NCBI GenBank assembly: GCA_018694835.1
Contig: JABHOG010000093.1
Span: 1 to 48,371, forward strand
Reading direction: 5' to 3'
Source: Planctomycetota bacterium
Lineage (GTDB): Bacteria; Planctomycetota; UBA8108; UBA1146
DNA length: 48,371 bases
Shown here: one piece after another, positions 1 through 48,371 of the stretch
How the letters are laid out: each line of letters opens with the position of its first letter
Numbering within the stretch: position 1 is the stretch's first letter
Translations under genes and position numbers: made by a program
The notes under the pieces: model-generated
Databases searched by the model: none
What the model saw: only the letters and a program-made list of their open reading frames with translations
What the model was told of the DNA's origin: nothing

Positions 1-1
1 G

Positions 2-1588
2 ATCCAGGATCCGGAGTCGGACCAAAAACTGCGCAAACAACAGTTGCGTGGCGAGTACGGGCGCTATCGCGCCAACAATGATCTCACCTATTACCACCTC
101 GATATCCGCGTGTCTCCCGAGACCAAGACCATTCGCGGCAAGGTGACCATTGGTTTTCGAATGTTGTCAGACGACAACCGTATCCAGCTCGATCTGAACA
201 GCGACCTCTCGGTCGACAAGATCGTGCTCGATACCGAGGAGCTTCCCTTCGAGCGCGAGTTCAACGCGGTATTCATCGACAACCCCGACGGATTCAAAGC
301 CGGAGAACAATACAGGATCGACTTCCATTACTCGGGTGCTCCGAAGAGCAGCAGTCGTTTTGGTGGCATCAGTTTCGAGGAGGACCCTGCCGGTCGACCG
401 TGGATTTACACGGCATGCGAAGGGCCTGGATCGAGTTACTGGTGGCCGTGCAAGGACCAGTGGCGTGACGAGGTCGAGAGCATGGACATCAGTGTGGCGG
501 TCCCCAACGGGTTGACCGATGTTTCCAACGGCCGATACATGGGCAAGGAAGATCTCGGGGACGGGTTCACCCGCTGGAAGTGGCGCGTCCATTATCCGAT
601 CAACTCCTACAACGTTTCGATCAACGTAGCGGCCTACGAGCACTTTTCGGATCAACTCGGTGAACTGACCCTCGACTACTACGCCTTGCCGGAAGACCTG
701 AAGAAGGCCAAGAAACAATTCGCCCAGGCAAAGCCGATGATGGAGGCGTTCCAGCACTACTTCGGCGAGTACCCCTTCATCAAGGATGGTTACAAGCTGG
801 TGCAGGTACCGTATTCGGGGATGGAGCACCAATCCGCCGTGGCCTACGGCAACAGATTCACCAACGGTTACCTCGGTAAGGACTGGACCGGCGTCGGCGT
901 CAGCATGAAGTTCGACTTCATCATCATTCACGAGAGTGGTCACGAGTGGTTCGGCAATGCCATCACGGCAGCAGATGTGTGCGATATGTGGATTCACGAG
1001 GGTTGGACCACCTACCTCGAAGCGATGTACGTCGAAAAGCTATTCGGCTACGCAGACGCCCTGAAGTACATCAACGGCTATCAGGAAAAGGTCTCCAATC
1101 AGCGACCGATCATCACGCAGAAGGGCACGCATCAAGAACCTCCTGGCGACCAGTACTTCAAGGGAGCGTTGTTTCTCCACACCCTGCGCAACGTGCTAGG
1201 AGACGATGACAAGTGGTGGGCGCTGGTACGCGAGGTCTACGATACGTTCAAGTACCAGTGCATCGAGACCGAAGACATCGTGAAACTCTTCAACAAACGA
1301 TTCGGAATCGACCTCCATCCGGTGTTCGATCAATATTTGCGCCACGCGCAACTACCTCTTCTCGAACTGGTCTTCGATGACGCCAAACACAGCGTGTCCT
1401 ACCGCTGGAAGACGGACGTACCCGGCTTCGCCATGCCGATCCGGGTCGGAGAAAGAACAGCCTGGCAGCAGATCTCACCGACCACCCAATGGCAGACCCT
1501 GTCGACCGAGCTGGGCCAGCAGCGCTTCGAAGTGGCGACCGACCTCTACTACGTCAAGGTGACCAAGCAGCCTCATGAGAGCGACTGA
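2..1588 (+). CDS. M1 family metallopeptidase (aminopeptidase N-like), 5' truncated
   Basis: Zinc metallopeptidase of the M1 gluzincin family, expected to remove N-terminal residues from peptides. The zinc motif HESGH is encoded at 929-943 and the third ligand Glu at 998-1000 (HExxH-x18-E spacing). The substrate-binding GMEHQ variant of the GxMEN motif starts at 818. The N-terminal part is the beta-rich M1 domain. The frame is open to the first base of the window, so the true start, and probably a signal peptide, lies outside; a TTG at 44 is only an internal candidate. The C-terminus is short, without the helical ERAP-type domain of long M1 enzymes. TGA stop at 1586-1588; it converges on the next gene. 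Confidence 0.9.
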   Translation: MQDPESDQKLRKQQLRGEYGRYRANNDLTYYHLDIRVSPETKTIRGKVTIGFRMLSDDNRIQLDLNSDLSVDKIVLDTEELPFEREFNAVFIDNPDGFKAGEQYRIDFHYSGAPKSSSRFGGISFEEDPAGRPWIYTACEGPGSSYWWPCKDQWRDEVESMDISVAVPNGLTDVSNGRYMGKEDLGDGFTRWKWRVHYPINSYNVSINVAAYEHFSDQLGELTLDYYALPEDLKKAKKQFAQAKPMMEAFQHYFGEYPFIKDGYKLVQVPYSGMEHQSAVAYGNRFTNGYLGKDWTGVGVSMKFDFIIIHESGHEWFGNAITAADVCDMWIHEGWTTYLEAMYVEKLFGYADALKYINGYQEKVSNQRPIITQKGTHQEPPGDQYFKGALFLHTLRNVLGDDDKWWALVREVYDTFKYQCIETEDIVKLFNKRFGIDLHPVFDQYLRHAQLPLLELVFDDAKHSVSYRWKTDVPGFAMPIRVGERTAWQQISPTTQWQTLSTELGQQRFEVATDLYYVKVTKQPHESD

Positions 1589-1615
1589 GGCGCCGTGAGA
1601 ACGATTGAGGAGTGA

Positions 1616-1652
1616 CCGGCATCTCCAACGGCAACGCCGCTGGAGCTGCCGG
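1616..1652. terminator. Hairpin between convergent genes
   Basis: A 12-bp stem (1616-1627 with 1641-1652) has one T/C mismatch, and the loop holds a further 4-bp CGGC/GCCG stem. It lies between the stop of the M1 gene (1588) and the stop of the opposing gene (1752), where a bidirectional terminator is expected. No clear T-tract follows on either strand, so termination is inferred from position and stability only. Confidence 0.5.
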
Positions 1653-1751
1653 CCCGACTGTGAACTGCGACCGAGGTGCCCCGCCAGTGACGGCAAGTCT
1701 CCACCGAGAACCTCTCGATACTGGATCGTGGTGCTCTCCATCAGCGAGACT

Positions 1752-3161
1752 TCATCGAGCTGATCCCCGGGCGTTCAGTAAGGAAGCTGCGATTTCTGCG
1801 GTGCGCGGATCGACATCGCTGGTCTGGATCAGCTGCTGAAAGCCGCCCGGATCGCCAATAGGCCAACTCATGGCACAGATGCGTAAGGCAGTACCTCGGA
1901 CAGACCTGGAAGGGTCGCTCTGCGCCACCCTCTTCAAAGACTGGGCCCACCCTGGCGAGATACTTCCTCCCCGGCCGATGCCTCCCTGGCTGCCGTATAG
2001 CACCAGATTGCGGTACCCCTCCGAGTCGATCGAATCTCCACGCTGATAGATCATCTGTTGTAGATCGAGCTCGGTGGCGCGCGAAAATCCAGACAACAGA
2101 GCCGAACCTTGATACTCCTGCTGCAGCATCAGATCTGCGGCATGTTGCAGAAAACCTGGCAACTGCGCGCCGGAGATGCGCTGGAGCACCACCTCGATCA
2201 ACGGTACTTGTAACGACTCCTGCGCCTGACCAATCCAATTTGCCGCCCCGGCTGGATCATCCACGAGTGCCAGAACGACACTTTTCTGGGCCACTCGACG
2301 CAGTCCCGGGATCGGTGACTGGAGCCATTCACCCGCTACTGCCACCGCTTCATGATCTGCTGTGGCCAGACTCCACTCGATCATCTTCAGCAGCCGAGTC
2401 CGTGATTCTTCTTCTTCCCCTTCGAGAGGAAGTGGTCCAGCCGTCGATTCCATCATCGAGGCCAGTTCGATGGCGTGCCACGGTTGCAGCACTCCTTCCA
2501 CCTGTAAGAAGCGTGGGAAGTAGCGGGCGCGCTGCTCGCCAGAGATCCACAGATCGGCCATTGCAAGAATGGTCCCGCCGCGGTCGAACCACAGCGAAGC
2601 CCATTCCCCTCCCGCTGCAACCTCCTGCTGCAGATGGCCCACCGATCCATCTGCGGAATTAGTGCCGATGGAGAGGGCCGTTGCGAGCGCAACCATCAAC
2701 GCATCCTGCTCGTCTTGCCCCCCTTCCGTCTCCAGTATCAAGGTCAACAGCTGATCTCCCATCCCCGGTTGAGCCGTCAGCAGTGCAGCGATGGCCGCTG
2801 CTGGATCCTCCTGCGCTCGCCCTGCAGCGATCACCAAATCGAGCGGCTCGCGCCACGCATCCTTTTTGGCAGTCGAGACCATGGTGAGCGACTCATCGGT
2901 GAGCGCTTCCTGCTCCCGCGACGCAACTCCATCGGAGAACAGACCCACTGTGGGTGGCTCGCTCAAGGGCTCTTTCTGACGGACCAGCTGCAGCCTGGCC
3001 TCACTTCTCCCCTCGTCGACTTCGGCCAACCGCTCGCCTTCGCCGAAGCGAAACCACAGTAGTAGCGCCAGCAACCCCACCACCGCCACCACCGCCACCA
3101 CCGCCAACTTCGACCCGCGCGGATTGCCAACCAGCCAACTACCGTTTTCTCGATCTCTCAT
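1752..3161 (-). CDS. Membrane-anchored hypothetical protein, helical repeat type
   Basis: Function unknown; 469 residues. A short basic N-terminus is followed by one strongly hydrophobic segment (about residues 19-37, rich in Ala and Val) with no clear cleavage site, so it is probably a single-pass anchor with the rest outside the cytoplasm. The remainder is helical, with Leu/Ala-rich segments that resemble HEAT/armadillo-like repeats, but I see no named domain or catalytic motif. A GAGGAG ribosome binding site precedes the ATG at 3161. Part of the membrane segment is coded by a 9-bp tandem repeat. The 871-residue protein at 11845-14460 has a similar general character; homology between them is untested. 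Confidence 0.65.
   Translation of the reverse strand: MRDRENGSWLVGNPRGSKLAVVAVVAVVGLLALLLWFRFGEGERLAEVDEGRSEARLQLVRQKEPLSEPPTVGLFSDGVASREQEALTDESLTMVSTAKKDAWREPLDLVIAAGRAQEDPAAAIAALLTAQPGMGDQLLTLILETEGGQDEQDALMVALATALSIGTNSADGSVGHLQQEVAAGGEWASLWFDRGGTILAMADLWISGEQRARYFPRFLQVEGVLQPWHAIELASMMESTAGPLPLEGEEEESRTRLLKMIEWSLATADHEAVAVAGEWLQSPIPGLRRVAQKSVVLALVDDPAGAANWIGQAQESLQVPLIEVVLQRISGAQLPGFLQHAADLMLQQEYQGSALLSGFSRATELDLQQMIYQRGDSIDSEGYRNLVLYGSQGGIGRGGSISPGWAQSLKRVAQSDPSRSVRGTALRICAMSWPIGDPGGFQQLIQTSDVDPRTAEIAASLLNARGSAR
3078..3104. repeat. 9-bp tandem repeat, 3 copies
   Basis: Three exact copies of CACCACCGC (plus strand). They encode an Ala/Val repeat inside the transmembrane segment of the gene at 1752-3161. 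Confidence 0.9.
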
Positions 3162-3189
3162 CTCCTCGCTCCTCTCACATCAAACGTAA

Positions 3190-3870
3190 TTATTTACTTC
3201 TCTGGTTGCACGGCTCGGTCAACGTGCCGCCCGCACAGGGCGAGGCGACCCAACTGATCTGCTCCGAAATCTCAATCGCCTCTCCTTGCGGCAGGCAGTC
3301 ATGGTCCCAACAAATGATGAACATTCGGGTGCATTCACAACGCAGCGACTGTCGCATCACCGGCAGTGACTGTTGCGAGAGGAGGCAGCACCCCGCCACC
3401 GTAGTCGGGACTCGATGAGCCGGTTCGATGATCACCCAGATCGGGCACAGATCCGGCTGAAGAAACACCTCGATCTCGAGACGGTGGAGGATCAGCTGCA
3501 ATGCCGTTCCTGTGCACTCATTGGTCACGGGGGAGACCAGTTGGCGCCACCCGGTCTCCGAGGTGCCGACTCCTGGGCAGTCTCCATCACAGTTGAGACT
3601 GGCGGGGATCGCTCGATCGGGATTCTGGGCCAGAACCTCGACTCCTGTGCCGCTCCACAGCAGCAATCCCATCCACATCGCCATCCACATCGCCCTTGGC
3701 CGATGGTTGATCGGACCACGCTGCTTCCTCTCCTTCCCCTCCTTTCCCCCGTCCCTCTCGTGCTCTTTTTCCTCCTCGTTCCTCTCGTGCTCTTTTTCCT
3801 TCGCGTTGCTCTCGTGCTCCTTTTGCTCCACGTTCTCCTCAAACATCTGCAGCGAATGGTTTTCCTTCAA
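3190..3870 (-). CDS. Cys-rich exported hypothetical protein with charged 9-residue repeats
   Basis: Unrecognised protein, 226 residues from a TTG at 3870 with GGAAGGA upstream; an ATG at 3846 is an alternative with a poorer binding site. Residues 13-39 are three 9-residue repeats of the type NxExKEHER, very rich in Glu, Lys and His. A basic stretch, then a hydrophobic segment (about 60-80) ending in an Ala-Gln that looks like a signal peptidase site, follow. The C-terminal part has many cysteines, including CDGDC and CCLL clusters, and is probably disulfide-bonded outside the cytoplasm. A long charged cytoplasmic tail before a signal-like segment is unusual. An alternative is that translation starts just before the Met-Trp-Met segment. 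It lies downstream of the DsbD gene on the same strand. Confidence 0.5.
   Translation of the reverse strand: MKENHSLQMFEENVEQKEHESNAKEKEHERNEEEKEHERDGGKEGKERKQRGPINHRPRAMWMAMWMGLLLWSGTGVEVLAQNPDRAIPASLNCDGDCPGVGTSETGWRQLVSPVTNECTGTALQLILHRLEIEVFLQPDLCPIWVIIEPAHRVPTTVAGCCLLSQQSLPVMRQSLRCECTRMFIICWDHDCLPQGEAIEISEQISWVASPCAGGTLTEPCNQRSK
3755..3835. repeat. 27-bp tandem repeat, 3 copies
   Basis: Units at 3755-3781, 3782-3808 and 3809-3835, each starting CTCTCGTGCTC on the plus strand. The first two are near identical, the third is diverged. The period is a multiple of three, so it encodes the 9-residue KEHER-type repeat of the minus-strand gene. Confidence 0.9.
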
Positions 3871-4202
3871 CGACGCGTCCTTCCCTGATCTCTCTCGCCA
3901 AGATCATCTTCACTCCCCACGAATTGCCCGCGACCAGCGGTTCCAGGGAATCGCCTGCTTCCGGACGATGCGTCGCTCACTCGAGAAGAGGGATATCGCA
4001 GTTGCAGAAAGGAGAGATGCAGAAAAGGAGAGATGCGACTCAAAGATGAGGGAGCCCACCGCGACAAGATCTTACAAAGCTCACCGGTCAGGCAGGATCA
4101 TCAGGCAGAATCTTCACGCAGATCTTCACGCAGAACTTCACGCGAGTTCCAGTCAACAGCAGGCACAGCGCCAGTCCATCCATCGCTTCACTGACCTCTG
4201 GC
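3871..4202. other. 332-nt gap with two short tandem repeats
   Basis: No credible gene seen on either strand. It lies between the end of the DsbD gene and the start of the Cys-rich gene, so it holds the 3' end of one transcript and possibly the promoter of the next. It contains a 16-bp repeat in two copies (4004-4035, one base different) and the 12-bp repeat listed separately. Confidence 0.6.
4110..4145. repeat. 12-bp tandem repeat, 3 copies
   Basis: ATCTTCACGCAG at 4110-4121 and 4122-4133, then a diverged third copy to 4145. It lies 58-93 nt past the stop of the DsbD gene. Confidence 0.85.
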
Positions 4203-7067
4203 TCAGGAGCCAGAGGTGACCTGCAACGCCAGCTTGATCGGTAGCGAGAAGGTGCGGATGCGTTCATCTCCGCGGTACAGCCCTCCGACAAATCGGAGGC
4301 GGATGATGTACTCCCCCTCCTCCACCTGATCACCGACCCGGAAGGATGTCGAGGCTGAAAAACTGGAAACAAGTTGCTCGACATCGCTCTCTCGATAAAT
4401 GCCCGCCTGCTGCCCCTCGTAACTCCACGGTTGTTGCTGTTGCAAGACCGTGACCTCAGTTCCATGCTCGACGATGGTCAATCCATCGAACTGAATACGA
4501 CTCTCGAAGGCGGGTCGGTCGAGCAACCCTTCCTCGAGAAATTCGGCAAACTCATCGCTACTGTTGGTGAACGAACCCCGCGTCACTTCCAGTTGATCCG
4601 TGCTGTCGAGCACGATGTAGGTCGGGTTGGCGTAGTAGCCGGAATACTCGATTTGTTTCGATCGATAGCCTTCTTCCACCTCGCTGGTGGCGTCATCGGT
4701 AAAGATCTCGAACAGTTCAAATTGGCCGAGCAACTGCTCGACTTCGGGCTCGCGGAAAATGCCATTTTCCATCAGCCTGCAGTTCTGTCAGGTGTGGCCA
4801 GTGAAGTTGACGAAGATGGGTCGAGGAGATCTCTCGCCGGCAGCATTCTGATCGCGCAGCTGCTGCAACTGGTCGTCCAAATCGAGTGGATGGTCTCGAT
4901 CGAGCACCACCCAGGGAAGGTGCTGTTGTTGGTGAACACTGGGCACCAGCAGCTGTGCTTCGAGGTTCTCATTGAGTCGCCAGCCGGTCGTCGCATAGAA
5001 ACAACTGATCGCTCCAATCAAGGTCAATCCCAGCAACAGCCCTCTTCCGAAAGAGATCGATTTCACCGGAGAATCGTGCGGGAAACGTAGTTTTCCGGCC
5101 AGATTGAGGGCCAGCGCCAGCAGTGTCAGACCCCAGATCACCATGATCACCTCGCGGTTGACCACGTCACCAAACTGCCAGTAGGTGGCCACTGCACTGA
5201 AGAACTTCCACGCCGCCAGCAACTCGATGAATCCGAGGATCACCTTGACCGTCGAGAGCCAGCCGCCAGAGCGAGGCAGGCCCGTCAACACCTTGGGAAA
5301 CAGTGCCAGTAATACGAAGGGAACCGCCAGGGTGGTACTGAAGGCGAGCATGCCGATTGCGGCGTAGCCGGGACCTTCCCCCGCCGCCAGAGCGAGTAGA
5401 AATGCGACGATCGGGCCGACACAGGTGAAGGTGGTGACGCTGAAGACCAGCCCCATCACCAGCACACTGGCGGCTCCACCACCACCACCACTGCCTCCCA
5501 CCGCGGATCGGAGCCAGTTGGGCAACTGGATGTCGTAGTAACCGAACAAGCTGAAACCAAACACGACAAAGAGCACTCCGATGGCCAGATTGACAAACCC
5601 GTTGGTCGCCATGAAGTTGGCGCCCTCCTCCCCGAGCAGCGCCGACAGCAAGAATCCGAGCGCGGTGAAGGAGACGACGATTCCCGCGCCAAAGAGTCCG
5701 GCGAGCCACAACACCCGAGAACGACTCTCGTGGGCTTGCTTGGTGAAGACGCTGACGGTGATGGGGATCATCGGATAGACACAGGGAGTCAACAATGCCA
5801 CCAGTGCCCCACCGAAGGAGAGCAGGATGATCCCGAGCAGTCCGGCCTGTTCCGCCGCCCCCCGGGTGTCCTTGCGGATGGCAGGAATCCTCAGTGCCTG
5901 CTCGACCGACCCCTCCAGCTGGAAGTCGATCACACTCCCGGGCTGCACATCCTTCTGACTGAATCCCGCCGAGATGCGGATTTCACCGTCCGCGACCTCA
6001 GGACGAAGAGGGGCATCATTTCCGTCAGTGGATTCGATCTCGGATGGAGACAATTCCGTGGGAGCCTTGCCCGAGAAGAGCGGAATCTCCAGTGAAACCT
6101 GTTCTGGAGGAAGACAGAGCCGCGCATCGCAGACCATGTATCCGACCCGGAGCTGGAGTGCCTTCAGCGGCTTCGGCAGCGGCTGCGGAATCGAAATCGG
6201 CAGCCGGAAGATCGCCTTGCGCTCATGCTCGAGCAGCACTCCACCCGATCCGTCATCGCGAGGGCGAGGTGGCGTCACCTCGATCGGCTCACCGATGGTC
6301 AGTGCAGAGTCCTCAGCGATGTGAAAAGTGGTCGGATCGCCCAGATCGGGATCGAGCCCGATCCCGTAGATATGCCATCCCCGTTCGATGATGGCGTGAA
6401 GTTCGACCTGCACCGTGGTCCCGGCTTGCAGCTGGTCGACTCCGATCGCTCGCCAGGAAACCGGTGAACCCTGGAGCGCCGCTTCCACCTTCAATGAAGC
6501 GGGAACTTCTTTCGCTGCTGCACCCTTTTCGGGCGAACTCTTGGCCCCCACCGTGACCACAGCCTCGACCGTGGCCATCGAAGGCGGAAGACATTGCTTG
6601 GCATCACAGACCTGGTAACTGATGTCGATGAGGACCTTGCGTGGACCCGCCTCTGCGGACTCGGGCACCTGCAGCGGAACCTCGAACTGAACCTTGCCCT
6701 CATGCTCGTGCACCAGGCCGAGGATGGCATCATCTCGTTGGTGGGCCGACTGCTCACGAATGTCATGATGGAGTTCCAGATCTCCCGATCCGGCCAGCAC
6801 CAAGGTGGTGGGAATCCCCTGCTCTGGATCCATCTCGAATCCATAGATATGCCAGCCCCGTTCGATGGTGGCGAAGACCTTGACCACCACTTCGGTACCC
6901 GGCACCGCACCATCTACACCCTCAGCAGAGAACTGGACGGGAGAATCATCATCGAAGCCAAAAGCATCGAGATCGAAGCCGTCGAGTCCCGGAGGATCCT
7001 GCGCCAGTACCGATATCGAGATCAGCCATCCCAGGATCAGCACTATCATCGATCGGATCAGATTCAT
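4203..7067 (-). CDS. dsbD: Selenocysteine-containing DsbD-type thiol:disulfide interchange protein
   Basis: Moves reducing power from the cytoplasm across the inner membrane to periplasmic thiol proteins. Read as one 954-residue protein with an in-frame TGA (4788-4790) as residue 760. Order: signal peptide (1-22); two DsbD N-terminal-type domains (about 45-175 and 205-330), each with GWHIYG and a CDAxxC pair (C154/C159, C313/C318); a multi-helix DsbD membrane domain (about 405-700) with its two redox cysteines in TPC (C429) and FTC (C549); a thioredoxin domain whose active site reads FTGHT-U-QNC, with C763 kept and a cis-Pro-like NPT later; and about 95 extra C-terminal residues of unknown fold. 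The thioredoxin domain matches DsbD types that carry FTGYxCxNCRxME. Start ATG at 7067 with AGAAGG upstream. Alternative: a nonsense mutation giving a truncated protein. Confidence 0.85.
4747..4777 (-). promoter_or_regulatory. Candidate bacterial SECIS hairpin behind the DsbD TGA
   Basis: On the minus strand, starting 17 nt after the TGA, GGAAAAT (4770-4764) pairs perfectly with ATTTTCC (4760-4754) around a GGC loop (4763-4761). The stem extends by a T-G pair, then after a 2x2 internal loop by GGCT/AGCC (4777-4774 with 4750-4747). The apical loop begins 24 nt after the TGA and its first two bases are G. This agrees with the usual SelB-binding SECIS layout (loop about 16-37 nt downstream, G in the first two loop bases). 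The hairpin also codes for protein. Confidence 0.7.
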
Positions 7068-7092
7068 CGGTATCGCCTTCTGTTACAGGGGT

Positions 7093-7362
7093 TCAATCGT
7101 CGAGAGCGACAGCAGCAAGGATTTCTGCGGCGGGGAACTCTCCACCGCCGGGAGTGTAGGCTCGAACCCACCGATCCCCCACGACCAGGAAAGGAATCCC
7201 ACGCTTGCCAGTCTGGCGCTCCAACTCGAGGGCCGCTTGCGGATCCTGCGAGATATCGACCTTCTGGTAAACGACCTTGTGTTCATCCAGAAATCGGGAT
7301 GCACGGGTACAATCCGGGCACCAGGTGGCTCCATAGAGCAGTATCGACGATTTCTCGGACAT
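7093..7362 (-). CDS. Glutaredoxin-like protein
   Basis: Small thioredoxin-fold oxidoreductase, 89 residues, of the glutaredoxin/mycoredoxin type. The active site WCPDC lies near residues 14-18, followed by the first helix. The RGIPFLVV segment carries the conserved cis-proline. Start ATG at 7362 has GGAGG eight bases upstream; the frame is open a further 20 codons, but that part shows no family similarity. It lies 25 nt upstream of the selenoprotein DsbD gene on the same strand, so the two are probably co-transcribed and may share a redox role. Whether it feeds electrons to DsbD cannot be told from sequence. Confidence 0.85.
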   Translation of the reverse strand: MSEKSSILLYGATWCPDCTRASRFLDEHKVVYQKVDISQDPQAALELERQTGKRGIPFLVVGDRWVRAYTPGGGEFPAAEILAAVALDD

Positions 7363-7526
7363 CCAGACCTCCAACTGTCTCCCCGGCGGGATCTTATCAT
7401 GGCCGATTCCATCTGGCGACACGCCTTGCTTGGATGCCCGAGGAGTTGACGGATATCCTACGCCAGCGGGAGCCGCTGGGTTCCCACCAACTAGACCCCC
7501 TGCGGGGCCAGAAGGGTGGATCTGAA

Positions 7527-8366
7527 TTGCAGACTCTTCGTGATCATTTCTCCCTGGGAAAAAAGCAACTCGCGGCTCCTGCCTGGATCCTCGGCCCCGA
7601 TGTCATCGAGGACGAAGGATTCACCCTGGAAGTCGCCAAGGTCATCGCCAACATCGCCGCACAGAAAAATCTACCGGTGATCTTCAAGGCCAGTTACGAG
7701 AAGGCGAATCGCTCGAGTGCTTCTTCCTTTCGCGGCCCAGGGATCGATGCCGGACTGGAAGTTCTGGCCCGAGTCGGTCAGGAGACTGGACTTCCCCTGA
7801 CCACCGATGTTCATGATGAAGAGCAAGCTCGTCGTGCCGCTGAAGTGGTCGACGTCATCCAGATCCCGGCATTTCTCTGCCGTCAGAACTCATTGCTGGA
7901 GGCGGCGGCCGCGACCGGCAAGGTGATCAACTTGAAAAAGGGCCAGTTCCTTTCTCCCTGGGATGTCGCTGCTCGAGTCCAGTTGTTACAAGAAGCAGGG
8001 GCCGCCGACGTGTGGGTCACTGAACGGGGATCCTCCTTCGGCTACCACCGGCTGGTCAATGACTTCAGGGCGATCCCTCTGACGCAACAGACCGGTGCCG
8101 CAGTGATCTTTGATGCGACCCACAGCGTTCAGACTCCAGGTGGACCGGAAGGTGTTTCCGGTGGCGAGCGCCACTTCATTCCAGTCCTCGCTCGGGCCGC
8201 AGCGGCCGCCGGAGCGGACGGCCTGTTCCTGGAGGTACACCCCGATCCAGATCAGGCTCTCTGTGATGGTCCCAACGCCTTGCCTCTCGATCGACTCGAG
8301 GACTTCATCGAGCACCTGTTGCCACTGCTAAACTGTGCCCGTGAAATCCCGGATCTCGACCTTTGA
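7527..8366 (+). CDS. kdsA: 3-deoxy-8-phosphooctulonate synthase (Kdo-8-P synthase)
   Basis: Condenses phosphoenolpyruvate with arabinose 5-phosphate to Kdo-8-phosphate, the committed step to the Kdo sugar of lipid A cores. 279 residues, the usual length. Family motifs include KASYEKANRSS, VKKGQFLSPWD-type (here LKKGQFLSPWD), TERGSSFGY and DATHSVQTPGG, closest to the metal-dependent class. Metal ligands H199, E236 and D247 are present with standard spacing. The position of the metal-binding cysteine is Asp25 (GPDVIE instead of GPCxIE). I chose the TTG at 7527 because AAGGGTGGA precedes it and the length fits; an in-frame ATG at 7434 would add 31 residues. Divergent from the glutaredoxin gene and overlapping the next gene. 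Confidence 0.9.
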   Translation: MQTLRDHFSLGKKQLAAPAWILGPDVIEDEGFTLEVAKVIANIAAQKNLPVIFKASYEKANRSSASSFRGPGIDAGLEVLARVGQETGLPLTTDVHDEEQARRAAEVVDVIQIPAFLCRQNSLLEAAAATGKVINLKKGQFLSPWDVAARVQLLQEAGAADVWVTERGSSFGYHRLVNDFRAIPLTQQTGAAVIFDATHSVQTPGGPEGVSGGERHFIPVLARAAAAAGADGLFLEVHPDPDQALCDGPNALPLDRLEDFIEHLLPLLNCAREIPDLDL

Positions 8367-9157
8367 CCACTGGCCTCGCCGATTCCTGGAAGATCCGCGT
8401 GGTCATGCCGGCACTCGACGAGGAGGCGGCGATTGGCTCGGTGATCGATGCGATCCCCGCCCACTGGGTCGACTCGATTCATGTCGGGGATAACGGCTCG
8501 CGCGATGCCACCGCAGAGGTGGCCCGAAAACACGGCGCCCGGGTCGTCCACGCAACCCGACGAGGTTACGGCTCCGCCTGCCTTGCGGCGCTGGCAGACC
8601 TCGATCAGTTGGCGCAGCCAAACTCCGATGAGATCGTCGTGTTCCTCGATGCCGACCACTCCGATGACCCGGCACAGATCCCCGCTCTGATCACTCCCAT
8701 CATCGAAGATCAGGCAGATCTGGTACTCGGTAGTCGAGCACACCCGGGAATCGAGGCGGGTTCCTTGACCCCTCAACAACGCTGGGGAAATGCGCTGGCC
8801 ACGACACTGATCCGGTGGATTCATGGCCATCGCTATCAAGACCTGGGCCCGTTCCGGGCGATCCGACTCGACCTCTTACAACAGCTTCAGATGAGCGACC
8901 CCGATTTTGGCTGGACCGTCGAGATGCAGTTGAAAGCACTCCGACAAGGATTGCGGGTGCTAGAGGTCCCACTACCCTATCGGCGCCGCATCGGCGAGTC
9001 GAAGATCTCTGGAACGGTGCTCGGAAGTTGCAAGGCGGGCTTCAAAATTCTCCAATGGATCTGGCTCGATGCCTGGCGAGGGGATCGACCCGCGGTGGAT
9101 ACGCTGGCTTCCCATACCAAAGAAAGGAGGCCATCCGATGGAGGGAATCTCTTGTGA
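8363..9157 (+). CDS. Family 2 glycosyltransferase, dolichyl-phosphate-sugar synthase-like
   Basis: Inverting GT-A glycosyltransferase that probably moves a sugar from a nucleotide donor to a polyprenyl phosphate or similar acceptor. 264 residues. The N-terminal motif VVMPALDEE, the DNGSRDAT loop, the metal-binding DADHSDDP (DxD-like) and the later GWTVEMQLKAL and YRRRIGESKISGT segments are typical of DPM1/DPG synthase-like GT2 proteins. No C-terminal membrane helices are seen, so it is probably peripheral. The TTG start overlaps the kdsA stop in TTGA, implying translational coupling. An internal ATG at 8405 would cut into the first strand and is less likely. Confidence 0.85.
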   Translation: MTTGLADSWKIRVVMPALDEEAAIGSVIDAIPAHWVDSIHVGDNGSRDATAEVARKHGARVVHATRRGYGSACLAALADLDQLAQPNSDEIVVFLDADHSDDPAQIPALITPIIEDQADLVLGSRAHPGIEAGSLTPQQRWGNALATTLIRWIHGHRYQDLGPFRAIRLDLLQQLQMSDPDFGWTVEMQLKALRQGLRVLEVPLPYRRRIGESKISGTVLGSCKAGFKILQWIWLDAWRGDRPAVDTLASHTKERRPSDGGNLL

Positions 9158-9416
9158 TCGCTGTACCAAGAGCCTGTTGATCGATGAAGATGTGCGCTAT
9201 CAGGTGCACATCGTGGTACAGGCCGCCTACGATCCGATGGAAATCACTAAGGAGGATCTGAAGAAGTCTAATCCTGGCAGTTGGTCCGCTCTGATGCGGC
9301 AGTTGGAGAAGTTGACGGAGCAGGAAGCGCAGGACCAGGTTCATCGCGAGTTCCACTTCGACCTCTGTCCTCCCTGTCAGAAGATCTACCTCGAGAATCC
9401 GCTGCCAGCAGTATAA
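9138..9416 (+). CDS. Small protein with two CxxC motifs, probable zinc binder
   Basis: Unrecognised 92-residue protein. CDRC near the N-terminus and CPPC near the C-terminus could together bind one zinc ion. The middle is charged and helical. The ATG at 9138 has a perfect AGGAGG eight bases upstream and overlaps the glycosyltransferase 3' end by 20 nt, so it belongs to the kdsA operon. Its role is unknown. Confidence 0.75.
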   Translation: MEGISCDRCTKSLLIDEDVRYQVHIVVQAAYDPMEITKEDLKKSNPGSWSALMRQLEKLTEQEAQDQVHREFHFDLCPPCQKIYLENPLPAV

Positions 9417-9551
9417 TAACTTACGCGCCAGCCAACTTCACTCTCCACGGCTAGGCCGAGTTCCAAATGGCCATCAATAAAAGACACCTCGATCAGAGAT
9501 TGATCTTCTGAGCCGCTTCCACTAAAGTCGGATGCATACTTCTATACAAAG

Positions 9552-9579
9552 AGATTAGATTCCTAACCAAAACTAATCT
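9552..9579. promoter_or_regulatory. Dyad upstream of the FkbM gene
   Basis: AGATTAG (9552-9558) and CTAATCT (9573-9579) form a perfect 7-bp inverted repeat with a 14-nt spacer, ending 27 nt before the likely start codon. It could be an operator or a leader hairpin; no regulator is implied. Confidence 0.3.
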
Positions 9580-9606
9580 ACAAGTTTTGAATTGGTGGTT
9601 CTAAAC

Positions 9607-10389
9607 ATGAGGATAGATGACCTCTTTGACTATTTCGAACTTCGCACAGTCACAAAGAATCCCTTTGAAATTATACGTTTTCGAAAATGCCGCGACCCTC
9701 AAGCTGAACTAAAAGTTTGTTTCCGAGAGGGTCCCCCTCTATTCCTTAGAGGAGACCATGCCGACTTTCATACGTTTCACAGGATTTTCCTAAGAGACGA
9801 GTACCGACTTGAGGGATTAAAAACCAAGCCACAAGTGGTCTTAGATCTCGGCGGTAATGTAGGTCTATTTGCCGCTAGAATAGCCGCAGAATGTACAAAG
9901 CTCATCATTTGTGAACCTATCCCAGATAACATCGAGCGACTCAAGAAGAATACAGCCGGCCACGAAAACGTCGTCATAATTGAAAAGGCGGTCACTTCTA
10001 GCGTTGGAACTTTAAATCTCTACTTGCCAAAATCAGCCAAGGCAAGCGACGCATTCTCCTCCTTCGGAGACAACGATTTGCTGACCGAAGAATGCCTAGA
10101 AGTTGAGACCACTAGCCTTGAACAAATTTTCAAAGAGCAGCGATTAGAAAAAGTGGACTTGCTGAAAATTGACATCGAAGGCTCGGAATACGAAGTGGTA
10201 CATGCCTCTACTGAGCTGCTAGCCCGCATACAGAGCATTCATGGGGAGTACCATGATGTCAGTCCAGAAGACCCTAGGACACGTATCGACCACTTCACGA
10301 AGTTCTTGGAGGACAATGGTTATTCCGTACTCGTTGAACCGCACTTAAAGCATCCAAATAAAGGTATGTTTTACGCAACTCGGAATTAG
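9607..10389 (+). CDS. FkbM family methyltransferase
   Basis: SAM-dependent O-methyltransferase of the FkbM family, often found with polysaccharide or glycan modification genes. 260 residues from the ATG at 9607; a GTG at 9595 and a TTG at 9592 are alternatives. The SAM-binding motif VLDLGGNVGLFA lies near residue 80, followed by ICEPIPDN, and the family-typical LLKIDIEGSEYEVV sits near residue 195. The gene lies in an AT-richer island downstream of kdsA and a glycosyltransferase, which suggests sugar methylation of surface glycans, probably by acquired DNA. The substrate cannot be deduced. Confidence 0.85.
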   Translation: MRIDDLFDYFELRTVTKNPFEIIRFRKCRDPQAELKVCFREGPPLFLRGDHADFHTFHRIFLRDEYRLEGLKTKPQVVLDLGGNVGLFAARIAAECTKLIICEPIPDNIERLKKNTAGHENVVIIEKAVTSSVGTLNLYLPKSAKASDAFSSFGDNDLLTEECLEVETTSLEQIFKEQRLEKVDLLKIDIEGSEYEVVHASTELLARIQSIHGEYHDVSPEDPRTRIDHFTKFLEDNGYSVLVEPHLKHPNKGMFYATRN

Positions 10390-10534
10390 CTTCAGGCCTA
10401 ACCTGCTTGAATACTCCATGTAGATTCTCCCGCAAATCGACTAGCATATATTTGCAATTTCTAGTACTGCTGCCATCCCAATGCCCAAAATAAAATCAGG
10501 CTCACTAGCACTCAGAGGCACTAGCCCACCAGGA

Positions 10535-10762
10535 TTACCACTCGAGAGAACCTGCAGACTGATACTCTTTGACTCGCGTTTCGAAGAGATTCTTCTCTTT
10601 CGCTAGGTCAATGGTTTCACTCATCCAAAGGAATCGGTTATTGGTATTGTATTGTTTCTCAATTCCAATTCGCTCAAGTCGACGATCCGCAAGATAACGG
10701 AGATAGTCGTCAAACAATTCAGCATTCAAACCTAGAACTCCATTTAACAAACAACCTTTAGC
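10535..10762 (-). pseudogene. nrdB: 3' remnant of class I ribonucleotide reductase beta subunit (nrdB)
   Basis: About 75 codons, open from just after a TAA at 10763-10765 to a TAA at 10535-10537. The product resembles the C-terminal end of class I NrdB: LNAEL, YLADRRLERIG, WMSETIDL, then NLFETRVKEYQ and a hydrophobic tail, which in intact proteins docks to the large subunit. All of the diiron four-helix region is missing; the asparaginase gene occupies the upstream side. A TTG at 10750 could start a short peptide, but this is best read as a truncated leftover. An intact nrdB would be expected elsewhere in the genome. Confidence 0.7.
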
Positions 10763-11822
10763 TTAGGCAACTGCCAGTACGCTCCGAATAGCTGTGATCC
10801 TCTTCCAGCAAGCTGGGATCGGGGACAGTGACGGTGATTTCCCCGACCACACGACCCGCGACATTGCGAACCACAGACGGCTGGTCCTGTTTCCACTGTT
10901 GCAAGGTCGTGTCGTCGATCCAATGCATCCGGTGCAACAGATCGGGCACCACATGTACCAGACCTCGATCACTTCCATCGAGCGACTTGATGACCAGCGC
11001 TCCAGAGGGGCCCCAGATCGCCATCACTCCCTCGGCGCCCTCCTTGGCTCTCCATCTACCACGGAAGAAGCGACTCCAGCGAAGGGGCAGCCTGCCCTCT
11101 CCACTGAACGCTTTCGGATGAGTATCGATCGCGTCATGAATCTGCCGAACTCTCTGCTCTAACCCACATCGTTGGAGGAACTGCTGGTCTTGTAGGTTCC
11201 TGAATGAGCGAGCGATGGAAGCGATGGGCATGAAGTAGGTCGGGGAGCCGCATCCGTCTATCCCGAGCCTGGTCTCGTCGAGAATCTCACCGCTGAACAG
11301 TTCCAGGGCAGCACGAATAGAACGCTGCAACGGATGATCAGGGTCGAGATACCCCTCGACTGGAAAACCGCGAGCCACACAACTGAGCAACATGCCTGAG
11401 TGTTTACCGGAACAATTGCTACAGGTGACATCGGGTAATTCACCGGCAGCGATGATGCGTAACCGTTCACTTCTGGAGAAAGGAGGATGGATTCCACATT
11501 GGAGGTGAGATTCGGATAGCCCCCCACGCTTGAGTAGCCCTCTCACCACTTCGCGGTGAGTCGGTTCTCCAGCATGACTCGAGCAGATCACTGCCAGTTC
11601 TCGTGGAGTCAGGGAGAAGGTCTCTGCGATCCCGGCTCTCAGCATCGCCAGCGCCTGGAACGGCTTCGCCACCGATCGAAGGAAGGTACCCGGGTCGGAA
11701 GCGCCGTAGATTCGCCTCGGCTCACCCAGAGGGGCCGCGATGGCCACCGCATCATGGTAGGACTCCTCACGGGAGCCCCTCCCGATGCTGGTCCTCAGTC
11801 TGTCAAAATTCGACCCACTCAA
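10758..11822 (-). CDS. Asparaginase II family protein
   Basis: L-asparaginase of the thermolabile rhizobial type (asparaginase II family), distinct from E. coli AnsA/AnsB. 354 residues. Motifs: SVAKPFQAL near residue 50, CSSHAGEPTH near 85, CSNCSGKHSGML near 135 and GIDGCGSPTYFMP near 190. These Ser-, Cys- and Lys-rich motifs form the active site and metal site in this family. It starts at TTG 11822 with GGAGG upstream, 22 nt behind the preceding helical-protein gene, and is probably the last gene of that operon. Its 3' end borders the AT-rich island and overlaps the open frame of the nrdB remnant. Confidence 0.88.
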   Translation of the reverse strand: MSGSNFDRLRTSIGRGSREESYHDAVAIAAPLGEPRRIYGASDPGTFLRSVAKPFQALAMLRAGIAETFSLTPRELAVICSSHAGEPTHREVVRGLLKRGGLSESHLQCGIHPPFSRSERLRIIAAGELPDVTCSNCSGKHSGMLLSCVARGFPVEGYLDPDHPLQRSIRAALELFSGEILDETRLGIDGCGSPTYFMPIASIARSFRNLQDQQFLQRCGLEQRVRQIHDAIDTHPKAFSGEGRLPLRWSRFFRGRWRAKEGAEGVMAIWGPSGALVIKSLDGSDRGLVHVVPDLLHRMHWIDDTTLQQWKQDQPSVVRNVAGRVVGEITVTVPDPSLLEEDHSYSERTGSCLS

Positions 11823-11844
11823 CTCAGCCTCCGGTCACGGGATG

Positions 11845-14460
11845 TTACTCCCTGCCGTCAGCCTCCTCGGGGGGTACCGGTAACGGCGGGGTGGGAGATC
11901 GGTCCTGATCTCCACTGTCGACTCTCGCCTCGAGTCGATCGAGGCGTTCCTTTACATCGTCCCGTGCAAAGTGCCCTTCCGCTAGCATTCTCATCGAACG
12001 AATCAGAGCCGGGTCACTTTCGAGCGGGGGCCTCGATTCGAGGCGCAGAAGCAGCCATTCCCATGGATCCTTGCCCAGCAACCGGGGCGCTACCGGTGTT
12101 TCTCCAGAAATTTCTGCGATTCCATCGAGGTAGCGGGAAAAACTCGAGGTGATGACGGCCGGATCCGCGGCGACCAACGCGGCCTCCACTGCCCGTCGGT
12201 TGACGATCTCCACCACCACGATGCGGATCTGACGTGCGATCACGCTCAGATTTGCTGGTAGAGGATCATCCCCGAGGAACTGGAGGGTGGCGGTCGCTTC
12301 GGCGAGCAAGGCACTCCAGCCAGATTCAGAATCCTCCTCGACCAGCAGGGCAATCGCTCGTTCGAAGCCCAGTTTCTGCAAGATCAGCCACTGCTCGAAT
12401 CGGCCAGGAGAACGAGTTCTCAGGTCGGTGGGTTGCGCCACAGCCAGCAACATCGCTTTCACATCCTGGTGATCGATCAAATCATTGATCCAAGCTCGTT
12501 GCTGGCCAGCGTCGTCGATCATCAATCTGCGCAGGAATCCAAGGGATGGATCGGTGGGAACCAGATCCACGGCTTCCTGGATGACGCCGGAGAAGAGTCC
12601 ATCCGAGCGAGGGAGTTTGGTCAAGATCTGAATGAAACCATCGCAAGCTCCAACCCCTCCGATGCTGCGTATCATCTGAAGTGAGGAACGACGCTCCAAC
12701 TCCGATCCAATCTCTCCGCCGAGCACCAGGCGCGTCAACATCGGAATCACTTCTTCGACTCCAAGACGACCCAGTCCGTTGATGGCGATCGAGCGGAGAT
12801 TTTCATCGGTCGAGTTTTCGAGCAACTTGGCGTAATAGGTGAGCACTGGTACTACCGCATCCTCGGGAATCTCACCGAATACTAGCGCTTCCAGCACCAC
12901 CTGATTCAGTTCCGGAACCTGGTTCGAGATCACCGTGAGATACTCGACAGTTCGGATGGTGATTCCGACCGCTCTCGATGCGGCGATCAATCGCTTCAAC
13001 TCCGCCACATCTGCAGCGTCACCACGTGCTGGGATGAAACGTTCGATGGCATCGTCCACCACATCGGTGACCGGGGATCTCAAGGCGGTCGCCATCTTGA
13101 GCGCTTCCCGAGCGATTCTTCGCTTGCCGTTGGAGAGCCCCGGAACCAGGGTATGAATCCTCTCCTCGAGGAGTCTTACCAGCTCCAGATCTTGACTGAA
13201 AGGAAGCATGTTCGACAGCGCGACGATCGAATCGATCGCCAGCTCTTCACTCTGGGCAATCGATACCAGCGAAGATGGATGATCCAGCGCTCTCACCAGT
13301 TCGAGACAGCGATCGCGTAGCGGTTCGAGTATCTCCTTGACCGACATCCCACCGAGGTCAGGCCCCTTCACCGATCCATCGCCAACACGAGTGGCCTGGA
13401 TGCTCTGGGCGAAACGGGGAACCTCTCCCAGCGCCGCACTGCGGATGGCGATAGATTCCGAATCTCTCATCGAATCGAGAATCCAGTTGCGAAAGCGAGG
13501 AGCGGACTCCACTTCACGGAGTAATCGATGCGCTCGCTCCCAGGTCTTCAATTGTTCCGCCAGCGCAGCGGCACTCTTTCGCTCGATGATCCCGACGAAG
13601 ATGGGCTGATCCCGATTCTCCCCCCACCAGCGGACCCACTCCGCTCGACCCTGCTGCAATCCCAGGAAGCGGGAGAGCGCATCCACCAGAGCTGCCGGCG
13701 ATGCCTCCTGGTCCGAAGCGAGGCGATCGATGGCGACATCGAGGGTTCCTCTTGGATCCCAAGCGGCCAGGATCGGTAACAAACGGGAGATCAGTCGTGG
13801 ATCCTTCTCCGCCGAAAAATCGGTCAGCAGGCGAACTCGTTGCTCCGGGTCCGCAGCCCAGCTGCGGAAATTATTCTGGACCTGATCGAGAAAGGGCCAG
13901 TTCGCCTCGAGGCGAAGCAGCACCAGCATCACGGGGATCCCCGTGTTGCTCTCCTTCATCAGACGATCGTCCAGGATGCTGCGGGTCCGCTGCGGATGCT
14001 CCATGGCACGATCGGTCAACAGATCGAGCAGCAGCGGAGCACTCCAGGCGGGAGCCTCTCCCGAATCGATTCGCGCTCCGAGCAGCGTCAATGCCCGCAC
14101 CCAATCGGCAGGATCTGCGGAATTGAAATACGAGACTACATCCTGTCGCAACTGCTCGTCCGGATGAATGGGAGTCGCATCGGGCAAAGGATCCTGGAGC
14201 GCCTCGCTCTCCAGTTCCAACCTCTCTTCGAGTCGACCATCCACCGGGGCGACCGGGTCCGGAAGTCGCGGCTCCTGAGAGGACTGGGCGAGAAGTGTCG
14301 GAGCGCTCACCGGCCAGGCGAGCAGAAGGATGCAGAGGACTCCCACCCAGATGGAAAGCCCAGTTCTGGAGTCGCGGGGAATCGATGGTACCAAATAACA
14401 GACAGTGCCAGACCCAAAGGCCCGTACGGTCCTCCTCGAAGGTGGTGACTGACCCCTCAT
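11845..14460 (-). CDS. Large exported hypothetical protein with helical repeats
   Basis: 871 residues, function unknown. A basic N-terminal stretch is followed by a hydrophobic segment (about 36-57) ending in a Leu-Ala-Gln that looks like a signal peptidase site, so the protein is probably periplasmic. The rest is a long series of Leu/Ala-rich helices with acidic loops and HEAT-like spacing (for example the SIAINGLGRLGVEEVIPML segment near residue 550), without catalytic motifs. The C-terminal tail is Pro/Asp-rich. ATG at 14460 with GGGGAAGAG upstream. It lies 75 nt behind the spoVG gene and 22 nt before asparaginase II. Scaffold-type function is a guess. Confidence 0.7.
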   Translation of the reverse strand: MRGQSPPSRRTVRAFGSGTVCYLVPSIPRDSRTGLSIWVGVLCILLLAWPVSAPTLLAQSSQEPRLPDPVAPVDGRLEERLELESEALQDPLPDATPIHPDEQLRQDVVSYFNSADPADWVRALTLLGARIDSGEAPAWSAPLLLDLLTDRAMEHPQRTRSILDDRLMKESNTGIPVMLVLLRLEANWPFLDQVQNNFRSWAADPEQRVRLLTDFSAEKDPRLISRLLPILAAWDPRGTLDVAIDRLASDQEASPAALVDALSRFLGLQQGRAEWVRWWGENRDQPIFVGIIERKSAAALAEQLKTWERAHRLLREVESAPRFRNWILDSMRDSESIAIRSAALGEVPRFAQSIQATRVGDGSVKGPDLGGMSVKEILEPLRDRCLELVRALDHPSSLVSIAQSEELAIDSIVALSNMLPFSQDLELVRLLEERIHTLVPGLSNGKRRIAREALKMATALRSPVTDVVDDAIERFIPARGDAADVAELKRLIAASRAVGITIRTVEYLTVISNQVPELNQVVLEALVFGEIPEDAVVPVLTYYAKLLENSTDENLRSIAINGLGRLGVEEVIPMLTRLVLGGEIGSELERRSSLQMIRSIGGVGACDGFIQILTKLPRSDGLFSGVIQEAVDLVPTDPSLGFLRRLMIDDAGQQRAWINDLIDHQDVKAMLLAVAQPTDLRTRSPGRFEQWLILQKLGFERAIALLVEEDSESGWSALLAEATATLQFLGDDPLPANLSVIARQIRIVVVEIVNRRAVEAALVAADPAVITSSFSRYLDGIAEISGETPVAPRLLGKDPWEWLLLRLESRPPLESDPALIRSMRMLAEGHFARDDVKERLDRLEARVDSGDQDRSPTPPLPVPPEEADGRE

Positions 14461-14535
14461 GACGCTCTTCCCCGACCAACCGGACCTTTTATAGTCCAGA
14501 AGTTATCTCGTCTACACTCCTGCGAAGTAGTAGTT

Positions 14536-15246
14536 CTAGAACACACCTGCACTGAAGTTATCATCCGGTGGAGGCATGTCACCTGAATCGGAATCCTCAA
14601 CACCCTCAGAAAAATCGTCCGCCGCTTCATCCTTGCCGAGGAAATCCGCTTCTGCCGTCGTCCCCGACTCGGATCGATCTTCTCGCTCATTCGATCTTTC
14701 AGGACCCCGTCCACGACCCGATCGAGACGGCTCGTTTTCGATCGCTTCATCTCCCGCTCGCGACTGGTGGACCGGCCCGCGGCTCGGTCGCTGGTCAGAA
14801 TCGCCCCGTCGAGGCTGATCGGATGCAGAAGCGTGGGCCATCTCGCGCGGTCGCTGGGAATGCGGGTCATCCTCAAGGCCGTCGAGGTGGTCCTCATATG
14901 CGGCCAATACCTCCTCCTGAATCACTTCGCGGAAGGAGGTCAAGATTGGATGCGCAATGTCTGCGTGCAATTTGGTGCGTCCCTGTTCGATCTCATCCGA
15001 GAGGCCGCGAGGAATCGAATTTCCGCACTCGTTGCAGTACATGCTTCTGACGACATTCTTGTAATGACATCGAGGGCACCGAATCGTCAATTTGCGACTC
15101 GGCATGGCGATGAAGAGGCCCTTGTTTCCTTCGATGAGACGGATGTCTCTCACCACGAAACAGTCATCGAAGGTGACGCTACAGAACGCTCGTAGCTTGT
15201 CATCTCGGCCGCCCACCGGGCTGATCCTCACTTCAGTGATCTCCAT
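14536..15246 (-). CDS. spoVG: SpoVG-domain protein with inserted zinc ribbon and disordered tail
   Basis: SpoVG is a small nucleic-acid-binding regulator first known from Bacillus sporulation and septation. Residues 1-52 match its N-terminal half (MEITEVRISP, VVRDIRLIEGNKGLFIAMPS). The second half resumes at about 94 (HADIAHPI, then the final helix). Between them lies a four-cysteine ribbon, CPRC (57-60) and CNEC (71-74), where ordinary SpoVG has a short loop. After residue 125 comes a tail of about 110 residues rich in Arg, Ser, Asp and Glu, probably disordered. Start ATG at 15246 with GAGAGGA upstream, 54 nt behind ispE. A cytoplasmic DNA/RNA-binding role is likely; the target is unknown. 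Confidence 0.85.
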   Translation of the reverse strand: MEITEVRISPVGGRDDKLRAFCSVTFDDCFVVRDIRLIEGNKGLFIAMPSRKLTIRCPRCHYKNVVRSMYCNECGNSIPRGLSDEIEQGRTKLHADIAHPILTSFREVIQEEVLAAYEDHLDGLEDDPHSQRPREMAHASASDQPRRGDSDQRPSRGPVHQSRAGDEAIENEPSRSGRGRGPERSNEREDRSESGTTAEADFLGKDEAADDFSEGVEDSDSGDMPPPDDNFSAGVF

Positions 15247-15300
15247 AGTAAATCCTCTCCCTCGACCGCTGCCTGTGCTCTTGTTGCTTACGTGCTCTGG

Positions 15301-16329
15301 TCATCCCAGGATCGGGCGCTCGCTGGAGATTCCACCTCCGGAATCCACCTCCGGAATCCACATCGGGACTTCCAGTATCTTGATCGCAACAGATCCAGAT
15401 TTTTCGGTCACCAGATGTCCGGTGCCGTCAGCCCAATCACGAAGATGGGATCGAAGCAGAGAGGTCTCTTCCTCGGCTTCCGTCCGTCCAGTTGCGGCGA
15501 CGATGAAACAGGAGCCGCTTCCTGTCATCGACCAGCGCCCAGGGTGAACCCGTTCCAGGAAGTTCGCAATCTGGTCCAGCGTCGGTTCGATTCGCCGTAC
15601 CCCGTCGAGTAGTCGATTGTGAAGAGAGCCAACCCAGTCTGACTTTTCGACGAATTCACACCCTTGAAAGGTGGACCGAGAATCGCCCGAAGTCAAGTGC
15701 GGACTCAGGGATGCGTATGCCGCCCGGGTGTCGATGCCGATCTCGGGGATGAGCAGAACGAAATGAGCCAGATCCCCACCTAGCAGTGGTTGAGGGGCGT
15801 CTCGGAGCTTTTCCCCCCTGCCGCAGGCGACCGCCGCCCCCGATCCGAGGAAAAAAGTGACATCCGAACCCAGTTGCTGAGCATGGCTGTAGACCTCCTC
15901 TACCCCCCCTGGAGCCTTGAATAGATCGTCGAGAAGCACCAGCATCGCAGCGGCATCACTGCTGCCACCCCCGAGTCCCGCGCGCGACGGGATCCTCTTG
16001 GTCAGTTCGATCTCAAGTGGCGGAATCGAGCGGGTGCTGCGCGCCAGCGCCAGCGCTTGCATGACCAGATTGTCCGCGGTTTCCGGAGCACCGGTCCCGA
16101 TCACCTGCAAGCGATCTTGCTCCACTGAAGTGGACGCATCATCCTTTGCGGAAGCGACACCGATGGTCAGGCGGTCAAACAGGGAAATCGGCACCATCAG
16201 CGACTCGATCTCGTGGAACCCGTCGGCGCGACGCTCGAAGACTTCCAGCCAAAGATTCAGTTTGGCGGGGGCCGAGGCAGTCCCCTGCTGCTCTTTGATC
16301 TGACGTTGTATCAGCGGGTATCGGTTCAT
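15301..16329 (-). CDS. ispE: 4-diphosphocytidyl-2-C-methyl-D-erythritol kinase
   Basis: GHMP kinase that phosphorylates CDP-methylerythritol in the MEP isoprenoid pathway. About 342 residues, slightly longer than usual. PAKLNLWLEV at 21-30 and the ATP-binding GLGGGSSDAAAM near 118 are diagnostic; a TGSGSCFIVA segment near 260 fits the third GHMP motif. The ATG at 16329 overlaps the panC stop in TGATG and has GGAG upstream; a TTG one codon earlier is an alternative. The last codons run through a 13-bp tandem repeat, so the C-terminal tail is probably not conserved. Confidence 0.92.
   Translation of the reverse strand: MNRYPLIQRQIKEQQGTASAPAKLNLWLEVFERRADGFHEIESLMVPISLFDRLTIGVASAKDDASTSVEQDRLQVIGTGAPETADNLVMQALALARSTRSIPPLEIELTKRIPSRAGLGGGSSDAAAMLVLLDDLFKAPGGVEEVYSHAQQLGSDVTFFLGSGAAVACGRGEKLRDAPQPLLGGDLAHFVLLIPEIGIDTRAAYASLSPHLTSGDSRSTFQGCEFVEKSDWVGSLHNRLLDGVRRIEPTLDQIANFLERVHPGRWSMTGSGSCFIVAATGRTEAEEETSLLRSHLRDWADGTGHLVTEKSGSVAIKILEVPMWIPEVDSGGGISSERPILG
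15331..15368. repeat. 13-bp tandem repeat at the ispE 3' end
   Basis: TCCACCTCCGGAA occurs at 15331-15343 and 15344-15356, followed by a diverged third copy. The period is not a multiple of three, so each copy shifts the frame of the ispE tail. Confidence 0.85.
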
Positions 16330-17210
16330 CAAGGCTCCAGGATGATGTTGTCGATCAGCCTCACGCCACCGACGATTGCTGCCATGCAGATCACTGCACC
16401 GCGGCCCCGATCGACCATCTCAAGCGGTGTCAGTTGCTCGTGATCGATCACCTCGAAGTACTCCAGATCCACTGCAGGATCGAGTCGCTCGAGCGACTGT
16501 TGCTTCAACTCTGCACTCTGAACTACTCCCTCGGACCACAGTTCCCTGGCCCTGAACAGCGCCGCGGACAAGGTCAACGCCTGCCGCCTCGACTCATCTT
16601 CGAGATACCGATTTCTACTGGAGAGGGCCAGGCCATCTTTCTCCCGCACCAGTGGACAACCTCTCACCTCGATCGGGATGTCCAGATCCAGGGTCATCCG
16701 CTGGATGATCTTCAACTGCTGGTAATCCTTCTCGCCGAAAAAGGCCCGTTGAGGTTGAACGATTTGAAACAACTTGAGAACGATGAGGCAGACTCCGGCG
16801 AAGAAGTGTGGACGTGAAATCCCGCACAGTTGCTGCGCCATCTGCGGCAGGTCGATACGGGTCTGAAATCCAGCGGGATACAGTTCCTCGCGGTCGCCGA
16901 CCCAGACCAGATCCACCCCCTCCTGCCGTGCGATTTGCAGATCCTGTTCGAGGGTTCTGGGATAGGTCTCGAGGTCCTCATCGGGGCTGAACTGGGTTGG
17001 ATTGACAAAGATGGTCAACACCACCTGATCACACTGCTGGCGCGCCTGCCGAAGCAAAGCGCGATGCCCCTCGTGCAACGCCCCCATCGTCGGAACCAGT
17101 CCCAGGATGGAATCGCCGGACAACGCTCGACGCCAGCGACGAAGTTCCTCGATACCGCTGGCAGTTTGTGGGTCCACAGAATCCACAGAATCGGCACCGA
17201 TGACCTTCAT
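16329..17210 (-). CDS. panC: Pantothenate synthetase
   Basis: Joins pantoate and beta-alanine using ATP in coenzyme A biosynthesis. 293 residues. PTMGALHEGH at about 40-49 contains the nucleotidyl-transfer HxGH motif; FVNPTQF, GEKDYQQL (near 161) and SSRNRYL (KMSKS-like region) follow in family order. The start ATG at 17210 overlaps the folK stop in ATGA; the longer open frame upstream overlaps folK and is not family-like. Part of a chain with folK and ispE coupled by overlaps. Confidence 0.95.
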   Translation of the reverse strand: MKVIGADSVDSVDPQTASGIEELRRWRRALSGDSILGLVPTMGALHEGHRALLRQARQQCDQVVLTIFVNPTQFSPDEDLETYPRTLEQDLQIARQEGVDLVWVGDREELYPAGFQTRIDLPQMAQQLCGISRPHFFAGVCLIVLKLFQIVQPQRAFFGEKDYQQLKIIQRMTLDLDIPIEVRGCPLVREKDGLALSSRNRYLEDESRRQALTLSAALFRARELWSEGVVQSAELKQQSLERLDPAVDLEYFEVIDHEQLTPLEMVDRGRGAVICMAAIVGGVRLIDNIILEP

Positions 17211-17731
17211 CGCAGGGCCTGATCGTGAGGAGGATGATCGAGAGGAACATCTCGCGGGTCCACGCTGGGTGGGCTCCACTCCTCTAGCAGTTCCAGAACC
17301 GTCTTTCCGCCAGCAGTGATCTGGAACTCCGGTTCCAGTTGAGCCCAGGGTGCCAGCACAAAAGATCTTTGATGAATCCGCGGGTGAGGAAGGGTCAGAG
17401 GGTGCTCGTCGCGTTTGATCGAACCAAAGGTCAAGAGATCGATATCGATCACCCGGGGCCCCCATCTCAATTCACGTACTCGCCCCAGATCGGTCTCGAT
17501 CTGCAGGCACTCCTCGAGCAATCGCACAGGATCCTGGTGGCGACTGACTCCCTTCACCACCTGGTTCAGATAACGCCCCTGGGGAGGGCCCACCGCTTCC
17601 GTCTGGTGGATCGGCGACCACTCCATCTCTTGCAAGACCCGCTCTGCGATCAGGTCTCGGGCGGCGGAGAGGTGTGAATCTCGATCGCCCATGTTGGATC
17701 CGAGAGCCAACCTGACACCCCAATCCATCAT
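17207..17731 (-). CDS. folK: 6-hydroxymethyl-7,8-dihydropterin pyrophosphokinase
   Basis: Transfers pyrophosphate from ATP to 6-hydroxymethyl-dihydropterin in folate biosynthesis. 174 residues. LALGSNMGDR at the N-terminus, the RWGPRVIDIDLL metal-binding motif in the middle and LPHPRIHQRSFVLAP are the HPPK signature. The ATG at 17731 overlaps the pssA stop in TGATG and has GAGGAG upstream; the next codon is also ATG, and a GTG lies one codon earlier. The stop overlaps the panC start. Confidence 0.95.
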   Translation of the reverse strand: MMDWGVRLALGSNMGDRDSHLSAARDLIAERVLQEMEWSPIHQTEAVGPPQGRYLNQVVKGVSRHQDPVRLLEECLQIETDLGRVRELRWGPRVIDIDLLTFGSIKRDEHPLTLPHPRIHQRSFVLAPWAQLEPEFQITAGGKTVLELLEEWSPPSVDPRDVPLDHPPHDQALR

Positions 17732-18597
17732 CACTCCTCTTCAGAAACGGTGGCCGGTGGCTCCTTCGATCGCCTCAGAGGCGAACCGATCCAGTGAGCC
17801 GCAGGCCACAACGCATATCCGAAGAAGACCACAAACAGCAACGGCTCCTTGAAAAACACCACCACCGTGACGCCAAATACCATGCTTGCGAAACGGTCGA
17901 AATGCATCCCCTGGCCAAACATCTGGCTGGCCACATGAGGGTAAGTGATCCGATTGGAGACCATCAGGTAGCCGAGCAAAAAGCAGCAGATCGGAAGGTA
18001 CTGGGGAATCATCGCAAGCGCCTGGTCGAGCCCCTCTGGCTTGGTGGCGCTGAAGTAGGTCAGGTACCAGGAGTCCCAGTCAGTCAGCGTGAAGTACATC
18101 AAGACCAGACTGGTGATGACCCCCGCGGCACCCGGAGTCGGCATCCCATCAAAGGCGAGATGGTCTTCACTTTCATGCCCGTCTCGAACTGAATTGAATC
18201 TCGCCAGTCGTAACAGCGCTCCAAGGAAGTAGGCGAGGCAGAAGACCCACATCAACTTGCTCAGGGGATTCCCCGCATCACTGACTTGATCGAGGTTCCC
18301 GTGGTGAAACAGTGCCAGCGTCAATCCTGCCGGAGCGAGCCCGAAGGTGACCAGATCCGCGAGAGAATCGAGTTGGGCCCCGAGTGTCGTACCTCCGCCT
18401 GTGGCCCGAGCCACCTTCCCGTCGAAAACATCGAACAACATTCCCGCCAGGATGAACCAGGAAGCTTGATGCAGCCGAACCAGGAGATGAGTCTCACCTC
18501 CCTCCAGGCTTCCTGCGATCAGGGTCAAAGCTATGAATCCACAGACTGCATTACAGAGAGTGATGATATTTGGAATCACTGCTATGTGACGCGGCAT
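17731..18597 (-). CDS. pssA: CDP-diacylglycerol-serine O-phosphatidyltransferase
   Basis: Membrane enzyme making phosphatidylserine from CDP-diacylglycerol and serine. 288 residues with several hydrophobic helices. The CDP-alcohol phosphotransferase motif D-x2-DG-x2-AR-x8-G-x3-D-x3-D is complete (DVFDGKVARA, then GAQLDSLAD). The ATG at 18597 has AAGGA upstream and lies 4 nt after the psd stop; a longer frame into psd is less likely. The coupling with psd supports the serine-type (phosphatidylethanolamine route) assignment over other CDP-alcohol transferases. Confidence 0.92.
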   Translation of the reverse strand: MPRHIAVIPNIITLCNAVCGFIALTLIAGSLEGGETHLLVRLHQASWFILAGMLFDVFDGKVARATGGGTTLGAQLDSLADLVTFGLAPAGLTLALFHHGNLDQVSDAGNPLSKLMWVFCLAYFLGALLRLARFNSVRDGHESEDHLAFDGMPTPGAAGVITSLVLMYFTLTDWDSWYLTYFSATKPEGLDQALAMIPQYLPICCFLLGYLMVSNRITYPHVASQMFGQGMHFDRFASMVFGVTVVVFFKEPLLFVVFFGYALWPAAHWIGSPLRRSKEPPATVSEEE

Positions 18598-18601
18598 ATC
18601 C

Positions 18602-19321
18602 TTATTTCCATTCACCAAGAATCGTCCTTCCACCCTGGACCTTCTGTCCAGCCTTCACTGCGGCCGTGAATTTCTTTCCATCCTTTGGCGGGATCACGAT
18701 CTCTGTCTGCGATCCGAATCGGATCATTCCGAAATCAAATCCTCGATCGATGGCATCTCCCGCTTGCAGAGGACAGACGATCCTGCGTGCGATGAGCCCG
18801 GCGATCTGTCGCACCAAAATCTTCAACCCGTCATGAGACCGGATCCCGATCTCCTGACGTTCATTGACCTCTCTTGCACTGGCCTGGGTCGCGCTCTTGA
18901 AACTACCATCGACATGTCTCAGGTGTTCCACCACTCCGTTGACCGGGGAGCGATTGACATGAACGTTGAAGACGGACAGGAAGATCTGAATCCTCACTGC
19001 CGGCTCATCGACATATACTTCGTCATCGACATCCTCGACCACGATGATCTTGCCGTCTGCCGGGCAAATCGGCAGATCCCCGGCAGGTACTGGACGTTGG
19101 GGATTACGGAAGAAGGAGAGAACGAAGAGCCACAAGATCAGCGGCAGCGCCAGCAGGGCCGATCGGGTAGGTGAGTCTTCGAGGCCATATCCCAGCAGTA
19201 GCCCCGTGACCAACAACAGGCCAGAGGCCCACAAGATCACCGGAGTTCCATGGCGAGTCAGGCGATTGCCCAGCAACCCGGAAGTGCTGGCTTTCAAGGA
19301 AGTCGTGGTCATGGTCTGCAT
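18602..19321 (-). CDS. psd: Phosphatidylserine decarboxylase proenzyme
   Basis: Pyruvoyl-dependent enzyme that turns phosphatidylserine into phosphatidylethanolamine. About 239 residues, the compact type. Two hydrophobic segments near the N-terminus (about 30-75) anchor it. FLSVFNVHVNRSP carries the conserved His, and FGSQTEIVIP near the C-terminus holds the Gly-Ser pair where self-cleavage creates the pyruvoyl group. Start uncertain: ATG 19321 (GAGAGGA close upstream), ATG 19312 or GTG 19351. First gene of the minus-strand block; divergent from eno. Confidence 0.92.
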   Translation of the reverse strand: MQTMTTTSLKASTSGLLGNRLTRHGTPVILWASGLLLVTGLLLGYGLEDSPTRSALLALPLILWLFVLSFFRNPQRPVPAGDLPICPADGKIIVVEDVDDEVYVDEPAVRIQIFLSVFNVHVNRSPVNGVVEHLRHVDGSFKSATQASAREVNERQEIGIRSHDGLKILVRQIAGLIARRIVCPLQAGDAIDRGFDFGMIRFGSQTEIVIPPKDGKKFTAAVKAGQKVQGGRTILGEWK

Positions 19322-19434
19322 GGTTCCTCTCGATCGGTTGACACCGGTCACCTATGAGCCGGACAATCGGTCACAGCCTCGTGGCATCGTGAGCGATCCG
19401 ACCACCAGAGGCAACTGTTCCGAAGGGAGATCCG

Positions 19435-20703
19435 ATGACAGCGATCCAGCAGATACAGGGGCGAATGGTGCTCGATAGCCGTGGTTTTCCGACTCTGGAG
19501 GGGGAATGCCTGCTCGAGGATGGCAGCCGCGCCACTGCGATGGTCCCATCGGGGGCCTCGACCGGCGAGGCAGAAGCGCTGGAGTTGCGAGATGGTGGCG
19601 CCGAATGGGGCGGCAAGGGAGTCGACAAGGCGCTCTCTCACCTCCGTGGAGAGATCTCCGAGTTGCTCACCGGACGCGATGCCTGTGACCAGGAACAGAT
19701 CGACCAACTCCTCTGTCGTGCCGATGGAACCGCCAACAAGTCTCGCTTCGGAGCCAACGCAACCCTGGCCATTTCGATGGCGACTTGCAGGGCCGCAGCG
19801 ATGAGTCGCCAGTTACCGCTCTACCGCCACCTCGGAGGTGACGATGCGGTCAGGTTGCCGATTCCCCTGATGAATGTGATCAACGGCGGAGCTCACGCCG
19901 ACAATGCCGTCGACGTCCAGGAGTTCATGCTGGCTCCAGTCGGTTTCGATGATTTCCCGACGGCACTGCGCGCCGGGGTCGAGGTCTATCATGTATTGAA
20001 AAAGCGCCTGAAATCTCGCCACCTGGTCACCGCGGTCGGTGACGAAGGCGGTTTTGCTCCCGACTTTGTCAGCGATGAATTGGTGCTGGATGAACTGGTC
20101 GCAGCCATCGAGCAGGCGGGATACACCGTCGGCCACGATCAGCAATTCAACTTCGCCCTCGATGTCGCGGCCAGTGAGTTGTTTCGCGATGGGAGTTATC
20201 ATCTGGGATCTCACCCAGAGCCTCTCTCCTCCGAACAATTGATCGACCACTGGTCTCTCCTCTGCGAGCGCTTCCCCTTCACCAGCATCGAGGACGGTCT
20301 GGATGAGGAGGACTGGGATGGTTGGAAGCAGATGACATCCCGCCTCTCCGGGATTCGGCTGGTCGGAGATGATCTGTTCGCCACCAATCCGGAGCGAATT
20401 GCTCGTGGCGTTGCCGAAGGGTCTGCCAATGCATTGCTGGTCAAATTGAATCAGATCGGCACCGTCACCGAGACACTGGAGGCGATCCGAGTCGCCTCCG
20501 AAGCAGGATACCGGATTATCATTTCTCACCGTTCGGGAGAGACCGAGGACGACTTCATCGCCGACCTCGCCGTGGCCACAGGGGCCGGCTGGATCAAGAC
20601 GGGAGCACCTTGCAGATCGGAGAGGAACGCCAAATACAACCGACTGCTGCGTATTCACGCAGATCTTGGTGAGCGTGCTTTGATGGGACCCTTGCAGTTC
20701 TGA
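19435..20703 (+). CDS. eno: Enolase
   Basis: Interconverts 2-phosphoglycerate and phosphoenolpyruvate in glycolysis. 422 residues, normal length. The SGASTGEAEALELRD loop, the metal-binding ALDVAASE, SIEDGLDEEDW and GDDLFATN, the catalytic LVKLNQIGT lysine and the ISHRSGETEDDFIADLAV segment are all present. The N-terminal motif reads DSRGFPTLEGE rather than the usual DSRGNPTVEVE. GAAGGGAGA precedes the ATG. Divergent from psd; the ftsB-like gene follows, the same order as eno-ftsB in E. coli. Confidence 0.95.
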   Translation: MTAIQQIQGRMVLDSRGFPTLEGECLLEDGSRATAMVPSGASTGEAEALELRDGGAEWGGKGVDKALSHLRGEISELLTGRDACDQEQIDQLLCRADGTANKSRFGANATLAISMATCRAAAMSRQLPLYRHLGGDDAVRLPIPLMNVINGGAHADNAVDVQEFMLAPVGFDDFPTALRAGVEVYHVLKKRLKSRHLVTAVGDEGGFAPDFVSDELVLDELVAAIEQAGYTVGHDQQFNFALDVAASELFRDGSYHLGSHPEPLSSEQLIDHWSLLCERFPFTSIEDGLDEEDWDGWKQMTSRLSGIRLVGDDLFATNPERIARGVAEGSANALLVKLNQIGTVTETLEAIRVASEAGYRIIISHRSGETEDDFIADLAVATGAGWIKTGAPCRSERNAKYNRLLRIHADLGERALMGPLQF

Positions 20704-20850
20704 TCGAAAATTGTTTCAATCATCCCACCCGGTCGCCGCGGGGCTTGCACTACGAACTCACCTCGTGGAACTCACCTCGTAGTCGAATGGAGTTTCGACC
20801 TGTCCAGGATCCAGCCGATCAATGAATCCTTGCCACTGCGAATCCGCGGG

Positions 20851-21174
20851 ATGGTGACCGATCTATTCCGATTCAGCACTCCTCAGTTCATGGTGCTACT
20901 GGTCGGGATTTCCCTGTCGATCGTGGCCCAGGTTCACCTGCCCAGGCATACGCAAAATCGCGACCTGGAGGCTCATCTGGGTACCTTGATCTCACAGGGA
21001 CAGGTACTGGAGAATCGGCTGGAACAGTCGAGGATTGAGCGGGAGGCGTTGGTCGAAGATTCATTCTTCCAGCAAGAAGCGCTACGTGAACTCACCGGCC
21101 AGCACATGGCGGGTGAGATGACCCTGAGTGACAAGCTGCGGCGTGGTCAGGGAAGCCAGACCCCGACACGCTGA
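20851..21174 (+). CDS. ftsB: Septum formation initiator (FtsB/DivIC-like) protein
   Basis: Small bitopic membrane protein of the division-site FtsQLB type. About 107 residues: a short cytoplasmic N-terminus, one transmembrane helix (about 10-30 from this start) and a coiled coil (about 38-85) with Leu, Glu and Arg heptads. ATG at 20851 is one choice; TTG 20830 and GTG 20854 are in frame. It follows eno by about 150 nt, the same neighbourhood as ftsB in proteobacteria, which supports the call. Its stop codon (21172-21174) lies inside a 14-bp tandem repeat. Sequence similarity alone is weak for this family. Confidence 0.7.
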   Translation: MVTDLFRFSTPQFMVLLVGISLSIVAQVHLPRHTQNRDLEAHLGTLISQGQVLENRLEQSRIEREALVEDSFFQQEALRELTGQHMAGEMTLSDKLRRGQGSQTPTR

Positions 21175-21189
21175 TCCCGACACGCTGAT
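21162..21189. repeat. 14-bp tandem repeat over the ftsB stop
   Basis: CCCGACACGCTGAT at 21162-21175 and 21176-21189. The first copy contains the TGA stop of the ftsB-like gene. Confidence 0.85.
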
Positions 21190-21237
21190 CCGACACTCGG
21201 ATCGTCTCCGCTGATCCAGCGATACTGTTCGCAGCTC

Positions 21238-21282
21238 AGCAGATCGCATCACAGCAGATCGCATCACAGCAGATCGCATCTC
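21238..21282. repeat. 15-bp tandem repeat, 3 copies
   Basis: AGCAGATCGCATCAC at 21238-21252 and 21253-21267, with a third copy ending TC at 21268-21282. Intergenic, between the convergent ftsB-like and LysM genes. Confidence 0.9.
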
Positions 21283-21309
21283 ATCCCTGCTGGATGATGA
21301 TCTCTTCGA

Positions 21310-22188
21310 TCAGCGTGGGACCCAGATCTTCTTGCCGATGGGAAGTGCGTTCGGATTGAGTCCGTCATTCAATTTCTGGATCTCGAGCCAACGGCCACCA
21401 TTGCCCAGTTCGTCCCGTGCGATGTCATACAAGGTGTCTCCATCGCGGATCTGAACCTGTCGCATTCCGCTGCGTGTCGCTTCTGCAGGGGCCTGCATGG
21501 TGACCGGTACCTTCATCGCAGTGGCAGTAGAATCAGAGCTGGGAATCGTCAGCATACGGCCAGGAATCAACATCGTGGTCTCGGTCAGACCGGGATTGAC
21601 TGGCAGCAATTCGGCCCAGCGGATTCCCGCCCCCAGTTCACGAGAGGCGATCCTCCACAGGCTATCCCCCTCGAGCACCTTGATCTGGCTGCTGGGACTC
21701 ACCTTTTGCGACACCACCACAGGCTGCTGCACCCGGTGGGTCCGCGTGGTGACGACGGGCTCGATGCCACCGTCGTTTCGGATCACGCCGGCGGCCGGAG
21801 TGACCTCGATCTGGTCGGTGCGGGCGACTGCAGGCTCCACCTGAGATCCACCGACGGTGGTATTCATCAGAGGAGCATCCTTGGGCCCGATCAGCGGCGC
21901 AGAATCATCCTGTTGATCCACCCGAGCGGACGGTGTCACCGGTCTCACCACCGGTCTGCGCAGCTCTTTGCCGCTCCCTCTTGCCGTCACAGCGGAGCGG
22001 TTGGAGGTGGCGTTGGAGAGCGACCGACGATTAGACGACGGTCGAATGGTCGTATCTCGATTGGAGATTCCGGTCACCTGCTCTTCAGCAGTGGGACCGT
22101 TCTGTACCTCGCTATCGAGTAGATTGGCGATGACAACCACCACCAGCACCATGATGAGAACGATGCCTATCTTCGTACCTGTACCCAT
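21310..22188 (-). CDS. Membrane-anchored protein with two LysM domains
   Basis: Probable peptidoglycan-binding envelope protein, 292 residues. One N-terminal transmembrane segment (about 6-22), a long Ser/Arg/Val-rich linker, then two LysM domains: one with EGDSLWRIASRELG (about 178-225) and one at the extreme C-terminus with DGDTLYDIARDELGNGGRW and a final WVPR. ATG 22188 has GGGGGA upstream; ATG 22200 is four codons earlier. It lies behind secDF but is separated by a strong hairpin, so it probably has its own promoter. No enzyme domain is visible. Confidence 0.82.
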   Translation of the reverse strand: MGTGTKIGIVLIMVLVVVVIANLLDSEVQNGPTAEEQVTGISNRDTTIRPSSNRRSLSNATSNRSAVTARGSGKELRRPVVRPVTPSARVDQQDDSAPLIGPKDAPLMNTTVGGSQVEPAVARTDQIEVTPAAGVIRNDGGIEPVVTTRTHRVQQPVVVSQKVSPSSQIKVLEGDSLWRIASRELGAGIRWAELLPVNPGLTETTMLIPGRMLTIPSSDSTATAMKVPVTMQAPAEATRSGMRQVQIRDGDTLYDIARDELGNGGRWLEIQKLNDGLNPNALPIGKKIWVPR

Positions 22189-22309
22189 GGAGTCCCCCAT
22201 TCCCTCGCGAGGTCCGAAGACTCTCGATTCCCCGAGGTGGGTGCCGATTGCATGCGGAGGGAGATCCTCCACAACCGTTCGCCGGGAAGATACCCCGAAC
22301 CGGAGCCTG

Positions 22310-22337
22310 TATCTAGCATGGTGAGAGGGGTGCTCAA
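22310..22337 (-). promoter_or_regulatory. Possible sigma70-like promoter of the LysM gene
   Basis: On the minus strand TTGAGC (22337-22332) and TAGATA (22315-22310) are 16 nt apart, about 120 nt before the LysM start and after the secDF hairpin. Both boxes match the consensus only partly. Confidence 0.25.
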
Positions 22338-22395
22338 TATTTTCGATCCCCAGTGATGGCCAAGCCAGTTCCGTGGCCGAGCCCCACCTATGAAG

Positions 22396-22432
22396 GGAGG
22401 GCGAGTCGGTTCGGGGAACCGGCTCGCCCTCC
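22396..22432. terminator. 17-bp hairpin downstream of secDF
   Basis: GGAGGGCGAGTCGGTTC (22396-22412) pairs with 22416-22432 over 17 positions (one G-T) around a GGG loop. It begins about 29 nt past the secDF stop and separates it from the LysM gene. No T-tract follows on the minus strand. Confidence 0.6.
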
Positions 22433-22460
22433 TGGTCGATCGAACTCAACGACGGGCGGT

Positions 22461-25199
22461 CTACCCCTTCAGTGCGGCCTCTGCCAGAGACTGCTCTCGC
22501 CTCATTCTCGCCTTCTCCTGGAAGTGAACCAGGGCCGGCGAGGCGACGAAGATCGAGGAGTAGGTACCCACGACGATCCCTGCACAAAGGGCAAAGGAGA
22601 ACGCCTGAAGACCGTCTCCACCAAAGATGAGCAGAATCGACACGACCAGGAAAGTGGTCAGCGAGGTCAGCAAGGTGCGGCTCAACGTCTGGTTGATGGA
22701 ATTATTAACAATATCGTTGTAGTTAGCATCTCGTCGGGTATCGACCAGGTTCTCACGAATCCGGTCAAAGATCACGATGGTGTCATTGAGAGAATATCCC
22801 ACCACCGTCAACAGGGCCGCCACTACCGGTAGATTGATCTTCAGATTGAGCATGTCGCCCAGCAGGTAATCACCCACTGCCATGGCACCCAGGGTGAACA
22901 GGATGTCGTGGACCAGTGCAACGATCGCAGCCATGCCGAAACGCAGTTCAAAGCGGATGCTGATGTAGAAGATGATGGCGAGAAAACTGATCATCAGTGC
23001 GACGAAGGTCTTGCCCTGCATGTCCTGGGCGACCTTGCCGCTGATGCTGCCGTACTCGGGGAAGGGTTCCGAGAAGTCGATCCCTTTGACATCTTTGAGG
23101 TTCTGGGTCAGGACTTCGTGCAAGGCCAGGGCAGCGGTGCTGTTCTCCTGAGCCTCGCTTCGAACCTCGAAGGTCACGATGCCTTCGCCGTAAGACTCTT
23201 TCTTCTCGGTCACTGCTGCGACGGGGAAGCCTGTGGCGAGGATGGCTTCTTCCACCTTGCTGGCGGTGACACCCTCATCCCCTTCCCCTCTCATGGCATT
23301 CAATTCGGCTGTGAAGACATACTTCTTGGCCGCTCCCACGACATCGGTCTCGTCGGCTTCATCGACCGGATCGCGATCAACAACAATGGCATTTGGCGCC
23401 AGCAAGCCCTTCTCGGCGAGCACCGACTCCACCTCGTCCTTGAATGCCTCGGTCTCCTCGGTACCACTGCCGAGAGTCTTGGTCTTGAGAGAGTAGCGAG
23501 TGGCGAGGTCACTCCCGGCGGACTGACCCTGATCATAGAGCGATTGCATCTGAAGATCCTCGAACTGGCTTGCACCATCTCCGGTAGCCAATCCCTTGAA
23601 GGTATTGCGCAGTTCCCCCTCGGATGTTGGTTGGGTCAAGTTGACTACCAGTTTGGTTCCACCGGTGAAGTCGATGCCCATCGCATCCGATCCTCGATAG
23701 ATCAATGCAAAGAGGCCACCGAGCAACAGAATGATCGAGAGCACCCGAGCCGCGCCACGCATCGACATGAAATCGATACTGGTCTTTGAAACCAAGCGCC
23801 CCATCTTGAGTTCCTTGATGACTCCTGCGTCGATCAATGAGCTGAGTAACAGACGACTGACAAAGATCGAGCAGAAGAATGAGGTGAAGATTCCAATCGA
23901 CAGCACCACGGCGAATCCCTTGACCGGTCCGGTTCCGAACTGGAACAGCACGAAAGCGGTGATCAGGGTGGTCAGATTGGCATCAAAGATGGTCCAGAAG
24001 GCTCGTTGAAAACCCGCCTTGAACGCCGCAGGTAACTGCTTTCCTCGATCACGCTCCTCGCGGATTCGCTCGAAGATCAGGATGTTGGCATCGACCGCCA
24101 TTCCAACCGTCAACAGCATGCCGGCCATTCCCGGGAAGGTCAGGGTGTTGCGGAAGATGACCAGTAGTGTCAGCACCAGCATCAGGTTGAAGAACAGTGA
24201 CAGGTTGGCCACCAATCCTGCGGCGCGGTAATAGAGCAGCATGAAGACGACCACCAGCAGGAAGCCGTAGATCATCGCCTGGGTTCCTCGGTCGACCGAT
24301 TCTTTTCCGAGAACCGAACCGACCGTCTGCTGACTCTTCAGCACCGGCTTTGTCGGCAGCGAACCGGCACGAAGCAGGGTCACGATGTCCTCGACTTCGG
24401 CGCGGGTGAAGGAACCGCTGATCTGTCCACGACTGTAGATCGGCTCATTGATGGTCGCGACACTCACCGCAACGCCGTCGAGAACGATGGCGAGAGATCT
24501 GCCGACATTCTGAGTCAGGTTACCGAAGAGAGTGCTTCCTGCACCACCGAAGGTGAAATTGACTGCAGGCGCACTGGTTTGATCAAATCCACTGCTGGCA
24601 CTCTGGATGAACGAGCCGGAGACGCGGTTCTCCGGGCCATTCTCGACCACTACCGCTTCCCCGCGATTACCGTTCTCATCTGGCTTGCGGTAGGTCACGA
24701 TCCGGTCGAGTTCTTTCGGGACCAACTGGGGGTCTTGCTGGTCAACGGGGAGCGAGTTGTAGGCCATCATCGCCTGTTTTCGGCGAGTCATGTCGGCCTC
24801 GATCTCTGCGACCACCGTCGGGCTGCTGTATTCTTCAGCCGAGACCAGATGGATGTTCAACTGGCCAGCCCGCTCGATCTGACCCTTGAGGCGCTCGAGC
24901 GCATCATTGTCCGATCCGGGCAACTGGATCAGCAGTCTGTTATTGCCAGAGATGGCAACGCTGATCTCCTTGAGGCCAAAGCTGTCGAATCGGGCAGAGA
25001 TCACATCCTTCACATCGGAGGCCACGCTGGACCTCTGAGATGCAGGGACATTTTCCAGCGGAATCTCGTACAGGAGTTCCGAGCCGCCTTCGAGATCGAT
25101 CCCCTTCTTGATACTCGTCTGGTAATCCCCGAGGGAGTAGACGCAACCTGCAATCAGCAGAACCAGCAGGAAATACCCGCGGAAAAACTTGGACATCAT
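22461..25199 (-). CDS. secDF: Fused SecD-SecF protein translocase subunit
   Basis: Proton-driven RND-type partner of SecYEG that pulls exported proteins through the membrane. 912 residues, both halves in one chain. SecD half: N-terminal helix, GIDLEGGSELLYE, a large periplasmic region, then helices with the VGMAVDANILIFERIREE motif (about residue 370). SecF half: GIDFTGGTKLVVNL near 515, another periplasmic region, and VVGYSLNDTIVIFDRIREN near 840. The periplasmic part of the SecF half looks longer than usual, with an extra Glu/Ala-rich section. ATG at 25199 overlaps the yajC stop in ATGA. Confidence 0.95.
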   Translation of the reverse strand: MMSKFFRGYFLLVLLIAGCVYSLGDYQTSIKKGIDLEGGSELLYEIPLENVPASQRSSVASDVKDVISARFDSFGLKEISVAISGNNRLLIQLPGSDNDALERLKGQIERAGQLNIHLVSAEEYSSPTVVAEIEADMTRRKQAMMAYNSLPVDQQDPQLVPKELDRIVTYRKPDENGNRGEAVVVENGPENRVSGSFIQSASSGFDQTSAPAVNFTFGGAGSTLFGNLTQNVGRSLAIVLDGVAVSVATINEPIYSRGQISGSFTRAEVEDIVTLLRAGSLPTKPVLKSQQTVGSVLGKESVDRGTQAMIYGFLLVVVFMLLYYRAAGLVANLSLFFNLMLVLTLLVIFRNTLTFPGMAGMLLTVGMAVDANILIFERIREERDRGKQLPAAFKAGFQRAFWTIFDANLTTLITAFVLFQFGTGPVKGFAVVLSIGIFTSFFCSIFVSRLLLSSLIDAGVIKELKMGRLVSKTSIDFMSMRGAARVLSIILLLGGLFALIYRGSDAMGIDFTGGTKLVVNLTQPTSEGELRNTFKGLATGDGASQFEDLQMQSLYDQGQSAGSDLATRYSLKTKTLGSGTEETEAFKDEVESVLAEKGLLAPNAIVVDRDPVDEADETDVVGAAKKYVFTAELNAMRGEGDEGVTASKVEEAILATGFPVAAVTEKKESYGEGIVTFEVRSEAQENSTAALALHEVLTQNLKDVKGIDFSEPFPEYGSISGKVAQDMQGKTFVALMISFLAIIFYISIRFELRFGMAAIVALVHDILFTLGAMAVGDYLLGDMLNLKINLPVVAALLTVVGYSLNDTIVIFDRIRENLVDTRRDANYNDIVNNSINQTLSRTLLTSLTTFLVVSILLIFGGDGLQAFSFALCAGIVVGTYSSIFVASPALVHFQEKARMRREQSLAEAALKG

Positions 25200-25618
25200 C
25201 GTGCGTTATCCTCTTCCATGATCTTTGGTGGGGCATCCTCTTTCGAAAGAACAGCGACCACCGACTGGCGAGCCACTCTCATTCGAACATTTTTCGATTC
25301 ATCGATGGTCAAGATCACCAGATCATGATCGGCATCGACCTGCGCCACCTTGCCGACAATTCCACCGGCCGTACGTACATTGTCGTGTTTTTGAATTCCT
25401 GAGAGTAGTTGCTCATGCTCACGGGCTTGCTTGCGTTGCGGGCGAATCAGCATGAAGTAGAACACCAATGCCATCATGGCGAACAACGGCAGCATATCGA
25501 ACAGTCCCGGGTCGGCAGCACCTTCGGCCACCGGGGGAACGGTTTCCTGCGCCAGCATCGCTGCGCAACGGATCTGTCCGGGAATCGACCCCGTGATGAA
25601 CGTGAAGACTGACAGCAT
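25196..25618 (-). CDS. yajC: Preprotein translocase accessory subunit YajC
   Basis: Small membrane protein that associates with SecDF. 140 residues. A single transmembrane helix (about 40-58) is followed by the diagnostic RPQRKQAREHEQLL and the small beta domain with GGIVGKVAQVD. The N-terminal 35 residues before the helix are longer than in E. coli and Pro/Ala-rich. AAAGGA precedes the ATG. The stop overlaps secDF; tgt ends 124 nt upstream, the conserved tgt-yajC-secD order. Confidence 0.93.
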   Translation of the reverse strand: MLSVFTFITGSIPGQIRCAAMLAQETVPPVAEGAADPGLFDMLPLFAMMALVFYFMLIRPQRKQAREHEQLLSGIQKHDNVRTAGGIVGKVAQVDADHDLVILTIDESKNVRMRVARQSVVAVLSKEDAPPKIMEEDNAR

Positions 25619-25742
25619 CGCTGGTCCTTTCGCGGATCCTGGTCAAGCATCGATCTGCAAATCGCAAATCAGCCCCCTGAGCCACATCGCAAGATGCACG
25701 CCCATGGGGAGTTGCGAATCTTAGTGCCACACTGCTCAGGAT

Positions 25743-26906
25743 TCAACCAGACCGGGAATGGAATCGTGACAAGAATGCCCCCCTGAACTGCTCCCAGGAC
25801 CCTTCCAGGGTGGCCTGACGCGCTCTTTCAAGGAACCTGTGGAAGACCCTCAGGTTGTGCAGAGACCCGAGGGTGTAGCCCAGCATCTCCTTGCGCAGAT
25901 AGAGGTGATGAAGGGTGCCACGGCTGAACTGGAGGCAGGCGGGGCAATCACACCCCTGCTCCAGCGGCTCTCGATCTCGACGATGCACCGAATTGCGGAT
26001 ATTGAGAGATGATCCGTCGGAGAGGAAGAGGGTCGCATTTCGAGCATTTCTGGTCGGGATCACGCAATCGAACATGTCGATCCCCGCCTCGATCGCCACC
26101 ATGAACTCCTCGAGACCACCTACACCCATCAGGTAGCGTGGCCGGTTGATGGGGAGATGCTGTGCGCCACCGGAGATGGTCGCCAGCATCGCATCGCGGT
26201 TCTCTCCGACACTGACTCCCCCGATGGCGTATCCATCGAAGGGTAGTTCCCGAAGTCGTTGTGCCCCTTCTTTCCTGAGATCCTCCTCGACTCCCCCTTG
26301 CAGGATGCCAAAAAGTGCCATCGGCTCGAACAGTTCCAAACGCTGACGGTGTTCGATCGCACGCATCGCCCATCGTTCGGTGCGCGCCAGCGCAGAAGCG
26401 GCCATGTCACGATCGACTCCCGCAGGAGGGCAGACATCCAGCACCATTGCGATGGTACTGCCCATGCGGGCCTGCAGATCGAGCACCGACTCCGGGGTCA
26501 GGAGTAGCGCGTCTCCGTCGATGTGGTTGCGAAAGTGGACTCCCTGCTCCTCGATACGATTGCGATGGCCAAGAGAGAAGACCTGGAAACCACCGGAGTC
26601 GGTGAGGATCGGCCCTTGCCAACCCATCATCTGGTGTAGCCCTCCCAGTTCGCGAACCGTGTCGGCTCCCGGCCTGACGGCGAGATGGTATGTATTGGAG
26701 AGGACCACCTGGGTGCCAATCGAACGCAGTTGATCCGGGGTTACCCCTTTTACGGTGCCCTGGGTTCCCACCGGCATGAAAGCGGGAGTTTCGATCTTAC
26801 CCCGCGGTGTCGTCAGGGTGGCGGCTCGAGGACCTCGTTGCGATCCCGCGTCCAGCTGGAAAGAAAAACCATCGAGCATCGGGTGCTGTGCTTCAATCTT
26901 CTCCAT
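25743..26906 (-). CDS. tgt: tRNA-guanine transglycosylase
   Basis: Replaces guanine 34 with preQ1 in tRNAs with GUN anticodons during queuosine synthesis. 387 residues. TDSGGFQVFSL carries one catalytic Asp, FDCVIPTRNARNATLF the nucleophile Asp region and CDCPACLQ with a downstream SLHN His the zinc site. The ATG at 26906 overlaps the stop of the SpoIID-like gene in TGATG. The longer frame upstream lies inside that gene and is not Tgt-like. Confidence 0.96.
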   Translation of the reverse strand: MEKIEAQHPMLDGFSFQLDAGSQRGPRAATLTTPRGKIETPAFMPVGTQGTVKGVTPDQLRSIGTQVVLSNTYHLAVRPGADTVRELGGLHQMMGWQGPILTDSGGFQVFSLGHRNRIEEQGVHFRNHIDGDALLLTPESVLDLQARMGSTIAMVLDVCPPAGVDRDMAASALARTERWAMRAIEHRQRLELFEPMALFGILQGGVEEDLRKEGAQRLRELPFDGYAIGGVSVGENRDAMLATISGGAQHLPINRPRYLMGVGGLEEFMVAIEAGIDMFDCVIPTRNARNATLFLSDGSSLNIRNSVHRRDREPLEQGCDCPACLQFSRGTLHHLYLRKEMLGYTLGSLHNLRVFHRFLERARQATLEGSWEQFRGAFLSRFHSRSG

Positions 26907-28093
26907 CACCAGCAACTCCTGATCTCGACCCCTGGATAGTAATGCTGAAGAATCCACACGTCATTGGCGCCTCGCCTTGCATAACCCTGGGCACCGACCT
27001 GGCACATGCCGATTCCGTGTCCCCATCCTCTCCCGGAGAAGAGAAATCCACTGGCAGATGGCTGCACGACAAAGTTGGTCGAGCGCAATTTGTGACGGCC
27101 ACGACTGCGAAGAGTCGCACGCAAGCGTTTGCTATCGACCTCGAAGGAACCGAGGCTGTGATCGATACGCAGGTAGGGAACATGTCCAGACCCCGCAGCA
27201 TCGACGGCCACCACCGTATCGATTTTACCCAGCTGGATCCCGGTCCCCTGACACAGGTAAGCCACAGCATCTGCCAGGTGCTGTCGTGGCACGTCCTCGC
27301 TCCAGCGAAAAAATCGACTGCTCTGGCAACCTTCGCAGCGAACGCTAGGCATCGTCGGAACCCCACGGATGAAGTAACTCTCTGCTGCAGAACAGGTTTG
27401 ACCGCCGCAGGTCGAATGGAAGAAGCTCTCGAATAGTTTTCCTTGCCAGAGCAAGACCTGACCTCGCGTCTGTTCGACGGCATCGATCACTTCCTTCGGC
27501 ACCCTCGCGGTACCGCCATAGGCCTGGCTGCGGGTGTCGCCTCGCAGGTCATAGGATCGACCTCGACCGCGCGCCTCCATCTGAAACAATGCATAGGTTC
27601 GAGCGGCAATCGCCTGGGCCTGCAGTGCCGCCGCAGGAAAACTACTGGCGGACATCTCGCGAGTGACCACTCCCAGCAGGTATCGTTCGAGCGACAGTCG
27701 CTCGATCATCTGCCAGCCGGTCGCCTCGGGTTCGGGAATCCATTCGACCCACCCCTCGTGATATCGATCTCCGGTCTGCATCTCACCGGTCCGCGAGCGA
27801 ACCCAGACCCGATCAGTCCATTGACGATTCCCGATATGAATCACACCGGCGCTGGCGATCACCTCGACCGGAGCGGTAATCGTCGCCGAATCTCCGGCCC
27901 AGCGGATCTGCAATCGGCCATCGGATGATTCGACAGTGCGGCGAAACTGACCCTCTTCGAGGAGAATCCCGATGAGGGGCTCGCCGGTCGGCTGGAAAGC
28001 GGTGCGTGCCACGAGAGAGCTGGCCAGTGGATCCTTCAGCAGCCCCCACGAGCCCAGCGCCAGGATCGTTGCCACAATCAGCACCCGGCTCAC
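26906..28093 (-). CDS. SpoIID/LytB domain protein, probable peptidoglycan lytic enzyme
   Basis: SpoIID-type proteins cleave glycan strands, often denuded ones. 395 residues. N-terminal hydrophobic segment (about 4-25) suggests a signal or anchor. The core has LERYLLGVVTREMSASS with the proposed catalytic Glu, QAIAARTYALFQ, DTRSQAYGG, STCGG and the C-terminal GRGWGHGIGMCQVGAQGYA segment. GTG at 28093 overlaps the ruvB stop in GTGA. In a bacterium without other sporulation genes in view, a wall-remodelling role is more likely than sporulation. Confidence 0.9.
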   Translation of the reverse strand: MSRVLIVATILALGSWGLLKDPLASSLVARTAFQPTGEPLIGILLEEGQFRRTVESSDGRLQIRWAGDSATITAPVEVIASAGVIHIGNRQWTDRVWVRSRTGEMQTGDRYHEGWVEWIPEPEATGWQMIERLSLERYLLGVVTREMSASSFPAAALQAQAIAARTYALFQMEARGRGRSYDLRGDTRSQAYGGTARVPKEVIDAVEQTRGQVLLWQGKLFESFFHSTCGGQTCSAAESYFIRGVPTMPSVRCEGCQSSRFFRWSEDVPRQHLADAVAYLCQGTGIQLGKIDTVVAVDAAGSGHVPYLRIDHSLGSFEVDSKRLRATLRSRGRHKLRSTNFVVQPSASGFLFSGRGWGHGIGMCQVGAQGYARRGANDVWILQHYYPGVEIRSCW

Positions 28094-29205
28094 GAGTGGC
28101 CTTCCAGGTCGAGCGCACCCTGGGATGTTGGCGCAGAAGAGGATGGTGTCGCAGAAGAGGATGGTGTCGCAGAATTGGAAGGTGGCGCAGCCTCGTCGAT
28201 CTGATCATCCCTGAATCGAGGCCCGAGCACTCGCCCTCGGGGAGTCTTGGCAAGAAACCCACAGCGGATCAAATAGGGTTCGTGAACATCCTCGATGGTT
28301 CGTTCCTCTTCGCCGACGGTCACCGCAATGGTCTTGATCCCGACCGCCTGTCCTTCGGCACGGGCGACCGTTTGCAAGATCCTCCGATCGAGGGAGTCGA
28401 GCCCATCGGGGTCGACCCCCAGACGACTCAGTCCATCGTTGGCGGCTCCCTCATCGATCTGTGAATGCCCCTGCATCTGGACAAAATCACGGACCCGCTT
28501 GAGATATCGATTGGCAATCCTCGGTGTCCCCCGGCAACGACCGGCAAGCGCTTCGGCACCCTTGCGGGTCACATCGAGGCTAAAGATCCGCGCACTTCGA
28601 AGGAGCACTTCGACGATCTCGTCATCGTCATACAACTCCAGTTTTTCCTGGATTCCAAATCGAGCTCGAAAGGGTGCGGTCAGATTGCCCTCTCGTGTGG
28701 TGGCAGCGACCAGCGTGAAACGAGGCAGGTGGATCCGCATCGAGCGTGCGTTGGGTCCCGAATCGATGATGATGTCGATCTGGAAGTCTTCCATGGCGGT
28801 GTAGAGGTATTCCTCGACCACCCGACTGATGCGGTGCACCTCGTCGATGAAGAGCACATCGCCCTCTTCCAGTTCGGTCAAAAGACCGACCAGATCCTTG
28901 GCCTTTTCCAGCACCGGTCCACTGGTCGCTCGAAAACCCACCTCCATGTGACCGGCAATCAAGCCGGCGAGTGTGGTCTTTCCGAGCCCCGGCATCCCCG
29001 ACAACAGGACGTGATCGAGCGCCTCCCCCCGCTCCTTGGCGGCCCCGAGAAACACCTTCATGTTCCCGACCACGCTGCTCTGCCCGATAAACTCGGAAAG
29101 ATGGCTCGGGCGGATTTGCTCATCACCGAGGCGTTCGTCGGTCCCGACCGCTTCGGGAGAGACTTGCCGCTGCTCGGCGTTTGATTCGGACTCTTTTCGG
29201 GACAT
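28090..29205 (-). CDS. ruvB: Holliday junction branch migration helicase RuvB
   Basis: AAA+ motor that drives branch migration with RuvA. 371 residues from the ATG at 29205 (GGGAGAA upstream). Walker A GMPGLGKT at 70-77, Walker B FIDEVHR near 120, sensor ATTREG, and the C-terminal winged helix ending in YLIRCGFLAKTPRGR. The C-terminal 30 residues are a Ser/Pro/Thr tail coded by an 18-bp tandem repeat. The open frame continues another 86 codons upstream but is not RuvB-like. No ruvA or ruvC adjoins it. First gene of the tgt-yajC-secDF block. Confidence 0.95.
   Translation of the reverse strand: MSRKESESNAEQRQVSPEAVGTDERLGDEQIRPSHLSEFIGQSSVVGNMKVFLGAAKERGEALDHVLLSGMPGLGKTTLAGLIAGHMEVGFRATSGPVLEKAKDLVGLLTELEEGDVLFIDEVHRISRVVEEYLYTAMEDFQIDIIIDSGPNARSMRIHLPRFTLVAATTREGNLTAPFRARFGIQEKLELYDDDEIVEVLLRSARIFSLDVTRKGAEALAGRCRGTPRIANRYLKRVRDFVQMQGHSQIDEGAANDGLSRLGVDPDGLDSLDRRILQTVARAEGQAVGIKTIAVTVGEEERTIEDVHEPYLIRCGFLAKTPRGRVLGPRFRDDQIDEAAPPSNSATPSSSATPSSSAPTSQGALDLEGHS
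28133..28186. repeat. 18-bp tandem repeat in the ruvB tail
   Basis: GCAGAAGAGGATGGTGTC at 28133-28150 and 28151-28168, with a diverged third copy at 28169-28186. It encodes the Ser/Ala/Thr/Pro tail of RuvB. Confidence 0.88.
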
Positions 29206-29266
29206 TTCTCCCGTGCCTCCTTCGTTGACGACGCGATGATCAGAGAATAGACCGCCTGACTCCTGC

Positions 29267-29307
29267 GAACCAGCCCCATCGAACCAGCCCCATCGAACCA
29301 GCCCCAG
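29267..29307. repeat. 14-bp tandem repeat, nearly 3 copies
   Basis: GAACCAGCCCCATC at 29267-29280 and 29281-29294, then 12 matching bases from 29295. It lies in the 244-nt gap between the divergent ruvB and MFS genes, which otherwise shows nothing I can name. Confidence 0.88.
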
Positions 29308-29449
29308 TAGACCATTCTCAGCAGCGACCTCGATGGCTCCCTTGACCGCAAGCCCTTCGCTGGTGAGGATCCTACCCTGATCGGGAGCCGCATCAGAGGA
29401 TCCCGGTCCTAGAATCGAAAGCTGTTCACCCCGCTCGAAAGCGAGACCT

Positions 29450-30763
29450 GTGCCCTCATCCAAATCCGATTCCGGAGGTCAGACCGCCCCTTCTCGACCA
29501 GGACTGGGTCCGATACTACTGACCCTGTTCATCGACCTGGTCGGTTTCTCCATCATCTTTCCACTGTTTCCTGCCATCCTCGATTCCTATCGCGGTGACC
29601 CATGGCTCGAGGGATGGCTCGATGCCCTGCGATCGCTTTCACCGCAAATCGATGAACCCCGTCTGGTAGTCCTCTTCGGAGGGGTCCTCGGATCGATCTA
29701 CTCCTTCCTGCAATTTCTCCTGAGTCCCTTCTGGGGCAGCCTTTCCGATCGCATCGGTCGTCGACCGGTACTGCTGATCACCATCTGGGGAAACCTGATG
29801 GCGGCGCTCCTTTGGGCCTTCAGCGGTAACTTTGCGCTGCTGGTCCTGTCGCGAGTGCTGGCGGGAATCGCCGGAGGAAACATCTCGGCAGCCACCGCAG
29901 CAGTGGCGGATCTGACCCCCGGACCGGAACGAGCTCGAGGCATGGGATTGATCGGAGCCTCCTTCGGGCTCGGCTTCATCCTCGGCCCTGCCATCGGTGG
30001 CGCACTCAGCCTGATCGATATGACCCCCCTCTGGCCCGCCGAGGAAGGGGGCGCACTGCTCGCCACCAATAGTTTCACGGCGGCGGCGCTCGGCGTCTGT
30101 CTACTCTCCGCCATCAACTGGCTGTGGGTCTGGTTGCGCCTGAAGGAAACTCGACCCGCTGGATTCCCCCCGAGACCTTTGCGCTGGCAGATCTCTCTCG
30201 GCGGCCACTGGGGCCACCAGGTGCGGCGGGTTCAACTGGCCAACCTGATCTACCTGATCGGATTCAGCGGCATGGAGTTCACCCTCGCCTTCCTGGTGCA
30301 GCAGCGCTTCTCCTGGCAGAGCACCGACATCGCCGTGATGTTCGTCTCGATCGGCTTGGTCCTGGCGCTAGTCCAGGGCGGTTTGTCGCGACACCTGGCT
30401 CGACGATGGGGCCCTCATGCCACTTCCCTGATCGGATTTGTCCTGGTCTTTGTCGGTCTGATGGGAATTGCCATCGCCACCCTCGAGTGGCAATTGTGGC
30501 TATCACTGCTCCCCCTGTCGGTCGGTGCGGCGATGGTGATGCCGATGCTATCGACCATCGTCAGCGAGTCGGTCGGTCCTCTCCAACAAGGTGAGGTACT
30601 GGGCAGTTTCCGTTCACTGGGGAGTCTCGCACGAGCCATCGGCCCATTCTTCGCCGCCATCCTCTACTGGCAGGTGGGTCCTTCTGCTCCCTACTGGGTC
30701 TCTGCGGCAATCCTGATCATCCCCATCTGGCTCATCTCAGGTGGTCTTGTCAGAAAGTCGTAA
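29450..30763 (+). CDS. MFS transporter, tetracycline-resistance-like
   Basis: Twelve-helix major facilitator permease, 437 residues, probably exporting small molecules by proton exchange. The first helix (ILLTLFIDLVGFSIIFPLFP) and motif A between helices 2 and 3 (GSLSDRIGRRPVLL) are typical of the TetA-type drug/H+ group. A longer than usual loop follows helix 1 (about 45-75). A GTG at 29450 starts it, with only a weak binding site. It stands alone, divergent from ruvB and followed by a lipoprotein gene after 53 nt. The substrate is unknown. Confidence 0.88.
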   Translation: MPSSKSDSGGQTAPSRPGLGPILLTLFIDLVGFSIIFPLFPAILDSYRGDPWLEGWLDALRSLSPQIDEPRLVVLFGGVLGSIYSFLQFLLSPFWGSLSDRIGRRPVLLITIWGNLMAALLWAFSGNFALLVLSRVLAGIAGGNISAATAAVADLTPGPERARGMGLIGASFGLGFILGPAIGGALSLIDMTPLWPAEEGGALLATNSFTAAALGVCLLSAINWLWVWLRLKETRPAGFPPRPLRWQISLGGHWGHQVRRVQLANLIYLIGFSGMEFTLAFLVQQRFSWQSTDIAVMFVSIGLVLALVQGGLSRHLARRWGPHATSLIGFVLVFVGLMGIAIATLEWQLWLSLLPLSVGAAMVMPMLSTIVSESVGPLQQGEVLGSFRSLGSLARAIGPFFAAILYWQVGPSAPYWVSAAILIIPIWLISGGLVRKS

Positions 30764-30816
30764 ATTCCTTAGAATTCCACCGCGCCGCTCGACTACAGCC
30801 TCTGAAAGGGCGTGTC

Positions 30817-31629
30817 GTGCAAGACCAAAAATTTGAATCCACTGACGGTGCCACTGCTCCGTCCCTCTCCCACCCATCTCAACTTTCTTCGTCCCTGCGA
30901 TCTCCGACCGGGTCGAGTCTGAGTTTCCTGCTGATACTGCTGACCTGTGCGGCCGGATGCAGTTCCTCCCCGGTCGATCGAACGGGCCCGCTGGGTTCGG
31001 AAGTCGGTCCCGCCGATGTCGCGGCGATGGTCACCGGTACCTGGCAGATAAGAAACGAGGAACAGCAGGGGATGGCGGTCCTCGGTGGACTCCTCTCCTA
31101 CGACATGACCACCACCGAGCAGATCGACGGGGTGGCGGTGGCCCGAGAACGCATCAGTGCCGGACCGCTATGGATTGCAGGCACCACCGAGAGTCGTGCC
31201 ATCACCAGCGCCGGAGAGGAGAGTCATGGCAACTGGTTCTTCCCCTTCTGGCGTTATCAGGAGGTCAATGGCGAGAGAACCCTGTATCCGCTGATGGTCA
31301 TCCCTATTCCGCTGGGAAGTTCCTCGGAAAGTGATCAGGCTCGTTTCGAGGAAGACCTGACCTGGGACGAGCCGGTCGCTCAGGCGATCGCTCCTCGCGA
31401 CCTCGAAGCGACCACTCTCATCGATCCGGTGCTCAACATCTCACCACTCGATCCGCTCGATCCGCTCGATCGGACCTATCGCTTGCGCCAGGGGGATACA
31501 CTTTGGTCGCTGTCGAAACGCTTCTATGGCACCGGCCAGCGCTGGCGCGATCTGGTCTCGGCGAACCCCTCTCGCTTCGACGACATCCACTCGATCCGGG
31601 TCGGTACCACCATTCTCATCCCTCGTTGA
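30817..31629 (+). CDS. Lipoprotein with C-terminal LysM domain
   Basis: Exported lipoprotein, 270 residues. Signal segment about 33-47 with a lipobox ending AAGC; Cys48 is the likely lipidated residue. The middle has short beta-like segments with no family I recognise. The C-terminal LysM domain (about 220-270) has RQGDTLWSLSKRFYGTG and ends in ILIPR, so it probably binds peptidoglycan. GTG at 30817 with AAAGGG upstream. A 9-bp repeat codes Leu-Asp-Pro copies just before the LysM domain. It follows the MFS gene by 53 nt and could share its transcript. Confidence 0.82.
   Translation: MQDQKFESTDGATAPSLSHPSQLSSSLRSPTGSSLSFLLILLTCAAGCSSSPVDRTGPLGSEVGPADVAAMVTGTWQIRNEEQQGMAVLGGLLSYDMTTTEQIDGVAVARERISAGPLWIAGTTESRAITSAGEESHGNWFFPFWRYQEVNGERTLYPLMVIPIPLGSSSESDQARFEEDLTWDEPVAQAIAPRDLEATTLIDPVLNISPLDPLDPLDRTYRLRQGDTLWSLSKRFYGTGQRWRDLVSANPSRFDDIHSIRVGTTILIPR
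31447..31473. repeat. 9-bp tandem repeat, 3 copies
   Basis: CTCGATCCG twice, then CTCGATCGG. It encodes Leu-Asp-Pro/Arg triplets in the linker before the LysM domain. Confidence 0.9.
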
Positions 31630-31970
31630 GGGCCACAGAAAGAACAGTGCAGCCGCAGTCAGTCTGCGCTCGGTGACCGGACTTTCCTGACAGTAGTCGG
31701 TAACGAATTCCGACCAGTAGGGCTATCGAGGAGGTGTGGTCGCCTTTTCCTCTCTCCGATCACTGCAGGGAACCTATCCTTGCGGCGAATCCGGGGCCTG
31801 CTATCCAGTCATCCATAAGACCGTCTTCGTTTACAAACAACCACTAGTAAACTGTTGTAAGCCCTATAGAATGGAATCTTCCGCCCTTCCAACTATTGAG
31901 GACAGGGAGAGTGGTGATACCGGTTCCTCTGTTCGGGGACCGGGCTACAAAGCGAGGAAGGATACATAGC
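31630..31970. other. 341-nt leader region of the dockerin-protein gene, with dyads
   Basis: No gene seen. An AT-rich core holds an inverted repeat GTTTAC (31829-31834) / GTAAAC (31847-31852) and an overlapping TTACAA (31831-31836) / TTGTAA (31855-31860), which could be an operator. A hairpin with an 8-bp stem (31920-31927 with 31936-31943) lies 27 nt before the ATG and could act in the leader RNA. No good -35/-10 pair was found. Confidence 0.4.
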
Positions 31971-33302
31971 ATGCTGTTCTGGAAGAGTATTACAGGGGCG
32001 ATTTGCCTCATGATCTGCGTTTCTGGCATTCAGGCCCAAAATTTTGCACTTCACTCGGTCCCCACTTCTGGATTACCCGGAGCGACCATCGAAGCGACCG
32101 TCGACCTGGAAACCCCCAGTCCTGCCCAGGGTTTCCAATTCGGCCTGACTCATGATTCCGCACTCTTGACCGCAACCTTGGTCACTGAAGGCTCGGCACT
32201 CACCAGTGCCAACGCCGGCAGTGGTGCCGATTACTTCCACTTTGAACTGTCTCCAGTCGGTGGAACGGGAGTCGTCGTGGGTGCCATCGTCAGCTTGGCT
32301 CCACCACTCGAGTCGATCCCTGTCGGAACTCACCAGGTAGCCGTGATCCAGTACAGCCTCAGCGCCACTGCCGAGCCTGGCTCGTCCTCGAACCTGACCT
32401 TCATCAACACCCTCGGTAGCCCGTCGGTGAACTGCGTGATCTCGGTCGGCGGGGTTTCTCAACAGCCGATCCTCGACCACGGAAGCCTTTCCGTCGAGAC
32501 TCCGGCTCCGTCGGGAGTCACCGTCACTATCGACGATCCCTGCACCTGTGATGCGACTCTTTCCTGGACCAATGGTGGGCTCTACGACTCCATCGAGATC
32601 ACCAGAGATGGCGTCACCACCACTCATGCCGGTACCGATACCAGCCTTCCCGTGTCCCTCACAGACGGAGTGGCCGCAAACTACGAGGTGGTCGGAATCC
32701 GCAACCTGGAGGCCTCGGCCGCCGGACTCGGAAGCGGGACTTGTAACCAGACTCCCCCCTCCATCGGACCCTCGGATCTGATCTGCACCATCGATCACGA
32801 AACCTGCACCGTCACCATGAGTTGGACCAACAATGACCCGACTTACCAGGACCTCACCTTCAGTGTTGATGGTGTTCTGGTCAGCACGATGGCAGGAACT
32901 GCCACCACGACCTCCCATACCCTTCCAGCGGAGCTGGTCGATTTCTCACTGGAGATCGGTGGATCAGGCGGCTGTGGTGAAGCGATGCCTTCGATCAATT
33001 GCGTCATGATGTGCTTGCCTGAGCGCTTCAAGCGTGGCGACGTCAACGGCGACAGCGGAGTCGATATCTCCGACGCCATCGGAACCCTGAGTTACCTGTT
33101 CCAGGCCACTCCTTCCCCCTGTCTCGACTCGATCGACACCAATGATGACGGCAGTATCGACATCTCCGACGCGATCTCGGTCCTCAACTACATCTTCGCT
33201 GGTGGTGTCGAGCCGCCGGCGCCAGGCCCGTCCACCTGTGGCATCGATCCGACCGTGGATACGCTCGATTGCCCCAACTACAACACTGCGGTCTGTAACT
33301 AG
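31971..33302 (+). CDS. Secreted protein with cohesin-like domain and dockerin-type repeats
   Basis: Exported protein of 443 residues, role unknown. Signal peptide about 1-22. About 30-170 resembles the beta-sandwich of cohesin-type domains (the GATIEATVDLE and GFQFGLTHDSALL segments), a tentative match. About 180-340 holds two Ig/FnIII-like modules rich in Thr and Ser with paired cysteines. About 352-420 has two dockerin-type calcium loops, RGDVNGDSGVDISDAI and IDTNDDGSIDISDAI, each followed by a helix. A Cys-containing tail ends the protein. GAGGAAGGA precedes the ATG. Such ends are common in Planctomycetota secreted proteins. Confidence 0.85.
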   Translation: MLFWKSITGAICLMICVSGIQAQNFALHSVPTSGLPGATIEATVDLETPSPAQGFQFGLTHDSALLTATLVTEGSALTSANAGSGADYFHFELSPVGGTGVVVGAIVSLAPPLESIPVGTHQVAVIQYSLSATAEPGSSSNLTFINTLGSPSVNCVISVGGVSQQPILDHGSLSVETPAPSGVTVTIDDPCTCDATLSWTNGGLYDSIEITRDGVTTTHAGTDTSLPVSLTDGVAANYEVVGIRNLEASAAGLGSGTCNQTPPSIGPSDLICTIDHETCTVTMSWTNNDPTYQDLTFSVDGVLVSTMAGTATTTSHTLPAELVDFSLEIGGSGGCGEAMPSINCVMMCLPERFKRGDVNGDSGVDISDAIGTLSYLFQATPSPCLDSIDTNDDGSIDISDAISVLNYIFAGGVEPPAPGPSTCGIDPTVDTLDCPNYNTAVCN

Positions 33303-33342
33303 GTTTCACCACCGGGTTCGGACTGATCGGAAAGAAATGAAA

Positions 33343-33373
33343 CGGGCCCGCAGGGTATCCCCCTGCGGGCCCG
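33343..33373. terminator. Bidirectional hairpin terminator between convergent genes
   Basis: CGGGCCCGCAGGG (33343-33355) pairs perfectly with 33361-33373 around TATCC. It lies 40 nt after the dockerin gene stop and 37 nt after the ribBA stop on the other strand. Only short T or A runs flank it. Confidence 0.75.
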
Positions 33374-33409
33374 CTCTTCATCTGCACTTCAGTGCTGGTG
33401 ACGTCCTGC

Positions 33410-34660
33410 TCAGATCGCCTCGAAGAGGTGCCCCATCTTGTTCTTCTTGGCGCGCAGGTAGTCCAGGTTGACCGGTCCCGGCTCCGGTTCGATGGAGATC
33501 CGTTCGACCACATCGACGCCGTGGGTGACCAGGCCCTCGACCTTGGCTGGATTATTGGTCAACAATCGCACCTGAGTCCCCCCCAGTGCCCGCAAGATGG
33601 CCGCCGCATCGGAGTAATCACGCAGGTCCGGTGGAAAACCGAGACGCTCATTCGCCTCGACCGTATCGAGACCTTCGCGCTGCTGCAGGTGATACGCCTG
33701 AATCTTTCGAGTCAGCCCGATACCACGCCCCTCCTGAGGCAAGTAGAGCAGAGCTCCCCGCTCTTTCGATCCAATCTGTTCCAGCGCCATCTGCAGTTGA
33801 GAACCGCAATCGCAGCGCAAGGATCCGATCACATCGCCGGTGAAACAGGCGCTGTGGATTCTCACCAGTGGAACATCGTCCCCATCTTCGGTCGAGAGCT
33901 GGCCCTGGCGCAGAACCGTGATCGGCTCCCCACAGTCCACGCTCCACGACTCGATTTCAAACAGACCATAGGGGGTCGGAAGTTGTGCCCAAGAGAGTTT
34001 CACCGGCTTCACCTCGGAACTCCCGAGAGCATCGGGAATCGATGATTCCCGGCACTCCTCCACCAGGCTGTCGATGGTTCCCAGCAGCAGGCCATGTAGT
34101 TCTGCGAACTTCTCTAGATCCTCCAGCCTCGCCATCGTTCCATCTTCATTCATCACTTCACAGATCACCGCTGCGGGTTGCAGTCCTGCTCTCCGCATCA
34201 GATGAACAGAAGCCTCGGTATGGCCCTGGCGGCTGAGGATTCCTCCAGGCTTCGCCTTCAGCGGGAAGATGTGACCGGGTCGATTGAAATGTCCCGGGGT
34301 CGAATCTGGATGGGCCAGTTGACGAAGAGTGTGAGCTCGATCGAAGGCGCTGATCCCGGTCGAGATCCCGTCTCTGGAATCGACCGAGATGGTGAAGGCA
34401 CACTCGGTCGGATCACTCGGTTGCGAGTGCATCTTGGGCAGTTGAAGTCGCTCGACAATCTCGGACCCCAGCGGAGCGCAAATCAGACCCCGTGCATGGG
34501 TGGCGAGAAAGTTGACTTGCTCTGCCGTGATCGACTCGGCGGCCAGCACCAGATCCCCCTCGTTCTCACGATTGGCATCGTCGATGAGGATGACCATCCC
34601 ACCACGGGAAATCTCCTCGATCAGTTGTTCCACGGTTGCAAGGGTCAATCGAGACTCCAA
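33410..34660 (-). CDS. ribBA: Bifunctional DHBP synthase / GTP cyclohydrolase II
   Basis: Catalyses two entry steps of riboflavin synthesis. 416 residues. N-terminal RibB domain (about 1-205) with DDANRENEGDLVLAAE, the STGISAFDRA and GHIFPL segments and GHTEASV. C-terminal RibA domain (about 210-410) with the zinc cysteines in HSACFTGDVIGSLRCDCGSQL, then QEGRGIGL. Start is TTG 34660; the binding site is weak and other TTG codons nearby are possible. It follows the B3/4 gene by 78 nt and ends at a hairpin shared with the dockerin gene. Confidence 0.95.
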   Translation of the reverse strand: MESRLTLATVEQLIEEISRGGMVILIDDANRENEGDLVLAAESITAEQVNFLATHARGLICAPLGSEIVERLQLPKMHSQPSDPTECAFTISVDSRDGISTGISAFDRAHTLRQLAHPDSTPGHFNRPGHIFPLKAKPGGILSRQGHTEASVHLMRRAGLQPAAVICEVMNEDGTMARLEDLEKFAELHGLLLGTIDSLVEECRESSIPDALGSSEVKPVKLSWAQLPTPYGLFEIESWSVDCGEPITVLRQGQLSTEDGDDVPLVRIHSACFTGDVIGSLRCDCGSQLQMALEQIGSKERGALLYLPQEGRGIGLTRKIQAYHLQQREGLDTVEANERLGFPPDLRDYSDAAAILRALGGTQVRLLTNNPAKVEGLVTHGVDVVERISIEPEPGPVNLDYLRAKKNKMGHLFEAI

Positions 34661-34738
34661 CCCATGAAGGGCACATCACTCAATGGTCAGGCCCTGACTA
34701 AGAGTGCCATTCTAGTGGCTCCAGCGACCGGAGTGCAG

Positions 34739-35386
34739 TCATTCCTTCGAGCCATCCCGATGAAATCCAACCTCCTCAATTTCCGCGCCCAGCCTCTCCA
34801 GTAACTGTCGTAGCCGATTCCCCATGCGTCTGGAGGCCCCCGGTAGATCGATCGTCCCCCAGATCAGGATCAACACCTTACAAGTAGTGGCGTCCGTCTT
34901 CGATCGTTGAGAATCCTTGACCGCATTGGCACAGGGGCCAAGGCCATCTCTCAGACACAGCAGCCCGGCCAGATCGATCTGCTGATCGGAACGGTTGAAG
35001 ATGTAACTCTCTCCGACACTTCCCAGCGAGATCTTCAGCGGCCCTTCCAGCCGATCGAGGTCGACCACGCTGAGTGGGATTCCCGCGCTGCGAGAGACCG
35101 CATTCCCCACATCCACCAGCGGCAAGATCGAAGCCAATGCCCCTCGAGCGGCGGCCGCCACCAGCCACTCGCTGGAGGGTTTGCCACGACCGGCAGGACG
35201 GTAACCACCATGCCTCAACAGAGCTCGAATATGCTTCTTACACTGTTCATCGACCGATTCAGGGCCCGCAGCGGGGGTCAGCAGTTGCTCTAACCACTCG
35301 GGACTCTGCTCTCCCTGAGGCCCGGCAAGTTCAGCACGGATCGCCAGCGGATCGAGCAGAGGATGAGATTCCACTTCGATGATCAT
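34739..35386 (-). CDS. Stand-alone B3/4 (PheT-like) domain protein
   Basis: 215 residues. The core (about 55-190) matches the B3/4 domain of the phenylalanyl-tRNA synthetase beta subunit, which holds the editing site: GLPL-type segment, VVDLDRLEGPLKIS, the YIFNRSDQQIDLAGLLCLRD stretch and KVLILIWGT. The remaining synthetase domains are absent, so it is a free-standing member, possibly a tRNA- or amino-acid-related hydrolase; this is inference. ATG 35386 has GGAGGAGG upstream. Divergent from the WaaP-like gene, followed by ribBA. Confidence 0.8.
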   Translation of the reverse strand: MIIEVESHPLLDPLAIRAELAGPQGEQSPEWLEQLLTPAAGPESVDEQCKKHIRALLRHGGYRPAGRGKPSSEWLVAAAARGALASILPLVDVGNAVSRSAGIPLSVVDLDRLEGPLKISLGSVGESYIFNRSDQQIDLAGLLCLRDGLGPCANAVKDSQRSKTDATTCKVLILIWGTIDLPGASRRMGNRLRQLLERLGAEIEEVGFHRDGSKE

Positions 35387-35501
35387 CGTGCCTCCTCCCC
35401 CATCGGTAGTTCGGTTGGCTTGTCCCATCGAGCCAGGGGGCTACCATCTCCCCTGTACAGCCAGCCCCACCGGGTCATCGGTGGCAGTGAAGGGAGTCAG
35501 G

Positions 35502-36389
35502 GTGCCACGGGATTCAATTTCGATCCATGACCGATTCCTCCTCGGTACTGAGTGCGATTCCCTGCTCGCACGACAGTTGCTCGATGTGACCGAGGATTCG
35601 ATCGTGGCCAGTGGACGAAGAGGTCGACTGGAATCCATCGAATGGCAGGGCCGTCGCTATGCTCGCAAGGTCTACCTGCCGACCGGTCCCGCATCCCTAC
35701 GAGGAATCGCTCGAAGATTCTCGCGAGGATTACTCCGCCACTGGCGCTGGCAACGAGCGTTTCGATCGTGGCGGGCAATGGAAGCCGGGCTACGCATCGG
35801 TTTGCCTCTGCCGATTCCCTGGGTGCTCGACACCACCGGAGAAGATGCGGTGCTGATCAGTTCATGGACTCCCGGTGAACCGATTCATCACTGGGTGGCA
35901 CGCTGCAGTCATCACGGTTGGCGCACCAACGATCAATTTGGTTTCTGTCGCTGGATCGGATCCAGACTTCAACAGGTGCTCTCGCAGGGATTCGATACCC
36001 GCGATCTGGCACCACACAACGTGCTGGTGAGTGGGCCCGCCGAGGGGCCCTGGGAACTGGGCATCGTCGATCTCGATGATGCCACCGTCGGTCGTGTCCC
36101 GAGTCGCCACAAACTGATCACCGCTCTGGCACAGGTCGGTCATCTTCCACCGACCATCTCGGCCTCGATGAGAATGCGTGCCATCGATCAGTTTCTCGAT
36201 GAAGACGGAGATGAACTGCTCGGCCCGCGCCGTAAAGCGATCTCGGACATCTCCAACGCAGTGACCCGCATGGCACTGTCGAAGAAAAGAAAGATGATTG
36301 CCGAGGGACGCAACGAACCGCTCGCAGGATGGGGGCTCGGAGCAGATGGCCTTCCGGTGCCCTTCTCGGGAGCCGCTCCGCGCCGCTGA
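35502..36389 (+). CDS. WaaP/Kdo-kinase-like lipopolysaccharide kinase
   Basis: Protein-kinase-like fold of the lipopolysaccharide kinase group, which phosphorylates sugars of the lipopolysaccharide core. 295 residues from a GTG at 35502 with AAGGGAG upstream; the frame is open further but overlaps the divergent gene. Catalytic-loop motif DTRDLAPHNVLV near residue 165 and IVDLDDA (DFG-like) near 190. An Arg-rich segment (about 65-90) could touch lipid or sugar phosphates. With kdsA in the same window it supports a Kdo-containing outer membrane. Converges on the redox fusion gene with only 22 nt between stops. Confidence 0.8.
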   Translation: MPRDSISIHDRFLLGTECDSLLARQLLDVTEDSIVASGRRGRLESIEWQGRRYARKVYLPTGPASLRGIARRFSRGLLRHWRWQRAFRSWRAMEAGLRIGLPLPIPWVLDTTGEDAVLISSWTPGEPIHHWVARCSHHGWRTNDQFGFCRWIGSRLQQVLSQGFDTRDLAPHNVLVSGPAEGPWELGIVDLDDATVGRVPSRHKLITALAQVGHLPPTISASMRMRAIDQFLDEDGDELLGPRRKAISDISNAVTRMALSKKRKMIAEGRNEPLAGWGLGADGLPVPFSGAAPRR

Positions 36390-36401
36390 TCCACGACCAG
36401 C

Positions 36402-36425
36402 AGATGGTCGCCTAGATGGTCGCCT
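36402..36425. repeat. 12-bp tandem duplication over a stop codon
   Basis: AGATGGTCGCCT at 36402-36413 and 36414-36425. The TAG stop of the minus-strand gene (36414-36412) lies across the junction. Confidence 0.9.
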
Positions 36426-38652
36426 CGAGTAGATCGAGACGAACCACACGGCCATCTCGATCCACCTCTCCAAAGCGCAGCACCGCCGTCGGACACTCCT
36501 CCACACAGGCGCTGCATCGTACGCATTGCGGATCCTCGACCGGGATCCCACGCTGGGCAAATCCCATCACATCGATCCCCTGGTGGCAGACAGCCGTGCA
36601 GAGATTGCAGGAGATGCACCGTTTCTTATCGGCGATGATGCGAAAGCGTGAGAAGCGTGCATAGATGTTCATCAACGCCGCCAGAGGACAGGCAAAACGA
36701 CACCAGACCCGACCCGAAAAGTGCCAGTACAATCCCACCCCGAGGATTCCCGAGAAGAACAGGTCGACGGTCCATTCATAACTCAGTAGTGGAATGCCGT
36801 GAAGGATTCCGTGATAGATGGATAGGGACCAGGATCCAAGCCAACTGTCGGGAAAGCACCACGACCAGAGCCGAGCCTCGAGCAGGATGAGGGTCAATAA
36901 CAGGAAAAACTGGCCGACGAAATTGAGTCGATGGGTCCAGGGCCCATGGGGCATCTTGCGCCGCTGTGTATCCCCAAGTGTCTCCGCCAGTGCTCCACAG
37001 GAACAGATCCAACCGCAGTACACACCCTTGCCCCAGCGCCGGATGGCCAGTGGTAACAGTACGAAGGTCTGGATCACTGAGATCACCAGCCACGCCATCA
37101 TCGGTTGATCGGTAAACACGTTCCAGAAGAAGAGCGGCCACGCGAGGATCAATCCGAACGCTCGCCAGTACTCCCGCCCCGGAGGATAGTTCTCGGTGAT
37201 CGGGAACAATGCATCCGCGAGAGTACGACCCCAGCCATCGTCAAAGCAACCGAGGTCACCGAGCCAGGGTAAGATCCAGTAGGGCAACAGAAACAGTGGA
37301 ATCGCCTGGATCGAGATGAGAGTCCAGGTTTGCCATCTTACGTACTGGGTTGGCCTCCTGTGGATGCGGCGGATCCCGAACACCAGAACCACCAGGGTGT
37401 AGACCAGGCTGTACCAGAACCCAGGCTGCGCGACGCTGGTGACCAGCGTTCCCAGCAGGGTGCTACGATCGGCGAAGGCCCCTCCGAGGCTGGCCCACCA
37501 CTGGTCGAGGCCGTGGGGAAAGCCACCCTGATCGATCCACCACTCGGCCAGTGGTGGCCACACTCCTTGCCGTTTCCAGTGATAGATCCAGCTGAACAGG
37601 ACCATCATCAGTAGTAAACTGATCCAACTACGGGCGGTCCACTCGCCGCGGATCTTCACTCCACTTCGCCGCAACAATCCCAGCGGTGCCTCTCGACCGA
37701 TCATCGTATAGACCGAGGTGGCTTCGATCTTCTTGACCCCGGTGGGAGTCTCCAGCGTCACAGATTGGGTATCGACCTCGATCACCTTGGCGGACGCCTC
37801 CAGCTGAAGCGTGCCCCTCTCGACACGTTGCTCCACTCCCTCGATGCTGGCACGCCCGGGACGCACCAGCTGATCTCCCCGGTGGGTCAGCGTCACCTTT
37901 GCGTCGGCATCGGCGAGGCTGATCGCCGCCTCGCAGGCGGAATCACCCCCCCCCACCACGACCACCGATTCGCCACGATGATCGGAAGGATCATGGAGCC
38001 GATGGGAGACATGATCGAGACCTTCCCCGGCCACACCCAGCTTGCGATGGTCTCCACTACGACCGATGGCGATCACCACACGACTGGCTTCGATGTGGGT
38101 GCCGTCCTCCAGTTTCACGGTCAACCCACCAGCGTCTCGATTCACCGACCGGACCCGGCCGGAGATCGATTCGATTCCGGCGCGCTGCGATTGCTCGAGC
38201 AGGCTGGCGATCAAGCCCTCACGGTCGAGATCTCCTTCGGGGAGTTGCAAGTCTCCTTCAGGAACCATCGTGTCGGGATTGGTGAAGATCGGTTTCTTGA
38301 GTGGGAAATTCTCGAGAGTGTCGAGTGGTCGTGCCGACTCGATCAATTGGAAGGAGATGCCAAGGCGCTTGGCCTCCATCGCTGCCGCCAGCCCCGCCAC
38401 CCCGGCTCCGACGATCACCAGCGGCACACGATCGTCTGTAGAAGGGATCGACTGCTGCTCCATCGATCGCACCACACGGGTACCCGAATCGATGGCGAAC
38501 TTCAACAACGGAGTTCCGGTCAGGTCTCCGACGATGAAGAGCCCAGGAACACGGGTGGAGTAGTCAGCAGCAACCTCGGGAAGCGCTTCCACCGTACCTG
38601 CTGGCCATTGCAGATGAAGCCAGTGAGCAAATCTCGACAGCCCCCACCGCAC
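36412..38652 (-). CDS. Fusion of FAD/NAD(P) oxidoreductase, NosR/NapH-like membrane domain and 2x[4Fe-4S] ferredoxin
   Basis: 746 residues. Residues about 1-70 look like a thioredoxin-reductase C-terminal segment (GLFIVGDLTGTPLLKFAIDSG). A full FAD domain follows (VIVGAGVAGLAAA at about 80) with an NAD(P) domain (VVVVGGGDSACEAA near 235). From about 340 come six or more membrane helices with CGWICSCGAL and CRFACPLAAL, as in NapH/NosR/CcoG-type proteins. The C-terminus has two [4Fe-4S] motifs, CISCNLCTAVCHQ and CVRCSACVEECP. It probably passes electrons from NAD(P)H via FAD and FeS centres to or from a membrane or periplasmic partner. No CxxC of true thioredoxin reductase is seen. GTG start 7 nt after the M32 gene. 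Confidence 0.85.
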   Translation of the reverse strand: MRWGLSRFAHWLHLQWPAGTVEALPEVAADYSTRVPGLFIVGDLTGTPLLKFAIDSGTRVVRSMEQQSIPSTDDRVPLVIVGAGVAGLAAAMEAKRLGISFQLIESARPLDTLENFPLKKPIFTNPDTMVPEGDLQLPEGDLDREGLIASLLEQSQRAGIESISGRVRSVNRDAGGLTVKLEDGTHIEASRVVIAIGRSGDHRKLGVAGEGLDHVSHRLHDPSDHRGESVVVVGGGDSACEAAISLADADAKVTLTHRGDQLVRPGRASIEGVEQRVERGTLQLEASAKVIEVDTQSVTLETPTGVKKIEATSVYTMIGREAPLGLLRRSGVKIRGEWTARSWISLLLMMVLFSWIYHWKRQGVWPPLAEWWIDQGGFPHGLDQWWASLGGAFADRSTLLGTLVTSVAQPGFWYSLVYTLVVLVFGIRRIHRRPTQYVRWQTWTLISIQAIPLFLLPYWILPWLGDLGCFDDGWGRTLADALFPITENYPPGREYWRAFGLILAWPLFFWNVFTDQPMMAWLVISVIQTFVLLPLAIRRWGKGVYCGWICSCGALAETLGDTQRRKMPHGPWTHRLNFVGQFFLLLTLILLEARLWSWCFPDSWLGSWSLSIYHGILHGIPLLSYEWTVDLFFSGILGVGLYWHFSGRVWCRFACPLAALMNIYARFSRFRIIADKKRCISCNLCTAVCHQGIDVMGFAQRGIPVEDPQCVRCSACVEECPTAVLRFGEVDRDGRVVRLDLLEATI

Positions 38653-38658
38653 GCCGCG

Positions 38659-40164
38659 TCAGTTCCCTTGAACCAGACCGACCTTGCGATCGAGAGAGGT
38701 GATCAAAACGCTCGGGTCGAGGGTCTGGCCAGTGGCATCTTCCAGCAACTCCAGCGGTAACCGCCGTCGACCTGGAGCATGAATCCGGGTTCGTAGCCAC
38801 TGCAAGATTCCCTCGAAGCGCCCAGCCGAGACCTCTGCTTCGATATCGATCTCCTGGTCGATGGCCTGGTAGAACTGCGCCGCGTAGAGGGAGCCCAGCA
38901 GATAGGTGGGGAAGTAACCGAACAGTCCGAAACTCCAGTGGATATCCTGTAGCACTCCTTCGCGATCGGTATCCGGCTGGATGCCGAGATACTCCTGCAT
39001 CTTCTCGCGCCACAACCCGGGAAGATCGGAGGTCTGGACCGATCCATCGAAGAGCCCCTGCTCCAGTTCGAAACGCAAAGCGATGTGCAATCCATAGGTC
39101 ACTTCATCCGCCTCGACTCGGATCAATGAAGGTCGAACGGGATTGACCGCGTTGGCCATCTCCCGGGCACTGACACCTTCCAGAGTTCCCGGAAAGTATT
39201 GACACATCTTGGGCAGGAAGTGACTCCAGAATGCCTCGCTACGGCCGATCTCATTCTCCCAGAAGAGACTCTGGGACTCATGAATTCCCAGCGAGATGCT
39301 ATCGCACAGCGGTGTGTGCTCCCACTCCGGGTCCAGACCTTGCTCGTACATCGCGTGACCAGACTCGTGAATCACACCGTACAGGTTGCTGGTGAAATTG
39401 TCTTCCGAGACGCGGGTCGTGATCCTCACGTCATGAGGCGCCGCTGGCGATGTGCAAAAGGGATGCGAGGTCAGATCTAGTGATCCTCGGTTGAAGTCGT
39501 AGCCGATTTCCGCCGCCACTTCCTTCGAGAAGGCCAGTTGTTTCTCACGATCCCACGGGCCCTTCATGAAGTCGGGTGTGGTGGTGGGCTGGGAAGCGGC
39601 TCGCTCGACCAACGATTGCAGCCCTGGCACCACAACCTTGCAGATTTCACCAAAACGAGCCGAGGTCATCCCTCGTTCGTACTGATTCATGAGGATGTCA
39701 TAGGGACACAGTTCCTCATCCTGCAGGCAATCGGCAAACTGGCTCTGCAATCGAACCTGCTGCTCGAGCAGGGGAGCAAACTGCGCGAAGTCGTCATTGT
39801 CTTTCGCCGACTTCCAGGCCGCCATCGATTGAGAACAGGACTCGGCAATCTGTGAAGCGAGAGGAACCGGGATTCGAATCGCTTGTTCGTAATCGTATCG
39901 AACTTCACGCACCAGGGCTTGCAGGTCGAGATCACCCGATCCCGAAGCCAAATCCTCCGCCTTCGAGAGGCACTCCCCCAGGGCAGGATCCTGTGCTCGC
40001 TTGTGCTTGATTCCGACGATCTCACCCAGTGCTGCGGCGCGCGACTCGCTTCCCCCGGCTGGCATGTAGGTTTCCTGGTCCCACTCCAGCAGTGCGATCG
40101 AGTGCTCCAGTAGCGAGATCCCTCGCAACTTCTCCTTCAACTCGGAAATCACATCTGCACTCAT
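38659..40164 (-). CDS. M32 family metallocarboxypeptidase (Taq type)
   Basis: Zinc carboxypeptidase that removes C-terminal residues, cytoplasmic (no signal peptide). 501 residues, the family length. HESGH at 266-270, the third ligand Glu296 in GIHESQS, plus the family-specific VHPF-type (here SHPFC) and DVRITTR segments and NPVRPSLIRVEADEVTY. ATG at 40164 overlaps the tdk stop in ATGA. The redox fusion gene starts 7 nt behind it. Confidence 0.94.
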   Translation of the reverse strand: MSADVISELKEKLRGISLLEHSIALLEWDQETYMPAGGSESRAAALGEIVGIKHKRAQDPALGECLSKAEDLASGSGDLDLQALVREVRYDYEQAIRIPVPLASQIAESCSQSMAAWKSAKDNDDFAQFAPLLEQQVRLQSQFADCLQDEELCPYDILMNQYERGMTSARFGEICKVVVPGLQSLVERAASQPTTTPDFMKGPWDREKQLAFSKEVAAEIGYDFNRGSLDLTSHPFCTSPAAPHDVRITTRVSEDNFTSNLYGVIHESGHAMYEQGLDPEWEHTPLCDSISLGIHESQSLFWENEIGRSEAFWSHFLPKMCQYFPGTLEGVSAREMANAVNPVRPSLIRVEADEVTYGLHIALRFELEQGLFDGSVQTSDLPGLWREKMQEYLGIQPDTDREGVLQDIHWSFGLFGYFPTYLLGSLYAAQFYQAIDQEIDIEAEVSAGRFEGILQWLRTRIHAPGRRRLPLELLEDATGQTLDPSVLITSLDRKVGLVQGN

Positions 40165-40778
40165 GTGGTCGGCTCACTCTCGACATGGATCTGGCCAATT
40201 CCCTCGATGCACTCGAGTTCGAGAGCTTCGACGTAATGGATCGAACAGACCGGTTGAAAGGTTTCGTCTCCGGCAACCTGCTGACTCGGTCCGTCGAGTT
40301 GAGCGGCTCCGTCGACACACTTCAAGTTGAAGATCGCCTTGCGATTGCAGCGGTGACAGGTGGTCTTGATCTCCTCGATGGAGTCCGCCAGTTCCATCAG
40401 TCTGCGACTACCCTTGAATAGTTGGCTACGGAAATCGGTCCTCAACCCGTAGCAGATCACCGGAATCCCCAGTTGATCGGTGATGTCACGAAGTTGCTCG
40501 ACATGAGCGACCGACAAAAACTGTACCTCATCGACCAGCACGCACTGGACCTGATCGAAATCTGCCTGATCCAGTTTCTGGGATTCCGACAATACGATGT
40601 GAGCCGGGCGGTGCAGGCCGGCACGAGATGCCACCTCCTGAACCCCATACCGATCATCGAATCCAGGTTTGATGACGACGATCTTCTTACCCTGTCGCTC
40701 ATAATTATGAGCGACAGCCAGCAAGTTGAGCGTCTTGGCGCTGCCCACGGTACCGTGCCTGAAATACAACTTGGCCAT
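40161..40778 (-). CDS. tdk: Thymidine kinase, type II
   Basis: Phosphorylates thymidine in the salvage pathway. 205 residues. P-loop FRHGTVGSAKT near the N-terminus, an AKT form also seen in other type II enzymes in place of SGKT. Walker B/catalytic DEVQF near residue 85, and zinc ligands CHRC near 141 with a further Cys in QPVCSIHY. AGGAGG precedes the ATG at 40778. It lies 68 nt behind the DUF4340-type gene and overlaps the M32 gene. Confidence 0.94.
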   Translation of the reverse strand: MAKLYFRHGTVGSAKTLNLLAVAHNYERQGKKIVVIKPGFDDRYGVQEVASRAGLHRPAHIVLSESQKLDQADFDQVQCVLVDEVQFLSVAHVEQLRDITDQLGIPVICYGLRTDFRSQLFKGSRRLMELADSIEEIKTTCHRCNRKAIFNLKCVDGAAQLDGPSQQVAGDETFQPVCSIHYVEALELECIEGIGQIHVESEPTT

Positions 40779-40846
40779 TGAGATCCTCCTGCGAAGCCAC
40801 GCTTGACTCCGGTGCAGGGTATCCGGGACTCGGACCCGATTCCATG

Positions 40847-42004
40847 CTAGCCGTCGGAGTCTGGCTCGGGAATCGCATCGGCGGCTTCATCTTCACCGGG
40901 GACCGCAGGCGCAACCTGTTCGGTCGGGAGATTCACGGCATCCGCCTGCTCCACCTCTGCAGGAGGCGCCTCGGGCTCGACCACCGCACGAAGCACTTCA
41001 CCCACCTTGAGCAGGGATTCCTCCACCCAGTCACGCACCAGCACCGTGCGATGATTCCCGATCACTCGCGCAGCCACACCCTTCCCGCCAACCGACAGAT
41101 CTTGCTCCGAACCGAACTGGATGGTGTGTATCGATCCATCCGCCAGTTCGATCTCGATGAAGGACTGGACCGGATCGAGTCCCAGCGCCGGAGCATCCGT
41201 CGGGTCTGCAGGCTCTGCGGCCTGGACATTCTTGAGAGCAGTGATAATGCCTTTGACGGTCGATTCGTCCGCTGGTACCGACTCCACTTCGCTGGAGAAT
41301 CGAACCATCCACAGTGGATCATCCGATCCCGACACCACGGTCACCTGAGTTGGATCCTCGGGGACCGATTGCGGCGAATTCTTCCAATCCAACTGGGCGT
41401 TGGCCTCGGGAGTCTGGATGTGCATGCGAGTAACCACGGCATCGGGGGGAAGTTGAAATAACATCTTGTGGGTCCAGCGTCCTGCTTCCAGGCTACCGCC
41501 GGCAAACCCTACGCGATTCCTCAGATTTGGCGCAACGCTATACACTTCATCGGATCCCCCGATGCGAATGAAAGAACGCTGGTATCCATCCGCTTTTCCG
41601 ATCACCAGATCTGCCAGAGATTTGCCTGCTGAATCCTTCAGAGCCACCTTCAATCCACCGCTATCACCGACCTCAAAGGTGCCATGACTCTGCACCTTCG
41701 ATGCGCGTTGATGAGCCCCGGTGATCGATTGGATATCTAGCAGCAGTTTCTCGATCTCCGCCTGGTCTCCCGGGTAGTTCCACGCCGATGGGACCTTCCA
41801 GTCTTCTCCTTCTCGCTCCAGTACGACCGAAGAATCTCCCAGCATCATCTCCACTCTTGTCACCTGATCCACTGCCAGGCCAGAAAAGGAAGCGATGGCG
41901 GTCGGAATTTCAACGTCATCGGAATACTCGTCTTCATTGGTGTAGTAGAGCAGTCCTGATCCCACGATGATGGCCAGAACCATCGCAAAATTTCTGGAGT
42001 TCAT
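40847..42004 (-). CDS. DUF4340-type membrane-anchored protein
   Basis: 385 residues. One N-terminal membrane helix (about 6-22), then repeated beta-rich modules with LEREGEDWKVPS and SFIRIGGSDEVYSV, the pattern of DUF4340 proteins that accompany GldG-like ABC exporters. The C-terminal 50 residues are Pro/Glu/Ala-rich. Expected to lie outside the inner membrane. ATG at 42004 overlaps the GldG-like stop in ATGA. Fourth member of an ATPase-permease-GldG-DUF4340 set; substrate unknown. Confidence 0.8.
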   Translation of the reverse strand: MNSRNFAMVLAIIVGSGLLYYTNEDEYSDDVEIPTAIASFSGLAVDQVTRVEMMLGDSSVVLEREGEDWKVPSAWNYPGDQAEIEKLLLDIQSITGAHQRASKVQSHGTFEVGDSGGLKVALKDSAGKSLADLVIGKADGYQRSFIRIGGSDEVYSVAPNLRNRVGFAGGSLEAGRWTHKMLFQLPPDAVVTRMHIQTPEANAQLDWKNSPQSVPEDPTQVTVVSGSDDPLWMVRFSSEVESVPADESTVKGIITALKNVQAAEPADPTDAPALGLDPVQSFIEIELADGSIHTIQFGSEQDLSVGGKGVAARVIGNHRTVLVRDWVEESLLKVGEVLRAVVEPEAPPAEVEQADAVNLPTEQVAPAVPGEDEAADAIPEPDSDG

Positions 42005-43800
42005 GACGATACCCTCTCGGAGTTGACTCGGTTTTCATGAGACGCAGAAGAAGCCGCTCGACTCGCCGAATAAACCAGATAGATCAACATCAAGATCAGC
42101 GGGATTCCAACCATGTTGCCATAGGTGACCAGGTTTCGTTCGTTACGCTCGGTCTTGCGAAGTGCACTGGAGACCTGAACCTTGGCACGGATCTTCGCCA
42201 GATCCGGATCGAGGGCCAGCGCTTCGATGGCACCGACCAGGAAGCGGACATTTTGCTGATACATGCTCAGTGAAGCGTACTTTGCGATGTCGGCAGAACC
42301 CAGCAGCAACACCCTTCCTGGCTGCGATTCCATCGGAGCCACCTTGGGCCCATCCGCCGCATCGGTCTCCTCTGTCGGATCCCAGGGGGGAACCGCGCTT
42401 CCCTCCTCGAAGGTCGAAGGAAAACTGCCCTCGAGCAACAAGCACAGATGCCTCACGCCAAGCAGTGCCGGATCGACGGGCACCGTGTCCATCTCCTTGG
42501 TGTACCCGGGACTGTACTTCGGTAACCAGGATTGATCGGAGGAACTGGCCAGCACCGAGATCTCGACACCCGCTTTCGCAGCCATCTCTTGATTGATCGC
42601 AAAGGGAGTGGCAAAGGGAAAGATGATGGAACCAGCGCCACGGGTCAGCGGTGAGGTCCCGTCGAGCCCGTTGCCACTGGCAGAGGGGCACAGGTTGAAG
42701 GGCACCGGCTGGCGAAATTGAGAACCAAAGGGACCTGCTCGAAGAACCTCGATGGAGCCACATTCCTTGCTGGCCACCAGTACGTTCTCCACCGTCTCGA
42801 CCCCCCACATCCGCCAGCTTCTGGAGAGTGCGGGAGCCAGTGGTGTGAACTGCAGTCTTTGATCGAGAGTTCCCGATGTGGTGGAACTCATCACCATCGC
42901 GGGTCTGCCGGAGATGATCGATCTCTCGATCTCGAATCGCTGACGATCGGTGAGCGCATTGGGCTCCGCGATGATCAGCAGTGATGCCTCCTCCGGCACC
43001 AGTGAACTCTTGGTCAGGTCGATGCGACGAACATCGAACCGCTCCTTCAGGATGTCGTTGACGAAGGGGTCGAAGTGACCGACCGGTTGTTGCAGCGGGC
43101 TGCCACTCGAATCGGTCGTGATCAGATCCTCGGGACGACCATGGAAGAAGGCGATCACTGGCTTGGAACTACTGGCCAGCTTGGCGATGCGGCTGACCAG
43201 TTCATACTCGAGTCCCTCGAGATTGGTATGCACCGGGATCGCCTCGACATCTCGATCGAGATACTTGAGAACCAACGCACTGTAGAATGGCACGATCTCG
43301 AAACCGTCATCTTTGAAGGATCGACCCTGTAACTCGGGGATCCCCTGCTGGGCCAACTGCTGCTTGATCTCATCGGCGAAGGAAGTCGAGCCTCCCATCA
43401 GGGCCTGGGCTGGATCCTGAGCCGGAATATCTCCCGACTCCTCCTTCGTTCTGACGTACTCCTCGATGATTCGACTGGGATTGATGACCTGAACCTTCAG
43501 TGCAGCTCCCGCTCCTGTCGCCGAACGCTGAAATTCCTCGAGGTAATCGACAGTATCTCGACGGAGATTTTGCAATCCTGAGGGCATCTTCTCGCTGACC
43601 CAGTACTCGATGGTCAACTCCTCCCCCAGTTCAGAGAGGATTCTTCCCGTCTCGGGGCTGACCGTGTGGATTCCGATCCTGGTCAGGTCGATTCGCTGGT
43701 CAAATTGAATTGCAATCATGTTGCAGATCACCAGCAACAGGACCAACAACCCCAGGGAAGAGATCCAACGAGTGGCGAACTGTGATTTCCGATGATTCAT
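42001..43800 (-). CDS. GldG-like ABC transporter auxiliary protein
   Basis: 599 residues. N-terminal membrane helix (about 14-32), a long extracytoplasmic part with the ABC-type uncharacterised transporter domain (RIGIHTVSPETGRIL start, YEFVSRIAKL-type segment, then FFHGRPED), and a C-terminal membrane helix (about 565-585). This is the layout of GldG, which with GldA and GldF forms an ABC exporter in gliding bacteria, though the same set occurs in many non-gliding ones. GGGGGGAAG precedes the ATG. 9 nt behind the permease gene. Confidence 0.83.
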   Translation of the reverse strand: MNHRKSQFATRWISSLGLLVLLLVICNMIAIQFDQRIDLTRIGIHTVSPETGRILSELGEELTIEYWVSEKMPSGLQNLRRDTVDYLEEFQRSATGAGAALKVQVINPSRIIEEYVRTKEESGDIPAQDPAQALMGGSTSFADEIKQQLAQQGIPELQGRSFKDDGFEIVPFYSALVLKYLDRDVEAIPVHTNLEGLEYELVSRIAKLASSSKPVIAFFHGRPEDLITTDSSGSPLQQPVGHFDPFVNDILKERFDVRRIDLTKSSLVPEEASLLIIAEPNALTDRQRFEIERSIISGRPAMVMSSTTSGTLDQRLQFTPLAPALSRSWRMWGVETVENVLVASKECGSIEVLRAGPFGSQFRQPVPFNLCPSASGNGLDGTSPLTRGAGSIIFPFATPFAINQEMAAKAGVEISVLASSSDQSWLPKYSPGYTKEMDTVPVDPALLGVRHLCLLLEGSFPSTFEEGSAVPPWDPTEETDAADGPKVAPMESQPGRVLLLGSADIAKYASLSMYQQNVRFLVGAIEALALDPDLAKIRAKVQVSSALRKTERNERNLVTYGNMVGIPLILMLIYLVYSASRAASSASHENRVNSERVSS

Positions 43801-43809
43801 CTTCCCCCC

Positions 43810-44544
43810 CTACTGCTTCTTCAGTTCGACCTGGAACACCGTCAGTGCCAGGAACAAACAGGAGCCCGACAAGAAGTAGACGACATCGCTGATCGCCAGT
43901 ACTCCTCGCTCAATCGACCTGAAGTGCGATTGCACTCCCAGTGCTTCGACCGTTCTTGCCAACGGTTCGCTGGTACTGGTGAGAAATGCTGCGAAGTCAG
44001 GGCTGAGGGCGAGTACCAAGACGATGCCCGCAGTCACCCCGACCAGCAGAGAAACCACCTGGTTCTGAGAAAGTGCCGATACCCAGCACCCGAGTGCCAG
44101 AAACATCATTCCCGCAAGAACAGTTCCGATGTAGCCGCCCATGATCGGTCCCCAGTCCACCGGACTGGCAGACATCCAGGAGATGGTAGCGGGAATGCCA
44201 AGACTGCACACCACACTCGCCAGCAATACGACCACCGAGGCCAGCCACTTGCCGATGACCAGATCCTTGACCGGCACCGGCAACGACAGCAACACCTCGG
44301 TGCTACCGGTCCTCAACTCTTCCGACCACAACCGCATCGTTACCGCGGGTGCAAAGACCATCATGGTGAAAGGGGTCAATCCGAACCAGACCCTCATGTC
44401 GGCACTCTCGATGATGAAGAAGGGTGAGTAGAGGAAGAAGAAAAAGGACAGGATTGCGATCTGCAGTGCGATGAAGATCCACGCGATCGGGGTACCGAAG
44501 TAGGCTCCGCACTCTCTTCTGGCAACGGTCAGGATGTTATTCAT
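43810..44544 (-). CDS. ABC-2 type permease (GldF-like)
   Basis: Membrane subunit of the ABC exporter, 244 residues with six hydrophobic helices. It begins MNNILTVARRECGAYF, a cytoplasmic helix typical of ABC-2 permeases, and has the FTMMVFAPAVTMRLWSEELRTGS motif after helix 2. ATG 44544 overlaps the ATPase stop in ATGA; the longer frame upstream lies within the ATPase gene. Works with the neighbouring ATPase and GldG-like protein. Confidence 0.88.
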   Translation of the reverse strand: MNNILTVARRECGAYFGTPIAWIFIALQIAILSFFFFLYSPFFIIESADMRVWFGLTPFTMMVFAPAVTMRLWSEELRTGSTEVLLSLPVPVKDLVIGKWLASVVVLLASVVCSLGIPATISWMSASPVDWGPIMGGYIGTVLAGMMFLALGCWVSALSQNQVVSLLVGVTAGIVLVLALSPDFAAFLTSTSEPLARTVEALGVQSHFRSIERGVLAISDVVYFLSGSCLFLALTVFQVELKKQ

Positions 44545-45527
44545 CTCTGCAGCTCCTCTCCGCCTGTCAGGCGCAGGTAGACCTGCTCGAGGCTCTCCCG
44601 CCCAACACCCACCTGAACCAGGGGAGATCCACTCTCCTGGAGCCGTTTCTGCAAGTGCTGGAGATCTGGAATCGAATCTCCGAGCCACTGGTGAACCGTT
44701 TCTCCCGGAGACCCAGGGATACCTTCTGCCAGTTGCAACTCACCACATCGCTGCGGAGCCACTCCGCTTCCTTCGACCACCACCTGCCATCCTTCACGAT
44801 ACTCTCCGGCCAGTTCCTCAGGAGTTCCATCGGCGATCAATCGTCCCGAATGGATGACGATGATCCTCGAACAGATCGCGGCGATCTCCTGCAGGATGTG
44901 GGTACTGAAGATGACGGCGCATTCCTTGGCCAACTCCCGGATCAGATCTCTCACTTCGATGATCTGTCGCGGGTCGAGGCCGTTGGTCGGCTCGTCGAGG
45001 ATCACCACTTCCGGTTCATGAATCAACGCCTGGGCCAATCCGACTCGCTGGCGAAAACCTTTCGACAAGGTTCCACATCGACGGCGCAACATCGCCTTCA
45101 ATCCGAGTCGATGGGAGATCCGCTCGATACCCTTGGCCAGATCGGAGCCGACGAGTCCCCGGGCAGTGCCGACAAATCGCAGGTACTCGATCACTTCCAT
45201 CTCATCGTAGAGAGGGACGCTCTCGGGTAGGTATCCGAATTTCATCTTGGCTGCGATGGGATCGCTGGCGATATCGATCCCACAGATCTTCGCCGTCCCC
45301 TCATCGGGGGCGAGCAAGCCAGTGATCATCCGAAGCGTGGTGCTCTTGCCCGCTCCGTTGGGTCCGAGGAAACCGAGGATCTCTCCTCGCTTCACCTTGA
45401 AGGACACCTTTTCTGCGGCTCTCGTCTGACCAAACGAACGACTCAAGCCGTCTGCTTCGATGACCATCTTCTCGAGTGTGGAGGGGGGAGCGGTAACACT
45501 CACACCTCCTGGATGACTCTGATCCAT
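44541..45527 (-). CDS. ABC transporter ATPase (GldA/CcmA-like)
   Basis: Nucleotide-binding subunit, 328 residues. Walker A GPNGAGKST at 55-63, Q-loop YLPESVPLY, signature LSKGFRQRVGLAQAL, Walker B VVILDEPTNGLDP, and switch His in STH. The region after about 255 is a C-terminal extension as in GldA-type ATPases. ATG 45527 has GGAG upstream; ATG 45467 would remove 20 Pro/Ser-rich residues and is possible. First of four coupled transporter genes. Confidence 0.92.
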   Translation of the reverse strand: MDQSHPGGVSVTAPPSTLEKMVIEADGLSRSFGQTRAAEKVSFKVKRGEILGFLGPNGAGKSTTLRMITGLLAPDEGTAKICGIDIASDPIAAKMKFGYLPESVPLYDEMEVIEYLRFVGTARGLVGSDLAKGIERISHRLGLKAMLRRRCGTLSKGFRQRVGLAQALIHEPEVVILDEPTNGLDPRQIIEVRDLIRELAKECAVIFSTHILQEIAAICSRIIVIHSGRLIADGTPEELAGEYREGWQVVVEGSGVAPQRCGELQLAEGIPGSPGETVHQWLGDSIPDLQHLQKRLQESGSPLVQVGVGRESLEQVYLRLTGGEELQR

Positions 45528-45614
45528 CCGGGCTCCATTCTTTCCTTCATTGCAGGTCCACGGCCGACAGGTTCGACCGAGAAGCCACAAGATGAAGAGA
45601 ATCAGCCCTCGAAT

Positions 45615-46115
45615 TCAAGCGGTCTTGCAGTTCATAGTCACGAGAGATTGCAACTCACCGATATTCCGCACATCCCGGCCGTAGAGGAGGGTAGCGGCTC
45701 CGATCCGACGAGCCTCCTTGGTATTGGCCGGTGCATCATCGACGAAAAGAACCTCATCCGGGCGAATTTCGACCCCCAGACACTCCTCGATCTCCTTCAG
45801 AACCTCCAGGATCGCCTCTCCCTTCTCCATCAGACCGTATCTTGGATAGAAGAAATGATCTCGAATTCCGAAGGCATCGAGCAATTCACCACAGACTTCG
45901 GCATCGCCCCGACAGGCGAGGGAACAGATCCCTCCGCAGTTGTGGATCGATCTCATCAATTGCCGGGTCCCGCGCCGCAGCCGCACCGTTGCGGTAGCAC
46001 AGGTCGCCAGGTGATGACCCTTCAGCTGAAAGGGCCCATGATAGGGACAGACCTCCTCCAGATCCTCACACCAGAGTGTCTCGTCCAGATCAAACACAAA
46101 CAGTCGATACCCCAT
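45615..46115 (-). CDS. HAD-like phosphatase, MDP-1 type
   Basis: Small cap-less HAD hydrolase, 166 residues from the ATG at 46115. Motif I FDLDETLW carries the nucleophile and acid Asp; LACRGD resembles motif II; the Lys of MEKGE fits motif III; LFVDDAPAN is motif IV. Closest in pattern to magnesium-dependent phosphatase 1-type proteins. It precedes the ABC genes by 87 nt. Substrate unknown. Confidence 0.8.
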   Translation of the reverse strand: MGYRLFVFDLDETLWCEDLEEVCPYHGPFQLKGHHLATCATATVRLRRGTRQLMRSIHNCGGICSLACRGDAEVCGELLDAFGIRDHFFYPRYGLMEKGEAILEVLKEIEECLGVEIRPDEVLFVDDAPANTKEARRIGAATLLYGRDVRNIGELQSLVTMNCKTA

Positions 46116-46184
46116 GCCTGTCCCCTTCCTCGCTACCCAGCGACAAGGACGATCCAATCCTCAGCACGGTTCCCACCATCCGTC

Positions 46185-46219
46185 ATCGAGGATCGAGGAT
46201 CGAGGATCTTGGATCGAGG
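46185..46219. repeat. 7-bp tandem repeat, 5 copies
   Basis: ATCGAGG three times, ATCTTGG, then ATCGAGG. It lies in the 252-nt gap between the HAD gene and the helical protein at 46368; a CGAGGCG/CGCCTCG hairpin (46215-46236) overlaps its end. Confidence 0.88.
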
Positions 46220-46367
46220 CGAAGATGAACGCCTCGTTATCAGGCAATGAAAGTGCACCCGATCGACAGGAGGGAGTTGCCAGCCGGGATGTGTCGAGTC
46301 TACGCAATAAATCGGTGAATCGATCGGCGGTCGAGAGGTTCGGGGGGGGGATGAACCCGCTCACCGA

Positions 46368-46901
46368 TCAGTTTGTGGGATCGAAGCGACCTTGAGTCCG
46401 CGGAGCCTGTGGTGCCGCTGGCAGGGTCGAATCGGTTTCCGATTCGACCAGGTTCTGTGCTCCGGGGCTGAGGAACACCTCGACCCGATCGAACGCATGC
46501 ATGCCGAGCAACTCACCGATGCGGTTCTGAGCTCTCAGGCCATGCGCCTGCTCGCGAATCGTCTGGCACAGTTTTGTCATCTGTTGCGCCAGCGGTTCCG
46601 GCAAGAAATCGATGGCATCCTCCACGCAGAAGCTCTCTGGATTGTCGAGGCCGATCGCCTCGCCCAGTTCCTCTCCGACGATCGAGCGCTGACGCTCTTC
46701 ATCGATGAGTCGATTCAAAATGCGTCCATCCCGATCACGGGACTTCTCGATCGAGTCGTAATCGGCAACCATCCCTGCCTCGTCCAGATCGACCAGAATC
46801 TGCGCCTGCTCCTCATGTAACTGAGTAATTCTGCTCATGATCTGCGAGAGTTCGGTGGACAGATCAACGATCTGCTGCTGTGGGAACTGTGGGTCGGTCA
46901 T
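46368..46901 (-). CDS. Helical hypothetical protein, possibly FlgN-like
   Basis: 177 residues, no signal peptide. Almost all helical up to residue about 145: an N-terminal coiled coil with LHEEQAQILVDLDEAG, an Arg-rich segment (RILNRLIDEERQR), then a helix with LCQTIREQAHGLRAQNRIGELL. This order, including the late Leu-Arg-x2-Asn stretch, is like FlgN-type flagellar hook-junction chaperones. The tail is Pro/Ala/Gln-rich. No flagellar gene is in the window, so this is a weak assignment. Confidence 0.5.
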   Translation of the reverse strand: MTDPQFPQQQIVDLSTELSQIMSRITQLHEEQAQILVDLDEAGMVADYDSIEKSRDRDGRILNRLIDEERQRSIVGEELGEAIGLDNPESFCVEDAIDFLPEPLAQQMTKLCQTIREQAHGLRAQNRIGELLGMHAFDRVEVFLSPGAQNLVESETDSTLPAAPQAPRTQGRFDPTN

Positions 46902-47285
46902 GGTGAATCACGCTTTCAAGGCACGGACGATGCCATGCTGTTTCTTCGACCATCGGCGAGCAAATCTGCAGTCATCGGGTCATTTTCTCGCTGAAGCGGC
47001 ATTTTTGACCCGTACGGGGGGATTCCCGCCCGACCCGCAGAGCGCCATTCCGCCCCCATCGAGACCCCCTCGAGCCCCCTCTGAGGCCACGGAAACGACG
47101 AGTCACCACGAAACATCGAGTCGAGTTGCCCGTCAGGGCCAGCGGGAGTAGTTTCTGAGCGAGATTCTCCTGACCCGTCGAGCGGCCACCGCCGCAGTGA
47201 ACAGATCGACAGGTGGATCGAAGTTCATCGCGAAAAGAACATCGCGGAAAGAACATCGGAAAGATCGACGCTGGAAGAAATATAT
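46902..47285. other. 384-nt gene-free stretch before tRNA-Leu
   Basis: No convincing gene. It has the 14-bp repeat listed next. The promoter of the tRNA and that of the minus-strand gene at 46368 must lie here, but no clear boxes stand out. Confidence 0.5.
47226..47263. repeat. 14-bp tandem repeat upstream of tRNA-Leu
   Basis: CATCGCGAAAAGAA at 47226-47239, CATCGCGGAAAGAA at 47240-47253, and a partial third copy to 47263. Confidence 0.85.
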
Positions 47286-47367
47286 GGGCGGGTGGCGGAA
47301 CTGGCAGACGCGCCAGATTTAGGTTCTGGTCCCGAGAGGGGTGGGGGTTCGAGTCCCCCCTCGCTCA
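47286..47367 (+). tRNA. tRNA-Leu (anticodon TAG)
   Basis: 82 nt, full cloverleaf. Acceptor GGGCGGG pairs with CTCGCTC (two G-U), then TG, a D-arm with GGCAGA, anticodon stem CCAGA/TCTGG with loop TTTAGGT (TAG at 47320-47322), a class II variable arm CCCGAGAGGGG, and a T-arm GGGGG-TTCGAGT-CCCCC. Discriminator A at 47367; the CCA end is not encoded. It reads CUA and probably other CUN codons. Confidence 0.97.
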
Positions 47368-47374
47368 TTCTTCT

Positions 47375-47883
47375 TCACTCGTCTCTCCCCTCGATTTCGC
47401 TGAAACCGAGGCTCCGGTAGAGACCGATCGCCGCTTCATTGGCTCGTGCCACCGCAAGGTGCACCTCGGTGAATCCGCGATCCTGCAGTGCCGCGACGCT
47501 GGTACCGGGGGTGCGTCATCGAAAATGCCAGCAACGGCAAACCCGGGGCCAGGGTGAGAAGACTCGCTGCAATGAGACCACTTCCCTCCGATTCATCGGA
47601 GGTTGAAGGATCCATCTGCGATCCATCGGCCGTAACGACCGTTGAAGTTACCTTCGACCACTGCCAGAGCATCTTCGAGAGTTTCTCCATCAACATCGAC
47701 GGTCCCTGGATAGGCCTCGAACATCCACGCGGCCAGCGATGCCTTGCGACGGTCGGTAGTCTGCGAATCCGCAGTGCCCGATGACGCCAACGACTCGAAG
47801 GACTCGAAGAACTCATTTCTTCTCTCCACCTCGATTTCATCGAGCTTAAGTTCATCGAGCAAGAGCCGCATCCGTTTCCTCAT
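47375..47883 (-). pseudogene. GNAT family acetyltransferase, broken by frame changes
   Basis: A GNAT-type N-acetyltransferase spread over three frames. Frame one (47883 to 47593) starts at an ATG overlapping the upstream stop in ATGA and includes MFEAYPGTVDVDGETLEDAL. Frame two continues with GSGLIAASLLTLAP and the acetyl-CoA loop start MTHPRYQRRG (about 47592-47498). Frame three ends with LQDRGFTEVHLAVARANEAA and GLYRSLGF to a TGA at 47375. The first change is a one-base shift near 47600. At the second, the usual residues after QRRG are missing, suggesting a small deletion of about ten codons plus a shift. Either decay or assembly error. Confidence 0.7.
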
Positions 47884-48371
47884 CCACCACTCCCGCTGGC
47901 GATCTGTCGCAGTGCCTCGACCACCTGGTCCCGTTGCTGTTCATCGCTTTCGAGTCCAGGAGCGATGCGCATCGTCCCCCCCACGTCCAGCGTCCCGATG
48001 TGGCGGTGCGCCAGCGGGGCGCACTGCAATCCGGCACGACAGCGTGCACCGCTGCTCACTTCCAGTATTGCGGCGGCCTGCTCCGGTGGCAGCCCCGGAA
48101 AATCGAGAGCGAGCACCGGGGTCCGTGCATCTGTTCGACCCTCTCCTCGACTCTCTCCGCGAAGTTCCACACCATCGAGGTCGGCGATAGCCTGGCGCCA
48201 GACCTCACGCAACTGGCTCAACTGCTCGAATCGAACAGCCACCGGATGCTCTTCGAAGGAGTTCAATGCCGCGTCGAGTCCGGCGATTCCGGGCAGGTTG
48301 GGAGTCCCCGATTCGTATCTCCCGGGACCACTGGCGGGAATCGTCGGGTGCGCACTATCGACCCCGTTGCC
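47880..48371 (-). CDS. Class V aminotransferase / cysteine desulfurase-like, N-terminus outside window
   Basis: C-terminal part, about 163 residues, of a PLP-dependent class V aminotransferase. RYESGTPNLPGIAGLDAAL and the late CRAGLQCAPLAHRHIGT with GGTMRIAPG are typical of the cysteine-desulfurase-like group whose active-site loop carries the Cys. PLP lysine and N-terminal region lie beyond base 48371. The stop overlaps the start of the broken GNAT gene. Desulfurase activity versus another beta-lyase activity cannot be settled. Confidence 0.85.
   Translation of the reverse strand, partial: GNGVDSAHPTIPASGPGRYESGTPNLPGIAGLDAALNSFEEHPVAVRFEQLSQLREVWRQAIADLDGVELRGESRGEGRTDARTPVLALDFPGLPPEQAAAILEVSSGARCRAGLQCAPLAHRHIGTLDVGGTMRIAPGLESDEQQRDQVVEALRQIASGSGG

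Follow-up and report, generated by a model that had tools for sequence, protein, structure and literature searches.

A DsbD-type protein of Planctomycetota with a predicted selenocysteine at the first redox position of its thioredoxin domain

The window, that is the whole stretch of 48,371 nucleotides that was analysed (contig JABHOG010000093.1 of Planctomycetota assembly GCA_018694835.1), carries a DsbD-type gene whose frame is interrupted by a single internal stop, the TGA of codon 760 (Table 1). The surrounding residues, NFTGHT-U-QNCRLMENGIF, place this codon at the first redox position of the thioredoxin-domain CxxC, and 194 sense codons follow it before the terminal TGA. An earlier, sequence-only reading of this DNA had put the TGA exactly at the first thioredoxin-site cysteine with 194 more open codons behind it, and translation gives the same position and the same count. 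It had also expected standard gene callers to report a truncated DsbD and a small gene from 4772, and under translation table 11 the frame does break into ORFs at 4788-7067 (759 aa) and 4203-4772 (189 aa). Annotation that takes TGA as a stop would cut a Sec-containing dsbD in two and report a truncated gene. Several dozen frames in the window can be read through a single TGA. The DsbD frame is the second longest of these and the only one with its TGA in a redox motif, therefore it is not regarded as a chance read-through frame.

The glutaredoxin-like gene next to dsbD is a possible operon partner. A frame at 7083-7412 was considered as the upstream gene and rejected as the wrong frame, the glutaredoxin gene being the one listed in Table 1. 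Downstream of dsbD, two minus-strand genes (1752-3161 and 3190-3870) have no Pfam match and are kept beside dsbD across the family.

Table 1. Features of the dsbD locus, in positions of the window
Feature	Positions	Strand	Remarks
Sec-containing DsbD-type gene	4203..7067	minus	954 residues; ATG at 7067; terminal TGA 4205-4203
Hydrophobic N-terminal segment, probable signal peptide, residues 1-22	7002..7067	minus	translation; helix 2-21 in AlphaFold2 model
First DsbD alpha-type beta domain, residues 44-173, Cys154/Cys159	6549..6938	minus	Pfam, model, structure match
Second DsbD alpha-type beta domain, residues 195-330, Cys313/Cys318	6078..6485	minus	Pfam, model, structure match
DsbD/CcdA-type membrane domain and following helices, residues 413-692, Cys429/Cys549	4992..5831	minus	Pfam, alignment, model
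Gamma (thioredoxin) domain, residues 720-848, Sec760, Cys763, Pro815	4524..4910	minus	Thioredoxin_7 just under cut-off, alignment, model, structure match
In-frame TGA, codon 760, read as selenocysteine	4788..4790	minus	position of Cys461 of E. coli DsbD
Cys763, resolving Cys of U-x-x-C	4779..4781	minus	translation; invariant
SECIS-like hairpin UGGAAAAU-GGC-AUUUUCCG	4753..4771	minus	loop 25-27 nt after TGA
C-terminal extension, residues 855-954, predicted beta domain	4206..4505	minus	AlphaFold2 model; common to whole family
Glutaredoxin-like gene (CPDC)	7093..7362	minus	directly upstream of dsbD, same strand; conserved in family

The domains of the protein were assigned by Pfam searches, alignment and modelling. 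PF11412 (DsbD_N) matches above its cut-off in two stretches and PF02683 (DsbD_TM) matches with 84.7 bits against a cut-off of 27.1, while the Thioredoxin_7 match of the gamma domain is marginal (26.4 bits against a cut-off of 27). By sequence, the thioredoxin part with its UxxC aligns to solved DsbD-gamma domains and the membrane part aligns to CcdA. The alignment shows no variation at residues 429, 549, 760, 763 and Pro815 when Sec is counted as Cys. The resolving Cys, the cis-Pro region and the membrane-domain cysteines had been described as intact, and Cys763, Pro815 and Cys429/Cys549 are indeed all present. The C-terminal extension has no Pfam match. In an AlphaFold2 model made from 18 window and locus sequences, two beta domains and another beta stretch (357-395) precede a helical membrane domain, and a thioredoxin domain and a C-terminal beta domain follow it. 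Parts of the model superpose on solved nDsbD and cDsbD structures with TM-scores of 0.62-0.78 by target length. The placement of the domains in the model is unsure because the mean pLDDT is 72 and the pTM 0.45. The NCBIfam model for protein-disulfide reductase DsbD (NF001419, PRK00293) scores 145.1 bits, below its curated cut-off of 330. The protein is thus a divergent DsbD-type protein outside the NF001419 subfamily, to which the E. coli mechanism may not apply in every detail.

A search of the same genome for selA, selB, selC and selD had been proposed as a check, and all four were found. Those for SelA, SelD and a tRNA-Sec (UCA anticodon) are clustered within 2.5 kb, and selB lies on another contig. 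The selD gene (L010:4315-6018, plus strand) has an in-frame TGA of its own in the motif SCAGUAAKL, and a table 11 caller would start it too late, at 4927. This motif fits UxxK, which is the listed motif of Sec-containing SelD (PMC13188914). Across the phylum set, SelA was found in 80/85 genomes with a Sec-DsbD compared with 36/49 genomes with Cys forms only. One of the five Sec-DsbD genomes that lack SelA, G003, has a tRNA-Sec; in the other four, the drafts G087, G228, G229 and G290, neither SelA nor a recognised tRNA-Sec was found, which counts against the Sec reading.

Termination and Sec insertion compete at UGA-Sec codons generally, and for this reason the UGA could be viewed as a selenium switch. 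When selenium is low, translation would end at codon 760, leaving a DsbD without its gamma redox centre and turning periplasmic reduction off. In keeping with this, a second DsbD/CcdA-type (DsbD_TM) membrane protein that might act as a substitute was not found in the genome. However, at about 95% completeness the assembly could be missing a second copy, and any Sec gene would behave in this way. A role of the codon as a switch is regarded as unlikely on this balance.

The in-frame TGA is shared by the relatives of the gene. All 14 family-level copies that cover the site carry a single TGA, always at this codon, with identities reaching down to 49%, and the class members read at this site agree. 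In the phylum search DsbD was found in 215 of 294 genomes. With frames cut at TAA and TAG, 150 distinct thioredoxin domains were obtained, in which the active-site codon is TGA in 92, TGC in 49, TGT in 9 and nothing else. The few TAA or TAG codons reported within phylum matches are in genes read as Cys or outside the active site. The expected exchange between Cys and UGA among homologues is therefore seen, as TGA swaps only with TGC or TGT at this column. Random stops in close relatives, which had been named as evidence that would speak against selenocysteine, do not occur, since these relatives show no other stop inside the gene. Values of dN/dS past the TGA are 0.07-0.25, much as they are ahead of it, which points to purifying selection on both parts.

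These observations bear directly on whether the TGA is a true stop, in which case the gene would be a decaying pseudogene or would be two genes, one for a shortened DsbD and a downstream one for a small protein from 4772. Both pieces are ORFs under table 11 and the second one has an ATG, but the small ORF lacks the start of the thioredoxin fold and the active site. The purifying selection on the downstream part, the single TGA at one codon with no other stop in all relatives down to 49% identity, and its replacement by Cys codons only in more distant homologues all argue against termination, and a true stop is considered very improbable. An amino acid is evidently inserted at this TGA, as would also be the case under an altered code (e.g. 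Trp, Gly or Cys). Such a code has an exceedingly small probability, as 15 of the 22 long ORFs tallied in the window terminate in TGA, other matched genes have no internal TGA (selA and selB are without stops) and the Sec machinery of the genome is complete. A sequencing or assembly error that misread a Cys codon at 4788-4790 would be conceivable for a single assembly but is negligible, given the same TGA in 14 separately assembled family genomes and in 92 phylum domains. On comparison of these sequences, the TGA of codon 760 almost certainly specifies selenocysteine.

The history of the site was followed on a tree of 124 sequences from which the trait residue had been masked out. This tree requires about 10 interchanges between Sec and Cys, compared with 32 in shuffles, and at least 5 changes are forced by well-supported branches. 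The family of the window sits on a long branch and its placement is not firmly resolved. In a comparison phylum (around G302) only Cys forms were seen where checked; TGA matches examined there as Sec candidates were rejected as ordinary terminators about 82 residues past the CxxC.

Other arrangements of Sec codons were also observed in the phylum. Loci L114, L117, L148, L159 and L160 (genomes G259, G142, G275, G240 and G171) encode a DsbD-type protein with a second, upstream thioredoxin domain and have a TGA in the UxxC of both domains, with a SECIS-like hairpin after each TGA in most of them. L124 has a TGA in the upstream domain and a TGC in the downstream domain. Thioredoxin-like frames with a TGA in UxxC adjoin the dsbD loci of other genomes at L147 (minus, frame 1; WAEWUGYC) and L156 (minus, frame 0, residues 1311-1334; FWGFWUPPC), and these are possible extra Sec proteins.

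Sec codons were also compared for the presence of SECIS-like hairpins. The rule used called for a G in the first two loop bases, a loop start 15-29 nt past the codon and an energy of -5 kcal/mol or lower. By this rule hairpins follow 66/92 Sec domains (72%) and 9/58 Cys domains (16%), with a Fisher p of 1.4e-11 for sequences that are related and hence not independent. Covariation within the genus of the window is uninformative, since the need to encode MENGIF constrains the hairpin arms, and synonymous-codon shuffles and offset intervals were used as controls in its place. The margin over synonymous-codon shuffles is far larger for Sec domains than for Cys domains. When the scanned interval was shifted along the genes, the fraction of Sec domains with a hairpin fell from 70% to 1-33%, except at +30 nt. 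At that offset (49%) a second, weaker excess of hairpins is seen at many loci, about 45-65 nt past the Sec codon, in Sec and not Cys genes, and it possibly represents overlap with the lower stem. Several of the hairpin loops are GGUC or GGUCU, as in the SECIS of E. coli fdhF. The hairpin of the window gene has an energy of -4.5 kcal/mol, and 10% of synonymous shuffles are equally good. It is well placed but only moderately better than chance, and a close relative, L020, has no hairpin by the same rule; both points count against the Sec reading.

It is highly probable, from the sequence evidence assembled here, that the gene encodes a Sec-decoded DsbD-type carrier of reducing equivalents that works by the following route. 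UGA 760 would be decoded as selenocysteine through SelB and tRNA-Sec, aided by the SECIS-like hairpin that lies some 17-35 nt beyond the codon. The redox pair of the periplasmic gamma domain would then consist of Sec760 and Cys763. A cytoplasmic thioredoxin or glutaredoxin may supply electrons to the membrane pair Cys429/Cys549, from which they would go to Sec760-Cys763 and on to the Cys pairs of the two alpha domains, which would reduce periplasmic client proteins. The comparisons support the site, the machinery, the Sec/Cys exchange, the translation downstream of the codon and the family-wide enrichment of hairpins; the incorporation of Sec itself, the way the electrons run and the choice of clients are inferred.

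In E. coli the membrane domain (tmDsbD) reduces the gamma domain, where Cys461 attacks the disulfide of the alpha domain; Asp455 and Glu468 set the pKa of Cys461 at 10.6, and no higher value has been reported for a Cys of this kind (PMC3961690). In the protein described here Sec is found at the position of Cys461, Glu767 matches Glu468 and Asn754 stands in place of Asp455. A selenol would be ionised at neutral pH, so the trade-off between speed and resistance to reoxidation is probably different in the Sec relay. At the -6 position (residue 754 in the window, 4808-4806, minus strand) Asp is found in 28/87 Sec forms and 25/37 Cys forms (p=0.0003, raw), and Asn in 41/87 and 5/37, respectively. 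A link between Sec and loss of the Asp455 equivalent receives no support from independent pairs on the tree and stays a lead.

Both cytochrome c maturation and the repair of periplasmic disulfides draw their electrons from DsbD, and a Sec form would put selenium at the hub of this relay in a phylum that is widespread. It is tentatively suggested that in much of Planctomycetota the main, perhaps the only, membrane carrier of periplasmic reducing power may depend on selenium, in single-Sec and double-Sec forms. If this is true, selenium supply would directly gate periplasmic disulfide reduction. Why is selenocysteine kept? Sec/Cys exchanges in otherwise homologous enzymes are a good setting in which to test this question, and repeated swaps in one enzyme of one phylum would amount to a natural experiment on what Sec contributes.

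Selenoproteins of related kinds are known. A 2016 study reports selenoproteins in two planctomycetes (PMC4807772). An inventory from 2026 of 119 prokaryotic selenoprotein families has no plain DsbD, and comes closest to it with TsoB and a PF13098 protein (PMC13188914). TsoB (NF045694, PMC13188914), a rhodanese/DsbD fusion-like selenoprotein, has a DsbD-like membrane domain in common with the protein described here (126.2 bits over 398-694), but it has two Sec residues in UxxxxU, and the present DsbD falls far below the TsoB cut-off of 805 bits with its gamma domain unmatched. The PF13098 protein, WP_011366075.1, is a UxxC selenoprotein with the similar name "thiol:disulfide interchange protein"; it differs in being assigned to Thioredoxin_2 (PMC13188914, PMC9312934).

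The sequence-only reading had called a Sec-containing DsbD little described. This holds for the full-length form, for which no description was found in the searchable part of the open-access full-text literature. It needs softening for the gamma domain. One conserved-domain class to consider is cd02953, which we take to be the DsbD-gamma family. In the 2008 GOS survey of marine metagenomes, 22 Sec sequences are entered under cd02953 as "Trx-like 2 (Thiol disulfide interchange protein)" with UxxC (PMC2398784). These share the UxxC of the present protein and, with cd02953 taken as above, its DsbD-gamma class; in the main text of that survey they form a table row without full-length architecture, host or Sec/Cys history (PMC2398784). 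The Sec-DsbD kind is thus known in outline and its novelty is moderate, while neither the full-length membrane form nor the phylum-wide mixture of Sec and Cys nor the double-Sec forms seem to have been described in the literature that could be searched. The closest well-characterized system is E. coli DsbD (nDsbD, 1L6P and 1JPE; cDsbD, 2FWE and 2FWF; mixed-disulfide complex, 1VRS). Both proteins have alpha, membrane and gamma domains in one order, with their redox Cys pairs, but the protein from the window has Sec in place of Cys461, two alpha domains, a C-terminal beta extension and Asn at the position of Asp455.
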